Assembly: GCF_000970025.1 (NCBI RefSeq)
Contig: NZ_CP009528.1
Coordinates: 3,459,168-3,523,167, forward strand
Source: Methanosarcina barkeri MS
Lineage (GTDB): Archaea; Halobacteriota; Methanosarcinia; Methanosarcinales; Methanosarcinaceae
DNA: 64,000 nt
Reading direction: 5' to 3'
Below the pieces are notes generated by a model. It was not told the DNA's origin, did no database searches, and worked only from the letters and a program-made list of their open reading frames with translations. Positions 1-64,000 of this stretch are shown piece after piece (within the stretch, counting starts at the first letter, position 1; each line of letters opens with the position of its first letter). A program made the position numbers and the translations under genes.

Positions 1-89
1 CTTTTTAGTTGAACGGCTTCAATGTCTTTTTATTTAAGCTTCTTTTTTAACTATTTAAAGGAATAATGCAACCTGCTCTTGATTAAGGC

Positions 90-126
90 ATTTCAATTCA
101 TATTTTAGTGGATTTTGTTTTCGAAT
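90..126 (-). repeat. Degenerate solitary CRISPR repeat relic
   Basis: This 37-bp stretch matches the repeat of the large array at 9678-18480 at 29 of 37 positions. The central block TTTTAGTGGAT and the terminal CGAAT are kept. A much weaker match begins near position 16, about one repeat-spacer period (74 bp) upstream, so this may be the last remnant of a decayed two-repeat unit. It has the same orientation as the main array. No cas gene lies next to it. Confidence 0.6.
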
Positions 127-300
127 AGTACATATATCTATCCGTTGGGAGGTATATTTCTTAGTATGCGGTTTGCATTTGTTAAAAGTGATATTAAAAA
201 GAAAGTGAATAGAGAGAACAGCACAGGCAGAGAAACGGATAATGACAGTTTGTATTTTATCAGCGGCAAGTATGAGAAAGTAAATATCTAAAAAGTGAAA

Positions 301-387
301 ACGTATTGATTTATACATAGCATTGATCTTATATATAGTATTGATCTACACGTAGCGTTGACTTACACATAGCGTCGATTCATACAT
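301..387. repeat. Imperfect 17-18-bp tandem repeat, 5 units
   Basis: Five imperfect units follow one another. Each has the form AG(C/T)(A/G)TTGATNTACACAT with substitutions, and the units start near 301, 319, 337, 354 and 371. The repeat lies upstream of the small coiled-coil ORF at 449. No protein is encoded here. Confidence 0.7.
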
Positions 388-448
388 ACCATCTGCATAA
401 GTAATATCATTTAGTTAAGGGTTAAAACATCGTTATTGGGCGGATATA

Positions 449-622
449 ATGCAAAGTAATGATCTTATTAAAGAGCAGATACTACAGTTAAAAATTGAGA
501 TCGCGCAATTAGAAGCTGAAGTTAATAAACTACAGATTACGATAAATGAAAAAAAATATGCTTTGAATAGGTTATCTGAACTATTAGAGATACGAGGAGT
601 AACCTTAAATGATAATAAATAA
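449..622 (+). CDS. Small coiled-coil protein, 57 aa
   Basis: I do not recognise a family. The ATG frame runs 57 codons to TAA. After a short head the product is almost wholly a charged/aliphatic heptad pattern (ILQLKIEIAQLEAEVNKLQI), typical of a leucine-zipper-like coiled coil of about 45 residues. It has no membrane segment and no cysteines. There is no clear Shine-Dalgarno motif, only a weak GGGCGG eight bases upstream, so the transcript may be nearly leaderless. The protein could be a small dimerising partner or regulator, but that is inference. The clean heptad pattern in an AT-rich region is the main argument that it is real. Confidence 0.5.
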   Translation: MQSNDLIKEQILQLKIEIAQLEAEVNKLQITINEKKYALNRLSELLEIRGVTLNDNK

Positions 623-850
623 ATTATGATTGTTTATTGTCAAAAATAGGATTCTTATATTTTAACCCGACTCATCAAAAGCACCCCTGGTGATTTCAAG
701 CCCCTGATCTATTTTCTATTTATAGTCTGAATAAGGTTGCCTATCTTTATTTCTCTCAAATAACTTATTGAATATTATGATTGTCTCTATTTGGCACGCC
801 TGAGAGAATTAAATTGAATATAAAGAGGCTGAAAAGGGAATATAAATGAA

Positions 851-1232
851 GAAAAGATAAAAAATAATAGAAAAGATAAAAAATAATAGAAAAGATAAAA
901 AATAATAGGAAATATAAAAAGTAATAGAAATATAAGAAGTAATAGAAATATAAGAAGTAATAGAAATATAAGAAGTAATAGAAATATAAGAAGTAATAGA
1001 AATATAAGAAGTAATAGAAATATAAGAAGTAATAGAAATATAAGAAGTAATAGAAATATAAGAAGTAATAGAAATATAAGAAGTAATAGAAATATAAGAA
1101 GTAATAGAAATATAAGAAGTAATAGAAATATAAGAAGTAATAGAAATATAAGAAGTAATAGAAATATAAGAAGTAATAGAAATATAAGAAGTAATAGAAA
1201 TATAAGAAGTAATAGAAATATAAGAAGTAATA
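851..1232. repeat. Minisatellite: 3 x 19 bp followed by 18 x 18 bp
   Basis: Three units of 19 bp (GAAAAGATAAAAAATAATA) at 851-907 run into 18 consecutive units of 18 bp (GAAATATAAGAAGTAATA) at 909-1232; only the first 18-bp unit differs by a base. The unit length is a multiple of three, so both strands give long low-complexity frames, such as YYFLYF repeats on the minus strand. These frames are not genes. Confidence 0.95.
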
Positions 1233-2082
1233 GAAAATATATAGGAGTGTACAAAACTTAAAACATAAAAGAAATAATAGAAAAAAAATCAAAACTGGAT
1301 AAAAACAGCAATAAAAAAAATGGAAAACTGTATTTATTTCTTTTTATACTTTATTATACTTCATTAGTTTCATAAATTTGTTAACTCTATTATAATTTGG
1401 GTACCTCCAGGCAAAAAGCTTACAGCTGAAGAACAAAATTGCTGCACAGACAGACATAAACAACAATGCACATACCGAGGTTTGTATTTCGATTGGTGAC
1501 GTCTTAGTTTCTCCTATTTGCCTTCATATGGTATTGAAAACACGTTTATGCAACATCCTTTTTAACATTTTCGGTACGTTTTGATATTTAAGAATTCCAG
1601 ACCTATTTTAGTACCTGCACAGGCTAAAGAGCAATTCGGAAAAAATGATTACAAGCCCAATTATAATGGTTTTCACTCATGAATATTCTAATTTTCCGGA
1701 TTATTTCTTTCTCTCTGGAAAGGTTGCAGTTTCTACAGGTAATTATCTACCGGAAGATTTCAACCTCGACTTTCTCCTTTTCTGTTAGCGGGCTATGATG
1801 AGTGTAATGCTTCCTATCTTCAGTAAACCGACGTGCTGGCTGATCGGGCGCGAGTTCAAAACTTCCTATTCTTTCTACTAGAATGTCTCCTTAAATTTAG
1901 TTTCTTCTCTTAACATGGAATGTCGCGCTCTCCAATTATTGAGTCATCTTGAGTCAGTATGCTATCATTTTTCTTGTTTTCTGCAGAGTCCTGCCTATCA
2001 ATACTCCATTTTTATTATGTTTTTGATAGAAAAGTGCTGAGATTAAAAATCAGTATTAATCTTAAAAATCAGCGTTTTTAAG
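1233..2082. other. Gene-free stretch with coding-like fragments
   Basis: No intact gene is visible in about 850 bp. Two short plus-strand pieces read like decayed protein sequence. One near 1400-1500 gives PPGKKLTAEEQ and a Cys-rich run. The other, near 1612-1790, is split by a +1 shift and includes SGKVAVSTGNYLPEDF. They may be remnants of degraded genes, but I cannot assign a family. Confidence 0.3.
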
Positions 2083-2223
2083 TTCAATTAAAAAATAGAG
2101 ATTTTAAGCTCAATCAAAAATATAGGTTTAGAGCTTAATAATAAAAAAATAGAGGTTTAGAGCTCAATAAAACAAAAATAGAACTTTTAATTTCAATAAA
2201 ATAAAAATAGAACTTTTAATTAC
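2083..2223. repeat. Imperfect AT-rich tandem repeat, about 28 bp
   Basis: About five imperfect units of 25-30 bp are built on AATNAAAAAATAGAGNTTTNGAGCTC with many substitutions. They lie just beyond the stop of the minus-strand gene at 2266. I see no coding potential. Confidence 0.6.
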
Positions 2224-2265
2224 CTCAAAGATGTAGAACTCTTAAACTTGTAGTCACAAGGTTTT

Positions 2266-2622
2266 TTATGTGTTCTCCAGGGGAAATGATTCGGTTATGA
2301 ATTCTTTAAATATTCTTTTGGATTTTTCGAATCCGGTATACACTCCATCCAGGCGCTGCTCCGAGAAATTTGGCTTTTTTGACAGGGTGATGCCGTCTAA
2401 AAGCTGGTTAAAGTTATTCTCCAAGCCTCTTATTTTTTCGTCCGGATCATCGTCCAGGTCGGAAAGAGAGAGTTTTTCCAGATTATCCTCGAAAGTATAT
2501 TTAGCTATATCCAGGCCTTTATTAACTCCTTCTTTAAAGTCTGAATAAGCCTGATGGTCTTTATTCCTTTCAATACAGACATTAAATTTCCTTATGAGAT
2601 CTTTCATTTTTTGAGTATCCAA
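2266..2622 (-). CDS. Hypothetical acidic helical protein, 118 aa
   Basis: Not recognised. The product is charged, predicted soluble and mostly helical, with an acidic run (SLSDLDDDPDEK) in the middle. It lacks cysteines in pairs, membrane segments and known catalytic motifs. Two starts are possible. TTG at 2622 has GAGG only three bases upstream; ATG at 2607 (MKDLIRKFNV) has that GAGG 18 bases away. I give the longer form and regard the true start as unsettled. The frame overlaps a shorter plus-strand frame that looks like its shadow. No neighbour within 700 bp suggests a function. Confidence 0.6.
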   Translation of the reverse strand: MDTQKMKDLIRKFNVCIERNKDHQAYSDFKEGVNKGLDIAKYTFEDNLEKLSLSDLDDDPDEKIRGLENNFNQLLDGITLSKKPNFSEQRLDGVYTGFEKSKRIFKEFITESFPLENT

Positions 2623-3345
2623 AATCCTCGCTTCCTTCTTTTTAAGTGATTTTGATTTGTGAAATAGTTTTTAGATTGCAGATACAAGAGTTTCAAATTT
2701 GCAGAAACAATAAACTATGATTTTAAACAATGACTTATGAATCACAGTGTTAATATAATATATTTCAAATAAAAATAGCATTTACAAGTATATTAATCTT
2801 TGGATATAAAAAGTTAGACTATAGATTTTCATATAGAACTAAAAAATGGAAATGCTTTTATTGAATTTTTAGAAAATCCTTTTATTATTCGCATAAATTT
2901 CAAACAGCAAGAATCCGCTTACAACAAACCGGAACACTTACAACAAACCGGACAAATTCGTAGATATAGCATTTAGAGAGTTTTGCAAAGTTAATTATGA
3001 GATATGCAAAAGAAAGCATTCCACATCGGAAAAATACTATTAATGCTGCTCTTGCCTGAGATTGAGTATTAAGTTTGAACTCGAATGCCCGATCATGATC
3101 AGCCACCCCATTTTAAATAGTGTCGTTCGTCTTCTGGGTAACCAGCAAAAGGAGATACACTTTTATTAAACCCTGAAAACAATTATTTATTTCAATGACG
3201 GTTTTAAGGAATTTTATTTAGGAGCATAAATACGGAACTTAGATTAAAGTTATGCAAATAATATTTTTAATTTATCATAAGGTGGATATTTAGTAAAATT
3301 TGATCTCAAATACTCTTATATACAACTAACTATAAATGAAAATAT
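2623..3345. other. Gene-free AT-rich stretch upstream of the cupin gene
   Basis: No convincing gene is seen. The 68-codon minus-strand frame at 2900-3106 lacks a ribosome binding site and recognisable motifs. A short direct repeat (ACTTACAACAAACCGG-like) occurs twice near 2928-2954. The right end contains the TATA box of the cupin gene. Confidence 0.4.
3315..3323 (+). promoter_or_regulatory. TATA box of the cupin gene
   Basis: CTTATATAC is centred about 27 bases before the ATG at 3346, the usual archaeal distance from TATA box to transcription start. No Shine-Dalgarno motif lies between them, so the mRNA is probably leaderless or nearly so. Confidence 0.55.
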
Positions 3346-3744
3346 ATGAAAGGATATTCTATAAATATCGAAAAAGCCACTCTGGAAAACAACAATTTCC
3401 GCAAGGTACTCTATACCTCAAAACACAGCCAGCTGGTACTTATGAGCCTCAAACCCGGGGAAGAAATCGGGATGGAAGTGCATGAAGAAAACGACCAGTT
3501 TTTCCGTTTTGAGCAGGGAAAAGGGAAGTGCATAATTGACGGTAACGAATACGACCTTGAGGACGGTGTTGCAGTAGTTGTACCGGCCGGCGCGCAGCAC
3601 AATGTAATCAATACTTCGGAAACGAAGGAGTTGAAACTCTACACAATCTATTCACCGGCGCACCACAAGGATGGAATCGTGCGTGCGACAAAAGAAGAAG
3701 CCGAAGCCAATGAAGCGGAATTCGATGGAGTAACTACGGAATAA
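3346..3744 (+). CDS. Single-domain cupin protein, 132 aa
   Basis: This is a small beta-barrel cupin. Cupin motif 2 is complete at residues 74-90: GVAVVVPAGAQHNVINT fits G-x5-P-x-G-x2-H-x3-N. Motif 1 (about residues 38-62, GEEIGMEVHEENDQFFRFE) keeps one His and the Glu but not the canonical HxH pair, so metal binding, if present, would use a variant ligand set. Length is normal for single-domain cupins. The substrate cannot be told from sequence. The ATG sits about 27 bases after a TATA box with no Shine-Dalgarno motif. The gene stands alone: a MITE copy begins about 140 bp downstream and the next gene is on the other strand. Confidence 0.85.
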   Translation: MKGYSINIEKATLENNNFRKVLYTSKHSQLVLMSLKPGEEIGMEVHEENDQFFRFEQGKGKCIIDGNEYDLEDGVAVVVPAGAQHNVINTSETKELKLYTIYSPAHHKDGIVRATKEEAEANEAEFDGVTTE

Positions 3745-3886
3745 CAGTTTATTCCTACAGTGCCCATTGAAAATATAAATTAAAATACTTTGTTTTTTAT
3801 AAAACTTGTATTTTTTCTCATTTTTGTTTTCCTCTTTTTGGAATTGTAGTATGATTTGCCCTTTTTTAGTAGATATTGTTCTCGAA

Positions 3887-4184
3887 CCTACTTTCGGCAG
3901 GTCGACATTAAAAATTTGAATAATCCTCCTGATGCCATTTTTGAACATTCACTTACTTTATGTGAGGTTTAAAGCTGATTAACATGTGGCTCAACTCCAA
4001 CGACACATATAAACACTGAATCATTTTCCATTAAAATTTAGTATGAGAGATTATGTTTGGATCATATGTGGATCATATGTAAACCTAATAACTACACACA
4101 ATTAGGATGCATCATTTCAAAATCGTCATCATTCGTCATCAGTAATGATTATAGAAAATGAAATGTCGATCTACCGAAAGTCAG
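3887..4184. mobile_element. MITE-like element, copy 1 (degenerate ends)
   Basis: This 298-bp non-coding block is a diverged copy of the element at 58218-58494. Both share the order of conserved blocks, such as ACACATATAAACACTGAATC and GTATGAGAGATTATGTTTG, and the same terminal inverted repeat with core TCGGCAGGTCGACAT. Here the two ends differ from each other at several positions (left CTTTCGGCAGGTCGACAT; right, reversed, CTTTCGGTAGATCGACAT), so this copy looks older. It contains no transposase, and its only small frame is not conserved in the other copy. It lies between the cupin gene and the nitroreductase-like gene. Confidence 0.75.
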
Positions 4185-4214
4185 CTCGAACATTACCTGT
4201 TAACCGGAAGATAT

Positions 4215-5171
4215 TCAGATTATAACCTCGGACACAGGTCTTCTCAGAGATCTGGGAAGAGACTCTGCATATCCCAGGCGTAGTAAAAGCTGGGGGTGTA
4301 TGTTGCCTGCGGACAATAGCTTTTGTAACTTCTTTTTGAGTTCCGGCACTTCGCACGGCTGATTGATATGGGCGTTTTTGATACCAAGAGCTGTGGCAAA
4401 TAATGCCAACCTTTCAAAACTTCGCCCTGTATTGATCCAGGAGATTATATCATTGTTTTCCGACAGTAAGACCATCAACACAGACGAGCTTCTGATGTAT
4501 TTTTCATCCTTTTTCGATTGACCCTTAGCATTCAAAAAGAATTTCATGAATAATTTTCCTATGAAGCGAGGCGATGACGGGTTTCCCATGGCCTTTGAGC
4601 TAAGACCATCACGATATCGGTTTGCTTCGGCCTCGTTGAATCTTATCCATGAAATCAGTTCCTGCATAAAATCCCGGTCATTCATCTGTATGCTGTTGCC
4701 TTCCTTAACAAGCCCTATTATCCCTTCTATTTTTTCCGGTTCAGTCACAAAAAGCACCGACACTCCCTTCTCTAATGGAAGTGATGCAAGCCTTTCCAGA
4801 TCAGCTCCAGGAATAGGTCTTCCGTCATATTGTCTTCGAGTACTCTGCTTTATATGGATAACATTGAAAAGCCAGTCATTATTGGCTTTACCGTCTGCAA
4901 GCTCTAGATTTACAGAAATAGCCCCGTCCTCAAAAGAGTATCCCACCAGTGCTCTGTACCCTTCATGCTCGGCAGCTATTACCAGATTCTCTAGTGCACA
5001 TCCGAGGCTTATATATAGCTCCCATTCCAGGGGGTCAACAACCGGGAGTCTCCTTGAGAAATCTGGATAAATAAAAACTGCATTTTCTTTTATCCTGAAC
5101 TTCCAGGGCTGTGTATTGTGCCCCGAAGGAGCCATTACTGTGTGATGTAGAAGTTCTTTCATATCTGGCAT
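4215..5171 (-). CDS. Nitroreductase-superfamily (Acg-like) flavoprotein
   Basis: Likely an FMN-dependent oxidoreductase of the nitroreductase fold, of the longer two-lobed type. The N-terminus carries APSGHNTQPW (residues 14-23), the phosphate/FMN-contact motif of this superfamily. A second lobe has RSSSVLMVLLSENND and the late INTGRSFERLALFATALGI helix. The substrate is unknown. The open frame reaches 5288, but I place the start at ATG 5171 (MPDMKELL): AGGTGA sits seven bases before it, and a TATA box (TTTATAAATATC) lies near 5195-5207. The extra residues upstream would be a hydrophobic stretch unlike the family. The length, 318 aa, fits the Acg-like group. A decayed MITE lies just downstream. 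Confidence 0.8.
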   Translation of the reverse strand: MPDMKELLHHTVMAPSGHNTQPWKFRIKENAVFIYPDFSRRLPVVDPLEWELYISLGCALENLVIAAEHEGYRALVGYSFEDGAISVNLELADGKANNDWLFNVIHIKQSTRRQYDGRPIPGADLERLASLPLEKGVSVLFVTEPEKIEGIIGLVKEGNSIQMNDRDFMQELISWIRFNEAEANRYRDGLSSKAMGNPSSPRFIGKLFMKFFLNAKGQSKKDEKYIRSSSVLMVLLSENNDIISWINTGRSFERLALFATALGIKNAHINQPCEVPELKKKLQKLLSAGNIHPQLLLRLGYAESLPRSLRRPVSEVII

Positions 5172-5365
5172 CGGTTCACCTGCAATGGTGTATAAGATAT
5201 TTATAAAGAAGGTTTTAACTATTTTTACATTTCTTCCGGCAATGATGAAAAGGGAAAAATAAACGGAAAAAAGAAATGCATAATCCATGTATATATCTCA
5301 ATATTTACGAGTTTGGCCTGTTATGATAGTATGTATCCAGCTAGAGATTTATCTGCTGGATATGA

Positions 5366-5475
5366 ATTTCAATTCTTATTTTAGTGAACATTGATCGTGA
5401 CCTTATTTGTGAATCTCCGGCTGAAAACGTTTTTCTGGGTTTCAATTCTTGTTTTAGTGGAGTTTTCTAACTAAT
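5366..5475 (-). repeat. CRISPR relic: two degenerate repeats with one spacer
   Basis: Two 37-bp segments, 5366-5402 and 5439-5475, match the main array repeat at 26/37 and 31/37 positions in the same orientation. The gap between them is 36 bp, the normal spacer length, and the period is 73 bp as in the array. Decay is strongest in the second half of each repeat. The relic lies in the 480-bp gap between the nitroreductase-like gene and the prenyltransferase gene; the rest of that gap (5476-5654) shows no gene. Confidence 0.75.
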
Positions 5476-5654
5476 CAGTTGAAAGATAGGAGCTTTCGTC
5501 CAGATGCTGACATTACCTTAAGAGCAAGACCGGGTGGATGAAACCACCAGATATTGAATCCGTTGGACAGACTTCCCAAATTTGTGGGCGAATTTTTGTA
5601 ATTATCCGGTGAGTATGGTATTGAGAGGCTTGGAATCAAACTGCCACAATACTT

Positions 5655-6506
5655 TCACCTGAACATTCGAATGAATATGAAAATTAAGAATGCCACCAAT
5701 CCAGCAAGGTATATCCAGCGAATGTAAATTCGCCGATTTGCTGTTCTTGGGTCTAACAATTTACCTGTTGAGTACAGAATAACCAGATCCATCAGTAAAA
5801 TGGGAAACAGATAAATCCGTTCTAACCAGCCAAACAAAAACGGCAAGATACTTGCAGCAACTACCAGTAAGAAAGCTGCTCCGCTGATTTTCAATGCATT
5901 TTCGCGACCAATTACCAGGGCTAGAGAACGAGATCCTGCCTGTCTATCGCCTTCAATATCCATAGCATCTGCCGCAATTTCCTCTCCTAAATCTGCAAGT
6001 ATTAATATAATTGCGAAAAGCCAGACGATTGTTTCAAATGGTTTGTTTACTACTATACCACCAAAAATAAAAGTCATTCCAACCGAAAAGCTGACCATTA
6101 GATTTCCAATAAGACCAGCCTTTTTGAACCGCCAGTTGTAAAGTAAACCAATTGCCCAGACCAGAATAACGACTAACAAAGCCTCTAAACTAATCAGGTA
6201 GCTTGTGATAAGTCCAAGCACTGCCACAACAATGGAGAGTAAAACGACTTCTCGTTCAGTAACAAGACCTGCTGGGAGTGGCCTTTCTGGTGCGTTTATT
6301 CTGTCCATTTCGAGATCAAAATAGTCGTTAAGGATGAGAGACGTAGCCGAAATGAAAAAAATGCTTAGAAACCCCAATATAATTTCGGTTATGGTAGGAA
6401 GTGTACCTAATGCCAGTAACTCCCCCAGTATCACGCACACTCCTGCTGTAAATGACAGTTCAAAACGGAATAAGCGGAACAGCCCTAGAATTTTCGGCCT
6501 AAGCAT
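5655..6506 (-). CDS. UbiA-family prenyltransferase (DGGGP synthase-like)
   Basis: Integral membrane prenyltransferase of the UbiA superfamily, about 283 aa with eight or nine membrane segments. The first Asp-rich motif is NDYFDLEMDRINAPERP (residues 60-76) and the second is DAMDIEGDRQAGSRS (180-194); together they bind Mg-prenyl diphosphate. The form of these motifs fits geranylgeranylglycerol-phosphate geranylgeranyltransferase-like enzymes, which attach the second isoprenoid chain of archaeal lipids, but other UbiA acceptors are possible. The frame extends upstream to a TTG at 6578, but I prefer ATG 6506 (MLRPKILGLF), which gives a family-like N-terminus. Neither site has a clear ribosome binding site, and a TATA-like ACTTATAAT lies close upstream. 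Confidence 0.8.
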   Translation of the reverse strand: MLRPKILGLFRLFRFELSFTAGVCVILGELLALGTLPTITEIILGFLSIFFISATSLILNDYFDLEMDRINAPERPLPAGLVTEREVVLLSIVVAVLGLITSYLISLEALLVVILVWAIGLLYNWRFKKAGLIGNLMVSFSVGMTFIFGGIVVNKPFETIVWLFAIILILADLGEEIAADAMDIEGDRQAGSRSLALVIGRENALKISGAAFLLVVAASILPFLFGWLERIYLFPILLMDLVILYSTGKLLDPRTANRRIYIRWIYLAGLVAFLIFIFIRMFR

Positions 6507-6687
6507 AAAGGTATTATAAGTAACGGGATATTTTAATATTTTTGAGTGAATTTTTAATTTTTTTGTTAATAAGGACAAGATTATGTGACAGCATTAGAAG
6601 AAAGGCTATCTAGATCTCGAAACTCAAAAAATCAAAAAATATTTAATAATTAAGTGTTAAAAAATATGAGCCTTCTAATTATATGCT

Positions 6688-6862
6688 CTATCCTTCTATA
6701 TGATCTATCCTTCTATGATCTATCCTTCTATGATCTATCCTTCTATGATCTATCCTTCTATATGATCTATCCTTCTATGATCTATCCTTCTATATGATCT
6801 ATCCTTCTATGATCTATCCTTCTATATGATCTATCCTTCTATGATCTATCCTTCTATATGAT
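6688..6862. repeat. Tandem repeat of alternating 15- and 17-bp units (11 units)
   Basis: Eleven head-to-tail units are either CTATCCTTCTATGAT (15 bp, six times) or CTATCCTTCTATATGAT (17 bp, five times). The last seven strictly alternate long-short. The tract ends 27 bp before the stop codon of the minus-strand methyltransferase gene, so it lies in that gene's 3' region. It shows no coding potential. Confidence 0.95.
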
Positions 6863-6889
6863 CTATCCATCCGGCGCACTACAAAAGCA

Positions 6890-7525
6890 TTAGCTACTTT
6901 TTTCTCCTATACAACACATCCAGTTTTTATTTTCTACCAGATGTGTTTGTATATTTACGTATCCGGCTTTTTTTAATAATTCATCCAGTTCTTGCGGTGT
7001 ATGTAGTTTAAGATTACCAGCCTTTACATACGGGTCATTTCTGTCCTTAAAGCTCTGGCTGGCATACATTTCGTTAAGTATCATAATCCTGCCGGAAGGT
7101 TTTAAAACCCTTTTTATTTCAGAAAAGTTTTCAATAAGGTTGGGCCAGAAATAAACAGTTTCAACCGCCAGTGCCAAGTCAAATTTATTATTCTCAAAAG
7201 GAATTTTTTCTACACTTGCGTAATGTATCTCAACTTTACCGCTGTCTATTAATTCTTTGTTAAATTCGATAGACCAGTTTACACAGTCAGTAGAATAGTC
7301 TATTCCAAAAACTTTTCCTTCAGGTGCAAGTAAAGCCAACCTGCTTACTGTTCTGCCTCCACCGCATCCAATATCTAAAATTACACTATCCCGCTTAATG
7401 TTTATTTTTCCCAAGCCCCAGCTTGTCAGCTCATAATGGTTGATATTCATTTCATCCGCAACTAGTTTACCTACCTCTCCGGCAGGCTTTCTACATTGAT
7501 TCAACTTTCTAGAAAGTTCGCTCAT
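6890..7525 (-). CDS. Class I SAM-dependent methyltransferase, 211 aa
   Basis: A Rossmann-fold methyltransferase. Motif I is VILDIGCGGGRTV (residues 48-60), the acidic ribose-binding residue follows in FGIDYS (73-78), and FDLALAVETVYFWPNL and VLKPSGRIMIL supply the later strands. This is the UbiE/type 11 pattern, which does not reveal the substrate. The longest frame begins at a TTG at 7603, inside a degenerate CRISPR repeat. The real start is almost surely ATG 7525 (MSELSRKL), because TAAGGAG lies about seven bases upstream. The gene stands alone, with a minisatellite behind it and a CRISPR relic in front. Confidence 0.88.
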   Translation of the reverse strand: MSELSRKLNQCRKPAGEVGKLVADEMNINHYELTSWGLGKINIKRDSVILDIGCGGGRTVSRLALLAPEGKVFGIDYSTDCVNWSIEFNKELIDSGKVEIHYASVEKIPFENNKFDLALAVETVYFWPNLIENFSEIKRVLKPSGRIMILNEMYASQSFKDRNDPYVKAGNLKLHTPQELDELLKKAGYVNIQTHLVENKNWMCCIGEKSS

Positions 7526-7596
7526 AACTAACTCCTTATAATTCCTAATAGATAAAATATATACTAATTCATTTTCATTAAAAAAATCAGTATATT

Positions 7597-7702
7597 GTTT
7601 CAATTTTTGATTTAATGGATCTTGCTCTCGAATATTTCAATTTTCATCTATCTCAACTCTATCGAGTTTCAATCCCTATTTTGGTGGATCTTGCTCTCCC
7701 AG
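7597..7702 (-). repeat. CRISPR relic: two degenerate repeats with a 32-bp spacer
   Basis: Repeats at 7597-7633 (32/37 identical to the main array repeat) and 7666-7702 (30/37) flank a 32-bp spacer. The orientation matches the intact array, which begins 1976 bp further right beyond a nuclease gene. Both relic repeats read GCTCTC where the array has GCTCAC, so they derive from a slightly different repeat variant. The left repeat lies upstream of the methyltransferase start. The rest of the gap up to 7840 holds only the ribosome binding site of the next gene. Confidence 0.85.
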
Positions 7703-7840
7703 ATCTGGAATAATTTGCCACGATAGAACAATATTTCCCTTTTCGTCACTTCGGCGCAGCAGAAACAATGACTCATAAATAAAGGTTTCTCTTACTATTT
7801 TGTATCAACCAATATACATATAAGGAGATCATACCCAATT

Positions 7841-9634
7841 TTGCATCTAAGTGGTACTATGCCAGATATGTTAAGAGGCATTACGATCGATGACGTGACA
7901 ACCCAAGATATGGATGATGCAATCTGGGTGGAAATCACGGAAAACGGCGGCTTGCACGTCTTAGTTATGATCACGGATGTCGCAAAGGTAATTTCCAAGC
8001 ACTCAGAGCTTGATAAGCTTGCAATGTCTCGGATCGAGACCAGATATTATGCAAACGGTAATAGCCCGATGTTACCCCGGCAGCTGGCAGACGAGAAGCT
8101 TTCCCTGTGGCCAGGAGAGTTGAAAGATGTTCTCGCCGTGGATATTGCCCTCGGCATGAACTTGTCAATCCTAAAAACACGGCTTTTGCGGACTGTTATG
8201 ATCAGCGAAGCCCGACTAGCTTTTTCTGATGTCACCCGCATTCTCTCTGATAGAGAGCACACGCATCACGCCCTCATTAAGCTCGCAAGCCAGCTTGCAA
8301 ACGATCTTTTAACGCAGCGCCGCAACCGTGGAGCGCTGGCATTCTATGATTTGGGACGGGGACTGGTGACAAATGAAGAAGGATCTATAAAGCAATTGAG
8401 ACGCAGGGAGGATACCATCGGCTATGTCATCATCCAGGAGCTGATGATTCTCGCTAATATGGCCGTAGCAGAATATGCAGTCAAAAACGATATCCCTATC
8501 CTTTTCCGTAACCATACAGCCCGGAGCGCCACCCCTGAGCGAGGGGACTTAATGAAGTTGCTCGAAAGCGTCACTGTAATCCCCGAGGTAAACATAGCTA
8601 CTGTCAGACATACCACGTACATGATGCTCAACAGAGCGGAATACGGCCCAGTTATCCTGGGCCATTTCGGACTGAACCTAGGTGCCTATACCCATTTTAC
8701 CTCGCCCATCCGAAGGTATGCTGATCTTGTGAATCACCAACAGATCCGGGCGCACATCCAGAATGAACCCTTGCCCCATTCTAAAGAAGAGATTCAGGCA
8801 ATTGCATCGCATATCAACCTGATGCATCTTGAAAACGACAAGGCTAAAAGTGAGTACATGAAGGAAAAGGCGTATAGAAAAGCTGAATCTGCCATCCTGA
8901 GAAATCGGATAGATAGTACGAGCGATACAGACTTCGAACGCATCACCAAACTCCTTATCCGCAAAGAGGATGACTGTCCTGAGGCCTACTACGATGCATT
9001 CCGGAGACGCCTTGGCAAGCTGCCGATCATCTGTGCTGAGCTAGTACTATTGCAAGCTCCTGATGGCAAAAGATGGACTGAGCTTAAAAGAGCATTGCTG
9101 GAGGAAATTGCAACTGCACCTCACAAGGCAGTCTCGATCTTCAATATCGCACAGCATATACCGGGCTGGCAGATGCCAGTATACAAAGTGACCAACACGA
9201 TTCGTGGTAACTTACCGGTATTCGCTGCCCAGAGCGCTATCAGAGTAAATAATATAGAGTACCGGTCTGCCGTATACGAGGACTTGACAAAGAAAGGAGC
9301 GACTCAGCGGGCATCCGTAGACCTGCTAGCTGCTGTCCTGGGCTTACCAGTTCCAGACTTGAAGACCAAGATAATAGATTTGCCGGCCAGTAATGAAGAA
9401 GTGACGATTAACATGTCAAAAGACCCTATTTTTGCCTTGCAGGAATATTGTCAGGCAAAGAAACTTCCCTTACCGGCTTATTCGTTTAAGGCGGAAGGGC
9501 CTACCTGCAAACCTATTTTCACCTGTACCTGCACCTTTGGCTCCTCAACCAGCACCGGACAGGCAGGAAAAAAGCAGAGGGCCAAACGGCTAGCGGCTAG
9601 AGAAATGATATACACTTTAGTGTCCGGGAATTAA
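7841..9634 (+). CDS. RNB-domain exoribonuclease with two dsRBD-like domains
   Basis: This is an RNase II/R-type catalytic domain without the usual partners. TIDDVTTQDMDDAIW (residues 15-29) carries the catalytic Asp cluster, ELMILANMAVAEY (200-212) is typical RNB sequence, and YTHFTSPIRRYADL (283-296) is the hallmark segment. No cold-shock domains precede it and no S1 domain follows. Instead, about 428-502 and 526-595 both look like double-stranded-RNA-binding domains: each runs from an aliphatic helix through P-x-Y and a beta region to a basic helix (TKKGATQRASVDLLAAVLG; GKKQRAKRLAAREMIYTL). Expected activity is 3'-5' digestion of RNA. The start is probably TTG 7841, with AAGGAG 13 bases upstream; ATG 7859 is possible. 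The gene sits between CRISPR relics and the array, stops 43 bp before the first repeat, and is convergent with array transcription. Its base use looks more GC-rich than its neighbours, which suggests transfer. Confidence 0.85.
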   Translation: MHLSGTMPDMLRGITIDDVTTQDMDDAIWVEITENGGLHVLVMITDVAKVISKHSELDKLAMSRIETRYYANGNSPMLPRQLADEKLSLWPGELKDVLAVDIALGMNLSILKTRLLRTVMISEARLAFSDVTRILSDREHTHHALIKLASQLANDLLTQRRNRGALAFYDLGRGLVTNEEGSIKQLRRREDTIGYVIIQELMILANMAVAEYAVKNDIPILFRNHTARSATPERGDLMKLLESVTVIPEVNIATVRHTTYMMLNRAEYGPVILGHFGLNLGAYTHFTSPIRRYADLVNHQQIRAHIQNEPLPHSKEEIQAIASHINLMHLENDKAKSEYMKEKAYRKAESAILRNRIDSTSDTDFERITKLLIRKEDDCPEAYYDAFRRRLGKLPIICAELVLLQAPDGKRWTELKRALLEEIATAPHKAVSIFNIAQHIPGWQMPVYKVTNTIRGNLPVFAAQSAIRVNNIEYRSAVYEDLTKKGATQRASVDLLAAVLGLPVPDLKTKIIDLPASNEEVTINMSKDPIFALQEYCQAKKLPLPAYSFKAEGPTCKPIFTCTCTFGSSTSTGQAGKKQRAKRLAAREMIYTLVSGN

Positions 9635-9677
9635 TACCGAGTTCGAGACTTTAGTGAGAAGCACCTTGGTTCTTTTA

Positions 9678-12600
9678 GTTTCAATCCTTGTTTTAGTGGA
9701 TCTTGCTCACGAATTTTGTCGCCCGATTACTTTTTTGTGTTATTTGGTAATTTTGGTGTTTCAATCCTTGTTTTAGTGGATCTTGCTCACGAATATCTGA
9801 TATTCATTATAAAACAGACTCCTCTAATTTTGTTTCAATCCTTGTTTTAGTGGATCTTGCTCACGAATCTCAGAGGGTACAGCTTTCGGTTTGACTCCTT
9901 CAGGGTTTCAATCCTTGTTTTAGTGGATCTTGCTCACGAATAGTATCTGCCTCAAACGGACAGAAAAAATTAGTATTGTTTCAATCCTTGTTTTAGTGGA
10001 TCTTGCTCACGAATATAATAGACTCGTGCCCATACGTTCTTTATTATAAGTTTCAATCCTTGTTTTAGTGGATCTTGCTCACGAATTCATAATCTAGAAT
10101 TTTGCGTTGAATATAAAGATCTATGTTTCAATCCTTGTTTTAGTGGATCTTGCTCACGAATCTGCCTTGCCATAGGGCAGCCGTGACAGTGTCAGGTTTC
10201 AATCCTTGTTTTAGTGGATCTTGCTCACGAATGCCTAGACGTAGAATCGACATCCCTTTAGAGAATATGTTTCAATCCTTGTTTTAGTGGATCTTGCTCA
10301 CGAATTAGGGCCGGTGTTGGGAAAGTCTGCATCCTGGTCTCGTTTCAATCCTTGTTTTAGTGGATCTTGCTCACGAATATCAGTTTCGTTTTTTTGTTTT
10401 ATTCATTACTTAGGTTTCAATCCTTGTTTTAGTGGATCTTGCTCACGAATAATATGTGATAATGCAATTGATTGATATTGATTTGTTTCAATCCTTGTTT
10501 TAGTGGATCTTGCTCACGAATAAAAAGGTCGCTCGGGCTTACGATACGCATTATTTGTTTCAATCCTTGTTTTAGTGGATCTTGCTCACGAATAATTGAA
10601 CAGTAGTTACATTTGCAGTCATGTATGTTTCAATCCTTGTTTTAGTGGATCTTGCTCACGAATCTGGAGATGAAAAAAGGCGCATTCTGGAACTTTGGTG
10701 TTTCAATCCTTGTTTTAGTGGATCTTGCTCACGAATCAGTTAAACAATATCATTGATGTACTCACCGATGGTTTCAATCCTTGTTTTAGTGGATCTTGCT
10801 CACGAATTTTTTATAAAATTCTATCAAATTTTTAAGGGGAGGGTGGTTTCAATCCTTGTTTTAGTGGATCTTGCTCACGAATGCAATCCCAGGAAATCCA
10901 AATGTATATCTAATCTTGTTTCAATCCTTGTTTTAGTGGATCTTGCTCACGAATTTTTGCAAAAGAGCACTTCGTGAAACAATTAACACTGTTTCAATCC
11001 TTGTTTTAGTGGATCTTGCTCACGAATACCTTTTTATAGATATATCCACGCTCCGCTACCAGTTTCAATCCTTGTTTTAGTGGATCTTGCTCACGAATAC
11101 AGCGGCCTTGTTGGGGCACTCCTGAAGACATTCAGAAATGTTTCAATCCTTGTTTTAGTGGATCTTGCTCACGAATCATAAGATGATCTAATTCAGATTC
11201 GAGAGACATTATGTTTCAATCCTTGTTTTAGTGGATCTTGCTCACGAATTTTTAATTTTTGGAGCTGAATTACATGGCTGAACCGTTGTTTCAATCCTTG
11301 TTTTAGTGGATCTTGCTCACGAATCATAAGATGATCTAATTCAGATTCGAGAGACATTATGTTTCAATCCTTGTTTTAGTGGATCTTGCTCACGAATTTT
11401 TAATTTTTGGAGCTGAATTACATGGCTGAACCGTTGTTTCAATCCTTGTTTTAGTGGATCTTGCTCACGAATCTGGTCCACCTGCGCTCCAATGTGATGT
11501 ATCAAATGCAGTTTCAATCCTTGTTTTAGTGGATCTTGCTCACGAATTCTTTATAGAAGAGATCTCAAAATCCGCTGTAATCATGTTTCAATCCTTGTTT
11601 TAGTGGATCTTGCTCACGAATTAATGTATCATGCGTAATATATAATACACAATAAAAGTTTCAATCCTTGTTTTAGTGGATCTTGCTCACGAATAACAAA
11701 AATATACTCTGAAGAAGAATATATTTTATTGTTTCAATCCTTGTTTTAGTGGATCTTGCTCACGAATAATTTCCATGTAGGAAGGCAGGGAACACTATGA
11801 AATAGTTTCAATCCTTGTTTTAGTGGATCTTGCTCACGAATAGGCAGCGTTTAACAGGCCCTAAACAGGTACAGCTATTGTTTCAATCCTTGTTTTAGTG
11901 GATCTTGCTCACGAATCTTTTTCAGTAATCTTTGCATTAATATCACAAAGTTTGTGTTTCAATCCTTGTTTTAGTGGATCTTGCTCACGAATTGTGATAG
12001 GTACACGCCTAATTTCACAGTACCTATAATGTTTCAATCCTTGTTTTAGTGGATCTTGCTCACGAATCGTCACCGACGACACCTGGACAATACAAACCAT
12101 CATGTTTCAATCCTTGTTTTAGTGGATCTTGCTCACGAATAAACAAAAGGGACATGGATGTTATGAGGGTATTCTGAAGTTTCAATCCTTGTTTTAGTGG
12201 ATCTTGCTCACGAATATGATGAAAATGGAGAAAAAACATGAAACTGTCAAGTTTCAATCCTTGTTTTAGTGGATCTTGCTCACGAATAAGATTCTTGGAT
12301 CTGTGGAGCTTGTGCAGTCATTGTTTCAATCCTTGTTTTAGTGGATCTTGCTCACGAATTTCAAGAACAGAAGCTATAGACATATACGACCACAGTTTCA
12401 ATCCTTGTTTTAGTGGATCTTGCTCACGAATACGGAGAAGTTGAAATTATTGAAAAGGAAATGGTGGTTTCAATCCTTGTTTTAGTGGATCTTGCTCACG
12501 AATCCTTCTAAAAGCCATGAGAGAAGGCAAGAAAACTCAAAGTTTCAATCCTTGTTTTAGTGGATCTTGCTCACGAATTCTCCCAATTCTCAGCCAGTAC

Positions 12601-15600
12601 GTCCCATCCAGACAGGTTTCAATCCTTGTTTTAGTGGATCTTGCTCACGAATACGATGAAACTTGAGAGACCTCAACTTATTATACGAAGTTTCAATCCT
12701 TGTTTTAGTGGATCTTGCTCACGAATTTATTGTTTTTATTTATTTGTTGTAATATTGTAGGTTTCAATCCTTGTTTTAGTGGATCTTGCTCACGAATTGT
12801 AAGTATCACGGAAAGAGAATTTACACGGAGATAACACAAGTTTCAATCCTTGTTTTAGTGGATCTTGCTCACGAATCTTTACCAGTACTTTTGAGCAGTC
12901 CGGTTTTATAGTTTCAATCCTTGTTTTAGTGGATCTTGCTCACGAATTGATATCAAAGGGAAGCGTACCGGTCACGACACTAGTTTCAATCCTTGTTTTA
13001 GTGGATCTTGCTCACGAATAAACAGAATCAGAGCACCGGCAAAGTTCCTGTGACGTTTCAATCCTTGTTTTAGTGGATCTTGCTCACGAATTGTGTTAAT
13101 CCAAAAAATCATACAGGTATTCCCTGGGTTTCAATCCTTGTTTTAGTGGATCTTGCTCACGAATGCCAGGTTTTACCGTGCCTGCAATTTCTTCAAGACA
13201 CAGTTTCAATCCTTGTTTTAGTGGATCTTGCTCACGAATTACCCAATAGCACCAAAGAAGACTCGGAGGTAATATGTTTCAATCCTTGTTTTAGTGGATC
13301 TTGCTCACGAATCGTTTATTATTTTGGTATTTGTTTCAATATTGGTTATGTTTCAATCCTTGTTTTAGTGGATCTTGCTCACGAATCAACAGATTGGTGG
13401 ACTTGCAGATCTATTCAAAGAGTTTCAATCCTTGTTTTAGTGGATCTTGCTCACGAATTTCGTTTATCAATTGAAAACAACCGGGCGTGTTTAAGTTTCA
13501 ATCCTTGTTTTAGTGGATCTTGCTCACGAATTTTCTGGCAATGCTCGTTACTGCATACCCAAGGCTCTAGTTTCAATCCTTGTTTTAGTGGATCTTGCTC
13601 ACGAATAACTGCAGGAGGAAAATGATAGTAAAACCTGCGACGGGTTTCAATCCTTGTTTTAGTGGATCTTGCTCACGAATTTGATACTGGAACGCAAGCC
13701 GTTGGTGTGATGAAGTTTCAATCCTTGTTTTAGTGGATCTTGCTCACGAATATTTCACGAAATTTGGTGATTACCTCCCGGCTATGTGTTTCAATCCTTG
13801 TTTTAGTGGATCTTGCTCACGAATACTATCGAGAGACTTAATAACCATCGAAAATGGGGAAGTTTCAATCCTTGTTTTAGTGGATCTTGCTCACGAATCA
13901 GAGGATTGTGAGTTAAAATTTGTTTGGAGAATAGTTTCAATCCTTGTTTTAGTGGATCTTGCTCACGAATCATCCCCCAACTTAGCCCATCAAAACCAAG
14001 ATCTCTGTTTCAATCCTTGTTTTAGTGGATCTTGCTCACGAATTTTTTAAAGTCGAAGTGAAAAATATAGATGTGTTAAGTTTCAATCCTTGTTTTAGTG
14101 GATCTTGCTCACGAATCTTTTTTCCATATGCTTTACTGGTTGCCACACTGTTGTTTCAATCCTTGTTTTAGTGGATCTTGCTCACGAATAGTTAGACTTA
14201 AACAATTTTATACGGGTCTTTTTTAGTTTCAATCCTTGTTTTAGTGGATCTTGCTCACGAATCAAACCGTTTTTTTTTGCGGCAACCCAGATAAGTATTG
14301 TTTCAATCCTTGTTTTAGTGGATCTTGCTCACGAATCCATCGAATCTCTGGTAACTGTTACACCGTCCATTTCGTTTCAATCCTTGTTTTAGTGGATCTT
14401 GCTCACGAATTTCTGCCCTATCTAGAGTCGCGAGACAATTGGGTGTTAGTTTCAATCCTTGTTTTAGTGGATCTTGCTCACGAATATAGTTTCGACAACA
14501 TCTTCAAAATGCTTCAATTTTTGTTTCAATCCTTGTTTTAGTGGATCTTGCTCACGAATCGGCACAATTCGAAAATGGATTGTATTCAGGAACAAGTTTC
14601 AATCCTTGTTTTAGTGGATCTTGCTCACGAATGATCTTTATTCCTTTGCTATATAGAAACCCAGTGAGTTTCAATCCTTGTTTTAGTGGATCTTGCTCAC
14701 GAATTGCTATGCAGGAAGTTTCAAATAGGTTGTTCATGGAGTTTCAATCCTTGTTTTAGTGGATCTTGCTCACGAATCTTCAGGCGGCCCCAGTGTTCAG
14801 GGATGGGGTATATAGTTTCAATCCTTGTTTTAGTGGATCTTGCTCACGAATAACAGGCACGCTCGCAAATACCGATTTTAGTCAAGCGGGTTTCAATCCT
14901 TGTTTTAGTGGATCTTGCTCACGAATCTTGAAATTAATCAAATCGAAGAACATCGTAAGATGTGTTTCAATCCTTGTTTTAGTGGATCTTGCTCACGAAT
15001 TTTTGATTGTGTGTTTGAAGGGGGAGAAAATGAAGCCGGTTTCAATCCTTGTTTTAGTGGATCTTGCTCACGAATAGAGACAACGGAGGTGTAACGTGGA
15101 TAAATTCAAAGTTTCAATCCTTGTTTTAGTGGATCTTGCTCACGAATATTATCAAGTATAGAGGCAGACACATCAACTTCTAAGTTTCAATCCTTGTTTT
15201 AGTGGATCTTGCTCACGAATCAGGCCAACTGGAAACAGTGTTTAGGCTGAGAATGTTTCAATCCTTGTTTTAGTGGATCTTGCTCACGAATAACTTGGTT
15301 TGATGATTGATAAATCATGATGATAAGTTTCAATCCTTGTTTTAGTGGATCTTGCTCACGAATTGATAAAATTATTGCAGAAATTAACAAGAGGTGTGCA
15401 GTTTCAATCCTTGTTTTAGTGGATCTTGCTCACGAATGAGCCAATGTGTGGGGTTTCTTTGTCGAATTTCAGCTGTTTCAATCCTTGTTTTAGTGGATCT
15501 TGCTCACGAATCCATCACAAAAACGATGAATGCAGAATACAACACGTTTCAATCCTTGTTTTAGTGGATCTTGCTCACGAATAAAAGTCAGGGTCCACAG

Positions 15601-18480
15601 CACAGGCCGCCCCTAGAGGTTTCAATCCTTGTTTTAGTGGATCTTGCTCACGAATAATCAATTACACCACCAACTATATTTTTAATTGAAGTTTCAATCC
15701 TTGTTTTAGTGGATCTTGCTCACGAATTGTAGCGAATCTTCAGACTATGATACGTAATCAGAAGTTTCAATCCTTGTTTTAGTGGATCTTGCTCACGAAT
15801 TGTTGTATATTTTACTTTAATATTTTTGTGGAGAAAGTTTCAATCCTTGTTTTAGTGGATCTTGCTCACGAATTTTCAATTCAGAACGCATTTCATCAAT
15901 CAGAGATATGTTTCAATCCTTGTTTTAGTGGATCTTGCTCACGAATAAATATGCTGGATATCTCTCGAATACGATGGTCCAGTTTCAATCCTTGTTTTAG
16001 TGGATCTTGCTCACGAATTTTGATCTAATGATCAGTTTGTTACAACAAACCGTGTTTCAATCCTTGTTTTAGTGGATCTTGCTCACGAATCCGAAAATAC
16101 AATATTATTGTATCGAGTAGGTGATTGTTTCAATCCTTGTTTTAGTGGATCTTGCTCACGAATATAATCACTTATATTAGTCAATCCATTTATTGTGTTT
16201 CAATCCTTGTTTTAGTGGATCTTGCTCACGAATACCTGGAATAATCAATGGAGTATACGTGATGGGTTTCAATCCTTGTTTTAGTGGATCTTGCTCACGA
16301 ATGTTTGGATTATACCAGGAAATTCATTATTAGTTATGTTTCAATCCTTGTTTTAGTGGATCTTGCTCACGAATCTACCAACTGCTAAATCAAGAACATC
16401 TTTAACAGAGTTTCAATCCTTGTTTTAGTGGATCTTGCTCACGAATTGGATTTTTATTAAAATCAAAAAACGAAGATAATGATGTTTCAATCCTTGTTTT
16501 AGTGGATCTTGCTCACGAATTGTTACTTTAAATCCTTTCAGTGGTGGATATGCTTGATGTTTCAATCCTTGTTTTAGTGGATCTTGCTCACGAATGGTCG
16601 ACAACAAAGCTTTGAATGAAGAAAAACTCATGTTTCAATCCTTGTTTTAGTGGATCTTGCTCACGAATAAATAATGCATCTATCTTCTAAGATATCAATC
16701 CTGTTTCAATCCTTGTTTTAGTGGATCTTGCTCACGAATTTTGTATTAGGTTATACCGAATCATGGATTGCAGATCCATCTAGTTTCAATCCTTGTTTTA
16801 GTGGATCTTGCTCACGAATCAGACTCTGCTGGAACAATTTCAGTTGAATTATCAGTTTCAATCCTTGTTTTAGTGGATCTTGCTCACGAATATTTTTTAG
16901 ATCGTTATGCTGAGTGGATTGAACATATGTTTCAATCCTTGTTTTAGTGGATCTTGCTCACGAATTGTACACGGAGTTGAATATGCATGTACAGATATTG
17001 AGTTTCAATCCTTGTTTTAGTGGATCTTGCTCACGAATATGAAAAGTTTAGGACTTAATGAAGAAGAATAGTTTCAATCCTTGTTTTAGTGGATCTTGCT
17101 CACGAATATATATAGCAGGACAGGATTATCCTGGTGAAATGTTTCAATCCTTGTTTTAGTGGATCTTGCTCACGAATATCCTAGAGTAGTTGTGTGGGGT
17201 TTAACAAGTGGTAGTTTCAATCCTTGTTTTAGTGGATCTTGCTCACGAATCTTGTACAAACAAGATTGACGAATATTGTAAAGTTGTTTCAATCCTTGTT
17301 TTAGTGGATCTTGCTCACGAATAAAAAAGGTATTGGTCGCTTAAATGTCGATAGAAGTTTCAATCCTTGTTTTAGTGGATCTTGCTCACGAATTCTAACC
17401 CTCTTTTTTTTGGGTCCATGACTAGATGTTTCAATCCTTGTTTTAGTGGATCTTGCTCACGAATGCAGACCCTAAAGGCGGTTCACTCTGGGAAATAAAG
17501 TTTCAATCCTTGTTTTAGTGGATCTTGCTCACGAATTATCATATACAATATCATCCGAAGACGACGGAGAAAGTTTCAATCCTTGTTTTAGTGGATCTTG
17601 CTCACGAATAAGCGTCAACCCTAGCTGGAAAATCGACCTGAATTAGTTTCAATCCTTGTTTTAGTGGATCTTGCTCACGAATAATAACTCTTTCTGCTCA
17701 TCTCACCAGTCATACAAGTTTCAATCCTTGTTTTAGTGGATCTTGCTCACGAATCTGGTGGCAAAGTATTGATGATGGGTGGAACATTTTGTTTCAATCC
17801 TTGTTTTAGTGGATCTTGCTCACGAATTCTTTTTATTCTACCCGTTCTAAGCTTCAATATGTTTCAATCCTTGTTTTAGTGGATCTTGCTCACGAATGTA
17901 ACACATACTCCGGAGTTAGAGACCCCTTTATAAGTTTCAATCCTTGTTTTAGTGGATCTTGCTCACGAATTTATACGCCATGCGGACTTAAAAACGACAA
18001 TATGTTTCAATCCTTGTTTTAGTGGATCTTGCTCACGAATCGCGGAACAGTTAGGCGTATCTATGGCCGATGTCGGGTTTCAATCCTTGTTTTAGTGGAT
18101 CTTGCTCACGAATACAGTAAATGACATTCCAAGAAAACCTATGTAAAACCAGTTTCAATCCTTGTTTTAGTGGATCTTGCTCACGAATAGCAGGAACGGA
18201 GGCTTAATATGCCTCCAATAGATTTGTTTCAATCCTTGTTTTAGTGGATCTTGCTCACGAATAATAAATCATACAGGCAGTAATGCCTACGAATCAGGGT
18301 TTCAATCCTTGTTTTAGTGGATCTTGCTCACGAATTAAGTGGTCTTTACCAGAGTCTATAAGAGCCTTTATGTTTCAATCCTTGTTTTAGTGGATCTTGC
18401 TCACGAATCTCATTTAGTAGAGCGATTTCAAGTGGGAAATTTGGTTTCAATCCTTGTTTTAGTGGATCTTGCTCACGAAT
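9678..18480 (-). CRISPR. Intact CRISPR array, 121 repeats and 120 spacers (type I-B)
   Basis: The repeat is 37 bp; on the plus strand it begins GTTTCAATCC and ends GCTCACGAAT. I counted 121 starts, from 9678 to 18444, at periods of 69-80 bp, so spacers are about 32-43 bp, mostly 34-38. All repeats I read are identical, including the one farthest from the leader. Read on the minus strand the repeat ends in ATTGAAAC, the usual 8-nt crRNA tag, so the array is transcribed leftward. The leader is then at 18481-18593, next to cas4. Predicted frames with repeated FNPCFSGSCSRI or VSILVLVDLAHE are translations of the repeats, not genes. Two spacers are duplicated in tandem at 11177-11472. Confidence 0.99.
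11177..11472 (-). repeat. Tandem duplication of a two-spacer unit inside the array
   Basis: The 148-bp unit at 11177-11324 (spacer, repeat, spacer, repeat) is followed directly by an identical copy at 11325-11472. The first spacer of each pair begins CATAAGATGATC; the second contains GGAGCTGAATTACATGGCTG. This is a recombination product between repeats, not two independent acquisitions. Confidence 0.95.
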
Positions 18481-18593
18481 AGGGCAAAATTTTCCGTTAT
18501 TTGGCTAGAAAAGCCCTGAAATGAGCCCTTTTTTGGGGCTAAAATTCTTGCTGGAAAATTATCAAACCCTTTATAAATACAAGAAAAATCTCT
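18481..18593 (-). promoter_or_regulatory. CRISPR leader with promoter
   Basis: This 113-bp AT-rich segment lies between the last repeat and the cas4 stop codon. On the minus strand it carries a TATA box (GTATTTATAAAG, near 18568-18580), which would start transcription around 18545-18550 and leave about 70 nt of leader in the pre-crRNA. Two small inverted repeats lie close to the array: GGCT/AGCC at 18503-18515, and AGCCC with GGGCT around a T6 loop at 18524-18540. They could serve as protein-binding sites for spacer integration. That role is inferred from position. Confidence 0.8.
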
Positions 18594-19325
18594 TCATACG
18601 CAGATATTCCTGTAACAGCAATCTACGCATTTTCTAGATGATTTGGTAGTTTTGGGATATAAGCCTTTTTGAACGATATCGAGTATTTCCCCAATAATTT
18701 TCTCAGCTTTTTTGAAATCAGAAGTAGTAATTTTCATTTCTTTAACCAGACTGTTGCTTCTGGTGAAACAGATATAAGCACGGTTTACTTCAATATTATA
18801 GTTTTCCCGGATCAAAAGAGCCTGCAAAACCAGCTGAAACTTATAGGTTTTAAAAATCTTGTCTTTATACTCAGCAAATTTATATTCAAGAGGAGCAGCA
18901 GTCCCGTCTTCAAGAAAAAGTACTTCATCTACTATTCCCTTTATATGATGCTGTTTTGAAGCAATGAATACGTCTCTCTCTTTCCTTATACAGTTAAGTT
19001 TCTTCCTCACGTAATCCCTGTTGGTTAGTTTCCTTGTTTCATGGACCTCGCGGCCTTTAATAACCTTGAACCTTTTCTCTTCATGCTGGGAAATGTCGAG
19101 ACAGTACATATAGTAGATAAAGCGAGAGCAAAAAAGGTATTCAAGCACATCTGAAATTCGGATTATTGATTCAGAATCGTTTTCAGACTCAGGTTCAATG
19201 TATGTCTCTTCTTCATTCTCGGAATCATTTTCAGGAGCTATATTTTTTTTACAACCGGTTTCAACCCGCTGATCACTTCCCGCACACTCAGAAGAGCTAC
19301 CTTCTTTGAGAGCAAAATTCGTCAT
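18594..19325 (-). CDS. cas4: CRISPR-associated exonuclease Cas4
   Basis: RecB-like Fe-S nuclease that works with Cas1-Cas2 in trimming and orienting prespacers. The nuclease motifs are D133 (GIVDEVLF), E147/K149 (APLEYKF) and the QLVLQALL helix (164-171). The Fe-S ligands are C66 (EYLFCSRF) and the C-terminal cluster C233, C236, C237 and C242. Residues 1-55 are an extra segment rich in Asp, Glu, Ser and Asn ahead of the nuclease fold, longer than I expect for Cas4. ATG 19325 has GAGGT about eight bases upstream. It follows cas2 by 17 bp and is the last gene of the operon, next to the leader; cas4 more often precedes cas1. Confidence 0.93.
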   Translation of the reverse strand: MTNFALKEGSSSECAGSDQRVETGCKKNIAPENDSENEEETYIEPESENDSESIIRISDVLEYLFCSRFIYYMYCLDISQHEEKRFKVIKGREVHETRKLTNRDYVRKKLNCIRKERDVFIASKQHHIKGIVDEVLFLEDGTAAPLEYKFAEYKDKIFKTYKFQLVLQALLIRENYNIEVNRAYICFTRSNSLVKEMKITTSDFKKAEKIIGEILDIVQKGLYPKTTKSSRKCVDCCYRNICV

Positions 19326-19342
19326 ACTTCTTACCTCAAAAC

Positions 19343-19651
<309 letters not shown>

Positions 19652-19752
19652 TTATTTTCAACCGAATCACTTTCCGGCTTTCTCAAATCAATAAGTTTCT
19701 ACTTTCTCGAATCAATAAGTTACTGAGTGCCGGTCTTATCGCATTGAAACTT

Positions 19753-20724
19753 TCATTTCCCGATAAGGTTATTTGCAATCCTGTGGCAGTCAAACTGGAT
19801 TGTATTTCCAATTTTGATGTTCCTTCCCCTGTAGCTTATTTCTTTATCAAAAGTTTCATTGACAGCCTGGATAAGAACGGCTTTACCTTCTTTGTTAAGA
19901 GTCATGCCATTGGGAATTTCATCAAAAAAGTTGTCTGAAACCTGTTTTTTTGAAAAAAGGTTGAAAACTGTCCTGTCAATGTGGATGCGGTACATTTCTA
20001 TCAGGTCAAACACAAAAGATTTCTTGTTATAGTCGTCTGTGTGGTTAAAACCAACATAAGGGTCAAGCCCTGCTATAATGCATGCTTTTTCCACTTTTGA
20101 ATATAAAACCCCATATCCATAATTCAAAAGGCAATTGAACCCATCTTTTGCAGGGTTTCGACTTCGACCATTGAATTTCCACCTGTCAGGCAAAAGAAAA
20201 CTCAAAGCCTCAAAATAGTGCCTGGAAGCCATTCCCTCAAGGCCCATTATTTTTCCCCGCATCTCGTCAAGTTTTCCTTCAAGTGCTTCAAGCTGGGATT
20301 TCATGTCTTCCATTCCGGAAATGTAGTCGTCAAGTTCGTCTTTCTGATCAGGCCTGTTCTTTTTGAGGTCTTTCAAAAAAAGGATCTGGCTGTCAATCTT
20401 CTGCTCTATCCAGCCTTTTGCAAGCCTGAACCCTTCGGGCTCGTCTGAGATTTCAAGCTGCCTTCTTCTTATGTAGGTTGTGCTCCCGAGTTTTGAGTGC
20501 CAGACCCGCCCGAATGGATCGCCAAAATTGTCCAGAAAAACGATATCGATATTGTTTTCGACTGCAAATTTGATGGCATCGGTTGTTATTGTTGCAGAAG
20601 TTGTAATCAAAATGCTGTCAACTTTCTTTTCAGAGACCTCGAAGGTCTTATCGTCAACTTTTACAAAAAAGCAGTTGTTCTGCTTTTTTAGAAATGAACC
20701 GCGGGTGTTGATTACAAGCTGCAT
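19753..20724 (-). CDS. cas1: CRISPR-associated integrase Cas1 (type I-B)
   Basis: Metal-dependent integrase that inserts new spacers at the leader end of the array. Catalytic residues are E163 (GLEGMASRHYF), H228 (VGFNHTDD) and E243 with D240 (FDLIEMYR). The N-terminal beta domain (residues 1-75) and a long charged helix (about 100-160) are normal, as is the 323-aa length. The ATG at 20724 overlaps the end of cas6 by 13 bases, which implies translational coupling. Confidence 0.97.
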   Translation of the reverse strand: MQLVINTRGSFLKKQNNCFFVKVDDKTFEVSEKKVDSILITTSATITTDAIKFAVENNIDIVFLDNFGDPFGRVWHSKLGSTTYIRRRQLEISDEPEGFRLAKGWIEQKIDSQILFLKDLKKNRPDQKDELDDYISGMEDMKSQLEALEGKLDEMRGKIMGLEGMASRHYFEALSFLLPDRWKFNGRSRNPAKDGFNCLLNYGYGVLYSKVEKACIIAGLDPYVGFNHTDDYNKKSFVFDLIEMYRIHIDRTVFNLFSKKQVSDNFFDEIPNGMTLNKEGKAVLIQAVNETFDKEISYRGRNIKIGNTIQFDCHRIANNLIGK

Positions 20725-21368
20725 CTTTTCACCGTTCCAAAACCGCGAGATACGGATTTTCCAAGACCGAAATAGTCGGGGAGATTAAAATTGGATTTGA
20801 ACCCACCTTTAAAACCAGCCATTTTTTTACCTTTGAAATTTACTCTGATTGGTTTGACATCCAACTTAACTCTAATTTTATCTTCAATCCGGCAATCCAG
20901 GTATTTAGCCATGGACAGTATGTTTCCGATCAAAATTTTTGTTAATAATTCGTCTTTCTCTATTTCGTCTGCAGCATTATAATTGTCTATGTTTTTTTGA
21001 TTCAATGCAAACCATGGAGTTTTAAAAACATATTCCTGAATCTCTTTGGTGACACCAAAAAAAATGGATTCAGTGTTTATTTCTGCTCTTTCAAGACAAA
21101 ACCGGGTACCCTCAATATTTATTTCCTCCTCACAAATGCCAATATCCAGAATAAGGTTTGCACCTTCTCCCAATCCCACAAGAGTAGGTATGCCATCAAT
21201 GACTTTGTACTGGACTAAAGGGTACCTGTAAATAGGTCCTTTTTCTCCATGATTATGCATGAGCTCTTCAAAAGAGTATTTTTTTGCAAAAAAACCTCTG
21301 AGTTTTGAACCGTCACGCATATGGAGCCGAACATCCGGATATTGTACGCAGCTGTAATTTATATGCAA
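20712..21368 (-). CDS. cas6: CRISPR RNA endonuclease Cas6 (Cas6b-type)
   Basis: RAMP-family nuclease that cuts pre-crRNA inside each repeat and leaves the ATTGAAAC 5' tag. Identification rests on the Gly-rich C-terminal loop GLGKSVSRGFGTVKR (about residues 201-215), the overall 218-aa length, and its place in the cas operon. His38 and His40 (LMHNHGEKG) are good catalytic candidates and recall the His pair described for Methanococcus maripaludis Cas6b. It begins nine bases after the cas3 stop and overlaps cas1. A position between cas3 and cas1 is uncommon for type I-B, where cas6 is usually first. Confidence 0.88.
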   Translation of the reverse strand: MHINYSCVQYPDVRLHMRDGSKLRGFFAKKYSFEELMHNHGEKGPIYRYPLVQYKVIDGIPTLVGLGEGANLILDIGICEEEINIEGTRFCLERAEINTESIFFGVTKEIQEYVFKTPWFALNQKNIDNYNAADEIEKDELLTKILIGNILSMAKYLDCRIEDKIRVKLDVKPIRVNFKGKKMAGFKGGFKSNFNLPDYFGLGKSVSRGFGTVKRCSL

Positions 21369-21377
21369 AAAAACACC

Positions 21378-23777
21378 TCAAAAAATTTCAATGCTTTGTG
21401 TGTCTGAAATAATACCCTTATCTTCTGAATAAAGTTGTCTGGTACCTCGGGTCATTGGAAGATATTCAACATCAAATCCTTTTATTTCCTGAAGATCGTC
21501 ACGAATTTCCGAATAAGTTTTTTCGTTAATGGATATTCGATATTGATTCAACTGACGGAACAGGTTTTTGATTTCAAAACTATATTCCCATGGGTTCTTA
21601 GACGCTTTTTCTTTCTTTTTGATATCCCTGAGTTTTTCAATAATTTGAGAACATTCTGGGTCCGCTTCGATAATTATGTCTCTTTTAAAGGCATAGTCCT
21701 TTTTAATCAACTCAAAAGAATCTCTTAGCTTTCTTAAATCGAAATTCTCCACATCTTCGAGCATTTCTTTGGAGATATCATGACTAACCTTTTCAATTAT
21801 CTTCTTCGCATAAGTTTCATTCAAGAAATAGATCTCTTTTTCCTGGATTACCTCTTTATTTTCAAGAATGTCCAGAGTTATATCGGTCAAAAATACCGGG
21901 TATATATAATTATGAAAATAAGCATCTGTTTTTTCATGTTTTAGCCTATATACATGAACTTCACCGGGTTCCTGACCAACTCCATTTCTGTTAGCTCTTC
22001 CTGCAGTTTGGTTTATCGAACTGAGAGGTGAAAAGTCCCTGTAAACGACATCAAGGTCAATATCAACACCAGCTTCTATTAACTGTGTCGAAACAACAAC
22101 TAATTTTTCAGGACTATTTTTTATGAAATTGATCTTTTCAAGCCTTGCTTTTGGATATATTTCGGTTGAAAGATATAGACAGGTTCTGCCAGTATTTTCT
22201 TGAAGAAATTCAAATATTTCCTTTGAAGACTTGATTGTATTAAGTACAATCAAAAAACTTTTTTCTTCCCGATCCTCGATGTCTTCAAGTAGTATATTTT
22301 TGAACTCATCCAGCGATTCTTCCTCATGAATGTGGTTGCAAATCTTTATTCTGTTAAGCTTTTCAAAATAAGTTTTCTTCCCAGGTACAAGCTCATGAGT
22401 GCCTACTAAAAAAGGCATCGTTGCGGTTACAAAAATGAACCTTGTATTATATTTCCTTGCCAGTAATTCAAAAAATTTCCTTATTACGGGATAATATTTT
22501 TCATCTACTGCCTGTATTTCATCGAGAATAATGATTGAATTCGTGAGACGATGAAAACGATGTGCTATGGAATTATTTCCTAACTTAAAAACAGTATTGA
22601 ACAACTGTACGAAGGTAGTCGTTATAATTTTGCTTTGCCAATTATCATAACAAAACCTGGCATCATAATTTTTGTATTCTTTTTCATCAGATTCATATTT
22701 TATTTCAGAAAGAGAGTGATGCTTTAGGATTTCTGTATCCTTTGGTTCTTCATTACCTTGATTAAATTTTATGATGTTTAGTAATTCATCATAATTTTGA
22801 TCGATTATACTCATATAAGGAAGAGAATATATAACTCGTGATTCGTTGCCATAAAGTCTCTCAAGTTTGTCGGCTAGGTAAAGGGCTGAATAATATGCAA
22901 GAAATGTTTTCCCGGATCCCGTTGGGACATTGATCGAAAAAAAGTAATCGGAATTCAAATCAACAAGAGCAAGTTCTTTTTTTATTTCCTCAAATATCTC
23001 GTCTCTCATCTGGAATATTTGAGAATCTGCAATTGCCTCATTCTTAGATAAGAGATTGAAGCGTATATGATCCTTATATTTTTCAACAAACCAGCTTGGT
23101 TTTTGGGCCGGCAACTTTGGGGACTCGGAGATCAACTGCATTTTGTCTGCAGTAAGTAGGAGGGAATAAACATAATTGAAATCTAAAGTATCTTCTATTG
23201 AAAACTTATTTAATTGCCACCTGCTACGAAAATGCTTTTTTATTTTTTTGATATCCCTCTCATTGATAAATTCAAAAAAATCATTTAGATCTAAATCATA
23301 AATCTTTTCGAGCTCAATCTGACTATATTTCTTAATATCCCGTATCTGCTCCTCAATTATATTATAATTATCTGTTAGATTGAATTCATCCCGAGCATCT
23401 TTTACACTCCCATGATGGCGCTTTACAATTAAGTAACCAAAAAGCTTGTATTCTTCTGGAAGCCACCAGTATGCAAAAATGGCAGATAAAAGAGAATGAT
23501 TCTTATTTGGCCCAAAGTGTTGATCTTTTCCCCTGTACTCTCCTTTTTCTTTCGCTTCATGATATGCAAGATATTCCTGAAAAAAGGAAGTTGCCTTCCC
23601 AAAATCATGTGCCATGCAGATTTTTCTTATAATATCTTGCTTTCCCCCGTTTTTATTCTGAGAGGCATAAATATCAGTTGCTATGATTGTAACTCCTTCC
23701 AGGTGATCCTTTAGCAACTGATGTGGATGCGACTTTAAAGTAAAACCATCATTCGAAGAAGAAAACGGCATTTCCAT
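21378..23777 (-). CDS. cas3: CRISPR-associated nuclease-helicase Cas3
   Basis: Effector that unwinds and degrades DNA marked by Cascade. The N-terminal HD nuclease has its HD pair at about residues 58-59 (MAHDFGKATSFF) and a further metal His in NKNHSLLSAIF. The superfamily 2 helicase has Walker A VPTGSGKT (near 290), a DEIQ box (IIILDEIQAVDEKYYP, near 425) and the C-terminal motif INQTAGRANRNG. At about 799 aa it is complete. I use ATG 23777; a TTG one codon earlier is also open. The start overlaps the 3' end of cas5 by about 29 bases. Confidence 0.96.
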   Translation of the reverse strand: MEMPFSSSNDGFTLKSHPHQLLKDHLEGVTIIATDIYASQNKNGGKQDIIRKICMAHDFGKATSFFQEYLAYHEAKEKGEYRGKDQHFGPNKNHSLLSAIFAYWWLPEEYKLFGYLIVKRHHGSVKDARDEFNLTDNYNIIEEQIRDIKKYSQIELEKIYDLDLNDFFEFINERDIKKIKKHFRSRWQLNKFSIEDTLDFNYVYSLLLTADKMQLISESPKLPAQKPSWFVEKYKDHIRFNLLSKNEAIADSQIFQMRDEIFEEIKKELALVDLNSDYFFSINVPTGSGKTFLAYYSALYLADKLERLYGNESRVIYSLPYMSIIDQNYDELLNIIKFNQGNEEPKDTEILKHHSLSEIKYESDEKEYKNYDARFCYDNWQSKIITTTFVQLFNTVFKLGNNSIAHRFHRLTNSIIILDEIQAVDEKYYPVIRKFFELLARKYNTRFIFVTATMPFLVGTHELVPGKKTYFEKLNRIKICNHIHEEESLDEFKNILLEDIEDREEKSFLIVLNTIKSSKEIFEFLQENTGRTCLYLSTEIYPKARLEKINFIKNSPEKLVVVSTQLIEAGVDIDLDVVYRDFSPLSSINQTAGRANRNGVGQEPGEVHVYRLKHEKTDAYFHNYIYPVFLTDITLDILENKEVIQEKEIYFLNETYAKKIIEKVSHDISKEMLEDVENFDLRKLRDSFELIKKDYAFKRDIIIEADPECSQIIEKLRDIKKKEKASKNPWEYSFEIKNLFRQLNQYRISINEKTYSEIRDDLQEIKGFDVEYLPMTRGTRQLYSEDKGIISDTQSIEIF

Positions 23778-24429
23778 CAATTCCGTATATATCTCTTTTT
23801 AACTTGCCAATTAATGAGCAGGCTTTACCTTCTCTGAAAGCAAATAATACTTTTTCATAACCTGTATACTCTCTTTTTTCGTTGTTGCAAACAGGAATAT
23901 TGTCTGTAAATATGTGGTAATCAGAGTGCTGTATATTTATGAAACGGGAGGGAATTATGCTCTCCACGCTGTTTGCACCGTTTATTATTTCTGTATCGCA
24001 TCGAGTTTCATAACTGAGTTTTGCAATATATTCACTTACCCCCAGATAGGGCGTAAATACAGGTTTTTGCTTTTTTAGCCTCTCCTCAAGTTCATCGAGC
24101 TTATCTGGAAGCCACGAAACAAATATTCTGTACTCTGGACCTCTTAGAAATTCGGCATTTACTGGAAAACTGAACAGGTCTCTTTCCGCTTTCATACTCA
24201 CTAATTTCAGAGTCTGCATATCTTTACGAACTGGAGAAAGAACTTGGATGCCGATTTTCAAATTGGAGGTTTCTTTATATAGATCTATTTTGTCGATACC
24301 CATTACCGCTCCGACAAGTCCTTTTACAGCTGGAGGGTGGATACACAAAAAAGTGAGAGCTGATGTAGTGGTATACGGTTTTCTAAATTTAGCATACTCA
24401 CTTTTTGCCCTAAAAACCAAGCAATCCAT
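23749..24429 (-). CDS. cas5: Cascade subunit Cas5 (type I-B)
   Basis: RAMP-fold Cascade subunit that caps the 5' tag of the crRNA. It has the characteristic N-terminal KFRKPYTTTSALTF segment, PPAVKGLVGAVMG, and the middle motif EFLRGPEYRIFVS. Its 226-aa length matches Cas5b/Cas5h. It follows cas7 by 18 bases and overlaps cas3, so it is in the middle of the Cascade operon. ATG 24429 is the only sensible start. Confidence 0.94.
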   Translation of the reverse strand: MDCLVFRAKSEYAKFRKPYTTTSALTFLCIHPPAVKGLVGAVMGIDKIDLYKETSNLKIGIQVLSPVRKDMQTLKLVSMKAERDLFSFPVNAEFLRGPEYRIFVSWLPDKLDELEERLKKQKPVFTPYLGVSEYIAKLSYETRCDTEIINGANSVESIIPSRFINIQHSDYHIFTDNIPVCNNEKREYTGYEKVLFAFREGKACSLIGKLKRDIYGIDGNAVFFFE

Positions 24430-24447
24430 TAAAGAGCGCCTCTGTTA

Positions 24448-25323
24448 TCAAATATCAATTACCTCAAAATCATCCAGGAGATTTTCTACTTTTACACTGC
24501 CGTGCCAGTAGATACGTATGGTATCTATTGAATCTTTTTTATTTTCGTAATATTTGGCAAGTTTTTCAAGGTCAAGGGTGACCTGTGAAATATCGCGCAC
24601 CTCCTCTTTGTCTGTGTCAAAATTAACATCAACATAATTGAGTTCACCATCAATCCTGTGCTCTTTGTATACGACCTCGATAAGTAACCTGGGCATCTGG
24701 TTTTTTGATGTACTCCTATAATTGATAAGTCCGTTAATTAGAGCTTTAGTGAACTCATTGAGGTCTTCTTCACTAACTTCTATTCCCTGCCTCTTTGCCG
24801 TGTTATCGTTGTAAACGGCATAAGTTTTGAAAAGTGCATAGGGAGATATGTATTTGGACCAGATTGTAGACTGGCTTTTCCCTTCCCCGCTGGAATAAGC
24901 AGAATTGCCCTGCATGAATTTTATTTCTGCGGGATTGACGGATTTGCTCCACATGACCTGCAGAGGACCTGTGATATCGTACTTGGGCTTGGTGATTACT
25001 GCACCAAACAGCCTAACATCGATATATTCACTCAGAAGGTAGGCGGGCAGGTCGTTCTCTTTTACACCGGAGTCAGTCACGATCTCTTTGATCAAACTGG
25101 TGCATGACATTACTTTTCCTGCATCATCTTTTTTTGTGCGGACAAGAACATTGTGTCCAGTTGCTTGCCACTCGTCCCTTATAAATCGCTTTATCCGAAC
25201 GTCGGAAACTTCAAGCTGACCCGTAACTTCGTCATGTCTGGGTTTGTTATCATTGAGCATATCCCCGTTCGGATTTGCCATAGTGCTGTCCCATATAAGC
25301 AAATATTCTCTTGTGTTAGCCAT
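24448..25323 (-). CDS. cas7: Cascade backbone subunit Cas7 (type I-B, Csh2-like)
   Basis: Six or so copies of Cas7 are expected to coat the spacer part of the crRNA. The N-terminus TREYLLIWDSTMANPNGD is the hallmark of the DevR/Csh2 family, followed by a basic RIKRFIRD segment. Residues near ADVRLFGAV-like YIDVRLFGAVITK and PLQVMWSKSVNP are also typical. Length 291 aa is normal. Its ATG directly abuts the stop codon of cas8b, so the two are translationally coupled. Confidence 0.96.
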   Translation of the reverse strand: MANTREYLLIWDSTMANPNGDMLNDNKPRHDEVTGQLEVSDVRIKRFIRDEWQATGHNVLVRTKKDDAGKVMSCTSLIKEIVTDSGVKENDLPAYLLSEYIDVRLFGAVITKPKYDITGPLQVMWSKSVNPAEIKFMQGNSAYSSGEGKSQSTIWSKYISPYALFKTYAVYNDNTAKRQGIEVSEEDLNEFTKALINGLINYRSTSKNQMPRLLIEVVYKEHRIDGELNYVDVNFDTDKEEVRDISQVTLDLEKLAKYYENKKDSIDTIRIYWHGSVKVENLLDDFEVIDI

Positions 25324-26985
25324 TTATTCATCAGCTCCTTCATCATCTGCAGTATCATCTTTTGATTTCCCAATCCATTGCTGCATTCCCCAGAAAAAAA
25401 TGTATTTAGCTTCGTCACTGGATAATTTTTCATCACCCCTTCCCATAAGCTCTTTTGAGGAAGAAATCAGGTCTTTTAAATATCCTTTATTCTGCACTCC
25501 ATATTTGTACATCAGTTCTGAACATTGGTTTGTGAAGTAAACAAATGTCTTGAAATCGTACTTCCTTCCGAAGAAGAAATTCTTTTCAAGGTATGACTCA
25601 GTATTTTGTTTGTCGTCTCCTCCCTTGTATTTTTTAGATTCGTATACCATATTTCCATAAAGACGACCTAGCAAAAACCACGCTTTTTTCACATCACTAT
25701 CAAAGAATTCTTTGTTTATTTCAAAGAACTCTTCAACATTTTCATATTTTACCATACTGTAACCTCTACCATCTTGTTCAACAAAATTCCAACCTTTGTC
25801 AAGACAACCACAATCTACAAGGAAATTATATACCCGATGGATCGTGAAGATGTTCGATTTGTATCCTGCAAAATAATCATGCTTGTATTTTCCCATTGCT
25901 CGGGAAAAGAAAAGATTCCGGTTTATTTTGTTTCCATGGAATATATTTTTCAGGAAGTTCTTAGCTTCATTCGTGTTGAAAATTTCACCTGGTTTTGAAG
26001 AATTCCCAAGTAAATTAGAGAGCACCTGCCAGATAGCTAGATGATTTCCGGATCTGGTCTTGTATTTTCTTTCAAGTTCTGCGATGGTTGTGAACCTTGA
26101 AGGCATTACATCTCTTATGTTGTAGGTTATTTTCCATTCAGATTTTCCCGCAGGAGCTGAAATGAAAAGAATATCAACATCAGTATCACATTTTCCTACC
26201 TCTTCCATGACTTCAGCTTCGTTTTCCCGAAGGTTACTAAGAAGATTTCGACCTTCTTTTACATCTCCTATATTGGAGAATTCAAAAATCATTTTGACTT
26301 CTTCATTATAATCATGAGGCAGGAATAAAATTTCACTTCCACCCCACCAGGTCTTAAGAAACGTGTCTACGTGTTGCCTTCCGAAAAGTATGTGTTGAAT
26401 GCAACATTTACAGATGCCATAAGAAAGGCCATCTGTATTTGAAAAAATTCCTTTGTCATTAGTATAGCATTTATACGTAATGCTATCATACAGCGTGTCC
26501 GTGTGCTGACCACATATATGACAATTTCCGGGTGAGGATGTTTTTCTCAATCCGTTTTTTTCAATTTCATCCAGAAATTTCTGTTTCGAGATTTCGATTG
26601 GTTTTTGGTTGTTTTTCATGAAAAGTACAACAAAATTTACTCCTTCATACTCTTTAACTTTAGAATCTAGTAATTGTTTGACTTCATTGAACCTTTCAAG
26701 AGAAACGTCAATAAATTTTAATGAATCTTTGATTCTGTTATCTTTTAAAGAATCTTTTTTGACAAGGGCTCCAACAAACCAGTTACCCTGTGTATATAGC
26801 AGTCCATCCCTGAAAACTCGTTTTTCAAAATCTCTTGTATCTATAGAAACAGAATCATCGCATATATTGACATCAATAATTAATTCATAATCACCATTTT
26901 CTTCTTTTTGCCATAAATCGATCAGATCTTTTTCACCTTCAATGTCCTGGATCGTCTTCCCGATGTTGCAAATAGTTTCAATCAT
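25324..26985 (-). CDS. cas8b: Cascade large subunit Cas8b (Csh1-like)
   Basis: Large subunit of type I-B Cascade, expected to recognise the PAM and recruit Cas3. Near residues 155-200 it has a zinc-finger-like pair of Cys motifs (CHICGQ, then CKCC about 40 residues later), common in Cas8b1/Csh1. The rest is poorly conserved in this family, so position and length (about 553 aa) support the call. The C-terminus is acidic (DDTADDEGADE). It is the first gene of the operon. I choose ATG 26985 rather than the TTG two codons earlier. Confidence 0.9.
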   Translation of the reverse strand: MIETICNIGKTIQDIEGEKDLIDLWQKEENGDYELIIDVNICDDSVSIDTRDFEKRVFRDGLLYTQGNWFVGALVKKDSLKDNRIKDSLKFIDVSLERFNEVKQLLDSKVKEYEGVNFVVLFMKNNQKPIEISKQKFLDEIEKNGLRKTSSPGNCHICGQHTDTLYDSITYKCYTNDKGIFSNTDGLSYGICKCCIQHILFGRQHVDTFLKTWWGGSEILFLPHDYNEEVKMIFEFSNIGDVKEGRNLLSNLRENEAEVMEEVGKCDTDVDILFISAPAGKSEWKITYNIRDVMPSRFTTIAELERKYKTRSGNHLAIWQVLSNLLGNSSKPGEIFNTNEAKNFLKNIFHGNKINRNLFFSRAMGKYKHDYFAGYKSNIFTIHRVYNFLVDCGCLDKGWNFVEQDGRGYSMVKYENVEEFFEINKEFFDSDVKKAWFLLGRLYGNMVYESKKYKGGDDKQNTESYLEKNFFFGRKYDFKTFVYFTNQCSELMYKYGVQNKGYLKDLISSSKELMGRGDEKLSSDEAKYIFFWGMQQWIGKSKDDTADDEGADE

Positions 26986-27289
26986 TATCAATCCCGCAGC
27001 AAAATCTTTTTGTGAATTGAATTTTTATTTTTTCAATAACATATTCACCGATTTCTTTCATCGCTTCGATCACAGAAATTACACCCTCTTAAAATAATAC
27101 AATAAACTTGAGATTTTGTCTAGTACAATCATGTATAATTGAAATTAAACCCACGAATTATAAACTTTAAAGTTTTATAGCGAAGGTTCAATATATAAAT
27201 TTCTATATAGGGTCATAATTATAAAGATTTAATATTAAGAATCAAATAGAGGTATATATTGGAAAACATCTACTCCACCCAAACAATAA
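26986..27289. promoter_or_regulatory. Divergent promoter region between cas8b and csa3
   Basis: This 304-bp AT-rich gap separates the leftward cas operon from the rightward regulator gene. GGTATATATT (27251-27260) is a TATA box for csa3, about 33 bases before its ATG. For the cas operon, back-to-back TATA-like runs near 27190-27212 (AATATATAAATT, CTATATAG) and weaker ones near 27105-27120 are candidates, implying a leader of 100-200 nt. The operator of the CARF regulator would be expected here, but I cannot define it. Confidence 0.6.
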
Positions 27290-27901
27290 ATGCATTTAAT
27301 GTCAAAGCTTACACTCATCTCTACAATATATTCCCTTGAGCCTGTAATCATCTGCGTGACCAGGCTTTCCCCTTCAAAAATTATACTGTTGTCAGAGGAA
27401 GGGGCACCTGAAAAGAAGGTGCAGTCTGAAGAAATGATCGAAAAAACGTTTAAAAATGCTCTCGAAGTTGAGAAAAAGTATACGTCTGTTTATGACACTG
27501 TGCGCGTAGCAAAAGACGTTTCAGAATTGATTGAACAGGAACATGCCAGTGGCAATCAGGTAATTGTAAATGTGTCTGGCGGACGAAAGCCACAAGCTTT
27601 TGGAGCGCTTTTTGGGGCGTATGCAAGAAACGATATGGTACAAAGAGTTGTGTATGTGACCGAAGAAGACAGTTTCATGATTGATTTTCCGGTGTTGAGC
27701 TTTAACCTCTCGGAAACAAAGAAATTGATACTTGAAGAGATCCAGAACGGAGTTTCTTCGGTTACCAAGATTGCGGCGACTGCCGGAATTTCTAAAGGAA
27801 TGACTTACAACCATCTTCGGGAACTGAAAGCAATGGGATATATAATCGATGGGGAAAATGGATATATTATAACGGATGCGGGAAGAATCGCCTCGATTTG
27901 A
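27290..27901 (+). CDS. csa3: Csa3-like CARF-HTH transcription regulator
   Basis: An N-terminal CARF domain is joined to a winged helix. NVSGGRKPQAFGALFGAY (residues 94-111) is the CARF ligand-binding loop, which in related proteins binds cyclic oligoadenylate. The C-terminus (about 155-183, SSVTKIAATAGISKGMTYNH) is an HTH of the MarR/ArsR type. Csa3 proteins regulate acquisition and interference genes in type I-A systems, and this one is divergent from a type I-B operon. No Shine-Dalgarno motif precedes ATG 27290 or the alternative ATG 27299, so the mRNA is probably leaderless. No type III (Cas10) gene that could make the ligand is visible in the window. Confidence 0.87.
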   Translation: MHLMSKLTLISTIYSLEPVIICVTRLSPSKIILLSEEGAPEKKVQSEEMIEKTFKNALEVEKKYTSVYDTVRVAKDVSELIEQEHASGNQVIVNVSGGRKPQAFGALFGAYARNDMVQRVVYVTEEDSFMIDFPVLSFNLSETKKLILEEIQNGVSSVTKIAATAGISKGMTYNHLRELKAMGYIIDGENGYIITDAGRIASI

Positions 27902-28268
27902 GTTTAAGAACCAGGCGTAAAAATCATTTTGATTAGATCAATCAGAGAATACCTCTTATGATCAGATAAAACTTTTAACAGCCTGTTTTCTTACTATTCC
28001 CCCTGATCATTCACATTTTTTCTCAAAAAATGAAACTCAAGGCTCTTAAAAACCATGTACAGTTAAAAGAATTTTTAGAGTAAATCGAGCTTGGAAGAGC
28101 GTTATTATTAAAACGGTTAAAAGTGTTAAATTCGTATCATGGCTGGGTAAATAGAACAAAATACTTGTGAAGAGATCCTTTTAACTGTAACGTAGACCAA
28201 AATTGTGTGAATGAGCTCCTGCAGAATTGAGTTGCAGGCAGAAATACAGGAATAGAGGGGAACACCCG

Positions 28269-28327
28269 GGGAGTAAGGGACAAAGATACAATATGGGGGT
28301 ATTGTATAGGGAAAGGACCTTACTCCC
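28269..28327. other. Nested inverted-repeat (structured RNA candidate)
   Basis: An outer perfect 10-bp pair, GGGAGTAAGG (28269-28278) and CCTTACTCCC (28318-28327), encloses an inner perfect 8-bp pair, ATACAATA (28286-28293) and TATTGTAT (28300-28307). The loop is GC-rich (TGGGGG). The element lies in a 690-bp gap between convergent genes, where no protein is encoded (27902-28590). It could be a terminator, a small RNA, or a protein-binding palindrome. Confidence 0.55.
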
Positions 28328-28460
28328 TTCTACCTATCACTTTTCGCTTATAATTTTCTAATATTTTCTCATTTTTGGATTCCTATAACATTTTGTGATT
28401 TTTGTAAAATTTTTTAGACTTACCGTGGATTTGTCTCGGATTCGTCCTTGATTAGTCCCT

Positions 28461-28579
28461 GATTTTCTAATATTTTCTATGATTTTTTATGATTTTTTAT
28501 GATTTTCCATGATTTTCCATGATTTTCCATGATTTTCCATGGTTTTCCATGATTTACCATGATTTACCATGATTTCTCT
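28461..28579. repeat. 10-bp phased T-tract repeat, about 12 units
   Basis: About twelve consecutive 10-bp units, mostly GATTTTCCAT with GATTTTTTAT and GATTTACCAT variants, keep strict 10-bp register. T-tracts phased with the DNA helix are known to bend DNA. The tract lies at the 3' side of the minus-strand gene at 28591. Confidence 0.9.
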
Positions 28580-28590
28580 TGGACTCAGCT

Positions 28591-29313
28591 TTATTTTTTC
28601 CAGTTTTTTTCCATAGCTCTGGCTCTCAAATCTGGTGGCATTTTCTCGATTGCATATCTGAGGGCGGTTCTGGGCATCTCTTTTTTGTTATTCATCACGT
28701 ATTCGAAGACTTCCTGCCTATGGGATTTGCTGGCTTCTTTGAGCATCCAGCCGTAGCCTTTCTGGACCAGATCATCTCCGTCTTTGAGCAGGAGATCGGA
28801 GATTTCAAAAACCTCGTTAAGGAAATTGCCTTTTCGGGCAGGCAGGATCAGAGTTACTGCAGCCGCTCGTCTTACCCACCTGTTGTCCGACAGAGCCCAG
28901 ACCTTGAGTTTTTCCACATACTCTGGGAATTTCTCTATAAAAGAGCCCACTGCATGGTTGCAGAGGGTGTCACACTTTGCCCAGTTGTTAACGTAGTTTT
29001 CAATCCAGTGCTCAAAGGTAAAGAAGTCGTCCTCAGAGTAATCATTTCTGATAAGGTAAGCCCAATCGGCTGCAATAAAGGCTTCCTCGCAGTAATCGGA
29101 CCGAAAAAGTTCCTCACACAGGTCAAAGATTTCTTTTTTGTCTTCGGACTTTATTTCATTATAGTAATTTTTCGCAATTCTTCCCACAAGCGCAGACTTT
29201 ACTCCATAGCAGCGGATTTCTTCTTTAAAAAAGCGAGACGAACTGGCTTTTGTTTTCTCATCAACGTTGAGGGATAGCTCCTCTCTCATCCTGGGTATAA
29301 TATTGTGTTCCAC
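28591..29313 (-). CDS. AlkD-like DNA alkylation repair family protein
   Basis: An all-helical HEAT-like repeat protein of 240 aa. The segments FIAADWAYLIRNDYSEDDFFTFEHWIENYVNNW, WALSDNRWVRRAAAVTLILPARKG and DDLVQKGYGWMLKEASK are the familiar pattern of the AlkD DNA glycosylase family, which removes positively charged alkylated bases. The late KGYGWMLKE region is especially characteristic. Whether this member is an active glycosylase cannot be decided here. The start is probably GTG 29313; ATG 29289 is also possible, and neither has a clear ribosome binding site. It is a single gene with a bent-DNA-type repeat just downstream. Confidence 0.82.
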   Translation of the reverse strand: MEHNIIPRMREELSLNVDEKTKASSSRFFKEEIRCYGVKSALVGRIAKNYYNEIKSEDKKEIFDLCEELFRSDYCEEAFIAADWAYLIRNDYSEDDFFTFEHWIENYVNNWAKCDTLCNHAVGSFIEKFPEYVEKLKVWALSDNRWVRRAAAVTLILPARKGNFLNEVFEISDLLLKDGDDLVQKGYGWMLKEASKSHRQEVFEYVMNNKKEMPRTALRYAIEKMPPDLRARAMEKNWKK

Positions 29314-29515
29314 AGTTTTCTATTTAATAAGAGGTGTACTTATATTTTATTTATATATATTTACATTTTATTTACATGTACAGTTCATTTATATTTAGAC
29401 ATAGTCATGTCGATTCTGCTTAGATATTACTTTCAAAAATTTTTAAAATGATTAGAAAGTATAAATAAAAATAGAGCCTGAAAACATTTTTCATAAGGAA
29501 ATTCAATTTATATTT

Positions 29516-30010
29516 ATGCCCAAAGTAAAAATTCGCCCTCAGGAACTCTTTGATTCCAAATGTTTCTTTGACATAATTACACGTACAAATCTCGAATTCA
29601 TTGAGTTTCCTATAAAAACACTTGAAGAAGAAAGGTATTTTCTGGGTCTAAATGAAGCTAAAAGAAAGGCTAACTTTGAGTACAATTTTTCCGTTCTCTA
29701 TTACGGAAGACTTGTAGGAGCCTGCGGGATAAAGATCGACCAGCACAGACCCTGGATAGGAGAAATTGGGTACTTCATTGACAGAGATTATCAGAGAATA
29801 GGGACTGCAACCGAAGCTGTAAAACAGCTTGAAAAGATCGGGTTTGAGCAACTGGATTTACATAGAATTATCATCCTTATGGACACCCGGAACCTTGCAA
29901 GCGAGCGCGTAGCTCAGAAATGTGGGTACAAAAAAGAAGGTACAATGGAAAAAGTCCACCGCATAGGGGAAGATTATTACGACTGTTTCCTTTATGCGAA
30001 AATCAGGTAA
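29516..30010 (+). CDS. GNAT-family N-acetyltransferase (RimJ/RimL type)
   Basis: An acetyl-CoA-dependent acetyltransferase of 164 aa. It has the RimJ-like pattern: GACGIKIDQ then EIGYFIDRDYQRIGTATEAVKQL (acetyl-CoA binding, about residues 83-105), then RIIILMDTRNLASERVAQKCGYKKEG (about 119-143). The substrate may be a protein N-terminus or a small amine. The ATG is close to AT-rich promoter-like sequence; AAGGA occurs but 18 bases upstream. Confidence 0.85.
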   Translation: MPKVKIRPQELFDSKCFFDIITRTNLEFIEFPIKTLEEERYFLGLNEAKRKANFEYNFSVLYYGRLVGACGIKIDQHRPWIGEIGYFIDRDYQRIGTATEAVKQLEKIGFEQLDLHRIIILMDTRNLASERVAQKCGYKKEGTMEKVHRIGEDYYDCFLYAKIR

Positions 30011-30087
30011 TGAAAAAATTGTGCAGGGCGAAAGAAAAATAAGATATGTCCAGAAGGATGCCCGGGGAGAAAATCAAACAGGGTGGA

Positions 30088-30230
30088 ATCAGCTGAAACC
30101 AGCTTAAATCAGCTTAAATCAGTCGAAATCGAGTGAGATTGGTTAAAATTTGTTGAAATTGACTGAAATTATTTGGAATCAACTAAAATTAATTGTAATA
30201 GGTTGGAATCAGCTGGAACCGACTGAAATA
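30088..30230. repeat. Degenerate 10-11-bp tandem repeat
   Basis: About a dozen diverged units of the form (A/C)AGCTTAAATC or GACTGAAATT follow each other between the acetyltransferase gene and the next gene. The left end (CAGCTTAAAT) is best preserved and the right side is strongly decayed. No coding potential is seen. Confidence 0.65.
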
Positions 30231-30303
30231 AAGATTCAGTTCAGCCTGTAAGCCTTGTAATAAGAAAAGGAAAAAATAGGCAGGTAACGCAGGCATGACT
30301 GAA

Positions 30304-30660
30304 TCAGACAAGCCCGATAGCCTGTATAAGGCTATTCCCATACCAGACAACCATAAGATTATTTGCTGTTACAAAGACCCCAACGGATTCTATAATACGT
30401 TTTGTGAGAAACCATTTTTCCCCCGACGTTTTTATCAAAGGAGCTGCATAAAAAAGCAGGAGAATAAAACCTATTTTTACAAGCAAAAGATGATATATCC
30501 CGTAATTTTCCAGAATCATTGCCGGAACAGGATTATATTCCGTACCCTGATTTAAGGCACAAACCGTGGAGATCCAATCTCCGATTACATAGAAAAGAAT
30601 AATGAAACGTATCTCGTAGAGATAAGAACTGAACGAACCCCGAGTATTGTAGACTTCCAA
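30304..30660 (-). CDS. DUF5658-like small membrane protein
   Basis: A short integral membrane protein with three predicted helices (about residues 15-35, 45-72 and 88-110 of the chosen form). The motif DWISTVCALNQGTEYNPVPA, Asp in the first helix followed by E-x-NP, resembles DUF5658-type archaeal membrane proteins of unknown function. The longest frame starts at a TTG at 30675 that overlaps GGGAGG. I place the start at TTG 30660 (MEVYNTRG), seven bases after that GGAGG. A same-region plus-strand frame is its shadow. No operon partners. Confidence 0.68.
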   Translation of the reverse strand: MEVYNTRGSFSSYLYEIRFIILFYVIGDWISTVCALNQGTEYNPVPAMILENYGIYHLLLVKIGFILLLFYAAPLIKTSGEKWFLTKRIIESVGVFVTANNLMVVWYGNSLIQAIGLV

Positions 30661-30861
30661 CAAAGAACCTCCCAAAACTCCCCATTTTCCGGTAGAGGAA
30701 AACTATATTATAAGATTATATATACGTAAGAAACAAAAACAAGAAACTAAAATAGAGATTAATAATTTTTAGAAAATACGTACTAAGAATTTTTAGATAA
30801 TTTAGGACACGAAAACACATTAAATAGATGTAAGTATATAAGCGAACTTGTTACAGTTATT

Positions 30862-30976
30862 AGATGATTGTACTTAGATAATTGCACTCAGATGATTGCA
30901 CTCAGATGATTGTACTTTAGATGATTGTACTTTAGATGATTGTACTTTAGATGATTGCACTCAGATGGTTGTACTC
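30862..30976. repeat. 14-15-bp tandem repeat, 8 units
   Basis: Eight units of AGATGATTGTACTTT or AGATGATTGCACTC follow one another upstream of the ABC ATPase gene. The surrounding gap (30661-31174) is AT-rich, shows no gene, and must hold the promoter of the ATPase gene. Confidence 0.9.
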
Positions 30977-31174
30977 ATAGATTTATTCAGGTTTAGTATT
31001 ATTCAGGTTTAGTATTTCTTATTATGATATTTTAAAATAGTTAGCTGTAAACTGTAAACAATTATATTTAAAAGTGTATGGTGGTACATCCATCGAAAAA
31101 CTTGAGTTAAATATAAAACTGTTGGTATTTTGATTCGCAGCGTTCATGAAACTTTTATCCAGATTATCAGATAG

Positions 31175-32002
31175 ATGGTAAAAATGACTCAAAACGTGGA
31201 CTTTTCAGGGAAGACTGATTCTCCTTCCTTGCTGGAAATGAAAAATGTAACCGTCGTCAGAGGCGGGAGAAAAATCCTTGATTCGGTGTCCCTGTCAATT
31301 GAGCAGGGAGAACATGTTGCAATTATCGGGCCTAATGGTTCCGGAAAATCCTCCCTGATCAAGACATTTACAAAGGAATATCACCCGCTTGCAGCAGCCG
31401 ATGGGCTTATTCTGAATATCATGGGCAAAGGGACCTGGAATGTCTTTGAGCTAAGAAAACTGCTCGGGATAGTCTCAGGAGACCTTCAGCAGACCTACTT
31501 CCGTCAGGTTAGTGTGCTGGATGTCGTACTCTCAGGGTTTTTCAGCAGCATAGGAATTTACTATAACCATGAAGTTACCCCTGAAATGGAAACCAGAGCA
31601 AAGGAAGTGCTTGAGTTTCTTGAGATTTCCCACCTTGAAGACAGGATGATGTCTGAACTTTCTTCAGGAGAAGCCAGGAGGGTACTCATAGGAAGAGCCC
31701 TTGTACATGACCCTGAAGCCCTTATTTTAGATGAGCCTACAAATAGCCTTGACCTCAAAGCCCTTCACAGCTTCCGCGAAATTATCCGGAAAATTGCCGG
31801 CTCGGGAAAGAGCATTATTCTCGTTACTCACGCCCTTGAAGATATCATTCCCGAAATTAACCGTGTAATCCTCATCAGAAATGGAAAAATCTTCATGGAT
31901 GGAAAAAAGCAGGAAATACTGACCGACTCAAACCTCTCGGAATTGTTTTCTCTCCCGGTCGAAGTTGTGAAGAAGAATGGTTACTACCAGGCCCTGATCT
32001 GA
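31175..32002 (+). CDS. Stand-alone ABC transporter ATPase (ModF/PhrA-like)
   Basis: A single nucleotide-binding domain, 275 aa, with Walker A GPNGSGKSS (residues 52-60), signature LSSGEARRVLIGRAL, Walker B LILDEPTNSLDL and the switch His (VTHALEDI). The sequence is closest in style to the ModF/PhrA/YlmA group (COG1119) of ABC ATPases. Many of these have no membrane partner next to them, as here. The role is therefore uncertain: transport energiser or a soluble regulatory ATPase. The ATG at 31175 lacks a strong Shine-Dalgarno motif; ATG 31184 (MTQNVDF) is an alternative. Confidence 0.85.
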   Translation: MVKMTQNVDFSGKTDSPSLLEMKNVTVVRGGRKILDSVSLSIEQGEHVAIIGPNGSGKSSLIKTFTKEYHPLAAADGLILNIMGKGTWNVFELRKLLGIVSGDLQQTYFRQVSVLDVVLSGFFSSIGIYYNHEVTPEMETRAKEVLEFLEISHLEDRMMSELSSGEARRVLIGRALVHDPEALILDEPTNSLDLKALHSFREIIRKIAGSGKSIILVTHALEDIIPEINRVILIRNGKIFMDGKKQEILTDSNLSELFSLPVEVVKKNGYYQALI

Positions 32003-32083
32003 AGAACAGGCGTGGATTAAAACAAAAAGCTGACAAAATGAAAATATTATATTAACGCCAGCATATTAAAAATCCAGGCCCAT

Positions 32084-32165
32084 CGACATTTCAGGCTTCT
32101 CAACATTTCAGGCTTCTCAACATTCAGACCTGCCAACATTCAGACCTGCCAACATTTTAGGCTTA
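32084..32165. repeat. 16-17-bp tandem repeat, 5 units
   Basis: Five units alternate between CAACATTTCAGGCTTCT and CAACATTCAGACCTGC types. They lie in the 424-bp gap (32003-32426) downstream of the ABC ATPase gene. Nothing else is seen in that gap except AT-rich promoter-like sequence near 32365-32410 ahead of the glycogen-synthase-like gene. Confidence 0.9.
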
Positions 32166-32426
32166 TAAACGACTCCGTAGTATCAGAATAAACTGATACT
32201 GAGTTCTGCTTTTTATCAATATTCTCAACAGATCCCGCATTTTTTATATTTTTCCTTTTTTCTCTTTAACCTTTATCTATCTCCAGTTCTTTTAACAGGC
32301 GTAGTCATAAACTTCAATCTTCTAGTCGCACATAATACATTCCTTACAACTTTCTCTTCTGATTGATACACTTTAATACTTATACGTGAATTAAAACATA
32401 AACTATAACTGAATGGCTATAAATGA

Positions 32427-34256
32427 ATGACAAAAGACCCTGGGGGATTAAATTTGGGAAAGCATTTTGTCATAATTGCCGGAGAAGAAGCAGGCCCTAA
32501 ATCAAATAAAATGGGCGGGATCTGGAATGTTATTCATGAAGAGGCACAAACCCTTGCTGCTCTTTTCGATTCGGGGCAATTGGATACAAAAGAAGATAAA
32601 GAAATACTTGTTGTGGGCCCTTATTATGCGCACAGGGGCGCGGACTGGAATCGGGGGTTAAATCGAATTACGGAGATGAAGGAATTTGACTCCCTTAACC
32701 CCGGCGAAGAACTTCGTAAAAGCCTTGAATCCCTTGAAAACTCAGGTATCAAGGTGTTTACAGGATCCAAGTTCGTGGGGAGAACGAAGATAGGTTATTT
32801 GCAGTTTCAAACCTCTGATTTTGGAAAAATACGCTCTATGTATAAGGGAAATGAGATGAACCTTGAAAGTAGGATCAAATCTGAAGCCTACGAGCACCTT
32901 GGGCTTGACTCCCTGAGATACGAGAATATGTCAAACGGGCCTGAGTATACCCATTACCTATGCCTGTCCTATGCAGTTTCAGAGCTTGTCAGGCTCCTGC
33001 TAAGCACAGCTTCGGAAAGTTCCGAAATTCCCGACGCAGCTTCAACTCATGCTTCAACTCATAGTTCTATTCCCTGCCCAAGAGTCTCTCTGCACTGCCA
33101 TGAATTTGGGGTGTTTTATGCGCCAGCTAGACTTAAGAAACTCGGAATTCCAGTAAATACTGTTGCAACTCTACACGCAACTCTGCCTGGAAGGACTGCA
33201 GGATACAATACTATCCAGAAAAGAAGGAATAATGACAGCACATGGCCTTCAGGTGTGCCTGAAAACCTGGCCGCCCTTGAAGCGCTGGCTGCATATGCCG
33301 ATACGGTTACTGCAGTAGGAGAATCGACTCGACAGGAAGCAAGGCTCTTTTATGGGATTAATGGAATTGTGATCCGAAACGGAATAACCATAGAATCCGA
33401 CAAGATAGACTGGGATCTTAAAGAAAGCTCCCTTAAACGAATCAGAAAATTCCTTTCCGAAAACCTGTATAAGTACCATGGAGGGGAAAGGATCGAACCC
33501 GAAAAGATAATCCCGATTTTCACAATCTCTCGTCTGGAGGTGGAAAATAAAGGATATCCGGATCTTCTCGATTCCCTTGTTGCGCTTGAGCACATAATAA
33601 AAAATAACATTCTCGAAGGGCATATGCAGGAGGAAATCAGGGTAATCTGTTTCCTTGTTACGGCTGAAGGGTCAAAAACAAACCTTCCGTCAGGATTTCC
33701 TGTAAACCTGCCAAAAGAAGTGCTTGTAGGAAACGAACTGAGAATCCAGCAGATGATTGAGGATAGGGGGCTGGATTTTTCGAAAATGGTAAGGGGAAAA
33801 CGCTCGGTTGCAGCACTTTTATACCCCCAGATTCTTTCAAGCTCGGATGGAGGGTTGGGTATGGAAGTTGAGGAATTTATGGCAGGCTGCTGTGCAGGTA
33901 TTTTTCCCTCGCGTTATGATCCCTTCCTGCTCACAGGGCTTGAAGCCGGAAAAGAAGGAACCCCAAGTGTGGTCAGTCGGGTATGCGGCTTCAGTGATGC
34001 CATAAAGACAATTGAGTCCCTTAAAGAAGCGCTTGGAGGAGTGATAGTAGTGGACAATATCGGTCTTTCCTACTATGAAATAATCCTTGATTATGCCCTG
34101 GCAGTCAGTTATTTTACACGGAATTTCATAGAAGATAGGGTAAAGTATAAACTCCTCTGCAGGGAAGCATTCCTCCTTGCAAAAGATATGGGCTGGAAAG
34201 CTCCTACTGAACAGTATTATGAACTGATAAGCGGGGCTCGGTTCTGCAAACAGTAA
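32427..34256 (+). CDS. GT3 glycogen synthase-like glycosyltransferase
   Basis: A 609-aa glycosyltransferase with the two-lobed GT-B fold, most like the GT3 (animal/fungal type) glycogen synthases. KMGGIWNVIHEEA (about residues 28-40) corresponds to the N-terminal nucleotide-sugar binding loop. CHEFG and the downstream TLHAT region follow, and FPSRYDPFLLTGLEAG (about 492-507) is the C-terminal acceptor/donor motif ending in the catalytic Glu. It should extend alpha-1,4-glucan from a nucleotide-glucose. The insert STHASTHSS near 210 is low complexity. A galT-like gene and a GT4 gene follow on the same strand, which suggests storage-polysaccharide or nucleotide-sugar metabolism. Confidence 0.82.
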   Translation: MTKDPGGLNLGKHFVIIAGEEAGPKSNKMGGIWNVIHEEAQTLAALFDSGQLDTKEDKEILVVGPYYAHRGADWNRGLNRITEMKEFDSLNPGEELRKSLESLENSGIKVFTGSKFVGRTKIGYLQFQTSDFGKIRSMYKGNEMNLESRIKSEAYEHLGLDSLRYENMSNGPEYTHYLCLSYAVSELVRLLLSTASESSEIPDAASTHASTHSSIPCPRVSLHCHEFGVFYAPARLKKLGIPVNTVATLHATLPGRTAGYNTIQKRRNNDSTWPSGVPENLAALEALAAYADTVTAVGESTRQEARLFYGINGIVIRNGITIESDKIDWDLKESSLKRIRKFLSENLYKYHGGERIEPEKIIPIFTISRLEVENKGYPDLLDSLVALEHIIKNNILEGHMQEEIRVICFLVTAEGSKTNLPSGFPVNLPKEVLVGNELRIQQMIEDRGLDFSKMVRGKRSVAALLYPQILSSSDGGLGMEVEEFMAGCCAGIFPSRYDPFLLTGLEAGKEGTPSVVSRVCGFSDAIKTIESLKEALGGVIVVDNIGLSYYEIILDYALAVSYFTRNFIEDRVKYKLLCREAFLLAKDMGWKAPTEQYYELISGARFCKQ

Positions 34257-34304
34257 AATACTGCTGGTAGAGGATAAAAAGAAGTTAAAATATCAGGAGA
34301 AAAC

Positions 34305-34528
34305 GAATATCAGGAAAAATGAATATCAGGAAAAATGAATATCAGGAAAAATGAATATCAGGAAAAATGAATATCAGGAAAAATGAATATCAGGAAAAAT
34401 GAATATCAGGAAAAATGAATATCAGGAAAAATGAATATCAGGAAAAATGAATATCAGGAAAAATGAATATCAGGAAAAATGAATATCAGGAAAAATGAAT
34501 ATCAGGAAAAATGAATATCAGGAAAAAC
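34305..34528. repeat. 16-bp tandem repeat, 14 near-perfect units
   Basis: Thirteen full units of GAATATCAGGAAAAAT and a final 15-bp unit lie head to tail in the gap between the GT3 gene and the galT-like gene. The tract stops about 12 bp before GGTGAGG, the ribosome binding site of galT, so it would fall in the 5' leader if galT is read from the upstream promoter. Confidence 0.95.
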
Positions 34529-34557
34529 GAAAAGAAATATGGTGAGGTTTTCCTGAA

Positions 34558-35541
34558 ATGTCAGAAATCAGAAAGCATTACTTTCTTTCCGAGTACTGTA
34601 TAATTGCCGAAGAAAGAGCTAAAAGGCCTTCGGATTTTGCAGTCGCAGACGAAAACAGCGAGAAACACAGCTCTAAAAACTGCTTTTTCTGCGGAGGAGC
34701 CGAGGAAAATACCCCTCTTGCCACTGCTGTCTATAAAAATGGGAAAATCTATTCAGATACCCCTGAAAAAAGGGTACGAGACTGGGATTTCCGCTGCTTT
34801 CCTAACCTTTATCCTGCCCTTTCACCTGTGCCTGAGTCCCCAGAGCAGGAGGAAAACGAGCTGCAGGCTGAACCCGGGTATGGGTTTCACGAAGTTATCG
34901 TAGAGACACCTTTGCATGGGACAAGGCTTGAAGACTTTTCTAATTCTGAAATTTCAGAACTCATGCAGGTCTATAGAGACCGTACATGTAATTACGCAAC
35001 CCGTGAAAATATACGCTACGTTTCCCTGTTTAAAAATTCCGGGGAAAAAGCAGGGGCTTCTATTAACCACTCTCACAGCCAGCTTCTTGCCCTGCCGTTT
35101 TGTCCTTCTCCTCTAGTAAGGGAATTGAAGGTTATCAGAAAAATAGAGAAATGCCCTTACTGTGCCATTTATGACCTGGAAAAGGCGTCTCCACGTTTAA
35201 TATCTAAAAACAGCGAATGGATAGCCTTTACTCCTTATTCCTCAATGGGACCATTTGAAGTGTGGTTCCTTCCCCAAAAACATGTCAGTTTTCTTGGTGA
35301 TTGTAGTGACAAACTTCTTTTTGCTCTGGGGGATATTCTGAAAGCCACTCTCAAAAGTTATGGACGAATTCTTGGAAAACCTTCCTTTAATTATATGTTT
35401 TACCAGCTTTCCGAATCTCCTGAATATCACCTGAACCTCCGTTTGCTCCCCAGGATTACTGCTCATGCGGGTTTTGAACTCGGTACAGGAACCTATATTA
35501 ATACGGTTTCTCCGGAAAGGGCAGCCTCTTATTTGAGATAA
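34558..35541 (+). CDS. galT: Galactose-1-phosphate uridylyltransferase-like protein
   Basis: HIT-superfamily nucleotidyltransferase, 327 aa. The active site is HSHSQLLALP (about residues 170-179), matching the HxHxQ motif whose second His is uridylylated. Zinc-type Cys pairs occur at C42/C45 (CFFCGG) and CPYC (about 199-202). YHLNLRLLPR near residue 294 is also typical. The enzyme should exchange UMP between UDP-glucose and a hexose-1-phosphate. GGTGAGG lies ten bases before the ATG. Position after a GT3 synthase supports a nucleotide-sugar role. An insertion sequence begins 145 bp downstream. Confidence 0.88.
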   Translation: MSEIRKHYFLSEYCIIAEERAKRPSDFAVADENSEKHSSKNCFFCGGAEENTPLATAVYKNGKIYSDTPEKRVRDWDFRCFPNLYPALSPVPESPEQEENELQAEPGYGFHEVIVETPLHGTRLEDFSNSEISELMQVYRDRTCNYATRENIRYVSLFKNSGEKAGASINHSHSQLLALPFCPSPLVRELKVIRKIEKCPYCAIYDLEKASPRLISKNSEWIAFTPYSSMGPFEVWFLPQKHVSFLGDCSDKLLFALGDILKATLKSYGRILGKPSFNYMFYQLSESPEYHLNLRLLPRITAHAGFELGTGTYINTVSPERAASYLR

Positions 35542-35686
35542 GAACTTAAGCATGGAGAATGAGGCTTGTAAAACAAACTGAAAAAGATGAGTCCATTAAA
35601 CTGTTTTTATTTTTATATTAAATTGTAACAAAAATTTACAGATATGTTTATCTACCATTAAAAAGGAATAAAGTTAGTAAAATATA

Positions 35687-36825
35687 TAGGAGTTACGCAG
35701 TTGGCTCCTAGCATATTGTTTTTTCCAAACTTTCAAATATTTGAATTAATTTAACGTGTATTGGGGATTCCTTAAGTATTCTGTCACTGCCACTCTTCTA
35801 ATTTTCATAGCACTTTCAAACCAGGATATTCCACTTTTGATTCTTTGTAATTCCAGTCTAAGAAAAGCTCTTAATGAGAACATTATATGTGCTCTTTGTG
35901 ATTCTTCCTTTCTTGCCTGACATTTTTCGACACCACAGAACTGTTTTATTCCCCTATGATATTCCTCAATTTTCCATGACTTCTTTGCCAAATCTTCACG
36001 TTTTGCTTCATCCATCTCTTGCACATCTGTAACCCAGTGTTGCGTGTCTCCATTTTTTGAAACTATCCTAAACACCTTTACAAATCCATATGCTTTGAGG
36101 TGAACCACACGTCCTTTTGGAGGAATATCTACTGTTTCAAGTGGCACATTTCCCTTGTTGTCAGGATTTACCAAACGATTATTTTTCAATCTTGTAAGGA
36201 AATGCCACTCTTTCTGTCTAATGGCTTTAAGGTTTTTCACACTTGCATACCATGTATCAAATAAAACGAATTTGGGATTAAAACCACGTTCTTCGGCCTT
36301 GTCAAGCATATCACGGAAATGGTCATTCTTTGTTTTGTCGTCTACATCGATGTTATAAATTCGAAAATCGATAGGTATAACGGTTGTACCGTCAGTCCAA
36401 ACTAAGGTAACCAGGCCTATTCCCTTTACAGTACGATGATGTTTTCCACTCCACATACGACGAACAAAAGCAATTTCTTCTGCGTATGGTTTATCTAATG
36501 TTGAATCATCAACAATTAGGTATCCTCCCTTAAGCTTGACATAACTTTTTACTTCCTCCCATAGTGCTTCCGTGTCTGGAGGTTGCCTTTGAAGGCAACG
36601 AGTAAAAGCATCATGAGAAGGAGCATTAGCTATGTCTGGATAACATCTAGCAGCTTCAGTACAGCTAAAAACGTTAGAAGCCGCAATGAGAAAATTAATG
36701 TAGTCAATGTCGGTACACTTAGGTGGATTTATGTCCATAACTCCGTACGTTTTTAGAGAAACACTAAGCCATAAGTATATTTATAAAGATATCAAGTTTT
36801 CGGCATTTTAACTGCGTAAGTCCTA
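35687..36825 (-). mobile_element. Insertion sequence, copy 1 (1139 bp, DDE transposase)
   Basis: The element is bounded by inverted ends TAGGAGTTACGCAGTT (left) and, reversed, TAGGACTTACGCAGTT (right), one mismatch. It is flanked by 5-bp direct repeats ATATA. It carries one full transposase gene. A second copy of the same length, with an identical encoded protein, lies at 56949-58087 with a different 5-bp flank, so both copies came from recent transposition. Confidence 0.95.
35746..36738 (-). CDS. Transposase of insertion sequence (IS4-like, DDE)
   Basis: A full 330-aa transposase. The first catalytic Asp is in YLIVDDSTLDK (about residues 74-84), the second in FVLFDTWYAS (about 157-166), and the Glu lies in WKIEEYHRGIKQ (about 258-269), which resembles the Y-R-E-K signature of IS4-type enzymes. 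I am not sure of the exact family: IS701-like groups share this pattern. The frame is intact, so the element is likely active. It is read inward from the right end of the element. Confidence 0.93.
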   Translation of the reverse strand: MDINPPKCTDIDYINFLIAASNVFSCTEAARCYPDIANAPSHDAFTRCLQRQPPDTEALWEEVKSYVKLKGGYLIVDDSTLDKPYAEEIAFVRRMWSGKHHRTVKGIGLVTLVWTDGTTVIPIDFRIYNIDVDDKTKNDHFRDMLDKAEERGFNPKFVLFDTWYASVKNLKAIRQKEWHFLTRLKNNRLVNPDNKGNVPLETVDIPPKGRVVHLKAYGFVKVFRIVSKNGDTQHWVTDVQEMDEAKREDLAKKSWKIEEYHRGIKQFCGVEKCQARKEESQRAHIMFSLRAFLRLELQRIKSGISWFESAMKIRRVAVTEYLRNPQYTLN

Positions 36826-37090
36826 ATATAAAAAAACCAGATTCTTAATACAAAAATTATCTTTATGTCACGAAAATTAAAGTTATACTCCTTTTGCTTA
36901 TACGGCCAGTTGAAGGCTTAAGGGGCATAGAATTATAGAAAATTATGGCGAGCTAGATCAGTAAACTTGAAATTAGTAATATGACTGAATTCAGCAAACT
37001 AAAAAATCTACTTATTAGAAAGGCAAGGGGGAGCCTGCATTCTTTGTTACTCCTTAACTCCCATTTTGATAAAAATGGATAAGTGAGCTT

Positions 37091-38278
37091 ATGAAAAAGA
37101 TTCGAATAGGAATGTTTGCCTGGGAAAGTTTGTATTCGATACGTGTAGGAGGGATTTCACCCCACGTGTCCGAGCTATCTGATGCTCTTGCAGCAGAGGG
37201 GCATGAGGTCCACCTGTTTACACGAGACCATGAAAACAAAGATGAGGTAATAAATGGGGTTTATTATCACAAAATTGCCTGTGACCAAAATGGAGGAATC
37301 ATTGAGCAGATGAACCATATGTGTGATGGTATGTACTGCCGATTCCTCGAGGTGAGAGAAAGTGCAGGAGAATTTGATGTTCTACATGGCCACGACTGGC
37401 ACCCTGTAAATGTGCTTTGCAGGATAAAAGCCCAGTTTGGACTGCCCTTTGTACTGACCTTTCACAGTACGGAATGGGGGCGTAACGGAAACCGCCATGG
37501 AGACTGGTGGGAGGCAAAGGAAATATCACACAGAGAATGGCTTGGAGGCTATGAATCTTCGGAGATTATCATAACCTCAACCATATTGAAGGAAGAAATC
37601 AAGCAAATCTACAAAATTCCCGATTACAAGCTATGGGAAATTCCTAATGGCATAAACGTGGGAAAAATAAAAAGGCAGATCAACCCCGGAGATGTGAAAA
37701 GACACTATGGTATCCATCCATGTCTTCCAGTAGTGCTTTTCACGGGAAGGATGTCCTATCAGAAAGGACCTGACCTGCTGGTGGAAGCTGCTGCTAGAGT
37801 CCTGAAGAAAAGGAATGCACAGTTTGTGCTTATAGGAGAGGGGGAAATGCGCTCTCAGTGCGAAAATCAGGCTCATAGGCTTGGCATTGGAAATTCCTGT
37901 AATTTCCTCGGGTACGCTCCGGATAATACCGTAATAGACTGGTTCAATGCCTGCGACCTCGTATGCGTGCCCAGCCGGAACGAGCCTTTTGGAATTGTGG
38001 TGCTTGAAGCCTGGGACGCAAGGAAACCTGTAGTTGCAAGTGACGCAGTTGCCCTTGTGGAAAATTTCAGAACAGGCGTTATTGCACATAAAGAGCCCTC
38101 TTCTATCGCCTGGGGACTTAATTATGTCCTTGAAGGGCTTGGACGCAACCGAATGGGAGAGAAAGGTTACGACCTTATTAAAAAGCGGTATAACTGGAAA
38201 ACCATAGCTGAAAAAACTTTTGAAGTATACAAAACAGTAATCGAAAAACATGAGGTTGCGGCAGGAAAAGTCAGCTGA
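37091..38278 (+). CDS. GT4 family glycosyltransferase
   Basis: A 395-aa GT-B glycosyltransferase. The N-terminal loop is RVGGISPHVSELSDALAAEGHEV (about residues 17-39), LHGHDWHPVNVL (about 98-109) contacts the sugar, and EPFGIVVLEAWDARKP (about 298-313) is the E-x7-E motif of retaining GT4 enzymes. The substrate could be a glycan, a lipid or a glycogen/trehalose-type acceptor. Its place a few kilobases after the GT3 synthase and galT, interrupted only by an insertion sequence, suggests a shared polysaccharide pathway. GTGAG precedes the ATG by about five bases. Confidence 0.88.
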   Translation: MKKIRIGMFAWESLYSIRVGGISPHVSELSDALAAEGHEVHLFTRDHENKDEVINGVYYHKIACDQNGGIIEQMNHMCDGMYCRFLEVRESAGEFDVLHGHDWHPVNVLCRIKAQFGLPFVLTFHSTEWGRNGNRHGDWWEAKEISHREWLGGYESSEIIITSTILKEEIKQIYKIPDYKLWEIPNGINVGKIKRQINPGDVKRHYGIHPCLPVVLFTGRMSYQKGPDLLVEAAARVLKKRNAQFVLIGEGEMRSQCENQAHRLGIGNSCNFLGYAPDNTVIDWFNACDLVCVPSRNEPFGIVVLEAWDARKPVVASDAVALVENFRTGVIAHKEPSSIAWGLNYVLEGLGRNRMGEKGYDLIKKRYNWKTIAEKTFEVYKTVIEKHEVAAGKVS

Positions 38279-38415
38279 AACTCAGGAATTCGAAATGAAA
38301 GTAACCTTTAAATTTTAATTTTTTAACCACTTTTTATCAATAACGTTTAATTTTTTGAATTGATTTTTGAGCTAATATTAGTTTTCGGGCAGAGTATTGA
38401 GTATTTTAAGTATAT

Positions 38416-38518
38416 TTATTTCAAAAAGTACTTTTTTATTTCAAGATTTACGTTTTTATTTTGAAAGTTACTTTTTTTATTTTGAAAGTTACTTTTTTTA
38501 TTTCGAGGTTTGTTTTTT
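38416..38518. repeat. Imperfect 21-bp T-rich tandem repeat, 5 units
   Basis: Five units of the form TTATTTTGAAAGTTACTTTT, with variants, lie in the gap between the convergent GT4 and DUF2150 genes. No coding potential is seen; the tract may help stop transcription from either side because of its T-runs. Confidence 0.8.
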
Positions 38519-38582
38519 ATAAATATTCAAAGGACTTCCGCATTCCTAAAAACTGGAAACGGAATCCTTTGTTTAGGATAGT

Positions 38583-39215
38583 TTATATATCCTCTTCATC
38601 CTCTTCATCAAATTCCTTGTAGCTGTCGCTTCCTACCATTGCAGCCGAGATGGAATCAATTCCGTCAAGCCATTCTGCAACAATGCCGTAGGGAAGATCG
38701 GCCATAACCTCTTCAGGCAAGCTATTTCCTTTCAGCACGAGCGCACCGCATTGTGCAGTATAGTCAAGAGCAAGCTCAAGGTCGTCCGAGGATTCTGCCT
38801 CAATGGCTGATTTTACAAGCTCTGCAATATCGGTTCCTTCATCATAGTCGCCCATAACATAGCATTCGAAGGCGATAAGAGCCCCCATAAGAGAGGTCTG
38901 GACAGAGTCGATCATAAGGTTGATATCTTCAGAAATTGGCTCGACATCGGAAAGTACAATGTCCCGGATCTCAGCCAGTATCTCCAGAGCTGTTTCTCTG
39001 GAGAGCATACCCTTATCAAAGCGTGCAACCACTTTCAGGCAGGCCAGAATCACATCATCAACCATATTTACGAATATTGCACTTTCTTTTCCAGCTTCGT
39101 CTTCCGACTCCTTAATCTGGAAACCGCTCTCTCTTGCCCGTCCGAGCCAGTTTTCCCAGCGCTTTTGGGTATAAAATTCATAGGGGGGGACCTGGTTCAT
39201 TTCTTGTTCAGGCAC
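38583..39215 (-). CDS. DUF2150 family conserved archaeal protein
   Basis: A conserved euryarchaeal protein without known function (DUF2150). It is soluble, acidic and largely helical, 210 aa, with a markedly acidic tail (KEFDEEDEEDI). The N-terminal YTQKRWENWLGRARESGFQ region is its most distinctive part. The GTG start at 39215 has GGTG six bases upstream; ATG 39200 is also in frame. It is followed on the same strand, after 75 bp upstream, by no gene: the UPF0179 gene lies upstream and is read the same way, so the two could form an operon. Confidence 0.8.
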   Translation of the reverse strand: MPEQEMNQVPPYEFYTQKRWENWLGRARESGFQIKESEDEAGKESAIFVNMVDDVILACLKVVARFDKGMLSRETALEILAEIRDIVLSDVEPISEDINLMIDSVQTSLMGALIAFECYVMGDYDEGTDIAELVKSAIEAESSDDLELALDYTAQCGALVLKGNSLPEEVMADLPYGIVAEWLDGIDSISAAMVGSDSYKEFDEEDEEDI

Positions 39216-39289
39216 TTATAACACCGCTTCTTACCTTTTTTATTAATTGATAATCAATCTTACTATTACTAAAATGTGTTTGTTTACAT

Positions 39290-39739
39290 TCACCAGGACA
39301 GTTTTACCTTTTTCAGTGAATAGTTGGCTTCGCACTTGGAATCAAGGTTTTCAAGGACCTCTACAATTTTACATTTATCGCCTTTTAAGAGTCCCTCTGG
39401 GTGACAGATATCATAAATCTCACATCCTCTCTTGCCACATTTTGGAGGCTCATACATAATTCTTGCCCCGTCGACTGCTTTTCTTGACTCCAACGTAGTC
39501 AGAATAGGCGCCTTGCTCACATCTACGGCAAGCACGCCGCTATCATGCAGGAAACATTCATGGATGTCTTTGTTCCGGATTTTTTCGACTCTGTACCTGC
39601 GTCCGGGTTCAAGGTTAAGACAGGTATTTTTCAGCCGGCATTTCTTACATTCAGGCATCTCACCTTTAAATATGAATTCCAGTCCTTCCCTTGCAAGCCG
39701 TGATCCGATAAGTGTTATTTTAGTATCGCTTTCTGTCAT
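39290..39739 (-). CDS. UPF0179 family Cys-rich protein
   Basis: A conserved archaeal protein of about 149 aa. Seven or so Cys residues are arranged as ECKKCRLKNTC (C31, C34, C40), HEC (C62) and PPKCGKRGCEIYDIC (about 101-112), a pattern suited to binding an Fe-S cluster or zinc. Its function is unknown. The open frame reaches 39826, but ATG 39739 (MTESDTKITL) has GGAAGAG about seven bases upstream and matches the family N-terminus. It lies upstream of the DUF2150 gene on the same strand, so the two may be co-transcribed. Confidence 0.85.
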   Translation of the reverse strand: MTESDTKITLIGSRLAREGLEFIFKGEMPECKKCRLKNTCLNLEPGRRYRVEKIRNKDIHECFLHDSGVLAVDVSKAPILTTLESRKAVDGARIMYEPPKCGKRGCEIYDICHPEGLLKGDKCKIVEVLENLDSKCEANYSLKKVKLSW

Positions 39740-39845
39740 AATAACTCTTCCTTTTAATTGTTTTTGGGCCTGTACCCCATTTCTCGGGGCCACATGGAGC
39801 CTATTCCAAAATAATTTGAAGTTCAATATCAGGTTTGATTTGAGA

Positions 39846-40007
39846 TAATTCTTTAATTGGAAATTAAGTAATTCTTTAAATTGGAAATTAAGTAATTTTT
39901 TAATTGAAAATTAAGTAATTTTTTAATTGGAAATTAAGTAATTTTTTAATTGGAAATTAAGTAATTCTTTAATTGGAAATTAAGTAATTCTTTAATTGGA
40001 AATTAAA
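39846..40007. repeat. 23-24-bp tandem repeat, 7 units
   Basis: Seven units of TAATTCTTTAATTGGAAATT followed by AAG lie head to tail; one has an extra A and a few have T for C. The unit is itself partly palindromic (AATTA/TAATT). It lies upstream of the UPF0179 gene and downstream of egsA. Confidence 0.93.
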
Positions 40008-40135
40008 TTGACTCCAGATTAACCGGATTTTTTAACCGGTATAGGTTGTTGGATTTCTGAACTGAAACCTACCTTAAACTCTGGTATCTTGAACAGGCGT
40101 TCATTCTTGGCTTTAGACTGAATAAGAATAACTTT

Positions 40136-41206
40136 TTAATTTATGACCTTTGTGATTCTTGCAACTTTCTCAGCAGCAGAAGGATTAAGGCCGCTACCTA
40201 GAATTGTATAACGCTCTGGACGAATGCTGTGTGCATTTAACAGGGCTTCGATTATATATTTATCTTCTATACCCAGTTCTTCAGCAGTTACAGGAGCTCC
40301 TATCTTTTTTAAGGCTTCCCTGATTTCCTGCCAGTTTCCTCCGTGGAGGTACATCATCATAATCGTCCCTACTCCACATTGTTCTCCGTGGAGCGCGGGT
40401 TTTGGAGCTATCTTATCAAGGGCATGGCTGAACATATGTTCCGAGCCTGATGCGGGTCTTGAAGAACCTGCAATGCTCATCGCAACTCCGTTAGATACAA
40501 GAGCCTTTACTACAAGCCTTGCCGAAGTCTCGTGCTCAGGCTTAATCGAATCCGCACACTCAATAATAACCCGGGCAGCCATACGGGAAAGAGCCGCAGC
40601 ATATGCCCCAAAATATTCATTCCTGAGCCTGCTTGCAAGTTCCCAGTCCAGTACTGCCGTATAATTAGAAATTATGTCTCCACAGCCAGCCGCAAGAAAG
40701 CGGTAAGGGGCTGCTGAAATAATCTCCGTATCTGCAATAACGGCAATAGGAGCCTGGGCCTGTGCAGACGTACTTATCCCATTATCCACAATTGAGGCAC
40801 GGGAAGATGCGATGCCATCGTGGGAAGCTGCCGTCGGCACGCTAATAAAAGGAAGTTCAAGTCGGGTCGAAGCAAGTTTTGCAAGGTCAATAGACCTGCC
40901 GCTTCCAACCCCGAGGAGAAAATTAGCCTCTACCTCAAGAGCCTTTTCCATAACCTTTTCGACCTCTTCCTTAGTAGCTTTGCACGTCAAAACCATTTCC
41001 GCACTACAACCTGCACTCTCAAGGAGGTTACTGACTCTCTTACCTGCAATATTCTTTGTAGTACTTCCGGTCACGATCAGCGCATTTCCTTTCATCTTCA
41101 GGTCCCTGCAGACATCTCCAATCTCCTCAAGCACGCCATGCCCGACAAGCACATCTCTTGGGAGCTGCATCCATTTTGCGCTGTTATTGTTAATGGTCAA
41201 TTTCAT
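40136..41206 (-). CDS. egsA: sn-glycerol-1-phosphate dehydrogenase
   Basis: NAD(P)-dependent, zinc-containing enzyme that reduces dihydroxyacetone phosphate to sn-glycerol-1-phosphate, the stereospecific backbone of archaeal lipids. The nucleotide site is [12 protein letters not shown]. Metal ligands are the Asp of [10 protein letters not shown]-type sequence, His in [11 protein letters not shown] and His in ALHGEQ, all at the family positions. Length 356 aa is normal. The frame extends six codons to a TTG at 41224, but ATG 41206 (MKLTINN) is more natural. A TATA box (TTTATAAAAG on the minus strand, near 41247-41256) would place transcription start about 20 bases before it. Confidence 0.93.
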
Positions 41207-41324
41207 ACCTGCATCAGTATTCAATTATGATAGATTGTAAATTGGCTTTTATAAACTCGAATATACGTACGAAGTCATAAGTTTAGATTATCAGCAGACT
41301 GCGGCATATCAGGTACATTCAATT

Positions 41325-41375
41325 ACGTTAACTCTTAACTTACGTCAACTCATAATTTACGTTAACTCTTAACTT
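41325..41375. repeat. 17-bp tandem repeat, 3 units
   Basis: Three copies of ACGTTAACTCTTAACTT, the middle one with four changes, lie upstream of egsA in a gap of 777 bp (41207-41983) that contains no gene. Confidence 0.85.
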
Positions 41376-41437
41376 AATTATTTATAATTCTAGTCTGGAA
41401 TATGTCTCAAGTTAGAGATCTTATTAATGTTTAGAAA

Positions 41438-41630
41438 TATTTTCAGGTTTAAGATATCGTTTCAAGTGTTTTTCAGGTTTGATATATTGTTTCAAGTGTA
41501 TTCAGGATTTTATATATTTTTATAAGTGTTTTTAGGGGTTTACATATTGTTTCAGGTATTTTTCAGGTTTGATACATTGTTTCAAGTATATTTGAAATCT
41601 GAGATCATATTTAAAGTGTCTTTGAGGGCC
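41438..41630. repeat. Imperfect 30-bp tandem repeat, about 6 units
   Basis: Six decaying units of TTTTCAGGTTTGATATATTG followed by TTTCAAGTG occupy most of this span. The first, second and fifth are the best preserved. The rest of the gap to 41983 is AT-rich with several TATA-like runs and leads into the DUF63 gene. Confidence 0.8.
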
Positions 41631-41983
41631 GAGATTTCAAAACTCATAATTTATAAATCTTTACTCAGAACTTATTTAAGACTATTTCCATGTTTATATT
41701 AGAATAATCTTTATGTTTACATCGTTATAAATTCTCGATTCTTACCAATATATTATGTATGACAATTAACCACTAGAATATTATAAATAATTATAAAAAT
41801 ACCGTAATACATTAAAGCTTATATAATATTGCTAACGCTTATTGGGTGGAACCCTTCGGAAAGAAATATCTTACATTAGAACGAAGATCGCACACTGGAG
41901 AAGAATACTACCCTCTTGACTAAGGAAGTAAGTTCGGCGTATACATTTTAAGTATTGATTGTATTAGGATATTGCCATTTTGA

Positions 41984-42853
41984 ATGAGTGATAAGATGAG
42001 TTTTTCAATAGATAATGTCTCACAGTTTATTAATACCTATTATCTTGACCCCATAAGAGGCGATGAAGGGTATAATCCAGTAAACACCATTACCTGGGCA
42101 ATAATATTGGGTATTTGCATATTTGGGGTTTTCAGGCTGCTCGAAAAGCTTGAGGTAAAAATAACTCCCCGATTTATTGCGTCTGTCCTGCCTTTCGTAC
42201 TTGCAGGGTCTTCCCTGCGTGTAATTGAAGATTCTCCTGCAGGTATCTTCCACCCGCCATTTAGCTATCTTCTCATAACTCCCAATATTTACTTCCTGGT
42301 TTTTGCGATAACCGTAGGCTGTCTCTGGATTTCAATCCGGATGCAGAAAGCAGGGCTTGTAAAGGATTTTCATCTCACCTTTGCAGGCTTCGGACTCGCA
42401 TTGTTTTTCATAAATCTTGCTGTCCTCCTCCATTTCGATAATATAGTATATCCTTACGTTCCCGTATTCGTAATCGTGGCAGGAACAGGTTTAACCTTTA
42501 TCTTTTATCTTATTGCCCGTCATTTCAAGTCTTCAATATTCACCAATCCCCTGAACCTTTCTATCCTGATGGCTCACTTGATGGATGCTTCTTCGACATA
42601 CATAGGAGTAGATCATCTTGGATACTTTGAAAAGCATGTAGTGCCCACCTATCTTATTAACTTGACCGGCACCGCATTGGTTATGTATCCATTAAAGCTT
42701 ATTATCTTCGTAGGGGTTCTTTATGTTCTTGACACTCAGTTTGAGGATGATGAGCGTTCCTTGAACTTGAAAGTACTAATAAAAATGGTCATTTTGATCC
42801 TTGGTCTCTCTCCTGCAACCCGGAACACTATCCGGATGATGATGGGAATTTGA
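41984..42853 (+). CDS. DUF63 family membrane protein
   Basis: An integral membrane protein of 289 aa with about seven helices, member of the euryarchaeal DUF63 family of unknown function. Distinctive segments are PFVLAGSSLRVIEDSP (about residues 71-86), a middle LMAHLMDASSTYIGVD (about 197-212), and a charged C-terminal cytoplasmic helix followed by LSPATRNTIRM. The family is widespread in archaea, but its biochemical role is not established. The next gene, another membrane protein, starts 73 bp later on the same strand, so they may form an operon. Confidence 0.85.
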   Translation: MSDKMSFSIDNVSQFINTYYLDPIRGDEGYNPVNTITWAIILGICIFGVFRLLEKLEVKITPRFIASVLPFVLAGSSLRVIEDSPAGIFHPPFSYLLITPNIYFLVFAITVGCLWISIRMQKAGLVKDFHLTFAGFGLALFFINLAVLLHFDNIVYPYVPVFVIVAGTGLTFIFYLIARHFKSSIFTNPLNLSILMAHLMDASSTYIGVDHLGYFEKHVVPTYLINLTGTALVMYPLKLIIFVGVLYVLDTQFEDDERSLNLKVLIKMVILILGLSPATRNTIRMMMGI

Positions 42854-42926
42854 GATAAAAAGATATTTGTCAAGCGTTATATGTATTTGAAACAGGAAAA
42901 TAAGCTAAGAATACGTGGGGATAGGT

Positions 42927-43667
42927 ATGGAAAAAGAGGACGATTATAATTCAGAGGAGAGAAAAGAAGGAATACAGACTACAGGAACTCCTGAAGGAGA
43001 GATAGAAAACAGGGGATATGCTACAGAAGAGAAAGATTTATTTCCCGGAAGCAGCGCAGCAGAAACCTGGCGTGACAGCAGAAAAGATCCAAAAAAAGGG
43101 TCTAGATATCTGCGATTTATCTGGCCTTATGCACTTCTTATGGCCTTTATATTTTTTGTATTTTTAGTCGTAGGCTATTATTCAGCTGCAAGTTTCCCTT
43201 CTATGGCTGAGACTCTCAGAGAAAGCTTTAGCTCCCGTTTTTCGTCAATTATGACAATGAACCCTCTTTTTATAATGTTTACAATTTTTCTTAATAATGC
43301 ATTTTTAAGCCTGCTTTTTCTGGTACTCGGGTTGGCTCTGGGAATTCTTCCGATACTTTTTATCGCCTTTAATGGATATGTTGTGGGAGTCATCGTTTAT
43401 CTTATAGCTCAGGAAAGAGGACCGCTTTTTATTTTGCTTGGTCTTCTCCCTCATGGGATACTGGAATTGCCTATGGTCTTCCTTTCTGCAGGAATAGGGT
43501 TTCGGCTCGGGTACCAGGTATTTTCTGCCCTTATAGGGAGATCTACCCAGATAAAAAGTGAATTTAAAGAGGGACTTACGTTTTATTTCCACTGGATCTT
43601 GCCTCTTCTTCTGGTTGCAGCTATAATTGAGACTTTTATTACGCCTGTTATCCTTAGTTCGGTTTAA
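42927..43667 (+). CDS. SpoIIM/DUF95-like membrane protein
   Basis: An acidic, soluble N-terminal region of about 65 residues is followed by five membrane helices. The core FTIFLNNAFLSLLFLVLGLA and LLPHGILELPMVFLSAGIGF are the signature of the stage-II-sporulation-M (DUF95) family. In archaea these proteins have no link to sporulation, and their role is unknown. I choose ATG 42927 with GGGG about eight bases upstream; GTG 42915 is also in frame. It follows the DUF63 gene closely. Confidence 0.82.
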   Translation: MEKEDDYNSEERKEGIQTTGTPEGEIENRGYATEEKDLFPGSSAAETWRDSRKDPKKGSRYLRFIWPYALLMAFIFFVFLVVGYYSAASFPSMAETLRESFSSRFSSIMTMNPLFIMFTIFLNNAFLSLLFLVLGLALGILPILFIAFNGYVVGVIVYLIAQERGPLFILLGLLPHGILELPMVFLSAGIGFRLGYQVFSALIGRSTQIKSEFKEGLTFYFHWILPLLLVAAIIETFITPVILSSV

Positions 43668-44293
43668 GAGTCGGGGTAATTACTGAAAAACGTAAGATCT
43701 GAGGAAAGGTTCCCAAATCTTGATAATGATTGGAGTTGTGTCCGTAATATAAGAATTAATCAGCCAGAATTAATCAATAACTCACGGACACTACCCATTT
43801 TTGAGACTTTTTATTATTATAGGACGATCCAATATTCGAGGTTTACGATATTATCCCCTGGTAATGTTCAAACTCATCTTTCAAAGATCATGAAAAAACG
43901 ATAACATTAGATTGCACAGTTAATGTTGTAGATGAAAAATAGTCTGTTTGATAGCGATTTTATCCAAATTCAATAATTTTTTGTTTTTTAAACTCGCTAT
44001 GCATCGAGCCCGTAAACTTCATACAATTTTGGGATTATATTTACATACCAGTATCGTAGCTACTAATTTTAGACAATTTTGGATTTATTTTCATTAGACA
44101 CTACGACTTTCGTTATCTAACAATTCATTCTTGGTATATCTGTGAAAGTCAAGTCAAAGGTTATTCCGAGATATATTTATCCGGTCACTGAAATGCATTT
44201 TGTATATTTTTATGCCGATTAAATATAAATCAATTACTAATATATTAATAATGGGCGAAAGGTCCGGGATTGGAATAAAAGAGGTGAAATGAT
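43668..44293. other. Gene-free stretch upstream of the Cys-pair miniprotein
   Basis: No convincing gene in 626 bp. It contains the short GTGTCCG-ended palindromic relic at 43738-43791 and, near the right end, AT-rich promoter-like sequence (ATTAAATATAAATC, 44219-44232) ahead of the small gene at 44294. Confidence 0.5.
43738..43791. mobile_element. Tiny palindromic insertion-sequence relic A
   Basis: A 54-bp segment begins GTGTCCGTAA and ends, read in reverse, GTGTCCGTGAGTTATT. The same ends bound the 107-bp relic at 44618-44724. These look like terminal inverted repeats of an insertion sequence whose interior is gone. No transposase remains. Confidence 0.45.
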
Positions 44294-44413
44294 ATGGTAA
44301 AATGTGGAATTTGTGGAGGAGAAGCTCCCAAGCAGCCCTGTATTACTGAAGAAGGAAAATGCGATATTTGTGGGAAGAAGGTCACTCTCGCAGAAGAAAA
44401 GAAGCAGAAGTGA
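44294..44413 (+). CDS. 39-aa double Cys-pair (zinc-ribbon-like) miniprotein
   Basis: A very small protein with two CxxC knuckles: C4/C7 in VKCGICGGEAP and C23/C26 in GKCDICGKK, plus C16 between them. The geometry suits one zinc ion. The tail is Lys/Glu-rich (LAEEKKQK). GAGGTGA lies seven bases before the ATG, a near-perfect ribosome binding site, and TATA-like sequence lies about 65 bp upstream. Function is unknown: nucleic-acid or protein binding are possible. It stands alone in a wide gap. Confidence 0.75.
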   Translation: MVKCGICGGEAPKQPCITEEGKCDICGKKVTLAEEKKQK

Positions 44414-44617
44414 TGAATAAATAATGGAAATGTATTTTAATTAACTAACACACCACATCGAAAGGAGAAATTTACAGTAATTCTTACCTTTGAACAGGGG
44501 GTAATGATTACTATCTCTTTTCATATTCTTTTAAGCTTGTTTCAAAATTACGATGATTCATATTTTTGACCATAAACAGGTATTCCATTCATTTGTATTT
44601 GGTTAAGGAATTTGGTA

Positions 44618-44724
44618 GTGTGTGTGAGTTATTGAAAATCATAAGCACAAGAATATCTCTATATTTTCCTCAAATGATGGGGTTGTACTTGCTTTTTCTG
44701 AAATAGTCAATAACTTACGGACAC
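44618..44724. mobile_element. Tiny palindromic insertion-sequence relic B
   Basis: The left end reads GTGTGTGTGAGTTATTGA and the right end, reversed, reads GTGTCCGTAAGTTATTGA, so they match at 15 of 18 positions. The 107-bp element shares these ends with the relic at 43738-43791. Its interior is AT-rich and non-coding. Confidence 0.5.
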
Positions 44725-44755
44725 GACTAGTTTAAGAAAGTGTCAAAAACTATGG

Positions 44756-44840
44756 AAACTCAGAAACTGGAAACTAACGGGAAAGTTTCAAAAATGGAGT
44801 AAACTCAGAAACTGGAAACCAGTGGAAAAGTTTCAGATGT
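44756..44840. repeat. 45-bp direct repeat, 2 copies
   Basis: AAACTCAGAAACTGGAAAC followed by GGAAA-AGTTTCA occurs at 44756 and again at 44801, 45 bp apart. The second copy runs into the start of the short hydrophobic frame at 44822. Confidence 0.75.
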
Positions 44841-45028
44841 TTGTTCTGGCCTATCTTTTTCTGGCTTTAGTGCTTTCTTGTTTTCTTTCATTATATAAAT
44901 GGTTACTTATATTAGAAAGGGATTTAATAGGTAAAGCCGTTAATGGGGAAAACCTATCAGGATTTTTACTTCATAATACCTGGCAACTAGTCGCAAGACC
45001 TGCGTTTCGAGGAATCTTCATCGAGTAG
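44822..45028 (+). CDS. Short hydrophobic ORF of doubtful status, 68 aa
   Basis: A GTG frame (ATG 44837 is also in frame) ends in TAG and encodes one strong membrane segment (VLAYLFLALVLSCFLSLYKW) followed by a polar tail. No ribosome binding site is seen, and its start lies within a direct repeat, so it may be chance. I report it because it is the only frame in the 685-bp gap between the Cys-pair miniprotein and purP. No family is recognised. Confidence 0.3.
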   Translation: MEKFQMFVLAYLFLALVLSCFLSLYKWLLILERDLIGKAVNGENLSGFLLHNTWQLVARPAFRGIFIE

Positions 45029-45098
45029 CAGGTTTGAAAGCCATATCTATTACCATTTCATTGAAAGGAATCATTTCCAAGACCAAGGAACATCAAAT

Positions 45099-46262
45099 AT
45101 GATTGACAGGAACGAAATTAAGGAAATCGTTGAAGGCTACTATACCCACGCTGATGAGATAAAAATCGGAACTATAGGCTCTCACTCAGGACTCGACATC
45201 TGTGACGGGGCAGTTGAAGAGAAATTCAGGACTCTTGCTGTATGCCAGGCTGGCAGAGAAAAAACATACAGCGAATACTTCAGGGCTCAGAGAGACCTTT
45301 CTGGAAAAGTAATGAGGGGGATTGTTGACGAGGCCATTGTTTTCAAAAAGTTCAATGAAATTCTCCTGCCCGAAAACCAGCAGAAACTGGTTAATGAAAA
45401 TGTGCTTTTTGTCCCGAACAGATCCTTTACTTCATACTGCAGTATAGATGAGATCGAAGAGAACTTCAGAGTGCCTCTTGTGGGAAGCAGGAACCTTCTC
45501 CGGAGCGAGGAACGCAGTGAGCAGCAGAGCTATTACTGGATTCTGGAAAAAGCAGGACTTCCTTTTCCGGAAAAAATCGAGTCTCCAAAGGATATCAATG
45601 AGCTTGTAATGGTCAAGCTCCCGCATGCAGTAAAAAAACTCGAACGGGGATTTTTTACCGCTTCAAGTTACAGAGAATATACGGAGAAATCCGAGTCTCT
45701 AATTAAGCAGGGAGTTATCACACGTGAGGCCCTTGAGAATGCAAGGATAGAGCGCTATATCATAGGTCCTGTATTCAACTTTGATATGTTTTATTCCCCA
45801 ATCGAGCCGAAAATGAGTAAGCTGGAACTCCTTGGGATTGACTGGCGCTTTGAGACCAGCCTTGATGGGCACGTAAGACTTCCTGCCCCGCAGCAAATAT
45901 CCCTGGCCGAAAGCCAGTTAACTCCTGAATACACGGTATGCGGACATAACTCTGCAACACTGCGCGAGTCTCTTCTTGAGAAAGTCTTCCAGATGGGAGA
46001 AAAATATGTAAAAGCTACACAGGAATATTATTCTCCCGGAATTATAGGACCTTTCTGCCTGCAGACCTGCGTTGATAAGGATCTTAACTTCTATATTTAT
46101 GATGTGGCACCAAGAGTAGGCGGCGGGACCAATGTTCATATGTCAGTAGGTCATTCTTACGGCAACTCTCTCTGGAGAAGACCAATGAGTACAGGAAGAA
46201 GACTGGCCTTTGAGATCAGGCGCGCCCTCGAACTAGAGAAGCTTGACGCTATCGTCACATAA
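45099..46262 (+). CDS. purP: FAICAR synthetase-like purine biosynthesis protein PurP
   Basis: ATP-grasp-type ligase of archaeal purine synthesis, which makes FAICAR from AICAR, formate and ATP. The N-terminus has GTIGSHSGLD (about residues 24-33), the substrate-binding motif of the family. The C-terminus has PRVGGGTNVHMSVGHSYGN (about 346-364), also diagnostic. Length 387 aa is typical. AAGGA lies about ten bases before the ATG. Methanogens often carry PurP paralogues with unsettled roles, so the exact reaction should be treated as probable. Confidence 0.87.
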   Translation: MIDRNEIKEIVEGYYTHADEIKIGTIGSHSGLDICDGAVEEKFRTLAVCQAGREKTYSEYFRAQRDLSGKVMRGIVDEAIVFKKFNEILLPENQQKLVNENVLFVPNRSFTSYCSIDEIEENFRVPLVGSRNLLRSEERSEQQSYYWILEKAGLPFPEKIESPKDINELVMVKLPHAVKKLERGFFTASSYREYTEKSESLIKQGVITREALENARIERYIIGPVFNFDMFYSPIEPKMSKLELLGIDWRFETSLDGHVRLPAPQQISLAESQLTPEYTVCGHNSATLRESLLEKVFQMGEKYVKATQEYYSPGIIGPFCLQTCVDKDLNFYIYDVAPRVGGGTNVHMSVGHSYGNSLWRRPMSTGRRLAFEIRRALELEKLDAIVT

Positions 46263-46412
46263 ATTTATTAAGGCTTTCCGGCATTAGTAGATATTAACTA
46301 TGCAGGATACCGTAAACTTTAAAAGTATCACCTGAATCTGCAAGCTTTAAATCGTGATACGAAAACACAATAATAGAATTTACCCAGACTCCCAATTCAG
46401 GAAATCCAGACT

Positions 46413-46562
46413 ATGGACTGGGCTGAGGAATATTTTCGTTCCCCAAGACCCGCTTTAATTCATAATTGCATTTTGAATTACAGACCAGATGAGTTAAGGG
46501 TTGGAATCTGCGGATCTACTGGAAAAAGTAATTCCAAATTTTATGGTTCAGGTTTAGGATAA
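46413..46562 (+). CDS. Candidate 49-aa ORF upstream of aIF2 gamma
   Basis: An ATG frame of 49 codons ends in TAA 50 bp before the aIF2 gamma start. Its composition is protein-like ([20 protein letters not shown], then [15 protein letters not shown]). A weak AGGAAA lies 13 bases upstream. It could be a small protein, a leader peptide, or a remnant. No family is recognised. It lies in the 350-bp gap between purP and aIF2 gamma, which otherwise shows nothing. Confidence 0.35.
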
Positions 46563-46612
46563 TAGACCTGTCTTATATCGGATCACTTCACTTTACTGGA
46601 GGAAATTACAAC

Positions 46613-47839
46613 TTGAGTCAGCCTTGCGTTAATATCGGCATGGTAGGACATGTCGACCATGGAAAAACCACACTTGTTAAAGCCTTATCAGGCTTTTGGA
46701 CAGATACACATAGTGAGGAAGTAAAAAGAGGGATTTCTATCAGACTGGGGTATGCAGACTCCCTATTCAGAAAATGTCCCAAATGCCCTTCTCCCCAATG
46801 TTATACTGTAGAAAAGACCTGCCCTAACTGTGGAGAAAAGACGGAAGAACACAGGACAGTGTCCTTTGTAGATGCTCCTGGACACGAAACCCTTATGGCT
46901 ACTATGCTCTCAGGTGCTGCTATTATGGATGGGGCAGTACTAGTAATTGCAGCAAATGAAGACTGCCCGCAGCCCCAGACAAAAGAACACCTTATGGCAC
47001 TGGATATTATAGGAATTAAGAATATTGTTATAGTGCAAAATAAAATTGACCTTGTATCCAGAGAACGCCTTCTCGAGAACTATCGCCAGATAAAAGAATT
47101 TGTTAAAGGCACAGTCGCAGAAAATGCCCCTATCATCCCGATCTCGGCTCAGCAGAATATTAATATCGATGTCCTTATCGATACTCTGGAAACCGTGATT
47201 CCCACTCCTGTCCACAAAGTAGACAAGCCTGCCAGCATGTTGATTGCTCGTTCTTTTGACATTAACAGGCCAGGAGCTTCAATTGAGGAAATGCGTGGGG
47301 GCGTTATCGGAGGAACTCTGACCGAGGGAGTACTTCATCCCGGAGACGAGCTGGAAATAAGGCCAGGAATCAAGGTTACAACCGAAGGCACTACAAGATG
47401 GGTTCCGATTATGACAACGATTTCGTCTATCTTTGCAGGTGAAACAAAGGTAGAGGAAGCAACTCCCGGAGGCCTTCTAGCTGTTGGAACTTATCTTGAC
47501 CCTACCCTGACAAAAGGTGACTCTTTAACAGGACAGATTGCAGGCGCACCTGGTACCCTTCCTGAGACCAGACATCAGTTCGTTATGGAATTACACCTGC
47601 TCGAAAGGGTAGTGGGCGTTACAAGAGAAGAAAAAATCAATGAAATCAAAACCAGTGAACCCCTTATGCTCAATATAGGAACCGCAACCACAGTTGGTGT
47701 GGTTACAAGTGCAAGGAAAAATGAAGCGCAGGTGGCCCTTAAACGCCCGATTAGCGCAGCCATTGGGTCAAGGGTTGCTATCAGCAGGAGAATCGACTCT
47801 CGCTGGCGGCTTATTGGAGTAGGGGTAATTAAGAGTTGA
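46613..47839 (+). CDS. eif2g: Translation initiation factor aIF2, gamma subunit
   Basis: GTPase subunit of the heterotrimer that brings methionyl initiator tRNA to the ribosome. G1 is GHVDHGKTT (residues 12-20), G3 is DAPGHE, and G4 is NKID. An aIF2-gamma-specific zinc knuckle (CPKC, then CPNC 15 residues on) follows the G1 region. Domains II and III carry the expected beta-barrel sequence. Length 408 aa is standard. The start is TTG 46613, with GGAGG about 12 bases upstream. Its TGA stop overlaps the next gene by four bases (TTGA), so the two are coupled. Confidence 0.97.
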
Positions 47840-48204
47840 AAGTTATAATTGATACTAATGGGTTCATGATCCCGGTCCAGTTCGGAGTGGATATTTTCGA
47901 AGAACTGAAAAGACTGGGATTTGACGAATTTTTTGTTCCTGAGGCTGTAGTATTCGAGATAGAAAAACTCATAAAGCGGGAAAGAGGTTCGGACAGAACA
48001 GCTGCAAAGGTTGCTAGGTCCATGATGAATAGGTGCGAGCTTATAACTCCTGCTGTAGGCCCTGCAGATGATGTAATTCTCAGGCTAGCAAAAGAAATGA
48101 GAGCAGCTGTTCTGACAAATGATATCGGGTTAAAGCGCAGGCTTGCCGAAAAAGGAATCCAGACCATATCCCTGAGACAGAAAAATAAACTGGACTTTGT
48201 CTGA
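47836..48204 (+). CDS. PIN-domain protein (Fcf1/VapC-like)
   Basis: A 122-aa PIN-fold nuclease-type protein. Acidic residues are at IIDTNGFM (first Asp), FEIEKLI (Glu), GPADDVI (Asp pair) and LTNDIGLK (last Asp), which is the full quartet. Archaeal genes of this type commonly sit after aIF2 gamma and are related to the rRNA-processing protein Fcf1 rather than to toxins, and there is no antitoxin gene here. The TTG start overlaps the aIF2 gamma stop by four bases. Confidence 0.87.
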
Positions 48205-48260
48205 ACCATGTTATTTTACCGGGCAGCATTAAATTGATTGTTTTTACGGGTGATTAGCAG

Positions 48261-48845
48261 ATGTATAAAATGATGAAGCTCGTTGATACGGTCCGTATCC
48301 CTCCTACCCTTTTAGGGGAAGAGGTGTCGCAAACTGTTAAAAACGCGTTAAGAGAAAAACTCGAGGGTCAGGTTGACAAAAAACTTGGTGCCCTCGTCGC
48401 AATTTGCAAGATAGTCGAGATAGGAGAAGGGCATATCCTCGTAGGAGACGGAGCAGTATATTACGATGTTACATTCGAAGCAATAATGTTCGTGCCTGAG
48501 CTCCAGGAGATTATTGAGGGTGAAGTTGTTGAAACCGTTGGTTTCGGAGTTTTCGTAGGGATGGGACCAATGGACGGCTTGCTTCACGTCAGCCAGATTA
48601 CGGACGATTTTATTTCATACGACGCCAAGAACGCAAGGCTTGTGACAAAGAACGGAGGAAAATCCATTGCTGAAGGTGACCATGTAAGGGCCAGGGTTGT
48701 CGCTGTAAGCATTAACGAGAGAGAACCCAAAGAAAGTAAAATAGGCCTTACTATGCGTCAGACTGCTCTTGGAAAGCTGCAGTGGATTGAGGAAGCCCGT
48801 AAAAAGAAACAGTCTCATGAAGCTGTTCCTGAAGGAGCTGCCTGA
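48261..48845 (+). CDS. rpoE1: RNA polymerase subunit E' (Rpo7)
   Basis: Archaeal counterpart of eukaryotic Rpb7. With subunit F it forms the stalk of RNA polymerase. Residues 1-80 form the RNP-like tip domain (YKMMKLVDTVRIPPTLL at the start); about 81-165 is the S1 domain (EGEVVETVGFGVFVGMGPMDG, then LLHVSQITDDF). The tail is Lys-rich. Length 194 aa is normal. It begins 56 bp after the PIN gene in the conserved archaeal cluster. Confidence 0.96.
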   Translation: MYKMMKLVDTVRIPPTLLGEEVSQTVKNALREKLEGQVDKKLGALVAICKIVEIGEGHILVGDGAVYYDVTFEAIMFVPELQEIIEGEVVETVGFGVFVGMGPMDGLLHVSQITDDFISYDAKNARLVTKNGGKSIAEGDHVRARVVAVSINEREPKESKIGLTMRQTALGKLQWIEEARKKKQSHEAVPEGAA

Positions 48846-48862
48846 AAAGGAAGAGGATTTGT

Positions 48863-49048
48863 ATGGCAGAAAAAGTATGTCGACATTGCATGAGAGTTCT
48901 GGAAGGGCAAAACTGCCCGATCTGTGGGACTTCAGACCTTGCAGAGGAATGGAGTGGGCTTGTAATTATCCTGGACCCTGAACGCTCAGAAATAGCAAAA
49001 AAGCTTGGGGTTGACATTCCTGATAAATTTGCTTTGAAGGTGCGCTGA
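48863..49048 (+). CDS. spt4: Transcription elongation factor Spt4 (RNAP subunit E'')
   Basis: A 61-aa zinc-ribbon protein. C6/C9 (VCRHCMRV) and C18/C21 (NCPICGTS) bind the zinc. The C-terminal half (GLVIILDPERSEIAKKLGV) is standard. With Spt5 it forms the processivity factor on RNA polymerase. It lies 17 bp after rpoE' and 1 bp before the next start. Confidence 0.95.
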   Translation: MAEKVCRHCMRVLEGQNCPICGTSDLAEEWSGLVIILDPERSEIAKKLGVDIPDKFALKVR

Positions 49049-49049
49049 T

Positions 49050-49637
49050 TTGAGTGTTCATATCGAGCTTCCAAGAGAACTTCGTCCACTGATGAAGAAA
49101 CCCCTAGGTACGCTTTACAGGGGCAAGGGCAGGGATACTATAGAGAAGTTTGAAGGAGAACTTGGAAGCCCCACAAAACTTATATCCGTAGGGGATGTTA
49201 CTACCTTCCACCTGCTTGAGGTCGGAATTATTCCGGATATCTGTATTGTGGACAACCGTACCAAAAGAAAGCCGGTTTCCAGTGATGTCTCAGCCCGGAA
49301 TATGGACAAGGTTTATAGCGAAGTATCTGTGGACAACCCTGCAGGAATTATTACCGATGAATTAATTAAAACCCTTTGTGAAGCGTTTGCTTCCGAGAAG
49401 CCTCTCAGGATCTTTGTAAGGGGAGAAGAGGATCTGGCAACCCTTCCTGTAATCCTTCTGGCTCCTCTGGACTCTGTAGTCCTGTATGGACAGCCCGATG
49501 AGGGTGTGGTCTTTGTAAAGGTCACTGAGGAGAAAAAAGGGGAGATAAGAACTCTCTTTGAAAAACTCATCAGCAAAAATCAGAATTACGAATTGGATAA
49601 GCTACGGAGAATTTTAGATGGACATAAGAATTCTTAA
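49050..49637 (+). CDS. GTP-dependent dephospho-CoA kinase (DUF359)
   Basis: Archaeal enzyme for the last step of coenzyme A synthesis, using GTP instead of ATP. Family segments are [14 protein letters not shown] (about residues 47-60), [12 protein letters not shown] and [13 protein letters not shown]. Length 195 aa matches. The TTG start at 49050 follows the spt4 stop almost directly, and the 3' end overlaps rps24e by 20 bases. Its position within the spt4-S24e cluster is typical of euryarchaea. Confidence 0.9.
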
Positions 49638-49923
49638 AGACAAGGATAATGCACTTTTAAATCGAAGGGAACTGGATTTCATTGTGAAATATGAAGGTTC
49701 GACTCCTTCCAGAAATGATGTCAGGAATAAACTCGCTGCAATGCTGAACGCCCCTCTTGAACTGGTGGTAGTCCAGAAAATGAAAACCGAATACGGAATG
49801 AAAGAAGGTAAGGGCTATGCCAAAATCTATGAAAATGCCGACCGTATGAAGGAAGTAGAACTGGAATACGTCATGAAGAGAAACACTACCCCGGGAACGG
49901 AAACTGAGGGAGAAGAGGCTTAA
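49618..49923 (+). CDS. rps24e: Small ribosomal subunit protein eS24
   Basis: A 101-aa ribosomal protein shared by archaea and eukaryotes. Diagnostic sequence is [20 protein letters not shown] and [16 protein letters not shown]. The C-terminal 15 residues ([13 protein letters not shown]) are an acidic extension. GGAGA lies seven bases before the ATG, inside the 3' end of the kinase gene. Confidence 0.96.
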
Positions 49924-49938
49924 GCGAGGTGCATATAA

Positions 49939-50088
49939 ATGGCAGTAAAAGATTACTATAAAGTCCAGGGCGACTCCGTAACAAGAATCAAACAGTTCTG
50001 TCCCAGATGCGGACCAGGTACGTTCCTAGCCGATCACAAGAACCGCCTCGCCTGCGGGAAGTGCGGCTATACCGAATTCAAGAAGTAA
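49939..50088 (+). CDS. rps27ae: Small ribosomal subunit protein eS31 (S27ae)
   Basis: A 49-aa zinc ribosomal protein. C21/C24 (FCPRCGP) and C39/C42 (ACGKCGY) are the ligands. AGGTG lies eight bases before the ATG, and the gene follows rps24e by 15 bp. In eukaryotes this protein is fused to ubiquitin; here, as in archaea generally, it is free. Confidence 0.96.
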
Positions 50089-50177
50089 TCCATTTCAAGA
50101 ATTAATCTGACTCTTTTTCAATCCGAGCCGCAGGAGATTGCCTGCGGTTCATTTCACTCACCCGAATTCCGTCACCC

Positions 50178-50304
50178 GAGTTTTTTTTGGAGGAAAGGGA
50201 CATTTTTAGATCACTTCATTAGCTCAAGAGGACTGAATTACTCGAGTTTCGGGGTGGAAGGAGACATTTTAGATCACTTCATTAGCTCAAGAGGAACGAA
50301 TTAT
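50178..50304. repeat. About 63-bp direct repeat, 2 copies, downstream of rps27ae
   Basis: Two segments, about 50178-50241 and 50244-50304, share an almost identical core (ACATTTTAGATCACTTCATT followed by AGCTCAAGAGGA). The stretch 50089-50525 has no gene; besides this repeat it carries a TATA-like run near 50467 ahead of the TPR gene. Confidence 0.8.
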
Positions 50305-50525
50305 ATGAAGATATTTAACTGAGCCAAGAGAGCTAATTTTCCATCGAATATCTTTTTATGATAAAATGTCCAGGCCTAACTATTCAGGCTTAAGTTTAAA
50401 GGAGCCGGCGAATTCCTGGAAACTAAATCAGTAACTATCTTCTACGCCCGTATTTATAATAGGTATCGTATATAATTAAATGAATTTTAAATTTGCTAAA
50501 TTTTACTAAAAGATTCCGAGGGCTT

Positions 50526-53500
50526 ATGAATTTTCTTTATGCCAGAGCCTGGTACAGTAAAGCTCTTGCTCTTTTGAACTTGAAAAACCAGATCGGTGCA
50601 GAGAAAAATTTTGAGAAGGCACTTGAGGCTTTTGATGCCGTACTTAAGGTAAATCCTGAGAATAGCGTCGCCTGGCAGTACAGGGGAAATATACTTCGCT
50701 ATCTGGAACGTCCGGAAGAAGCGCTGCAGGCTTTTGAAAAGGCACTTGATTATGATCCTGAAAATATTCCTGCCCAATACTTCAAAGGGCTTACCTTCGG
50801 ATACCTGAACCTGCCAGAACAGGCGCTTGAAGCTTTTAATGGTGTACTTGGGAAAGATGAAAAGCACATCGGTGCCCTGTACTACAGCGGGCTTGCTTTA
50901 AAACAGCTCTCACGAGACAAAGAAGCACTGCAGGCTTTTACCAGAGCATCCGAGTTAAATCCAGAAAACCTGAAGATCTGGTACTATAGAGGAACAACCC
51001 TGTCCGTGCTTGGGAGAAATGAAGAAGCACTTGAGGCTTATGGAAAAACCCTGAAACTGGAACCTTCGCATTCAGGAGCATGGGAAGGCGAGGCAAAATC
51101 ATACCTTGCCCTGGGAAGAAGGAGAGAAGCTTTGAGAACCTGTGAAAAGGCTCTGGAACTCGAACCCGCATCTGCTGCGGCCTGGGAAACTCAGGGAAGA
51201 ATTCTCGAAAGCATAGGAAGAAAAGAGGAAGCACTTTCAGCTTTCGAAAAAAGCCTTATCCTTGAGCCAGGAAACGTAAAAAACAGGCTAGAAAAAGGCA
51301 GGCTTCTCGGACAGCTTGGCAGGCCCCAGAAAGCTCTTGACGTGTTTGAAAGTGTGCTTGAACTGGACAACTCTATTATAGAGGCAAAAGCCGGCAAAGG
51401 AAAAGCCCTGCTGGCACTTGGAAGATACCAGGAATCTCTTGATGCTTTCAGGAAAGTTCTTGAGACCGAGCCTTTAAGTTAGGAAGGATGGAGAGGAACA
51501 GGCAACTGCTTTCTAGCTATGCGGATGCCTCATGAAGCTTTGCAGGCTTATAAAAAAGCCCTTTCCTCTGGAACTGAAAATTGCGGCATTTTTTGCGGTC
51601 TTGGAAAGGTATATTATACGCTTGGGGATTATTCAAGAGCTTTTGAAAGCTTCGAAGAGGCTCTCAGACTTGATTCAGAAAACCTTTTTGCGTGGAACGG
51701 AAGGGGAAATGCACTCTATAAGCTTGGAAGATACAGTGAAGCTCTTGAGACCTATGAGACCCTCCTGGAACTTGACTATGAAAGCCTGCCTGCACGATAT
51801 AACCGTGGTGTCACTATTTCCAGACTTAGGCATCAAGATAAAGACTTTGATGAGATTCTTGAAAGTCAGCTTCAGACAGCTTTTAAAAAATATCTGGAAT
51901 TATCTGGAGGGCTTCCTGAAGGAGAAATTGGAGGTGAGAGCTGGAAGTACCGGGGTTTTGCTTTTGCCGAGTTGGGAGAGTATGGGGAAGCTCTTAAAGC
52001 TTTTGAAAAGGCCACAAAAAATGAATATGAAAGCTCTTTTCCTCGGGTTTGCAAAGGAATCACCCTTCTCTGCCTGAAAAATTATGAAAAAGCCCTGGAA
52101 ACGTTTGAAGATGCCGAAAAGGATCTTTATGCAGCCACAGAAGCAGAGAAAGCAATAAAAAATGGGAAGTACAAAGAACCTGGGAGTTTAAGCCCTGATG
52201 AACTAAATTTCAGGCTGAAAATTCTCTGGAATGCTAAAGGGCTTACTCTGGATGCCCTTGGAAGATATCAGGATGCTTTAACAGCTTTTGAGAGCGCCAA
52301 GAAACTTACTGAAGCTGAGAATATTGCATGTTCTGGAAAAAGCCTGGTTTTTGCGCACTGTGGAGAGTGGGAAAAAGCCCTGAAAGCGTTTGACAGAATC
52401 CTTACCCTCGACCCTCAAAACACCCAGGCTTCAGTCATGAAAGCTTTTGCCCTCATAAGGCTGCAAGAGTTTGAGAAAGCCATTTCAGTCCTTGAGAATC
52501 TGACAACTGACGAGATTAACTCGGATTTACCTTCGTGCCTGCTGGGCTTTGCCTGTTTCCGGCTGGGAGATTTTGAAAGAGCTCTTAAGGCATACAGGAA
52601 AGCAATCTATATAAATCCAAAAAATTCTCACGCAAAAAACGGGCTCGCGGAGCTTTACTTCAGGCTTGGGGACAGCAGGAGTGCATTAAAAGAACTCGAA
52701 GCTTCCATTGCAGAAGCCCCAGAGAATTCATTTTCAAGAAACCTTAAAGGTCGGGTAGAACTTGAAGAGCAGGCGTGTGAGGAAGCACTTGAGTCCTTCA
52801 GGCGAGCTCTTGCCCTGGATTCGGAAGACCAGAGACTGCTGCTCTGGGATGTGTACGCGAGATATGTGTACGCAGAAGCATCTTTTGAGGAAAATAGCGC
52901 ACGATTCAGGCATATGCTTCTTGCAGCTGCAGGAAAACTTGAAAAAGCAGCCATCTGGCAAAGGTCCGAAGATAATGAACTGAAAGCTTATGCCCTTTAT
53001 TTTCTGGGACTTTTTTATTGCCGAGTGCATTACTTCCGAAAAGCCGCCGATCGGCTTAATGAATGCCTGAGATTGAATCCCCCAGCCGAAGTTAAAAAGC
53101 CTGCAGACTTGCTCCTTAAAAATCTTCGTACAGGTCCTCTGAAACCTGCCTGGTGGAAATGGTGGCTTGATGCAAGAACAAAACGCCTGCTTAAAAAGCT
53201 CAGTTTCGGGTTAATTTTCCTTATTATATTTGGTCTTCTGCTGTCCCATCCGGCAGCGTCATCCCTTCCAATTATCTCCTGGCCCGCAGCTTATATAAAT
53301 CACCTTTTTTCTCTCACAGGGAATATTTCATGGCCGGTTTACGGTAGAGAATACATAGTCTTTATCCTGTTTTTGTTTTTCATCCTGCTCCTACCCGGTT
53401 TCAGGCAAGGCAAACCGAACGAAGAAGAGCTTGAACCTCTTACGCCTCCATACCCTGATCTCGATATTCCTGAATCCATACTTGAGGAGTTTGGTGAAAA

Positions 53501-53567
53501 GCTTGAGAAAAGCCTGTTCTCTCCCGAACCTATGGAAGAAAGCGTGAGAAAACTCGGAGATTTTTGA
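50526..53567 (+). CDS. Long TPR membrane protein read through an in-frame UAG
   Basis: One reading frame of 1014 codons is broken only by TAG at 51480-51482 (codon 319). Both halves are tetratricopeptide repeats in the same register, about 20 in all. At the break the repeat phase continues: Pro32 (ETEPLS), UAG at repeat position 1, then Trp4, Gly8, Ala20, Tyr24 and Ala27 in EGWRGTGNC and EALQAYKKAL. The second half has no good ribosome binding site of its own at ATG 51519. In Methanosarcina UAG can be read as pyrrolysine, so a full protein is plausible; a fresh nonsense mutation is the alternative. Two C-terminal membrane helices (about residues 890-960) anchor it, followed by an acidic tail. 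I choose ATG 50526 with GAGG four bases upstream; TTG 50493 is possible. TPR proteins act as scaffolds; the partner is unknown. Confidence 0.75.
51480..51482 (+). other. In-frame UAG codon, possible pyrrolysine
   Basis: The TAG falls between repeat units of the TPR gene, at a variable, solvent-exposed repeat position, and the frame is open for a further 695 codons. Confidence 0.6.
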
Positions 53568-54077
53568 AGCGAGATTTTTGAAGCTCTGGAAAAAAGTAAA
53601 AGTCCGCTTAAACGAGTGAAATGAAATCTATAAATTCTATAAATTAGCCCTCTTGAGCGCAACCGTTGCGCCGGTTGATCACGCCGATAGGGTTCGGGAA
53701 TAAGTTCCTCGAATTCAAACGTTGCCAGAGTTTTCTGTCAAGCCTTTTTTGAAAAGGCTTGCGGTTAAACAGTTTTTTAAAAAGGCTTGCAGGTAAATCA
53801 ACCCATTTCATCGAGTTGAAAAAACAACTTCTCTTGTCCATAATTCAGCCCTCTTGAGCGAAGCGAAAAGGGCTTCGTGCTGTTGCGATTACATCGCAAC
53901 TCCCAGAAACTCTACGATTTTCTGTGATCCCGATGCGAAACTCGGGCAGCGAAACGACCCCGTCCTCCCGAGACGGAACTCGGGTGACGGAACTCGGAAG
54001 ATGCAAACGTATATAAGTTCTCTCCTGTATTATCGAAGGCAGTGACAGCAAAAAGGACTGGAAGGAGACCGTAAGCC
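53568..54077. other. Gene-free stretch with hairpins
   Basis: No gene is seen in 510 bp. A perfect 10-bp hairpin, CAAGCCTTTT (53739-53748) and AAAAGGCTTG (53752-53761), lies in the middle, and AAAAAGGCTTGC recurs near 53780. The phrase CAGCCCTCTTGAGCG or AGCCCTCTTGAGCG occurs twice, near 53646 and 53847. The second is part of a short inverted repeat (GCCCT/AGGGC). This could be a 3' region with terminators or a small RNA. Confidence 0.45.
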
Positions 54078-55715
54078 TTGAAAAACACGTTCATCCTTGG
54101 AATCGAGGGCACTGCCTGGAACCTGAGTGCCGCAATCGTGACCGAAACCGAGATTATTGCCGAGGTCACAGAGACCTATAAACCCACAGCCGGGGGGATT
54201 CATCCCAGGGAAGCAGCCCAGCATCATGCAAAGTACGCAGCCAGCGTTATAAAAAGGCTTCTTGCAGAAGCAAAAGAAAAAGGAGTCAAGCCTTCAGATA
54301 TTGATGGGATAGCTTTTTCCCAGGGGCCTGGACTTGGGCCGTGCCTGAGGACGGTTGCAACGGCAGCCAGAATGCTTTCCATATCTCTTGGAGTTCCACT
54401 GATAGGGGTCAATCACTGTATCGCTCATATCGAAATTGGGATCTGGAGAACTCCTGCAACGGACCCTGTCGTTCTTTACGTAAGCGGAGCCAATTCTCAG
54501 GTTATTTCCTATATGGGAGGACGGTATAGAGTCTTTGGTGAAACCCTGGATATAGGGCTTGGAAATGCCCTTGATAAATTTGCTCGGGGAGCTAACCTGC
54601 CGCACCCCGGAGGGCCAAAGATTGAAGCATATGCAAAAAACGCAAAGAAATATATCCATCTCCCCTATGTGGTAAAAGGCATGGACCTTTCCTTTTCCGG
54701 ACTTTCCACGGCCGCCAGCGAAGCCCTAAAAAAAGCTCCTATTGAGGATGTCTGCTATTCTTATCAGGAAACAGCTTTTGCAATGGTTGTTGAGGTTGCA
54801 GAGCGAGCACTTGCTCACACCGGAAAAAAAGAAGTCTTGCTGGCAGGAGGAGTTGGGGCAAACACAAGACTCCGGGAAATGTTAAACGATATGTGCGAGG
54901 CCAGAGGCGCGAAGTTCTATGTGCCCGAAAAACGCTTCATGGGAGATAACGGGACAATGATCGCATATACCGGGCTTCTGATGTATAAGTCCGGAAACAC
55001 TCTTTCCCTTGAAGACTCTCGCGTAAACCCCAGTTACCGGACTGATGACGTGAAAGTGACCTGGATCCAGGAAGGAAAGATGAAAAGGGTTCCTGAAATT
55101 TCCCCCGGAACTTCTCTCAAGCTCGGGGAAATGCTGGATAACGGAGCCGAGGCTATTGTTTACCTGGAAGAAGGACCTGAAGGGAAGAAAATACTTGTTA
55201 AGGAAAGAGTCCCGAAAGCTTACAGGTATAAAGAAATTGATGAAAGGATCAGGGTCGAAAGAAACCGGACAGAAGCCCGCCTGATGTCTGAAGCCCGGAG
55301 ACATGGAGTTTCTACGCCGATTATCTATGATGTGGAAGATTTCAAGCTCAAGATGCAATATATTGATGGTGTCCCCATAAAATACCTGGTTACTCCTGAA
55401 CATTCAGAAAAAGTAGGAGAACTTGTAGGGAAACTCCACAGTGCGGGTATAGTACACGGAGACCTTACAACCTCAAATCTCCTGCTTGCAGGCGAGAGGC
55501 TTTATCTCCTTGACTTCGGGCTTGCATATTACGACAAAGGACTTGAGGCCAGAGGAGTAGACGTTCATGTACTATTCCAGACTTTTGAGAGTACACACCG
55601 TAACCATGAGGCCCTTATCGAAGCTTTCAAAAAAGGGTACCAGAGAACTTTTATAGATTCAGAGGATGTACTCAAGCGTGTTGAAGAGATAAAAAAGAGG
55701 GCTCGTTATGCATAA
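54078..55715 (+). CDS. kae1: Kae1-Bud32 fusion of the KEOPS complex
   Basis: Two KEOPS subunits in one 545-aa chain. The first part (about residues 1-325) is Kae1, the threonylcarbamoyl transferase that makes t6A37 in tRNAs; metal-binding His residues are in NHCIAHIEIG (about 111-120), with FSGLSTAASEAL and LAGGVGANTRLREML further on. The second part (about 335-545) is Bud32, a small kinase/ATPase with HGDLTTSNLLL (about 460) and LLDFGLAYYD (about 478). The fusion is common in methanogens. The start is TTG 54078, with GGAG 13 bases upstream. The 3' end overlaps the next gene by eight bases. Confidence 0.96.
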   Translation: MKNTFILGIEGTAWNLSAAIVTETEIIAEVTETYKPTAGGIHPREAAQHHAKYAASVIKRLLAEAKEKGVKPSDIDGIAFSQGPGLGPCLRTVATAARMLSISLGVPLIGVNHCIAHIEIGIWRTPATDPVVLYVSGANSQVISYMGGRYRVFGETLDIGLGNALDKFARGANLPHPGGPKIEAYAKNAKKYIHLPYVVKGMDLSFSGLSTAASEALKKAPIEDVCYSYQETAFAMVVEVAERALAHTGKKEVLLAGGVGANTRLREMLNDMCEARGAKFYVPEKRFMGDNGTMIAYTGLLMYKSGNTLSLEDSRVNPSYRTDDVKVTWIQEGKMKRVPEISPGTSLKLGEMLDNGAEAIVYLEEGPEGKKILVKERVPKAYRYKEIDERIRVERNRTEARLMSEARRHGVSTPIIYDVEDFKLKMQYIDGVPIKYLVTPEHSEKVGELVGKLHSAGIVHGDLTTSNLLLAGERLYLLDFGLAYYDKGLEARGVDVHVLFQTFESTHRNHEALIEAFKKGYQRTFIDSEDVLKRVEEIKKRARYA

Positions 55716-56271
55716 AATCGTATTTGTTACGGGAAATAAAGGCAAATTTGCCGAGGTAAGGGATATCCTCAAGTCTTTCGGGATTGAAGTAGTTCAGAAC
55801 AAAAACGGCTACCCTGAACTTCAGGAGGACGACCTTGAGCCCATTGCAGCCTATGGGGCGCAGTATGTTGCAAACAAAATGAACATGCCTGTAATGGTAG
55901 ATGATTCCGGGATTTTCATAAAAGCCTTAAACGGCTTTCCAGGCCCTTATTCTCGTTTCGTAGAGGATAGACTCGGAAACCCTAAAGTGCTTAAGCTCAT
56001 GGAAGGGGAAAACGACAGGACAGCGTATTTTAAGACCGTTATCGGATACTGCGAGCCCGGAAAAGAGCCTCTGGTTTTCCCGGGTATAGTTGAAGGGAAA
56101 ATCGCGTATGAAGAGAGAGGTACAGGCGGTTTTGGGTACGATCCTATTTTTGAGTACCAGGGAATGACTTTTGGAGAGCTCGGCGATATTGAGAAAAATA
56201 AAGTTTCCCACCGACGCAGGGCTATTGACAGTTTTCTGGAATGGTATAAGGGTAAACTTGAAAAAACCTGA
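55708..56271 (+). CDS. XTP/dITP pyrophosphatase (RdgB/HAM1 family)
   Basis: House-cleaning enzyme that hydrolyses xanthosine and inosine triphosphates before they enter RNA or DNA. Conserved parts are FVTGNKGKFAEVR (residues 5-17), VDDSGIFIKALNGFPGPYSR (about 68-87) and the late FGYDPIFEYQG and KNKVSHRRRA. Length 187 aa is normal. The ATG overlaps the end of kae1-bud32, so the two are coupled. Confidence 0.94.
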   Translation: MHKIVFVTGNKGKFAEVRDILKSFGIEVVQNKNGYPELQEDDLEPIAAYGAQYVANKMNMPVMVDDSGIFIKALNGFPGPYSRFVEDRLGNPKVLKLMEGENDRTAYFKTVIGYCEPGKEPLVFPGIVEGKIAYEERGTGGFGYDPIFEYQGMTFGELGDIEKNKVSHRRRAIDSFLEWYKGKLEKT

Positions 56272-56272
56272 A

Positions 56273-56337
56273 AGTAAGACTTGACAGTAAGATTTGACGG
56301 TAAGATTTGACGGTAAGATTTGACGGTAAGATTTGAC
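56273..56337. repeat. 13-bp tandem repeat, 5 units
   Basis: Five units of GGTAAGATTTGAC (first two with A for the leading G, first with CT for TT) follow directly after the XTP pyrophosphatase stop codon. Confidence 0.9.
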
Positions 56338-56428
56338 AACAATTATAACAGTAAGAATAATTAATCTGCAACTGCAAAAAAATTGACTGGAAAGGATTGT
56401 TTATATTAATCCTTCCCTATTTCCACGC

Positions 56429-56860
56429 TTACTCATATTCTTTTAGTTTATCTTTAAGTAGGCTAAGGGCTACACTGAGCTGGTTTAGACCCAGTTTCAG
56501 AGCGATAGTTATAATCTTATTGTTTGAAATATTACCAAACTCTCGTTTGATTGCAAATAAATCCATAATACACTGCTGATCCAGAACAAGTGGCCCATCA
56601 AGCAGATCTTTTGAGGTCGAATTCGGCTTTTGACCTTTGAACTCAACTTTCCTTTGCCCTATGTTTATCCCAATCTCCGATTTTGCAGTTCTTCCTGCGG
56701 CCTCAGGTAGTCCTGTCTTTTCCCCATAGAGACATTCCATTTGCTGGAGACAGTGAGCCAGGCAAACGCTCTTTATGAATTCTTCAACTTCCATACCACT
56801 GATACCTGCATATTTCTTTATTTCGGCAAGTTGTTCTTCCGAAAAACAGATACAGAGCAA
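56429..56860 (-). CDS. Hypothetical protein, 143 aa
   Basis: Not recognised. The N-terminal half (FSEEQLAEIKKYAGISGMEVEEF, then a Cys-containing helix) and the C-terminal NKIITIALKLGLNQLSVALSL look like two short helical domains joined by a polar linker rich in Lys, Gly and Ser. The N-terminal part resembles small archaeal CopG/RHH-type helix segments, but I would not name it so. The TTG at 56860 is the first possible start and has no good ribosome binding site. A second insertion sequence begins about 90 bp upstream and may have separated it from part of its promoter. Confidence 0.55.
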   Translation of the reverse strand: MLCICFSEEQLAEIKKYAGISGMEVEEFIKSVCLAHCLQQMECLYGEKTGLPEAAGRTAKSEIGINIGQRKVEFKGQKPNSTSKDLLDGPLVLDQQCIMDLFAIKREFGNISNNKIITIALKLGLNQLSVALSLLKDKLKEYE

Positions 56861-56948
56861 GTTTTCGTTAGACTCTTCTTCTATCCCAAACCCTCCATAT
56901 ATTTATCATTGTCTCTTGATTTTCTGTATTTTTATCCTTTGATGATTT

Positions 56949-58087
56949 TAGGAGTTACGCAGTTGGCTCCTAGCATATTGTTTTTTCCAAACTTTCAAAT
57001 ATTTGAATTAATTTAACGTGTATTGGGGATTCCTTAAGTATTCTGTCACTGCCACTCTTCTAATTTTCATAGCACTTTCAAACCAGGATATTCCACTTTT
57101 GATTCTTTGTAATTCCAGTCTAAGAAAAGCTCTTAATGAGAACATTATATGTGCTCTTTGTGATTCTTCCTTTCTTGCCTGACATTTTTCGACACCACAG
57201 AACTGTTTTATTCCCCTATGATATTCCTCAATTTTCCATGACTTCTTTGCCAAATCTTCACGTTTTGCTTCATCCATCTCTTGCACATCTGTAACCCAGT
57301 GTTGCGTGTCTCCATTTTTTGAAACTATCCTAAACACCTTTACAAATCCATATGCTTTGAGGTGAACCACACGTCCTTTTGGAGGAATATCTACTGTTTC
57401 AAGTGGCACATTTCCCTTGTTGTCAGGATTTACCAAACGATTATTTTTCAATCTTGTAAGGAAATGCCACTCTTTCTGTCTAATGGCTTTAAGGTTTTTC
57501 ACACTTGCATACCATGTATCAAATAAAACGAATTTGGGATTAAAACCACGTTCTTCGGCCTTGTCAAGCATATCACGGAAATGGTCATTCTTTGTTTTGT
57601 CGTCTACATCGATGTTATAAATTCGAAAATCGATAGGTATAACGGTTGTACCGTCAGTCCAAACTAAGGTAACCAGGCCTATTCCCTTTACAGTACGATG
57701 ATGTTTTCCACTCCACATACGACGAACAAAAGCAATTTCTTCTGCGTATGGTTTATCTAATGTTGAATCATCAACAATTAGGTATCCTCCCTTAAGCTTG
57801 ACATAACTTTTTACTTCCTCCCATAGTGCTTCCGTGTCTGGAGGTTGCCTTTGAAGGCAACGAGTAAAAGCATCATGAGAAGGAGCATTAGCTATGTCTG
57901 GATAACATCTAGCAGCTTCAGTACAGCTAAAAACGTTAGAAGCCGCAATGAGAAAATTAATGTAGTCAATGTCGGTACACTTAGGTGGATTTATGTCCAT
58001 AACTCCGTACGTTTTTAGAGAAACACTAAGCCATAAGTATATTTATAAAGATATCAAGTTTTCGGCATTTTAACTGCGTAAGTCCTA
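56949..58087 (-). mobile_element. Insertion sequence, copy 2 (1139 bp, DDE transposase)
   Basis: Same ends as the copy at 35687-36825 (TAGGAGTTACGCAGTT and its near-match in inverted orientation) and exactly the same length. It is flanked by the 5-bp direct repeat GATTT, unlike the ATATA flank of copy 1, which shows independent insertion. Same orientation as copy 1. Confidence 0.95.
57008..58000 (-). CDS. Transposase of insertion sequence, second copy
   Basis: The 330-aa product is identical to that of the first copy at 35746-36738, with an intact DDE pattern (VDDSTLDK, LFDTWYAS and IEEYHRGIKQ). Identity shows very recent spread within the genome. Confidence 0.95.
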   Translation of the reverse strand: MDINPPKCTDIDYINFLIAASNVFSCTEAARCYPDIANAPSHDAFTRCLQRQPPDTEALWEEVKSYVKLKGGYLIVDDSTLDKPYAEEIAFVRRMWSGKHHRTVKGIGLVTLVWTDGTTVIPIDFRIYNIDVDDKTKNDHFRDMLDKAEERGFNPKFVLFDTWYASVKNLKAIRQKEWHFLTRLKNNRLVNPDNKGNVPLETVDIPPKGRVVHLKAYGFVKVFRIVSKNGDTQHWVTDVQEMDEAKREDLAKKSWKIEEYHRGIKQFCGVEKCQARKEESQRAHIMFSLRAFLRLELQRIKSGISWFESAMKIRRVAVTEYLRNPQYTLN

Positions 58088-58217
58088 GATTTATTCTTTT
58101 CTTCTTTATTGTTTATGTTTTAATCTATTCTTTATCCTTCAAGTTTTCCTTTTACTTTGTTATTCTCAAAGTTATCTGTTAATCAAAAATATTTTAATCA
58201 AAGACGTTTTAATTAAA

Positions 58218-58494
58218 CCTAGATTCGGCAGGTCGACATAAGGAATTTAGATATTTTTTTGATATCGTTTTTGAATATTTGATAAATTTGCATTAAGTTT
58301 AAAACTGGTTAACGTGTAGCTTAACTTCCACGACACATATAAACACTGAATCATTTTTCCATTAAAGTTTAGTATGAGAGATTATGTTTGAATCATATGT
58401 AAACCTCACAATTGCATATAACAAAGGATCATCATTTTAAAATCGCCATCAGTAAAAATTATCGAAAATGAAATGTCGACCTGCCGAATCTAGG
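58218..58494. mobile_element. MITE-like element, copy 2 (perfect ends and target duplication)
   Basis: A 277-bp non-coding element bounded by a perfect 22-bp inverted repeat, left at 58218-58239 (CCTAGATTCGGCAGGTCGAC and two more bases) and right at 58473-58494. It is flanked on both sides by ATTAAA (58212-58217 and 58495-58500), a probable target duplication. It lies inside a tandem repeat of GATGTTTTAATCAAAAA units. A diverged relative is at 3887-4184. No transposase is encoded; a full-length parent elsewhere in the genome would be needed to move it. Confidence 0.85.
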
Positions 58495-58566
58495 ATTAAA
58501 GATGTTTTAATCAAAAAGATGTTTTAATCAAAAAGATGTTTTAATCAAAAAGATGTTTTAATCAAA
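58495..58566. repeat. 17-bp tandem repeat, 4 units, split by the MITE
   Basis: Four units of GATGTTTTAATCAAAAA start at 58501. Two decayed units (ATATTTTAATCAAA, GACGTTTTAATTAAA) lie just left of the MITE near 58188-58217, so the element inserted into this tract. The rest of the gap to 58659 holds AT-rich promoter-like sequence for the next gene. Confidence 0.85.
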
Positions 58567-58659
58567 TTTTGTCCATTGTTAAAGGTGATCTATTAACCAA
58601 TGACTATCTGTTTAAAATATAGGTAAAATTTTTTATTATGTGTAGCATGTTACTTGTGT

Positions 58660-59259
58660 ATGAGAAATCTTGCTTCCGATACCACTGCTGCGGATACTAT
58701 TCCTCTAAAAATCGTTGTGTATCTAGGTCTGATTGCAGTTGTGCTAATTCTGGCAGTTCAGGCCTGGCATACCATGAATCCTGTTCTGGAAGATGCGCAA
58801 ATTAAAGCTCAGGTTGAGGCCGCTTCTTTGTCTATCCATTCAATTCAGGAAGGATATGCACGAGATTCTGCTGAGAGTTACAGTCCTGAAGGGACGATGT
58901 GTAATCTCAAATTTACCTTTCCTGCGTCAGTCAAGTATATTAGTTTCGGAGTGGACCCTGATCCCGAATGCAATGGGCAACTGCACGATTCGGAATGGGT
59001 TCTTGAAAACAACACCATTATTTACCAGTATAAAAACGGAGTTAAAAAGAGATTATTTCTTGAAGGAAAGCCGGTATACTTTATAAAAGGTGAGAAGGAT
59101 TCAGAAGGAATATGGATGCCCTCAGGAAGCCAGGAAAATTCTCTGACGCCGTTATCTCTTGAAAAAACGGGAGTTTTAATCGAGTATCCTGTTTCAGGAG
59201 AATTTGTGTTGGAGCTGGTCATGCAGAACGGGATAAGGTATACCATGTCTCATTTTTGA
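58660..59259 (+). CDS. Membrane-anchored, pilin-like extracellular protein
   Basis: A 199-aa protein with a short head (MRNLASDTTAADTIPLK), one membrane helix at about residues 18-38 (IVVYLGLIAVVLILAVQAWH), and a beta-rich domain outside the cell. This is the layout of type IV pilin or archaellin-like proteins and of other singly anchored proteins. I see no clear class III signal cleavage site, so the pilin comparison is tentative. I choose ATG 58660; a TTG two codons earlier is open. TATA-like AAAATATAGG lies about 45 bp upstream. It stands alone between the MITE region and a convergent gene. Confidence 0.65.
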   Translation: MRNLASDTTAADTIPLKIVVYLGLIAVVLILAVQAWHTMNPVLEDAQIKAQVEAASLSIHSIQEGYARDSAESYSPEGTMCNLKFTFPASVKYISFGVDPDPECNGQLHDSEWVLENNTIIYQYKNGVKKRLFLEGKPVYFIKGEKDSEGIWMPSGSQENSLTPLSLEKTGVLIEYPVSGEFVLELVMQNGIRYTMSHF

Positions 59260-59304
59260 AGGATGAAAGGATATTCTGAAACAAAAAAAATCAAAAATGA
59301 GAAT

Positions 59305-60027
59305 TCAAGAATAAGTAACTAACAAGGCTCTTGCAGGTGCACCATCACAACCTTCAATTTTGAGGGGCAGGCAGATGAAGAAATAGGTTCCGGCTTCTAT
59401 GTAACTGAGTTCAAGACATTCTACTATGTTCACATTACCTGAAAGAAGGATATGATGGGCAGGTAGGTTTTCGGAATAAAAATTATCCACAGAAAAACTA
59501 TCAATCCCTATCGTCTTGAAGCCTTTTTCTACAATCCAGGCTGCTCCGCTTTTGTCAAGATATGCAGAGCCGGATTTTTCCTTCCCAGACTCCGTGTTTT
59601 GAGAATCTGACTCTTCGCCAGGGGGACTAACCTTACATGCGTTTCCTTGTTTCCGGGAAAAAGCTTCTGTCTTCAAAAGTAGGATAGGGATATTTTCAGG
59701 AGCTCCCATGTTCCGGAAGGCCTTTTCAAGGATGAAATCAGTCAGTTCACCTGATTGTGATGAAAAATCGAGAATCAGGGCCTTGCCCATGAGGTTTTTG
59801 AGTTCCAGTTTGTCAATAGTCAGGCCATTTTTCAGGATATGAGAAGGAGCATCAACATGGGTGCCGGTATGACTTCCAAAACTTAACTTTGAAACAGCAC
59901 AACCTTCTTCTTCAATAGTAAAGACCTTCTCTATTTCAGGTATCGGGTCCCCAGGAAAAATCTGTGTAAGAGGGGAAATTGAGGTTGTAATATCTATAAT
60001 TTTTCCATAAATTGAAATCTTATTCAC
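59305..60027 (-). CDS. Cyclase-family metal-dependent hydrolase
   Basis: Member of the cyclase/kynurenine formamidase-like superfamily, 240 aa. The metal-binding motif is SHTGTHVDAPSH (about residues 52-63), fitting HxGTHxDxPxH. The late PAHHILLSGNVNIVECLE supplies further ligands. Between about residues 125 and 155 there is a Ser/Glu/Gly-rich insert (PPGEESDSQNTESGKEKSGS) not usual in the family. The substrate is not known. The GTG at 60027 is the likely start, though GAGGTG overlaps it, so the true site is uncertain. Confidence 0.85.
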   Translation of the reverse strand: MNKISIYGKIIDITTSISPLTQIFPGDPIPEIEKVFTIEEEGCAVSKLSFGSHTGTHVDAPSHILKNGLTIDKLELKNLMGKALILDFSSQSGELTDFILEKAFRNMGAPENIPILLLKTEAFSRKQGNACKVSPPGEESDSQNTESGKEKSGSAYLDKSGAAWIVEKGFKTIGIDSFSVDNFYSENLPAHHILLSGNVNIVECLELSYIEAGTYFFICLPLKIEGCDGAPARALLVTYS

Positions 60028-60124
60028 CTCAACTGGAATTTCTTCACACTAATAGAAATCCCTCTACATTAGTAGTAATTTTTTTATGATAACACTTTAT
60101 TCCATATTTTTTTATATTAACACC

Positions 60125-60310
60125 TTATTCCATATAGATGATAGCCTTGTTTGGACATACGTCTATGCATTTCATACAACGGGTGCACTTATCTTGATCG
60201 ATTTTTGAAAGCTCGTTTTCCTCATAAATTGCATCCACAGGGCAGACATCTTTGCATTTTCCGCACCTTTTACAACCGAAAACCACGACGTATCCATTTT
60301 GTTCTGACAT
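60125..60310 (-). CDS. 2[4Fe-4S] ferredoxin, 61 aa
   Basis: Small electron carrier. Both clusters are complete: C13, C16, C19 and C23 (CKRCGKCKDVCP), and C42, C45, C48 and C52 (CTRCMKCIDVCP). Partners cannot be inferred from position: it lies between a cyclase-family gene and a divergently transcribed radical SAM gene. The latter could draw electrons from a ferredoxin, but that is guesswork. The ATG is at 60310. Confidence 0.94.
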   Translation of the reverse strand: MSEQNGYVVVFGCKRCGKCKDVCPVDAIYEENELSKIDQDKCTRCMKCIDVCPNKAIIYME

Positions 60311-60440
60311 TTGTGAACCTTTGGCACTTATGAATATATTAGTTTCTGAAAAAAGCTCCTCCTTTATAAAGCTGTCTCCATACTTTTAATCTGGAGACAA
60401 AAACAAGTTATATATAAAAAAAGAATATGCAGGTTCTGGT

Positions 60441-61502
60441 ATGGAAAAGTTCACTGAAGATAAAACCGGCTCTTTTTACAGTTATCTTTCTGAAGGGTGC
60501 AGACTCTGCCAGGAGGGTGCCAAAATGGTCCTTTTCGTAACAGGTCTTTGCCCTAAGAACTGTTTTTACTGTCCGCTTTCCGATAAAAGACGAGGAAAAG
60601 ACCTTGTTTTTGCGAATGAGAGGCTCATAAGCAGCGATGAAGATTTACTGAAAGAAGCTGAGCTTATGGATGCTCTTGGTACAGGAATTACAGGCGGAGA
60701 GCCCTTGCTGAAGCTTGAAAGAGTCCTGCATTACATCCGAATGCTCAAAGCTTCTTTCGGAATAGAGCACCACATCCATCTTTATACTTCCCTGGCTCCT
60801 GGCAGGCAGGTCCTTGAAAAGCTTGCAGATGCAGGACTTGATGAAATCCGTTTTCATCCGCCTCAGGAATGCTGGAATGATCTTAAAAACAGTCAATACG
60901 CAAATTCTCTGCAAAACGCAAAGGAGCTTGGAATCGAAGCCGGAATCGAGATTCCTGCCCTTGAAGATGCAGAAAAAGTTTCAGCTTTTGCGGAAGAAAT
61001 GGGAGTTTTCCTTAATCTGAATGAACTGGAATTTTCCGATAATAACTCCGAAGCCCTGCTGAAAAATGGCTTTTGCCTTCAATCCGACACATCCAGTGCG
61101 GCTGCCGGATCCTGTAAATTTGCCGGGATTGCCTTTGAGAAATGTAAAAAGACCCATTTTTGTTCCTCAATATATAAGGATGCAATCCAGCTCCGCAAAA
61201 GATTTCAGCGAATCGCAAAGAATACTGCAAGAGAGTTTGACGAAATCACTGAAGACGGTACACTGGTATACGGAGTAATTGAAGGAGGAGACCAGAAACT
61301 TGCAGAAAAAACTTTGCAGGAAATGGAAATCCCATCTGAACTGTTTGAAATAAAAGATGGAAAAATCGAGATTGCATGGTGGGTACTTGAAGAGTTAAAG
61401 GAAGACATTAAAGAAGAACTGGAACCTTCCGGATCAAGGCTTACCATTATTGAAAGATACCCATTTGAAGACGGAATGCTTGTTGAGCTAATTCCTCTTT
61501 AA
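60441..61502 (+). CDS. Radical SAM protein, unknown substrate
   Basis: The CxxxCxxC cluster motif is C37, C41, C44 (GLCPKNCFYC), and GITGGEPLL (about residues 79-87) binds SAM. The first 30 residues contain a further Cys pair (GCRLCQEGAK, C20 and C23), and later CKFAG-x8-CKKTHFCSS adds Cys residues that could bind an auxiliary cluster or zinc. The C-terminal third (about 235-353) is not typical of well-known radical SAM families. The sequence looks like a conserved methanogen protein, but I cannot name its substrate. Divergent from the ferredoxin gene. Confidence 0.87.
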   Translation: MEKFTEDKTGSFYSYLSEGCRLCQEGAKMVLFVTGLCPKNCFYCPLSDKRRGKDLVFANERLISSDEDLLKEAELMDALGTGITGGEPLLKLERVLHYIRMLKASFGIEHHIHLYTSLAPGRQVLEKLADAGLDEIRFHPPQECWNDLKNSQYANSLQNAKELGIEAGIEIPALEDAEKVSAFAEEMGVFLNLNELEFSDNNSEALLKNGFCLQSDTSSAAAGSCKFAGIAFEKCKKTHFCSSIYKDAIQLRKRFQRIAKNTAREFDEITEDGTLVYGVIEGGDQKLAEKTLQEMEIPSELFEIKDGKIEIAWWVLEELKEDIKEELEPSGSRLTIIERYPFEDGMLVELIPL

Positions 61503-61771
61503 GCTAATTCCTTAAACTAATTCTTCTTTAAGACAGTCTCCGGGCAAATAAGCAGGCAAGGAAAAAATTCATTCCTGAATTCATAAGTCGTCTTTAAAGT
61601 TAATTAGCTCCTGCAAAACTCTCTTTTAAGGAGAAATATTACCGGCGTAGTGTTTTAAAAAATTTTAAATAGTATGTGTGCCAACTTTAACTAAATTTAA
61701 AAATTTTTATGAAATAAGTCGCTCTCTAAATTTAAAAATCATTACCTTTAGAAAATCCTAAGTGTTTTCTT

Positions 61772-62356
61772 ATGCCCTACCCGGTTGTACATGTGCTATT
61801 CTTCGTATTCTGTATAAGTGCAGTAGCAGTTTTTGCTGCTGTCAGATCGTTTTTTCGAGGGGGGCTCTCTCATAAAGGCTTAACGAATTTAATATTTCTG
61901 CTATTCGTAGGCAGTATCTGTTCCTTATTTCCAGATATCATGATCATTCACAGCCTGCTCATAAACGGTACTATGGAGCATTGCTGGGCCGGCCCGATTC
62001 CAACACATTCACTTTTATTCAGTTTTCTCGCAGTCCTGTTCGGAACCGTTGCAGGATATGCTAAATACAGGGAGCCTGGCAGGGCAATGTATCTCGGACT
62101 TTTTGCAGAGGCAGCATTTGCATCTCACCTGTTGCTCGATGACATCAGTGAAGGCGGCTGTGAATACCTTTATCCATTATACGAGAAAAAAATCAGTGTA
62201 TTTTCAATGATGGACGTGGGTTTTCGGGGAACCGGAATCTTTGATTACTTGATGGCATCTTTTGTGTCGGTCTTTTTTGTTTGTTCCATAATAATGATGG
62301 CACTCTTTGCCCTGAGTAAGTACGATTTTGAGCTAAACTACAAAGCAGAAAAATAA
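61772..62356 (+). CDS. DUF457/YdjM-like membrane metal hydrolase
   Basis: An integral membrane protein of 194 aa with about five helices. Conserved polar positions are H7 (PYPVVHVLF), D55 (SLFPDIMIIHS), THS (about residues 79-81) and SHLLLDDISEGGCEYLYPL (about 117-135). This is the metal-dependent-hydrolase pattern of the DUF457 family. The substrate is unknown. The 268-bp region before it has no gene. Confidence 0.78.
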   Translation: MPYPVVHVLFFVFCISAVAVFAAVRSFFRGGLSHKGLTNLIFLLFVGSICSLFPDIMIIHSLLINGTMEHCWAGPIPTHSLLFSFLAVLFGTVAGYAKYREPGRAMYLGLFAEAAFASHLLLDDISEGGCEYLYPLYEKKISVFSMMDVGFRGTGIFDYLMASFVSVFFVCSIIMMALFALSKYDFELNYKAEK

Positions 62357-62375
62357 AATACCTAAGGTATTAAAA

Positions 62376-62924
62376 TCAGGTTTTAAGTTCACCTACGCCT
62401 TCAAGTTTTTTAACAACCCTTGCAGGATAGCCCAGAGCAAGACTATTTGGAGAGATATTGCGGTTAACTACGGATCCAACCCCTATTATTGAGTTATCCC
62501 CGATTTCAACACCCTGCGTGATTATACATCCTGGATTCACAGAGACACCACGTCCGATTTTTATGGGAGCCATAGTTCTCGGATATGCCTGCCTTGTAGT
62601 CAAACTTCCTCTTGTATGTGCAGATAATATGCACCTATCACCGATTTCAGAATAATCATCTATCGTAATTAATTCGGGGTGTATCCTATCAAAAATCACG
62701 TCATAACCGACATATACATTCTCCCCGAGATTTACACCCCGCATCCTGTGTAATTTAGTTCTCCAAGAAGGAACGGGAGCGCTTGAGGCAAGCCGTTCTA
62801 GAATCCAGTTTTTAAAATATTTAATGCCAAAAAGAAGTTTATTACTGTGGTAATGTTCCGCAATTTCGCAAAAGGTTACCTGGTCTCTATTAGACACTGC
62901 AGTAGTCGTGCGAATACCCCCCAT
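62376..62924 (-). CDS. Hexapeptide-repeat acetyltransferase (LbH family)
   Basis: A left-handed beta-helix acyltransferase of 182 aa. The helix begins near residue 63 (GVNLGENVYVGYDVIFD) and shows the hexapeptide pattern through IKIGRGVSVNPGCIITQGVEIGDNSIIGVGSVVNRNI, with LGYPARVVKK at the end, as in maltose/galactoside O-acetyltransferases. It is not a bona fide gamma-carbonic anhydrase, as the metal His set is absent. The acceptor is unknown, a sugar being most likely. AGGGAA immediately precedes the ATG. It is convergent with the DUF457 gene; the region to its right (62925-63187) is AT-rich and empty. Confidence 0.86.
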   Translation of the reverse strand: MGGIRTTTAVSNRDQVTFCEIAEHYHSNKLLFGIKYFKNWILERLASSAPVPSWRTKLHRMRGVNLGENVYVGYDVIFDRIHPELITIDDYSEIGDRCILSAHTRGSLTTRQAYPRTMAPIKIGRGVSVNPGCIITQGVEIGDNSIIGVGSVVNRNISPNSLALGYPARVVKKLEGVGELKT

Positions 62925-63187
62925 TTCCCTATAAAATTATTTTATATTTTTTCTTATCTATGCTATTTTTTAATCAAATTTTTTTACCATTTATCTTTAA
63001 AATTGTTTGTAATTATTTTTATCAGATTATTTATATTTATCTTTCAATTGGTATTTTGATAGATGACTAAATTTCCATAATTATGCTTAATGAATTTTAA
63101 GAATGATAATCTGCTGAGTACATTAATTCCCAGCCTGCTTAATAAACAGACGTCCAGACGACTTTTCCGTTAACTGCAACTCTCCCA

Positions 63188-64000
63188 TTAACTTTTGTTT
63201 CTGCTTACAAGCTTCATAAGCAGTGATTTTTTTAATTCTACCGCATCGTTGGGGCAAAGTTCACGGCAGCAATAACAGTGAATGCATTTTTCCTCGTTAA
63301 TTTTGAGTGTTCGGTTTATTTCTTCGATGGCATGTGCCGAGCAGTTCGAAACGCAGGCTTTGCAAAGTGCACAGTTTGAAGTGTTAATAATGGGTCTTAC
63401 AGCCAACTGCTTTCTAAGGATTCTCATAAAGAAAGCTGGGATATAAGCAGTTATTCCACCTTCAGGGCTTTTGAACCTGACCTTTACTTTTTCCAGAGGT
63501 ACTCCTACAACTTCAGGATGCTCGGTCCCGAAACCTCTTTCGAGTGCAGCTTTATTTGTAGGGACCTTTAAGGGATCGATTCCTATAAGCCCAGAGGCCA
63601 CAATATCCAGGGCTACACAGTCATAACTAGCCATAATCACGCCTGCAAGGACAGGTGTACCATTGGATGGACCATTTCCTTCCATTCCGACTATCCCGTC
63701 CATAACTACAAGCTGGGGCTTAACAACAGAATATATATCAACAACTGCTTCTCCAAAACGGCGACGGTCTTCCAGGAAATGAACTTGTTTTCTGGTTTTT
63801 TGAGGTACGGCGCCGAAGAAATTTTTGACTGCCCCTGTATACAATGTGAGTTCATGGGTCTTGAGCTTTGGAAGCGAGATTACTATATCTGCCTCAAGTA
63901 CAGCTTTTGAGATGTACAGATGAGAAAACTGCCTTGCTCCCGGAACATCAACCTCAACAAAACCTGAAGTCTCAAAATTGATAAGCTCAACCCCATGATC
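63188..64000 (-). CDS. DUF362 protein with C-terminal ferredoxin domain (partial)
   Basis: The frame stays open to the window edge at 64000, so the start is missing; at least 270 residues are present. The DUF362 core is marked by LPKLKTHELTLYTGAVKNFF, followed by GMEGNGPSNGT and GIDPLKV. The last 60 residues carry two 4Fe-4S motifs (CALCKACVSNCSA and CIHCYCCRELCP). Such proteins are thought to be redox or Fe-S-linked, but their reactions are poorly known. Annotating the start at 63844 would wrongly shorten it. Confidence 0.88.
   Translation of the reverse strand, partial: DHGVELINFETSGFVEVDVPGARQFSHLYISKAVLEADIVISLPKLKTHELTLYTGAVKNFFGAVPQKTRKQVHFLEDRRRFGEAVVDIYSVVKPQLVVMDGIVGMEGNGPSNGTPVLAGVIMASYDCVALDIVASGLIGIDPLKVPTNKAALERGFGTEHPEVVGVPLEKVKVRFKSPEGGITAYIPAFFMRILRKQLAVRPIINTSNCALCKACVSNCSAHAIEEINRTLKINEEKCIHCYCCRELCPNDAVELKKSLLMKLVSRNKS

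Follow-up and report, generated by a model that had tools for sequence, protein, structure and literature searches.

In Methanosarcina, the methylamine methyltransferases MtmB, MtbB and MttB each carry a single in-frame TAG, whose position is conserved across species and at which pyrrolysine is held to be catalytic. A stimulatory structure 3' of the UAG (PYLIS) has been reported in some families only and is not essential. Among non-methyltransferase genes, a Methanosarcina transposase also has an in-frame TAG, and the tRNA-His guanylyltransferase (Thg1) of M. acetivorans, as summarized in PMC2933860 from Heinemann et al. (2009), contains one UAG read as pyrrolysine, which is non-essential and occurs in that species only, its relatives having a sense codon. 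According to the same source, full-length product reached an apparent 20–30% when an amber codon was introduced in M. acetivorans (PMC2933860). Here we describe a tetratricopeptide repeat (TPR) gene of Methanosarcina barkeri MS that is interrupted by one UAG, and compare it with these systems and with ordinary nonsense-mutated pseudogenes. When the literature was searched for pyrrolysine, Methanosarcina and tetratricopeptide, no paper on such a protein was found, as judged by title or abstract.

The window, a stretch of 64,000 nt at C2:3459168-3523167, contains at 50526-53567 one TPR gene of 1013 codons (TAG counted), which runs from ATG 50526 to the TGA at 53565-53567 and has the TAG at codon 319 as its sole internal stop (Table 1). 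The initial annotation had described two apparent genes lying in the same frame and separated by one TAG, and the coordinates proved exact, with no other stop before 53565; it had also placed the start of the second half at 51519, where an ATG is indeed present, but the open frame runs on directly from 51483. A short direct repeat, gatcacttcattagctcaagagga, was seen by eye in two copies in the leader of the gene (50200-50300).

Table 1. Positions of the parts of the interrupted TPR gene and of its downstream neighbour in the window
Feature	Position	Strand	Basis or remark
N-terminal 318 codons, about nine TPR units; product if UAG terminates	50526..51479	+	
In-frame TAG, codon 319, position 1 of TPR helix A	51480..51482	+	Orthologues Ser/Pro/Leu/Phe/Ala
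Remaining 694 codons and TGA in the same frame: more TPR units, two hydrophobic segments, C-terminal tail	51483..53567	+	
First in-frame ATG past the TAG; codes for an internal Met, no ribosome-binding site at normal spacing	51519..51521	+	
First hydrophobic, putative transmembrane segment, residues 888-914	53187..53267	+	Kyte-Doolittle scan
Second hydrophobic, putative transmembrane segment, residues 938-962	53337..53411	+	Kyte-Doolittle scan
Presumably Kae1-Bud32-like gene, conserved downstream neighbour	54078..55715	+	ORF, synteny

TPR matches far above the Pfam cut-offs (PF00515, PF07719 and others) were found on both sides of the TAG, and the 34-residue register continues across it, the TAG occupying repeat position 1 and Trp4, Gly8, Ala20, Tyr24 and Ala27 all standing in place, as had been claimed from the initial reading. 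The structure of residues 217-455 was modelled from an alignment of 15 orthologues, Lys standing in for the UAG residue; a continuous TPR superhelix was predicted with a mean pLDDT of 93.9, in which the UAG residue (103 of the modelled fragment) would be the first residue of a helix within an unbroken run of TPR helices.

An orthologue search covering 31 genomes of the genus, one genome per species, found the TPR gene in 24 relatives, and because each locus tested has the Kae1-Bud32-like gene as its immediate downstream neighbour, these orthologues are syntenic across Methanosarcina. Complete single frames of 1020-1051 codons are present in 21 of them; of the other three, the G010 gene runs into the end of a contig, and draft assemblies split the G012 and G020 genes into two pieces each, the breaks falling elsewhere than at the site equivalent to the TAG. 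The chance adjacency of two genes is thereby ruled out, and the view that this is one gene rather than two stands. At the site itself (24 relatives looked up, 23 of them aligned), a sense codon occurs in all 24 and TAG in none: Ser (TCA, TCG, TCT) or Pro (CCA, CCG, CCT), rarely Leu (CTA), Phe (TTC) or Ala (GCG), with TCA in G029 (89% identity) and CCG in G014 (86%), the two nearest relatives. Since all 24 relatives have a sense codon, the TAG is a derived nonsense substitution unique to the M. barkeri genome studied here; in this sequence comparison, it is one ancestral TPR gene that gained a stop in the M. barkeri lineage. A recent nonsense mutation, which the initial annotation had named as the main alternative to pyrrolysine, is thus what the orthologues point to.

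That the TAG is seen in one assembly only, and that TCG is one base from TAG, would also suit a sequencing error or a laboratory-passage mutation, with the wild species carrying TCG or a similar codon. We consider this improbable, because the 4.57-Mb assembly is near-complete in two contigs, the gene is without frameshift-type errors, and the TCA or CCG of the nearest relatives is two substitutions away from TAG. Gene fission, in which the second half would now be translated separately from ATG 51519, appears more improbable still. The in-frame ATG lies 12 codons past the stop and termination-reinitiation is possible, but this ATG is an ancestral, ordinary internal Met codon (G029 and G014 also have Met there), and a start at it would remove helix A of a TPR in the predicted fold. 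The purine stretch GGAGAGG is located ~22 nt upstream and codes for part of the conserved EGWRG, and therefore is not a normally spaced ribosome-binding site, in agreement with the earlier remark that the second half lacks one of its own.

As to the decoding machinery, pylS was found above its curated cut-off, together with a tRNA-Pyl with CTA anticodon (CUA) in the same locus, and there are two mtmB genes with one TAG each. The encoded MtmB1 is identical over 458 residues, the UAG position aside, to the solved monomethylamine methyltransferase MtmB1, whose structures are from M. barkeri (PMC2933860). The general premise that UAG can encode pyrrolysine in Methanosarcina therefore applies to this genome, and with pylS, tRNA-Pyl and TAG-bearing mtmB present, partial read-through of the UAG of the TPR gene as pyrrolysine is possible. 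RNA folding downstream of the UAG is ordinary, with a z-score of -0.70 and 46 of 200 shuffles as stable, by a measure of general folding rather than a PYLIS model; this z-score gives no sign of a special RNA element there.

Whether TAG is treated differently from other stops was examined by a coding-potential scan of 1.6 Mb, the proteins of those stretches being compared with two 400-kb stretches of G029; the scan is incomplete, because its coding-potential filter missed the TPR case itself. Long frames in this genome end with TAA in 405 cases, TGA in 287 and TAG in 22, and TAG is expected in about 32–39% of random nonsense mutations. The sampled stretches yielded few derived stops in genes that are otherwise intact: a derived TAG interrupts the TPR gene, the gene for a 120-residue protein (C2:363502) and one copy of an IS4-type transposase, a derived TAA occurs at C2:56267, and a derived TGA in one copy of an IS66-type transposase. 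An FrhB-like gene, which is intact in G029 and G014, has an in-frame TAA and TGA at C2:121704 and 121953 and is a pseudogene in the M. barkeri genome. An excess of TAG over TAA and TGA was considered as a sign of tolerance and set aside, since the handful of cases shows no clear excess over 32–39% and is too few for a test. Derived TAG, TAA and TGA interruptions are similarly rare, and no TAG-specific tolerance is demonstrated.

The TAG in the 120-residue hypothetical protein (C2:363310-363669, L058) is a second lineage-specific lone in-frame TAG, the gene being intact in G029, G014 and G017. Separately, an IS66-like transposase with an in-frame TAG common to its copies and to different species occurs at C2:344470, 1095741 and 2503661, as well as at more than ten sites in G014; it probably belongs to the kind of transposase previously described in Methanosarcina. 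In this transposase family and in mtmB the TAG is shared with relatives, unlike that of the TPR gene.

The TPR gene is dispensable within the genus, because a full-length orthologue is absent from G005 and G013 (each listed as 99% complete) and from G011 (92%), where only weak matches to TPR paralogues were found, and because G025 retains just a decayed copy bearing deletions and a TAA. In the 694 codons after the TAG, no further lesion was found, and lineage-specific changes there amount to 30.5 nonsynonymous (N) and 38.5 synonymous (S) in this genome versus 30 and 33 in G029 and 57 and 55 in G014, a normal N/S that is a weak test of pseudogene status if the mutation is young. As far as these changes indicate, the half after the TAG is undecayed and purifying selection is still visible, which fits either continued translation or a very young mutation and cannot separate the two. 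Upstream of the TAG, dS is 0.157 to G014 and 0.240 to G029, and downstream it is 0.295 and 0.238, respectively, so that the gene looks mosaic, G014-like before the TAG and G029-like after it. Judging from these values, it may be recombinant, with an exchange possible near the site, and polarisation of changes upstream of the TAG is therefore unsafe.

A plain nonsense mutation, in which the UAG simply terminates, no product but the 318-residue fragment reaches a meaningful level and the gene is a pseudogene in its early stage, would agree with the losses in G005, G013 and G011 and the decay in G025, with the share of TAG among random nonsense mutations, and with the derived TAA and TGA stops in other genes of this genome. 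Like ordinary nonsense-mutated pseudogenes, the gene has one derived stop and is dispensable. We regard this account as rather unlikely, though worth keeping in view, because the long downstream half is intact and still shows purifying selection, the interrupting codon is the only stop that the cell is equipped to decode, and UAG suppression is appreciable in Methanosarcina whose pyl system is intact (PMC2933860).

At the opposite extreme, pyrrolysine use might have been selected, the UAG gating the C-terminal part with its membrane segments by pyrrolysine supply, or pyrrolysine being needed at the site. In its favour, the gene is intact except for one TAG and selection persists downstream of it, and truncation would cost the protein both hydrophobic segments. 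The TPR gene shares with MtmB, MtbB and MttB a single in-frame TAG and the same organism and decoding machinery; it differs from them in that its UAG is unique to one genome, with no counterpart in the 24 relatives, at a variable surface position. Because the codon is not conserved, the site is variable, the RNA fold is ordinary, the different stops are similarly rare and the gene is lost or decayed elsewhere, there is no sign of selection for pyrrolysine. Selected use is hence very improbable and a function of pyrrolysine in this protein unlikely, and the suggestion of a purposeful pyrrolysine user was not upheld. Scarcely to be expected, too, is a pyrrolysine-dependent gate giving a 318-residue TPR fragment without pyrrolysine and a 1013-residue protein with membrane segments with it; if true, pyrrolysine supply would set the form of a non-metabolic protein.

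We consider it likely that a recent TAG mutation arose at a permissive site, most likely neutral or mildly harmful, and is probably partly suppressed by tRNA-Pyl, pyrrolysine having no special role. The ancestral gene would have been uninterrupted and its TPR product about 1013 residues long, with two hydrophobic segments in the C-terminal part. In the M. barkeri lineage, a codon of Ser or Pro type, specifying a surface residue where change is tolerated, then turned into TAG, most simply via TCG; the path is conjectural, while the stop itself is derived and lineage-specific. Given tRNA-Pyl and PylRS, ordinary amber suppression would probably let some ribosomes insert pyrrolysine at the UAG, so that both the 318-residue N-terminal product and some full-length protein arise, the latter with a TPR helix that begins with pyrrolysine. 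The mutation may have persisted because the position is permissive, suppression softens its effect and the gene is dispensable, and we infer its neutrality. By analogy with the suppression in M. acetivorans and the pyrrolysine of Thg1, the UAG should be partly suppressed, presumably whenever pyrrolysine is made; its decoding as pyrrolysine is a plausible prediction.

If read through, the TPR UAG would belong, on the pattern of its codons, to the kind represented by Thg1: in both, as far as Thg1 is described in the source cited above, the UAG occurs in one species of pyrrolysine-decoding Methanosarcina where relatives have a sense codon, having been derived in one lineage at a permissive site in the TPR gene. 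The two differ in the protein concerned and in that pyrrolysine has, by that same account, been physically observed in Thg1, whereas the TPR case is known from sequence. The transposase, whose family is present here and in G014, likewise shows TAG outside methyltransferase genes, but its TAG is common to copies and species. The TPR protein would therefore not be a new kind of user outside the methyltransferases, as had been proposed, since Thg1, as presented in PMC2933860, is a published precedent.

If there is no read-through, the TAG is an ordinary young nonsense mutation. Gene callers cut such UAG-interrupted genes in two, which calls for caution. If read-through is true, this gene would join Thg1 as a natural case in which neutral drift brought pyrrolysine into a protein, and would bear on the tolerance of the cell for an ambiguous stop codon and on the spread of the use of UAG as a sense codon.
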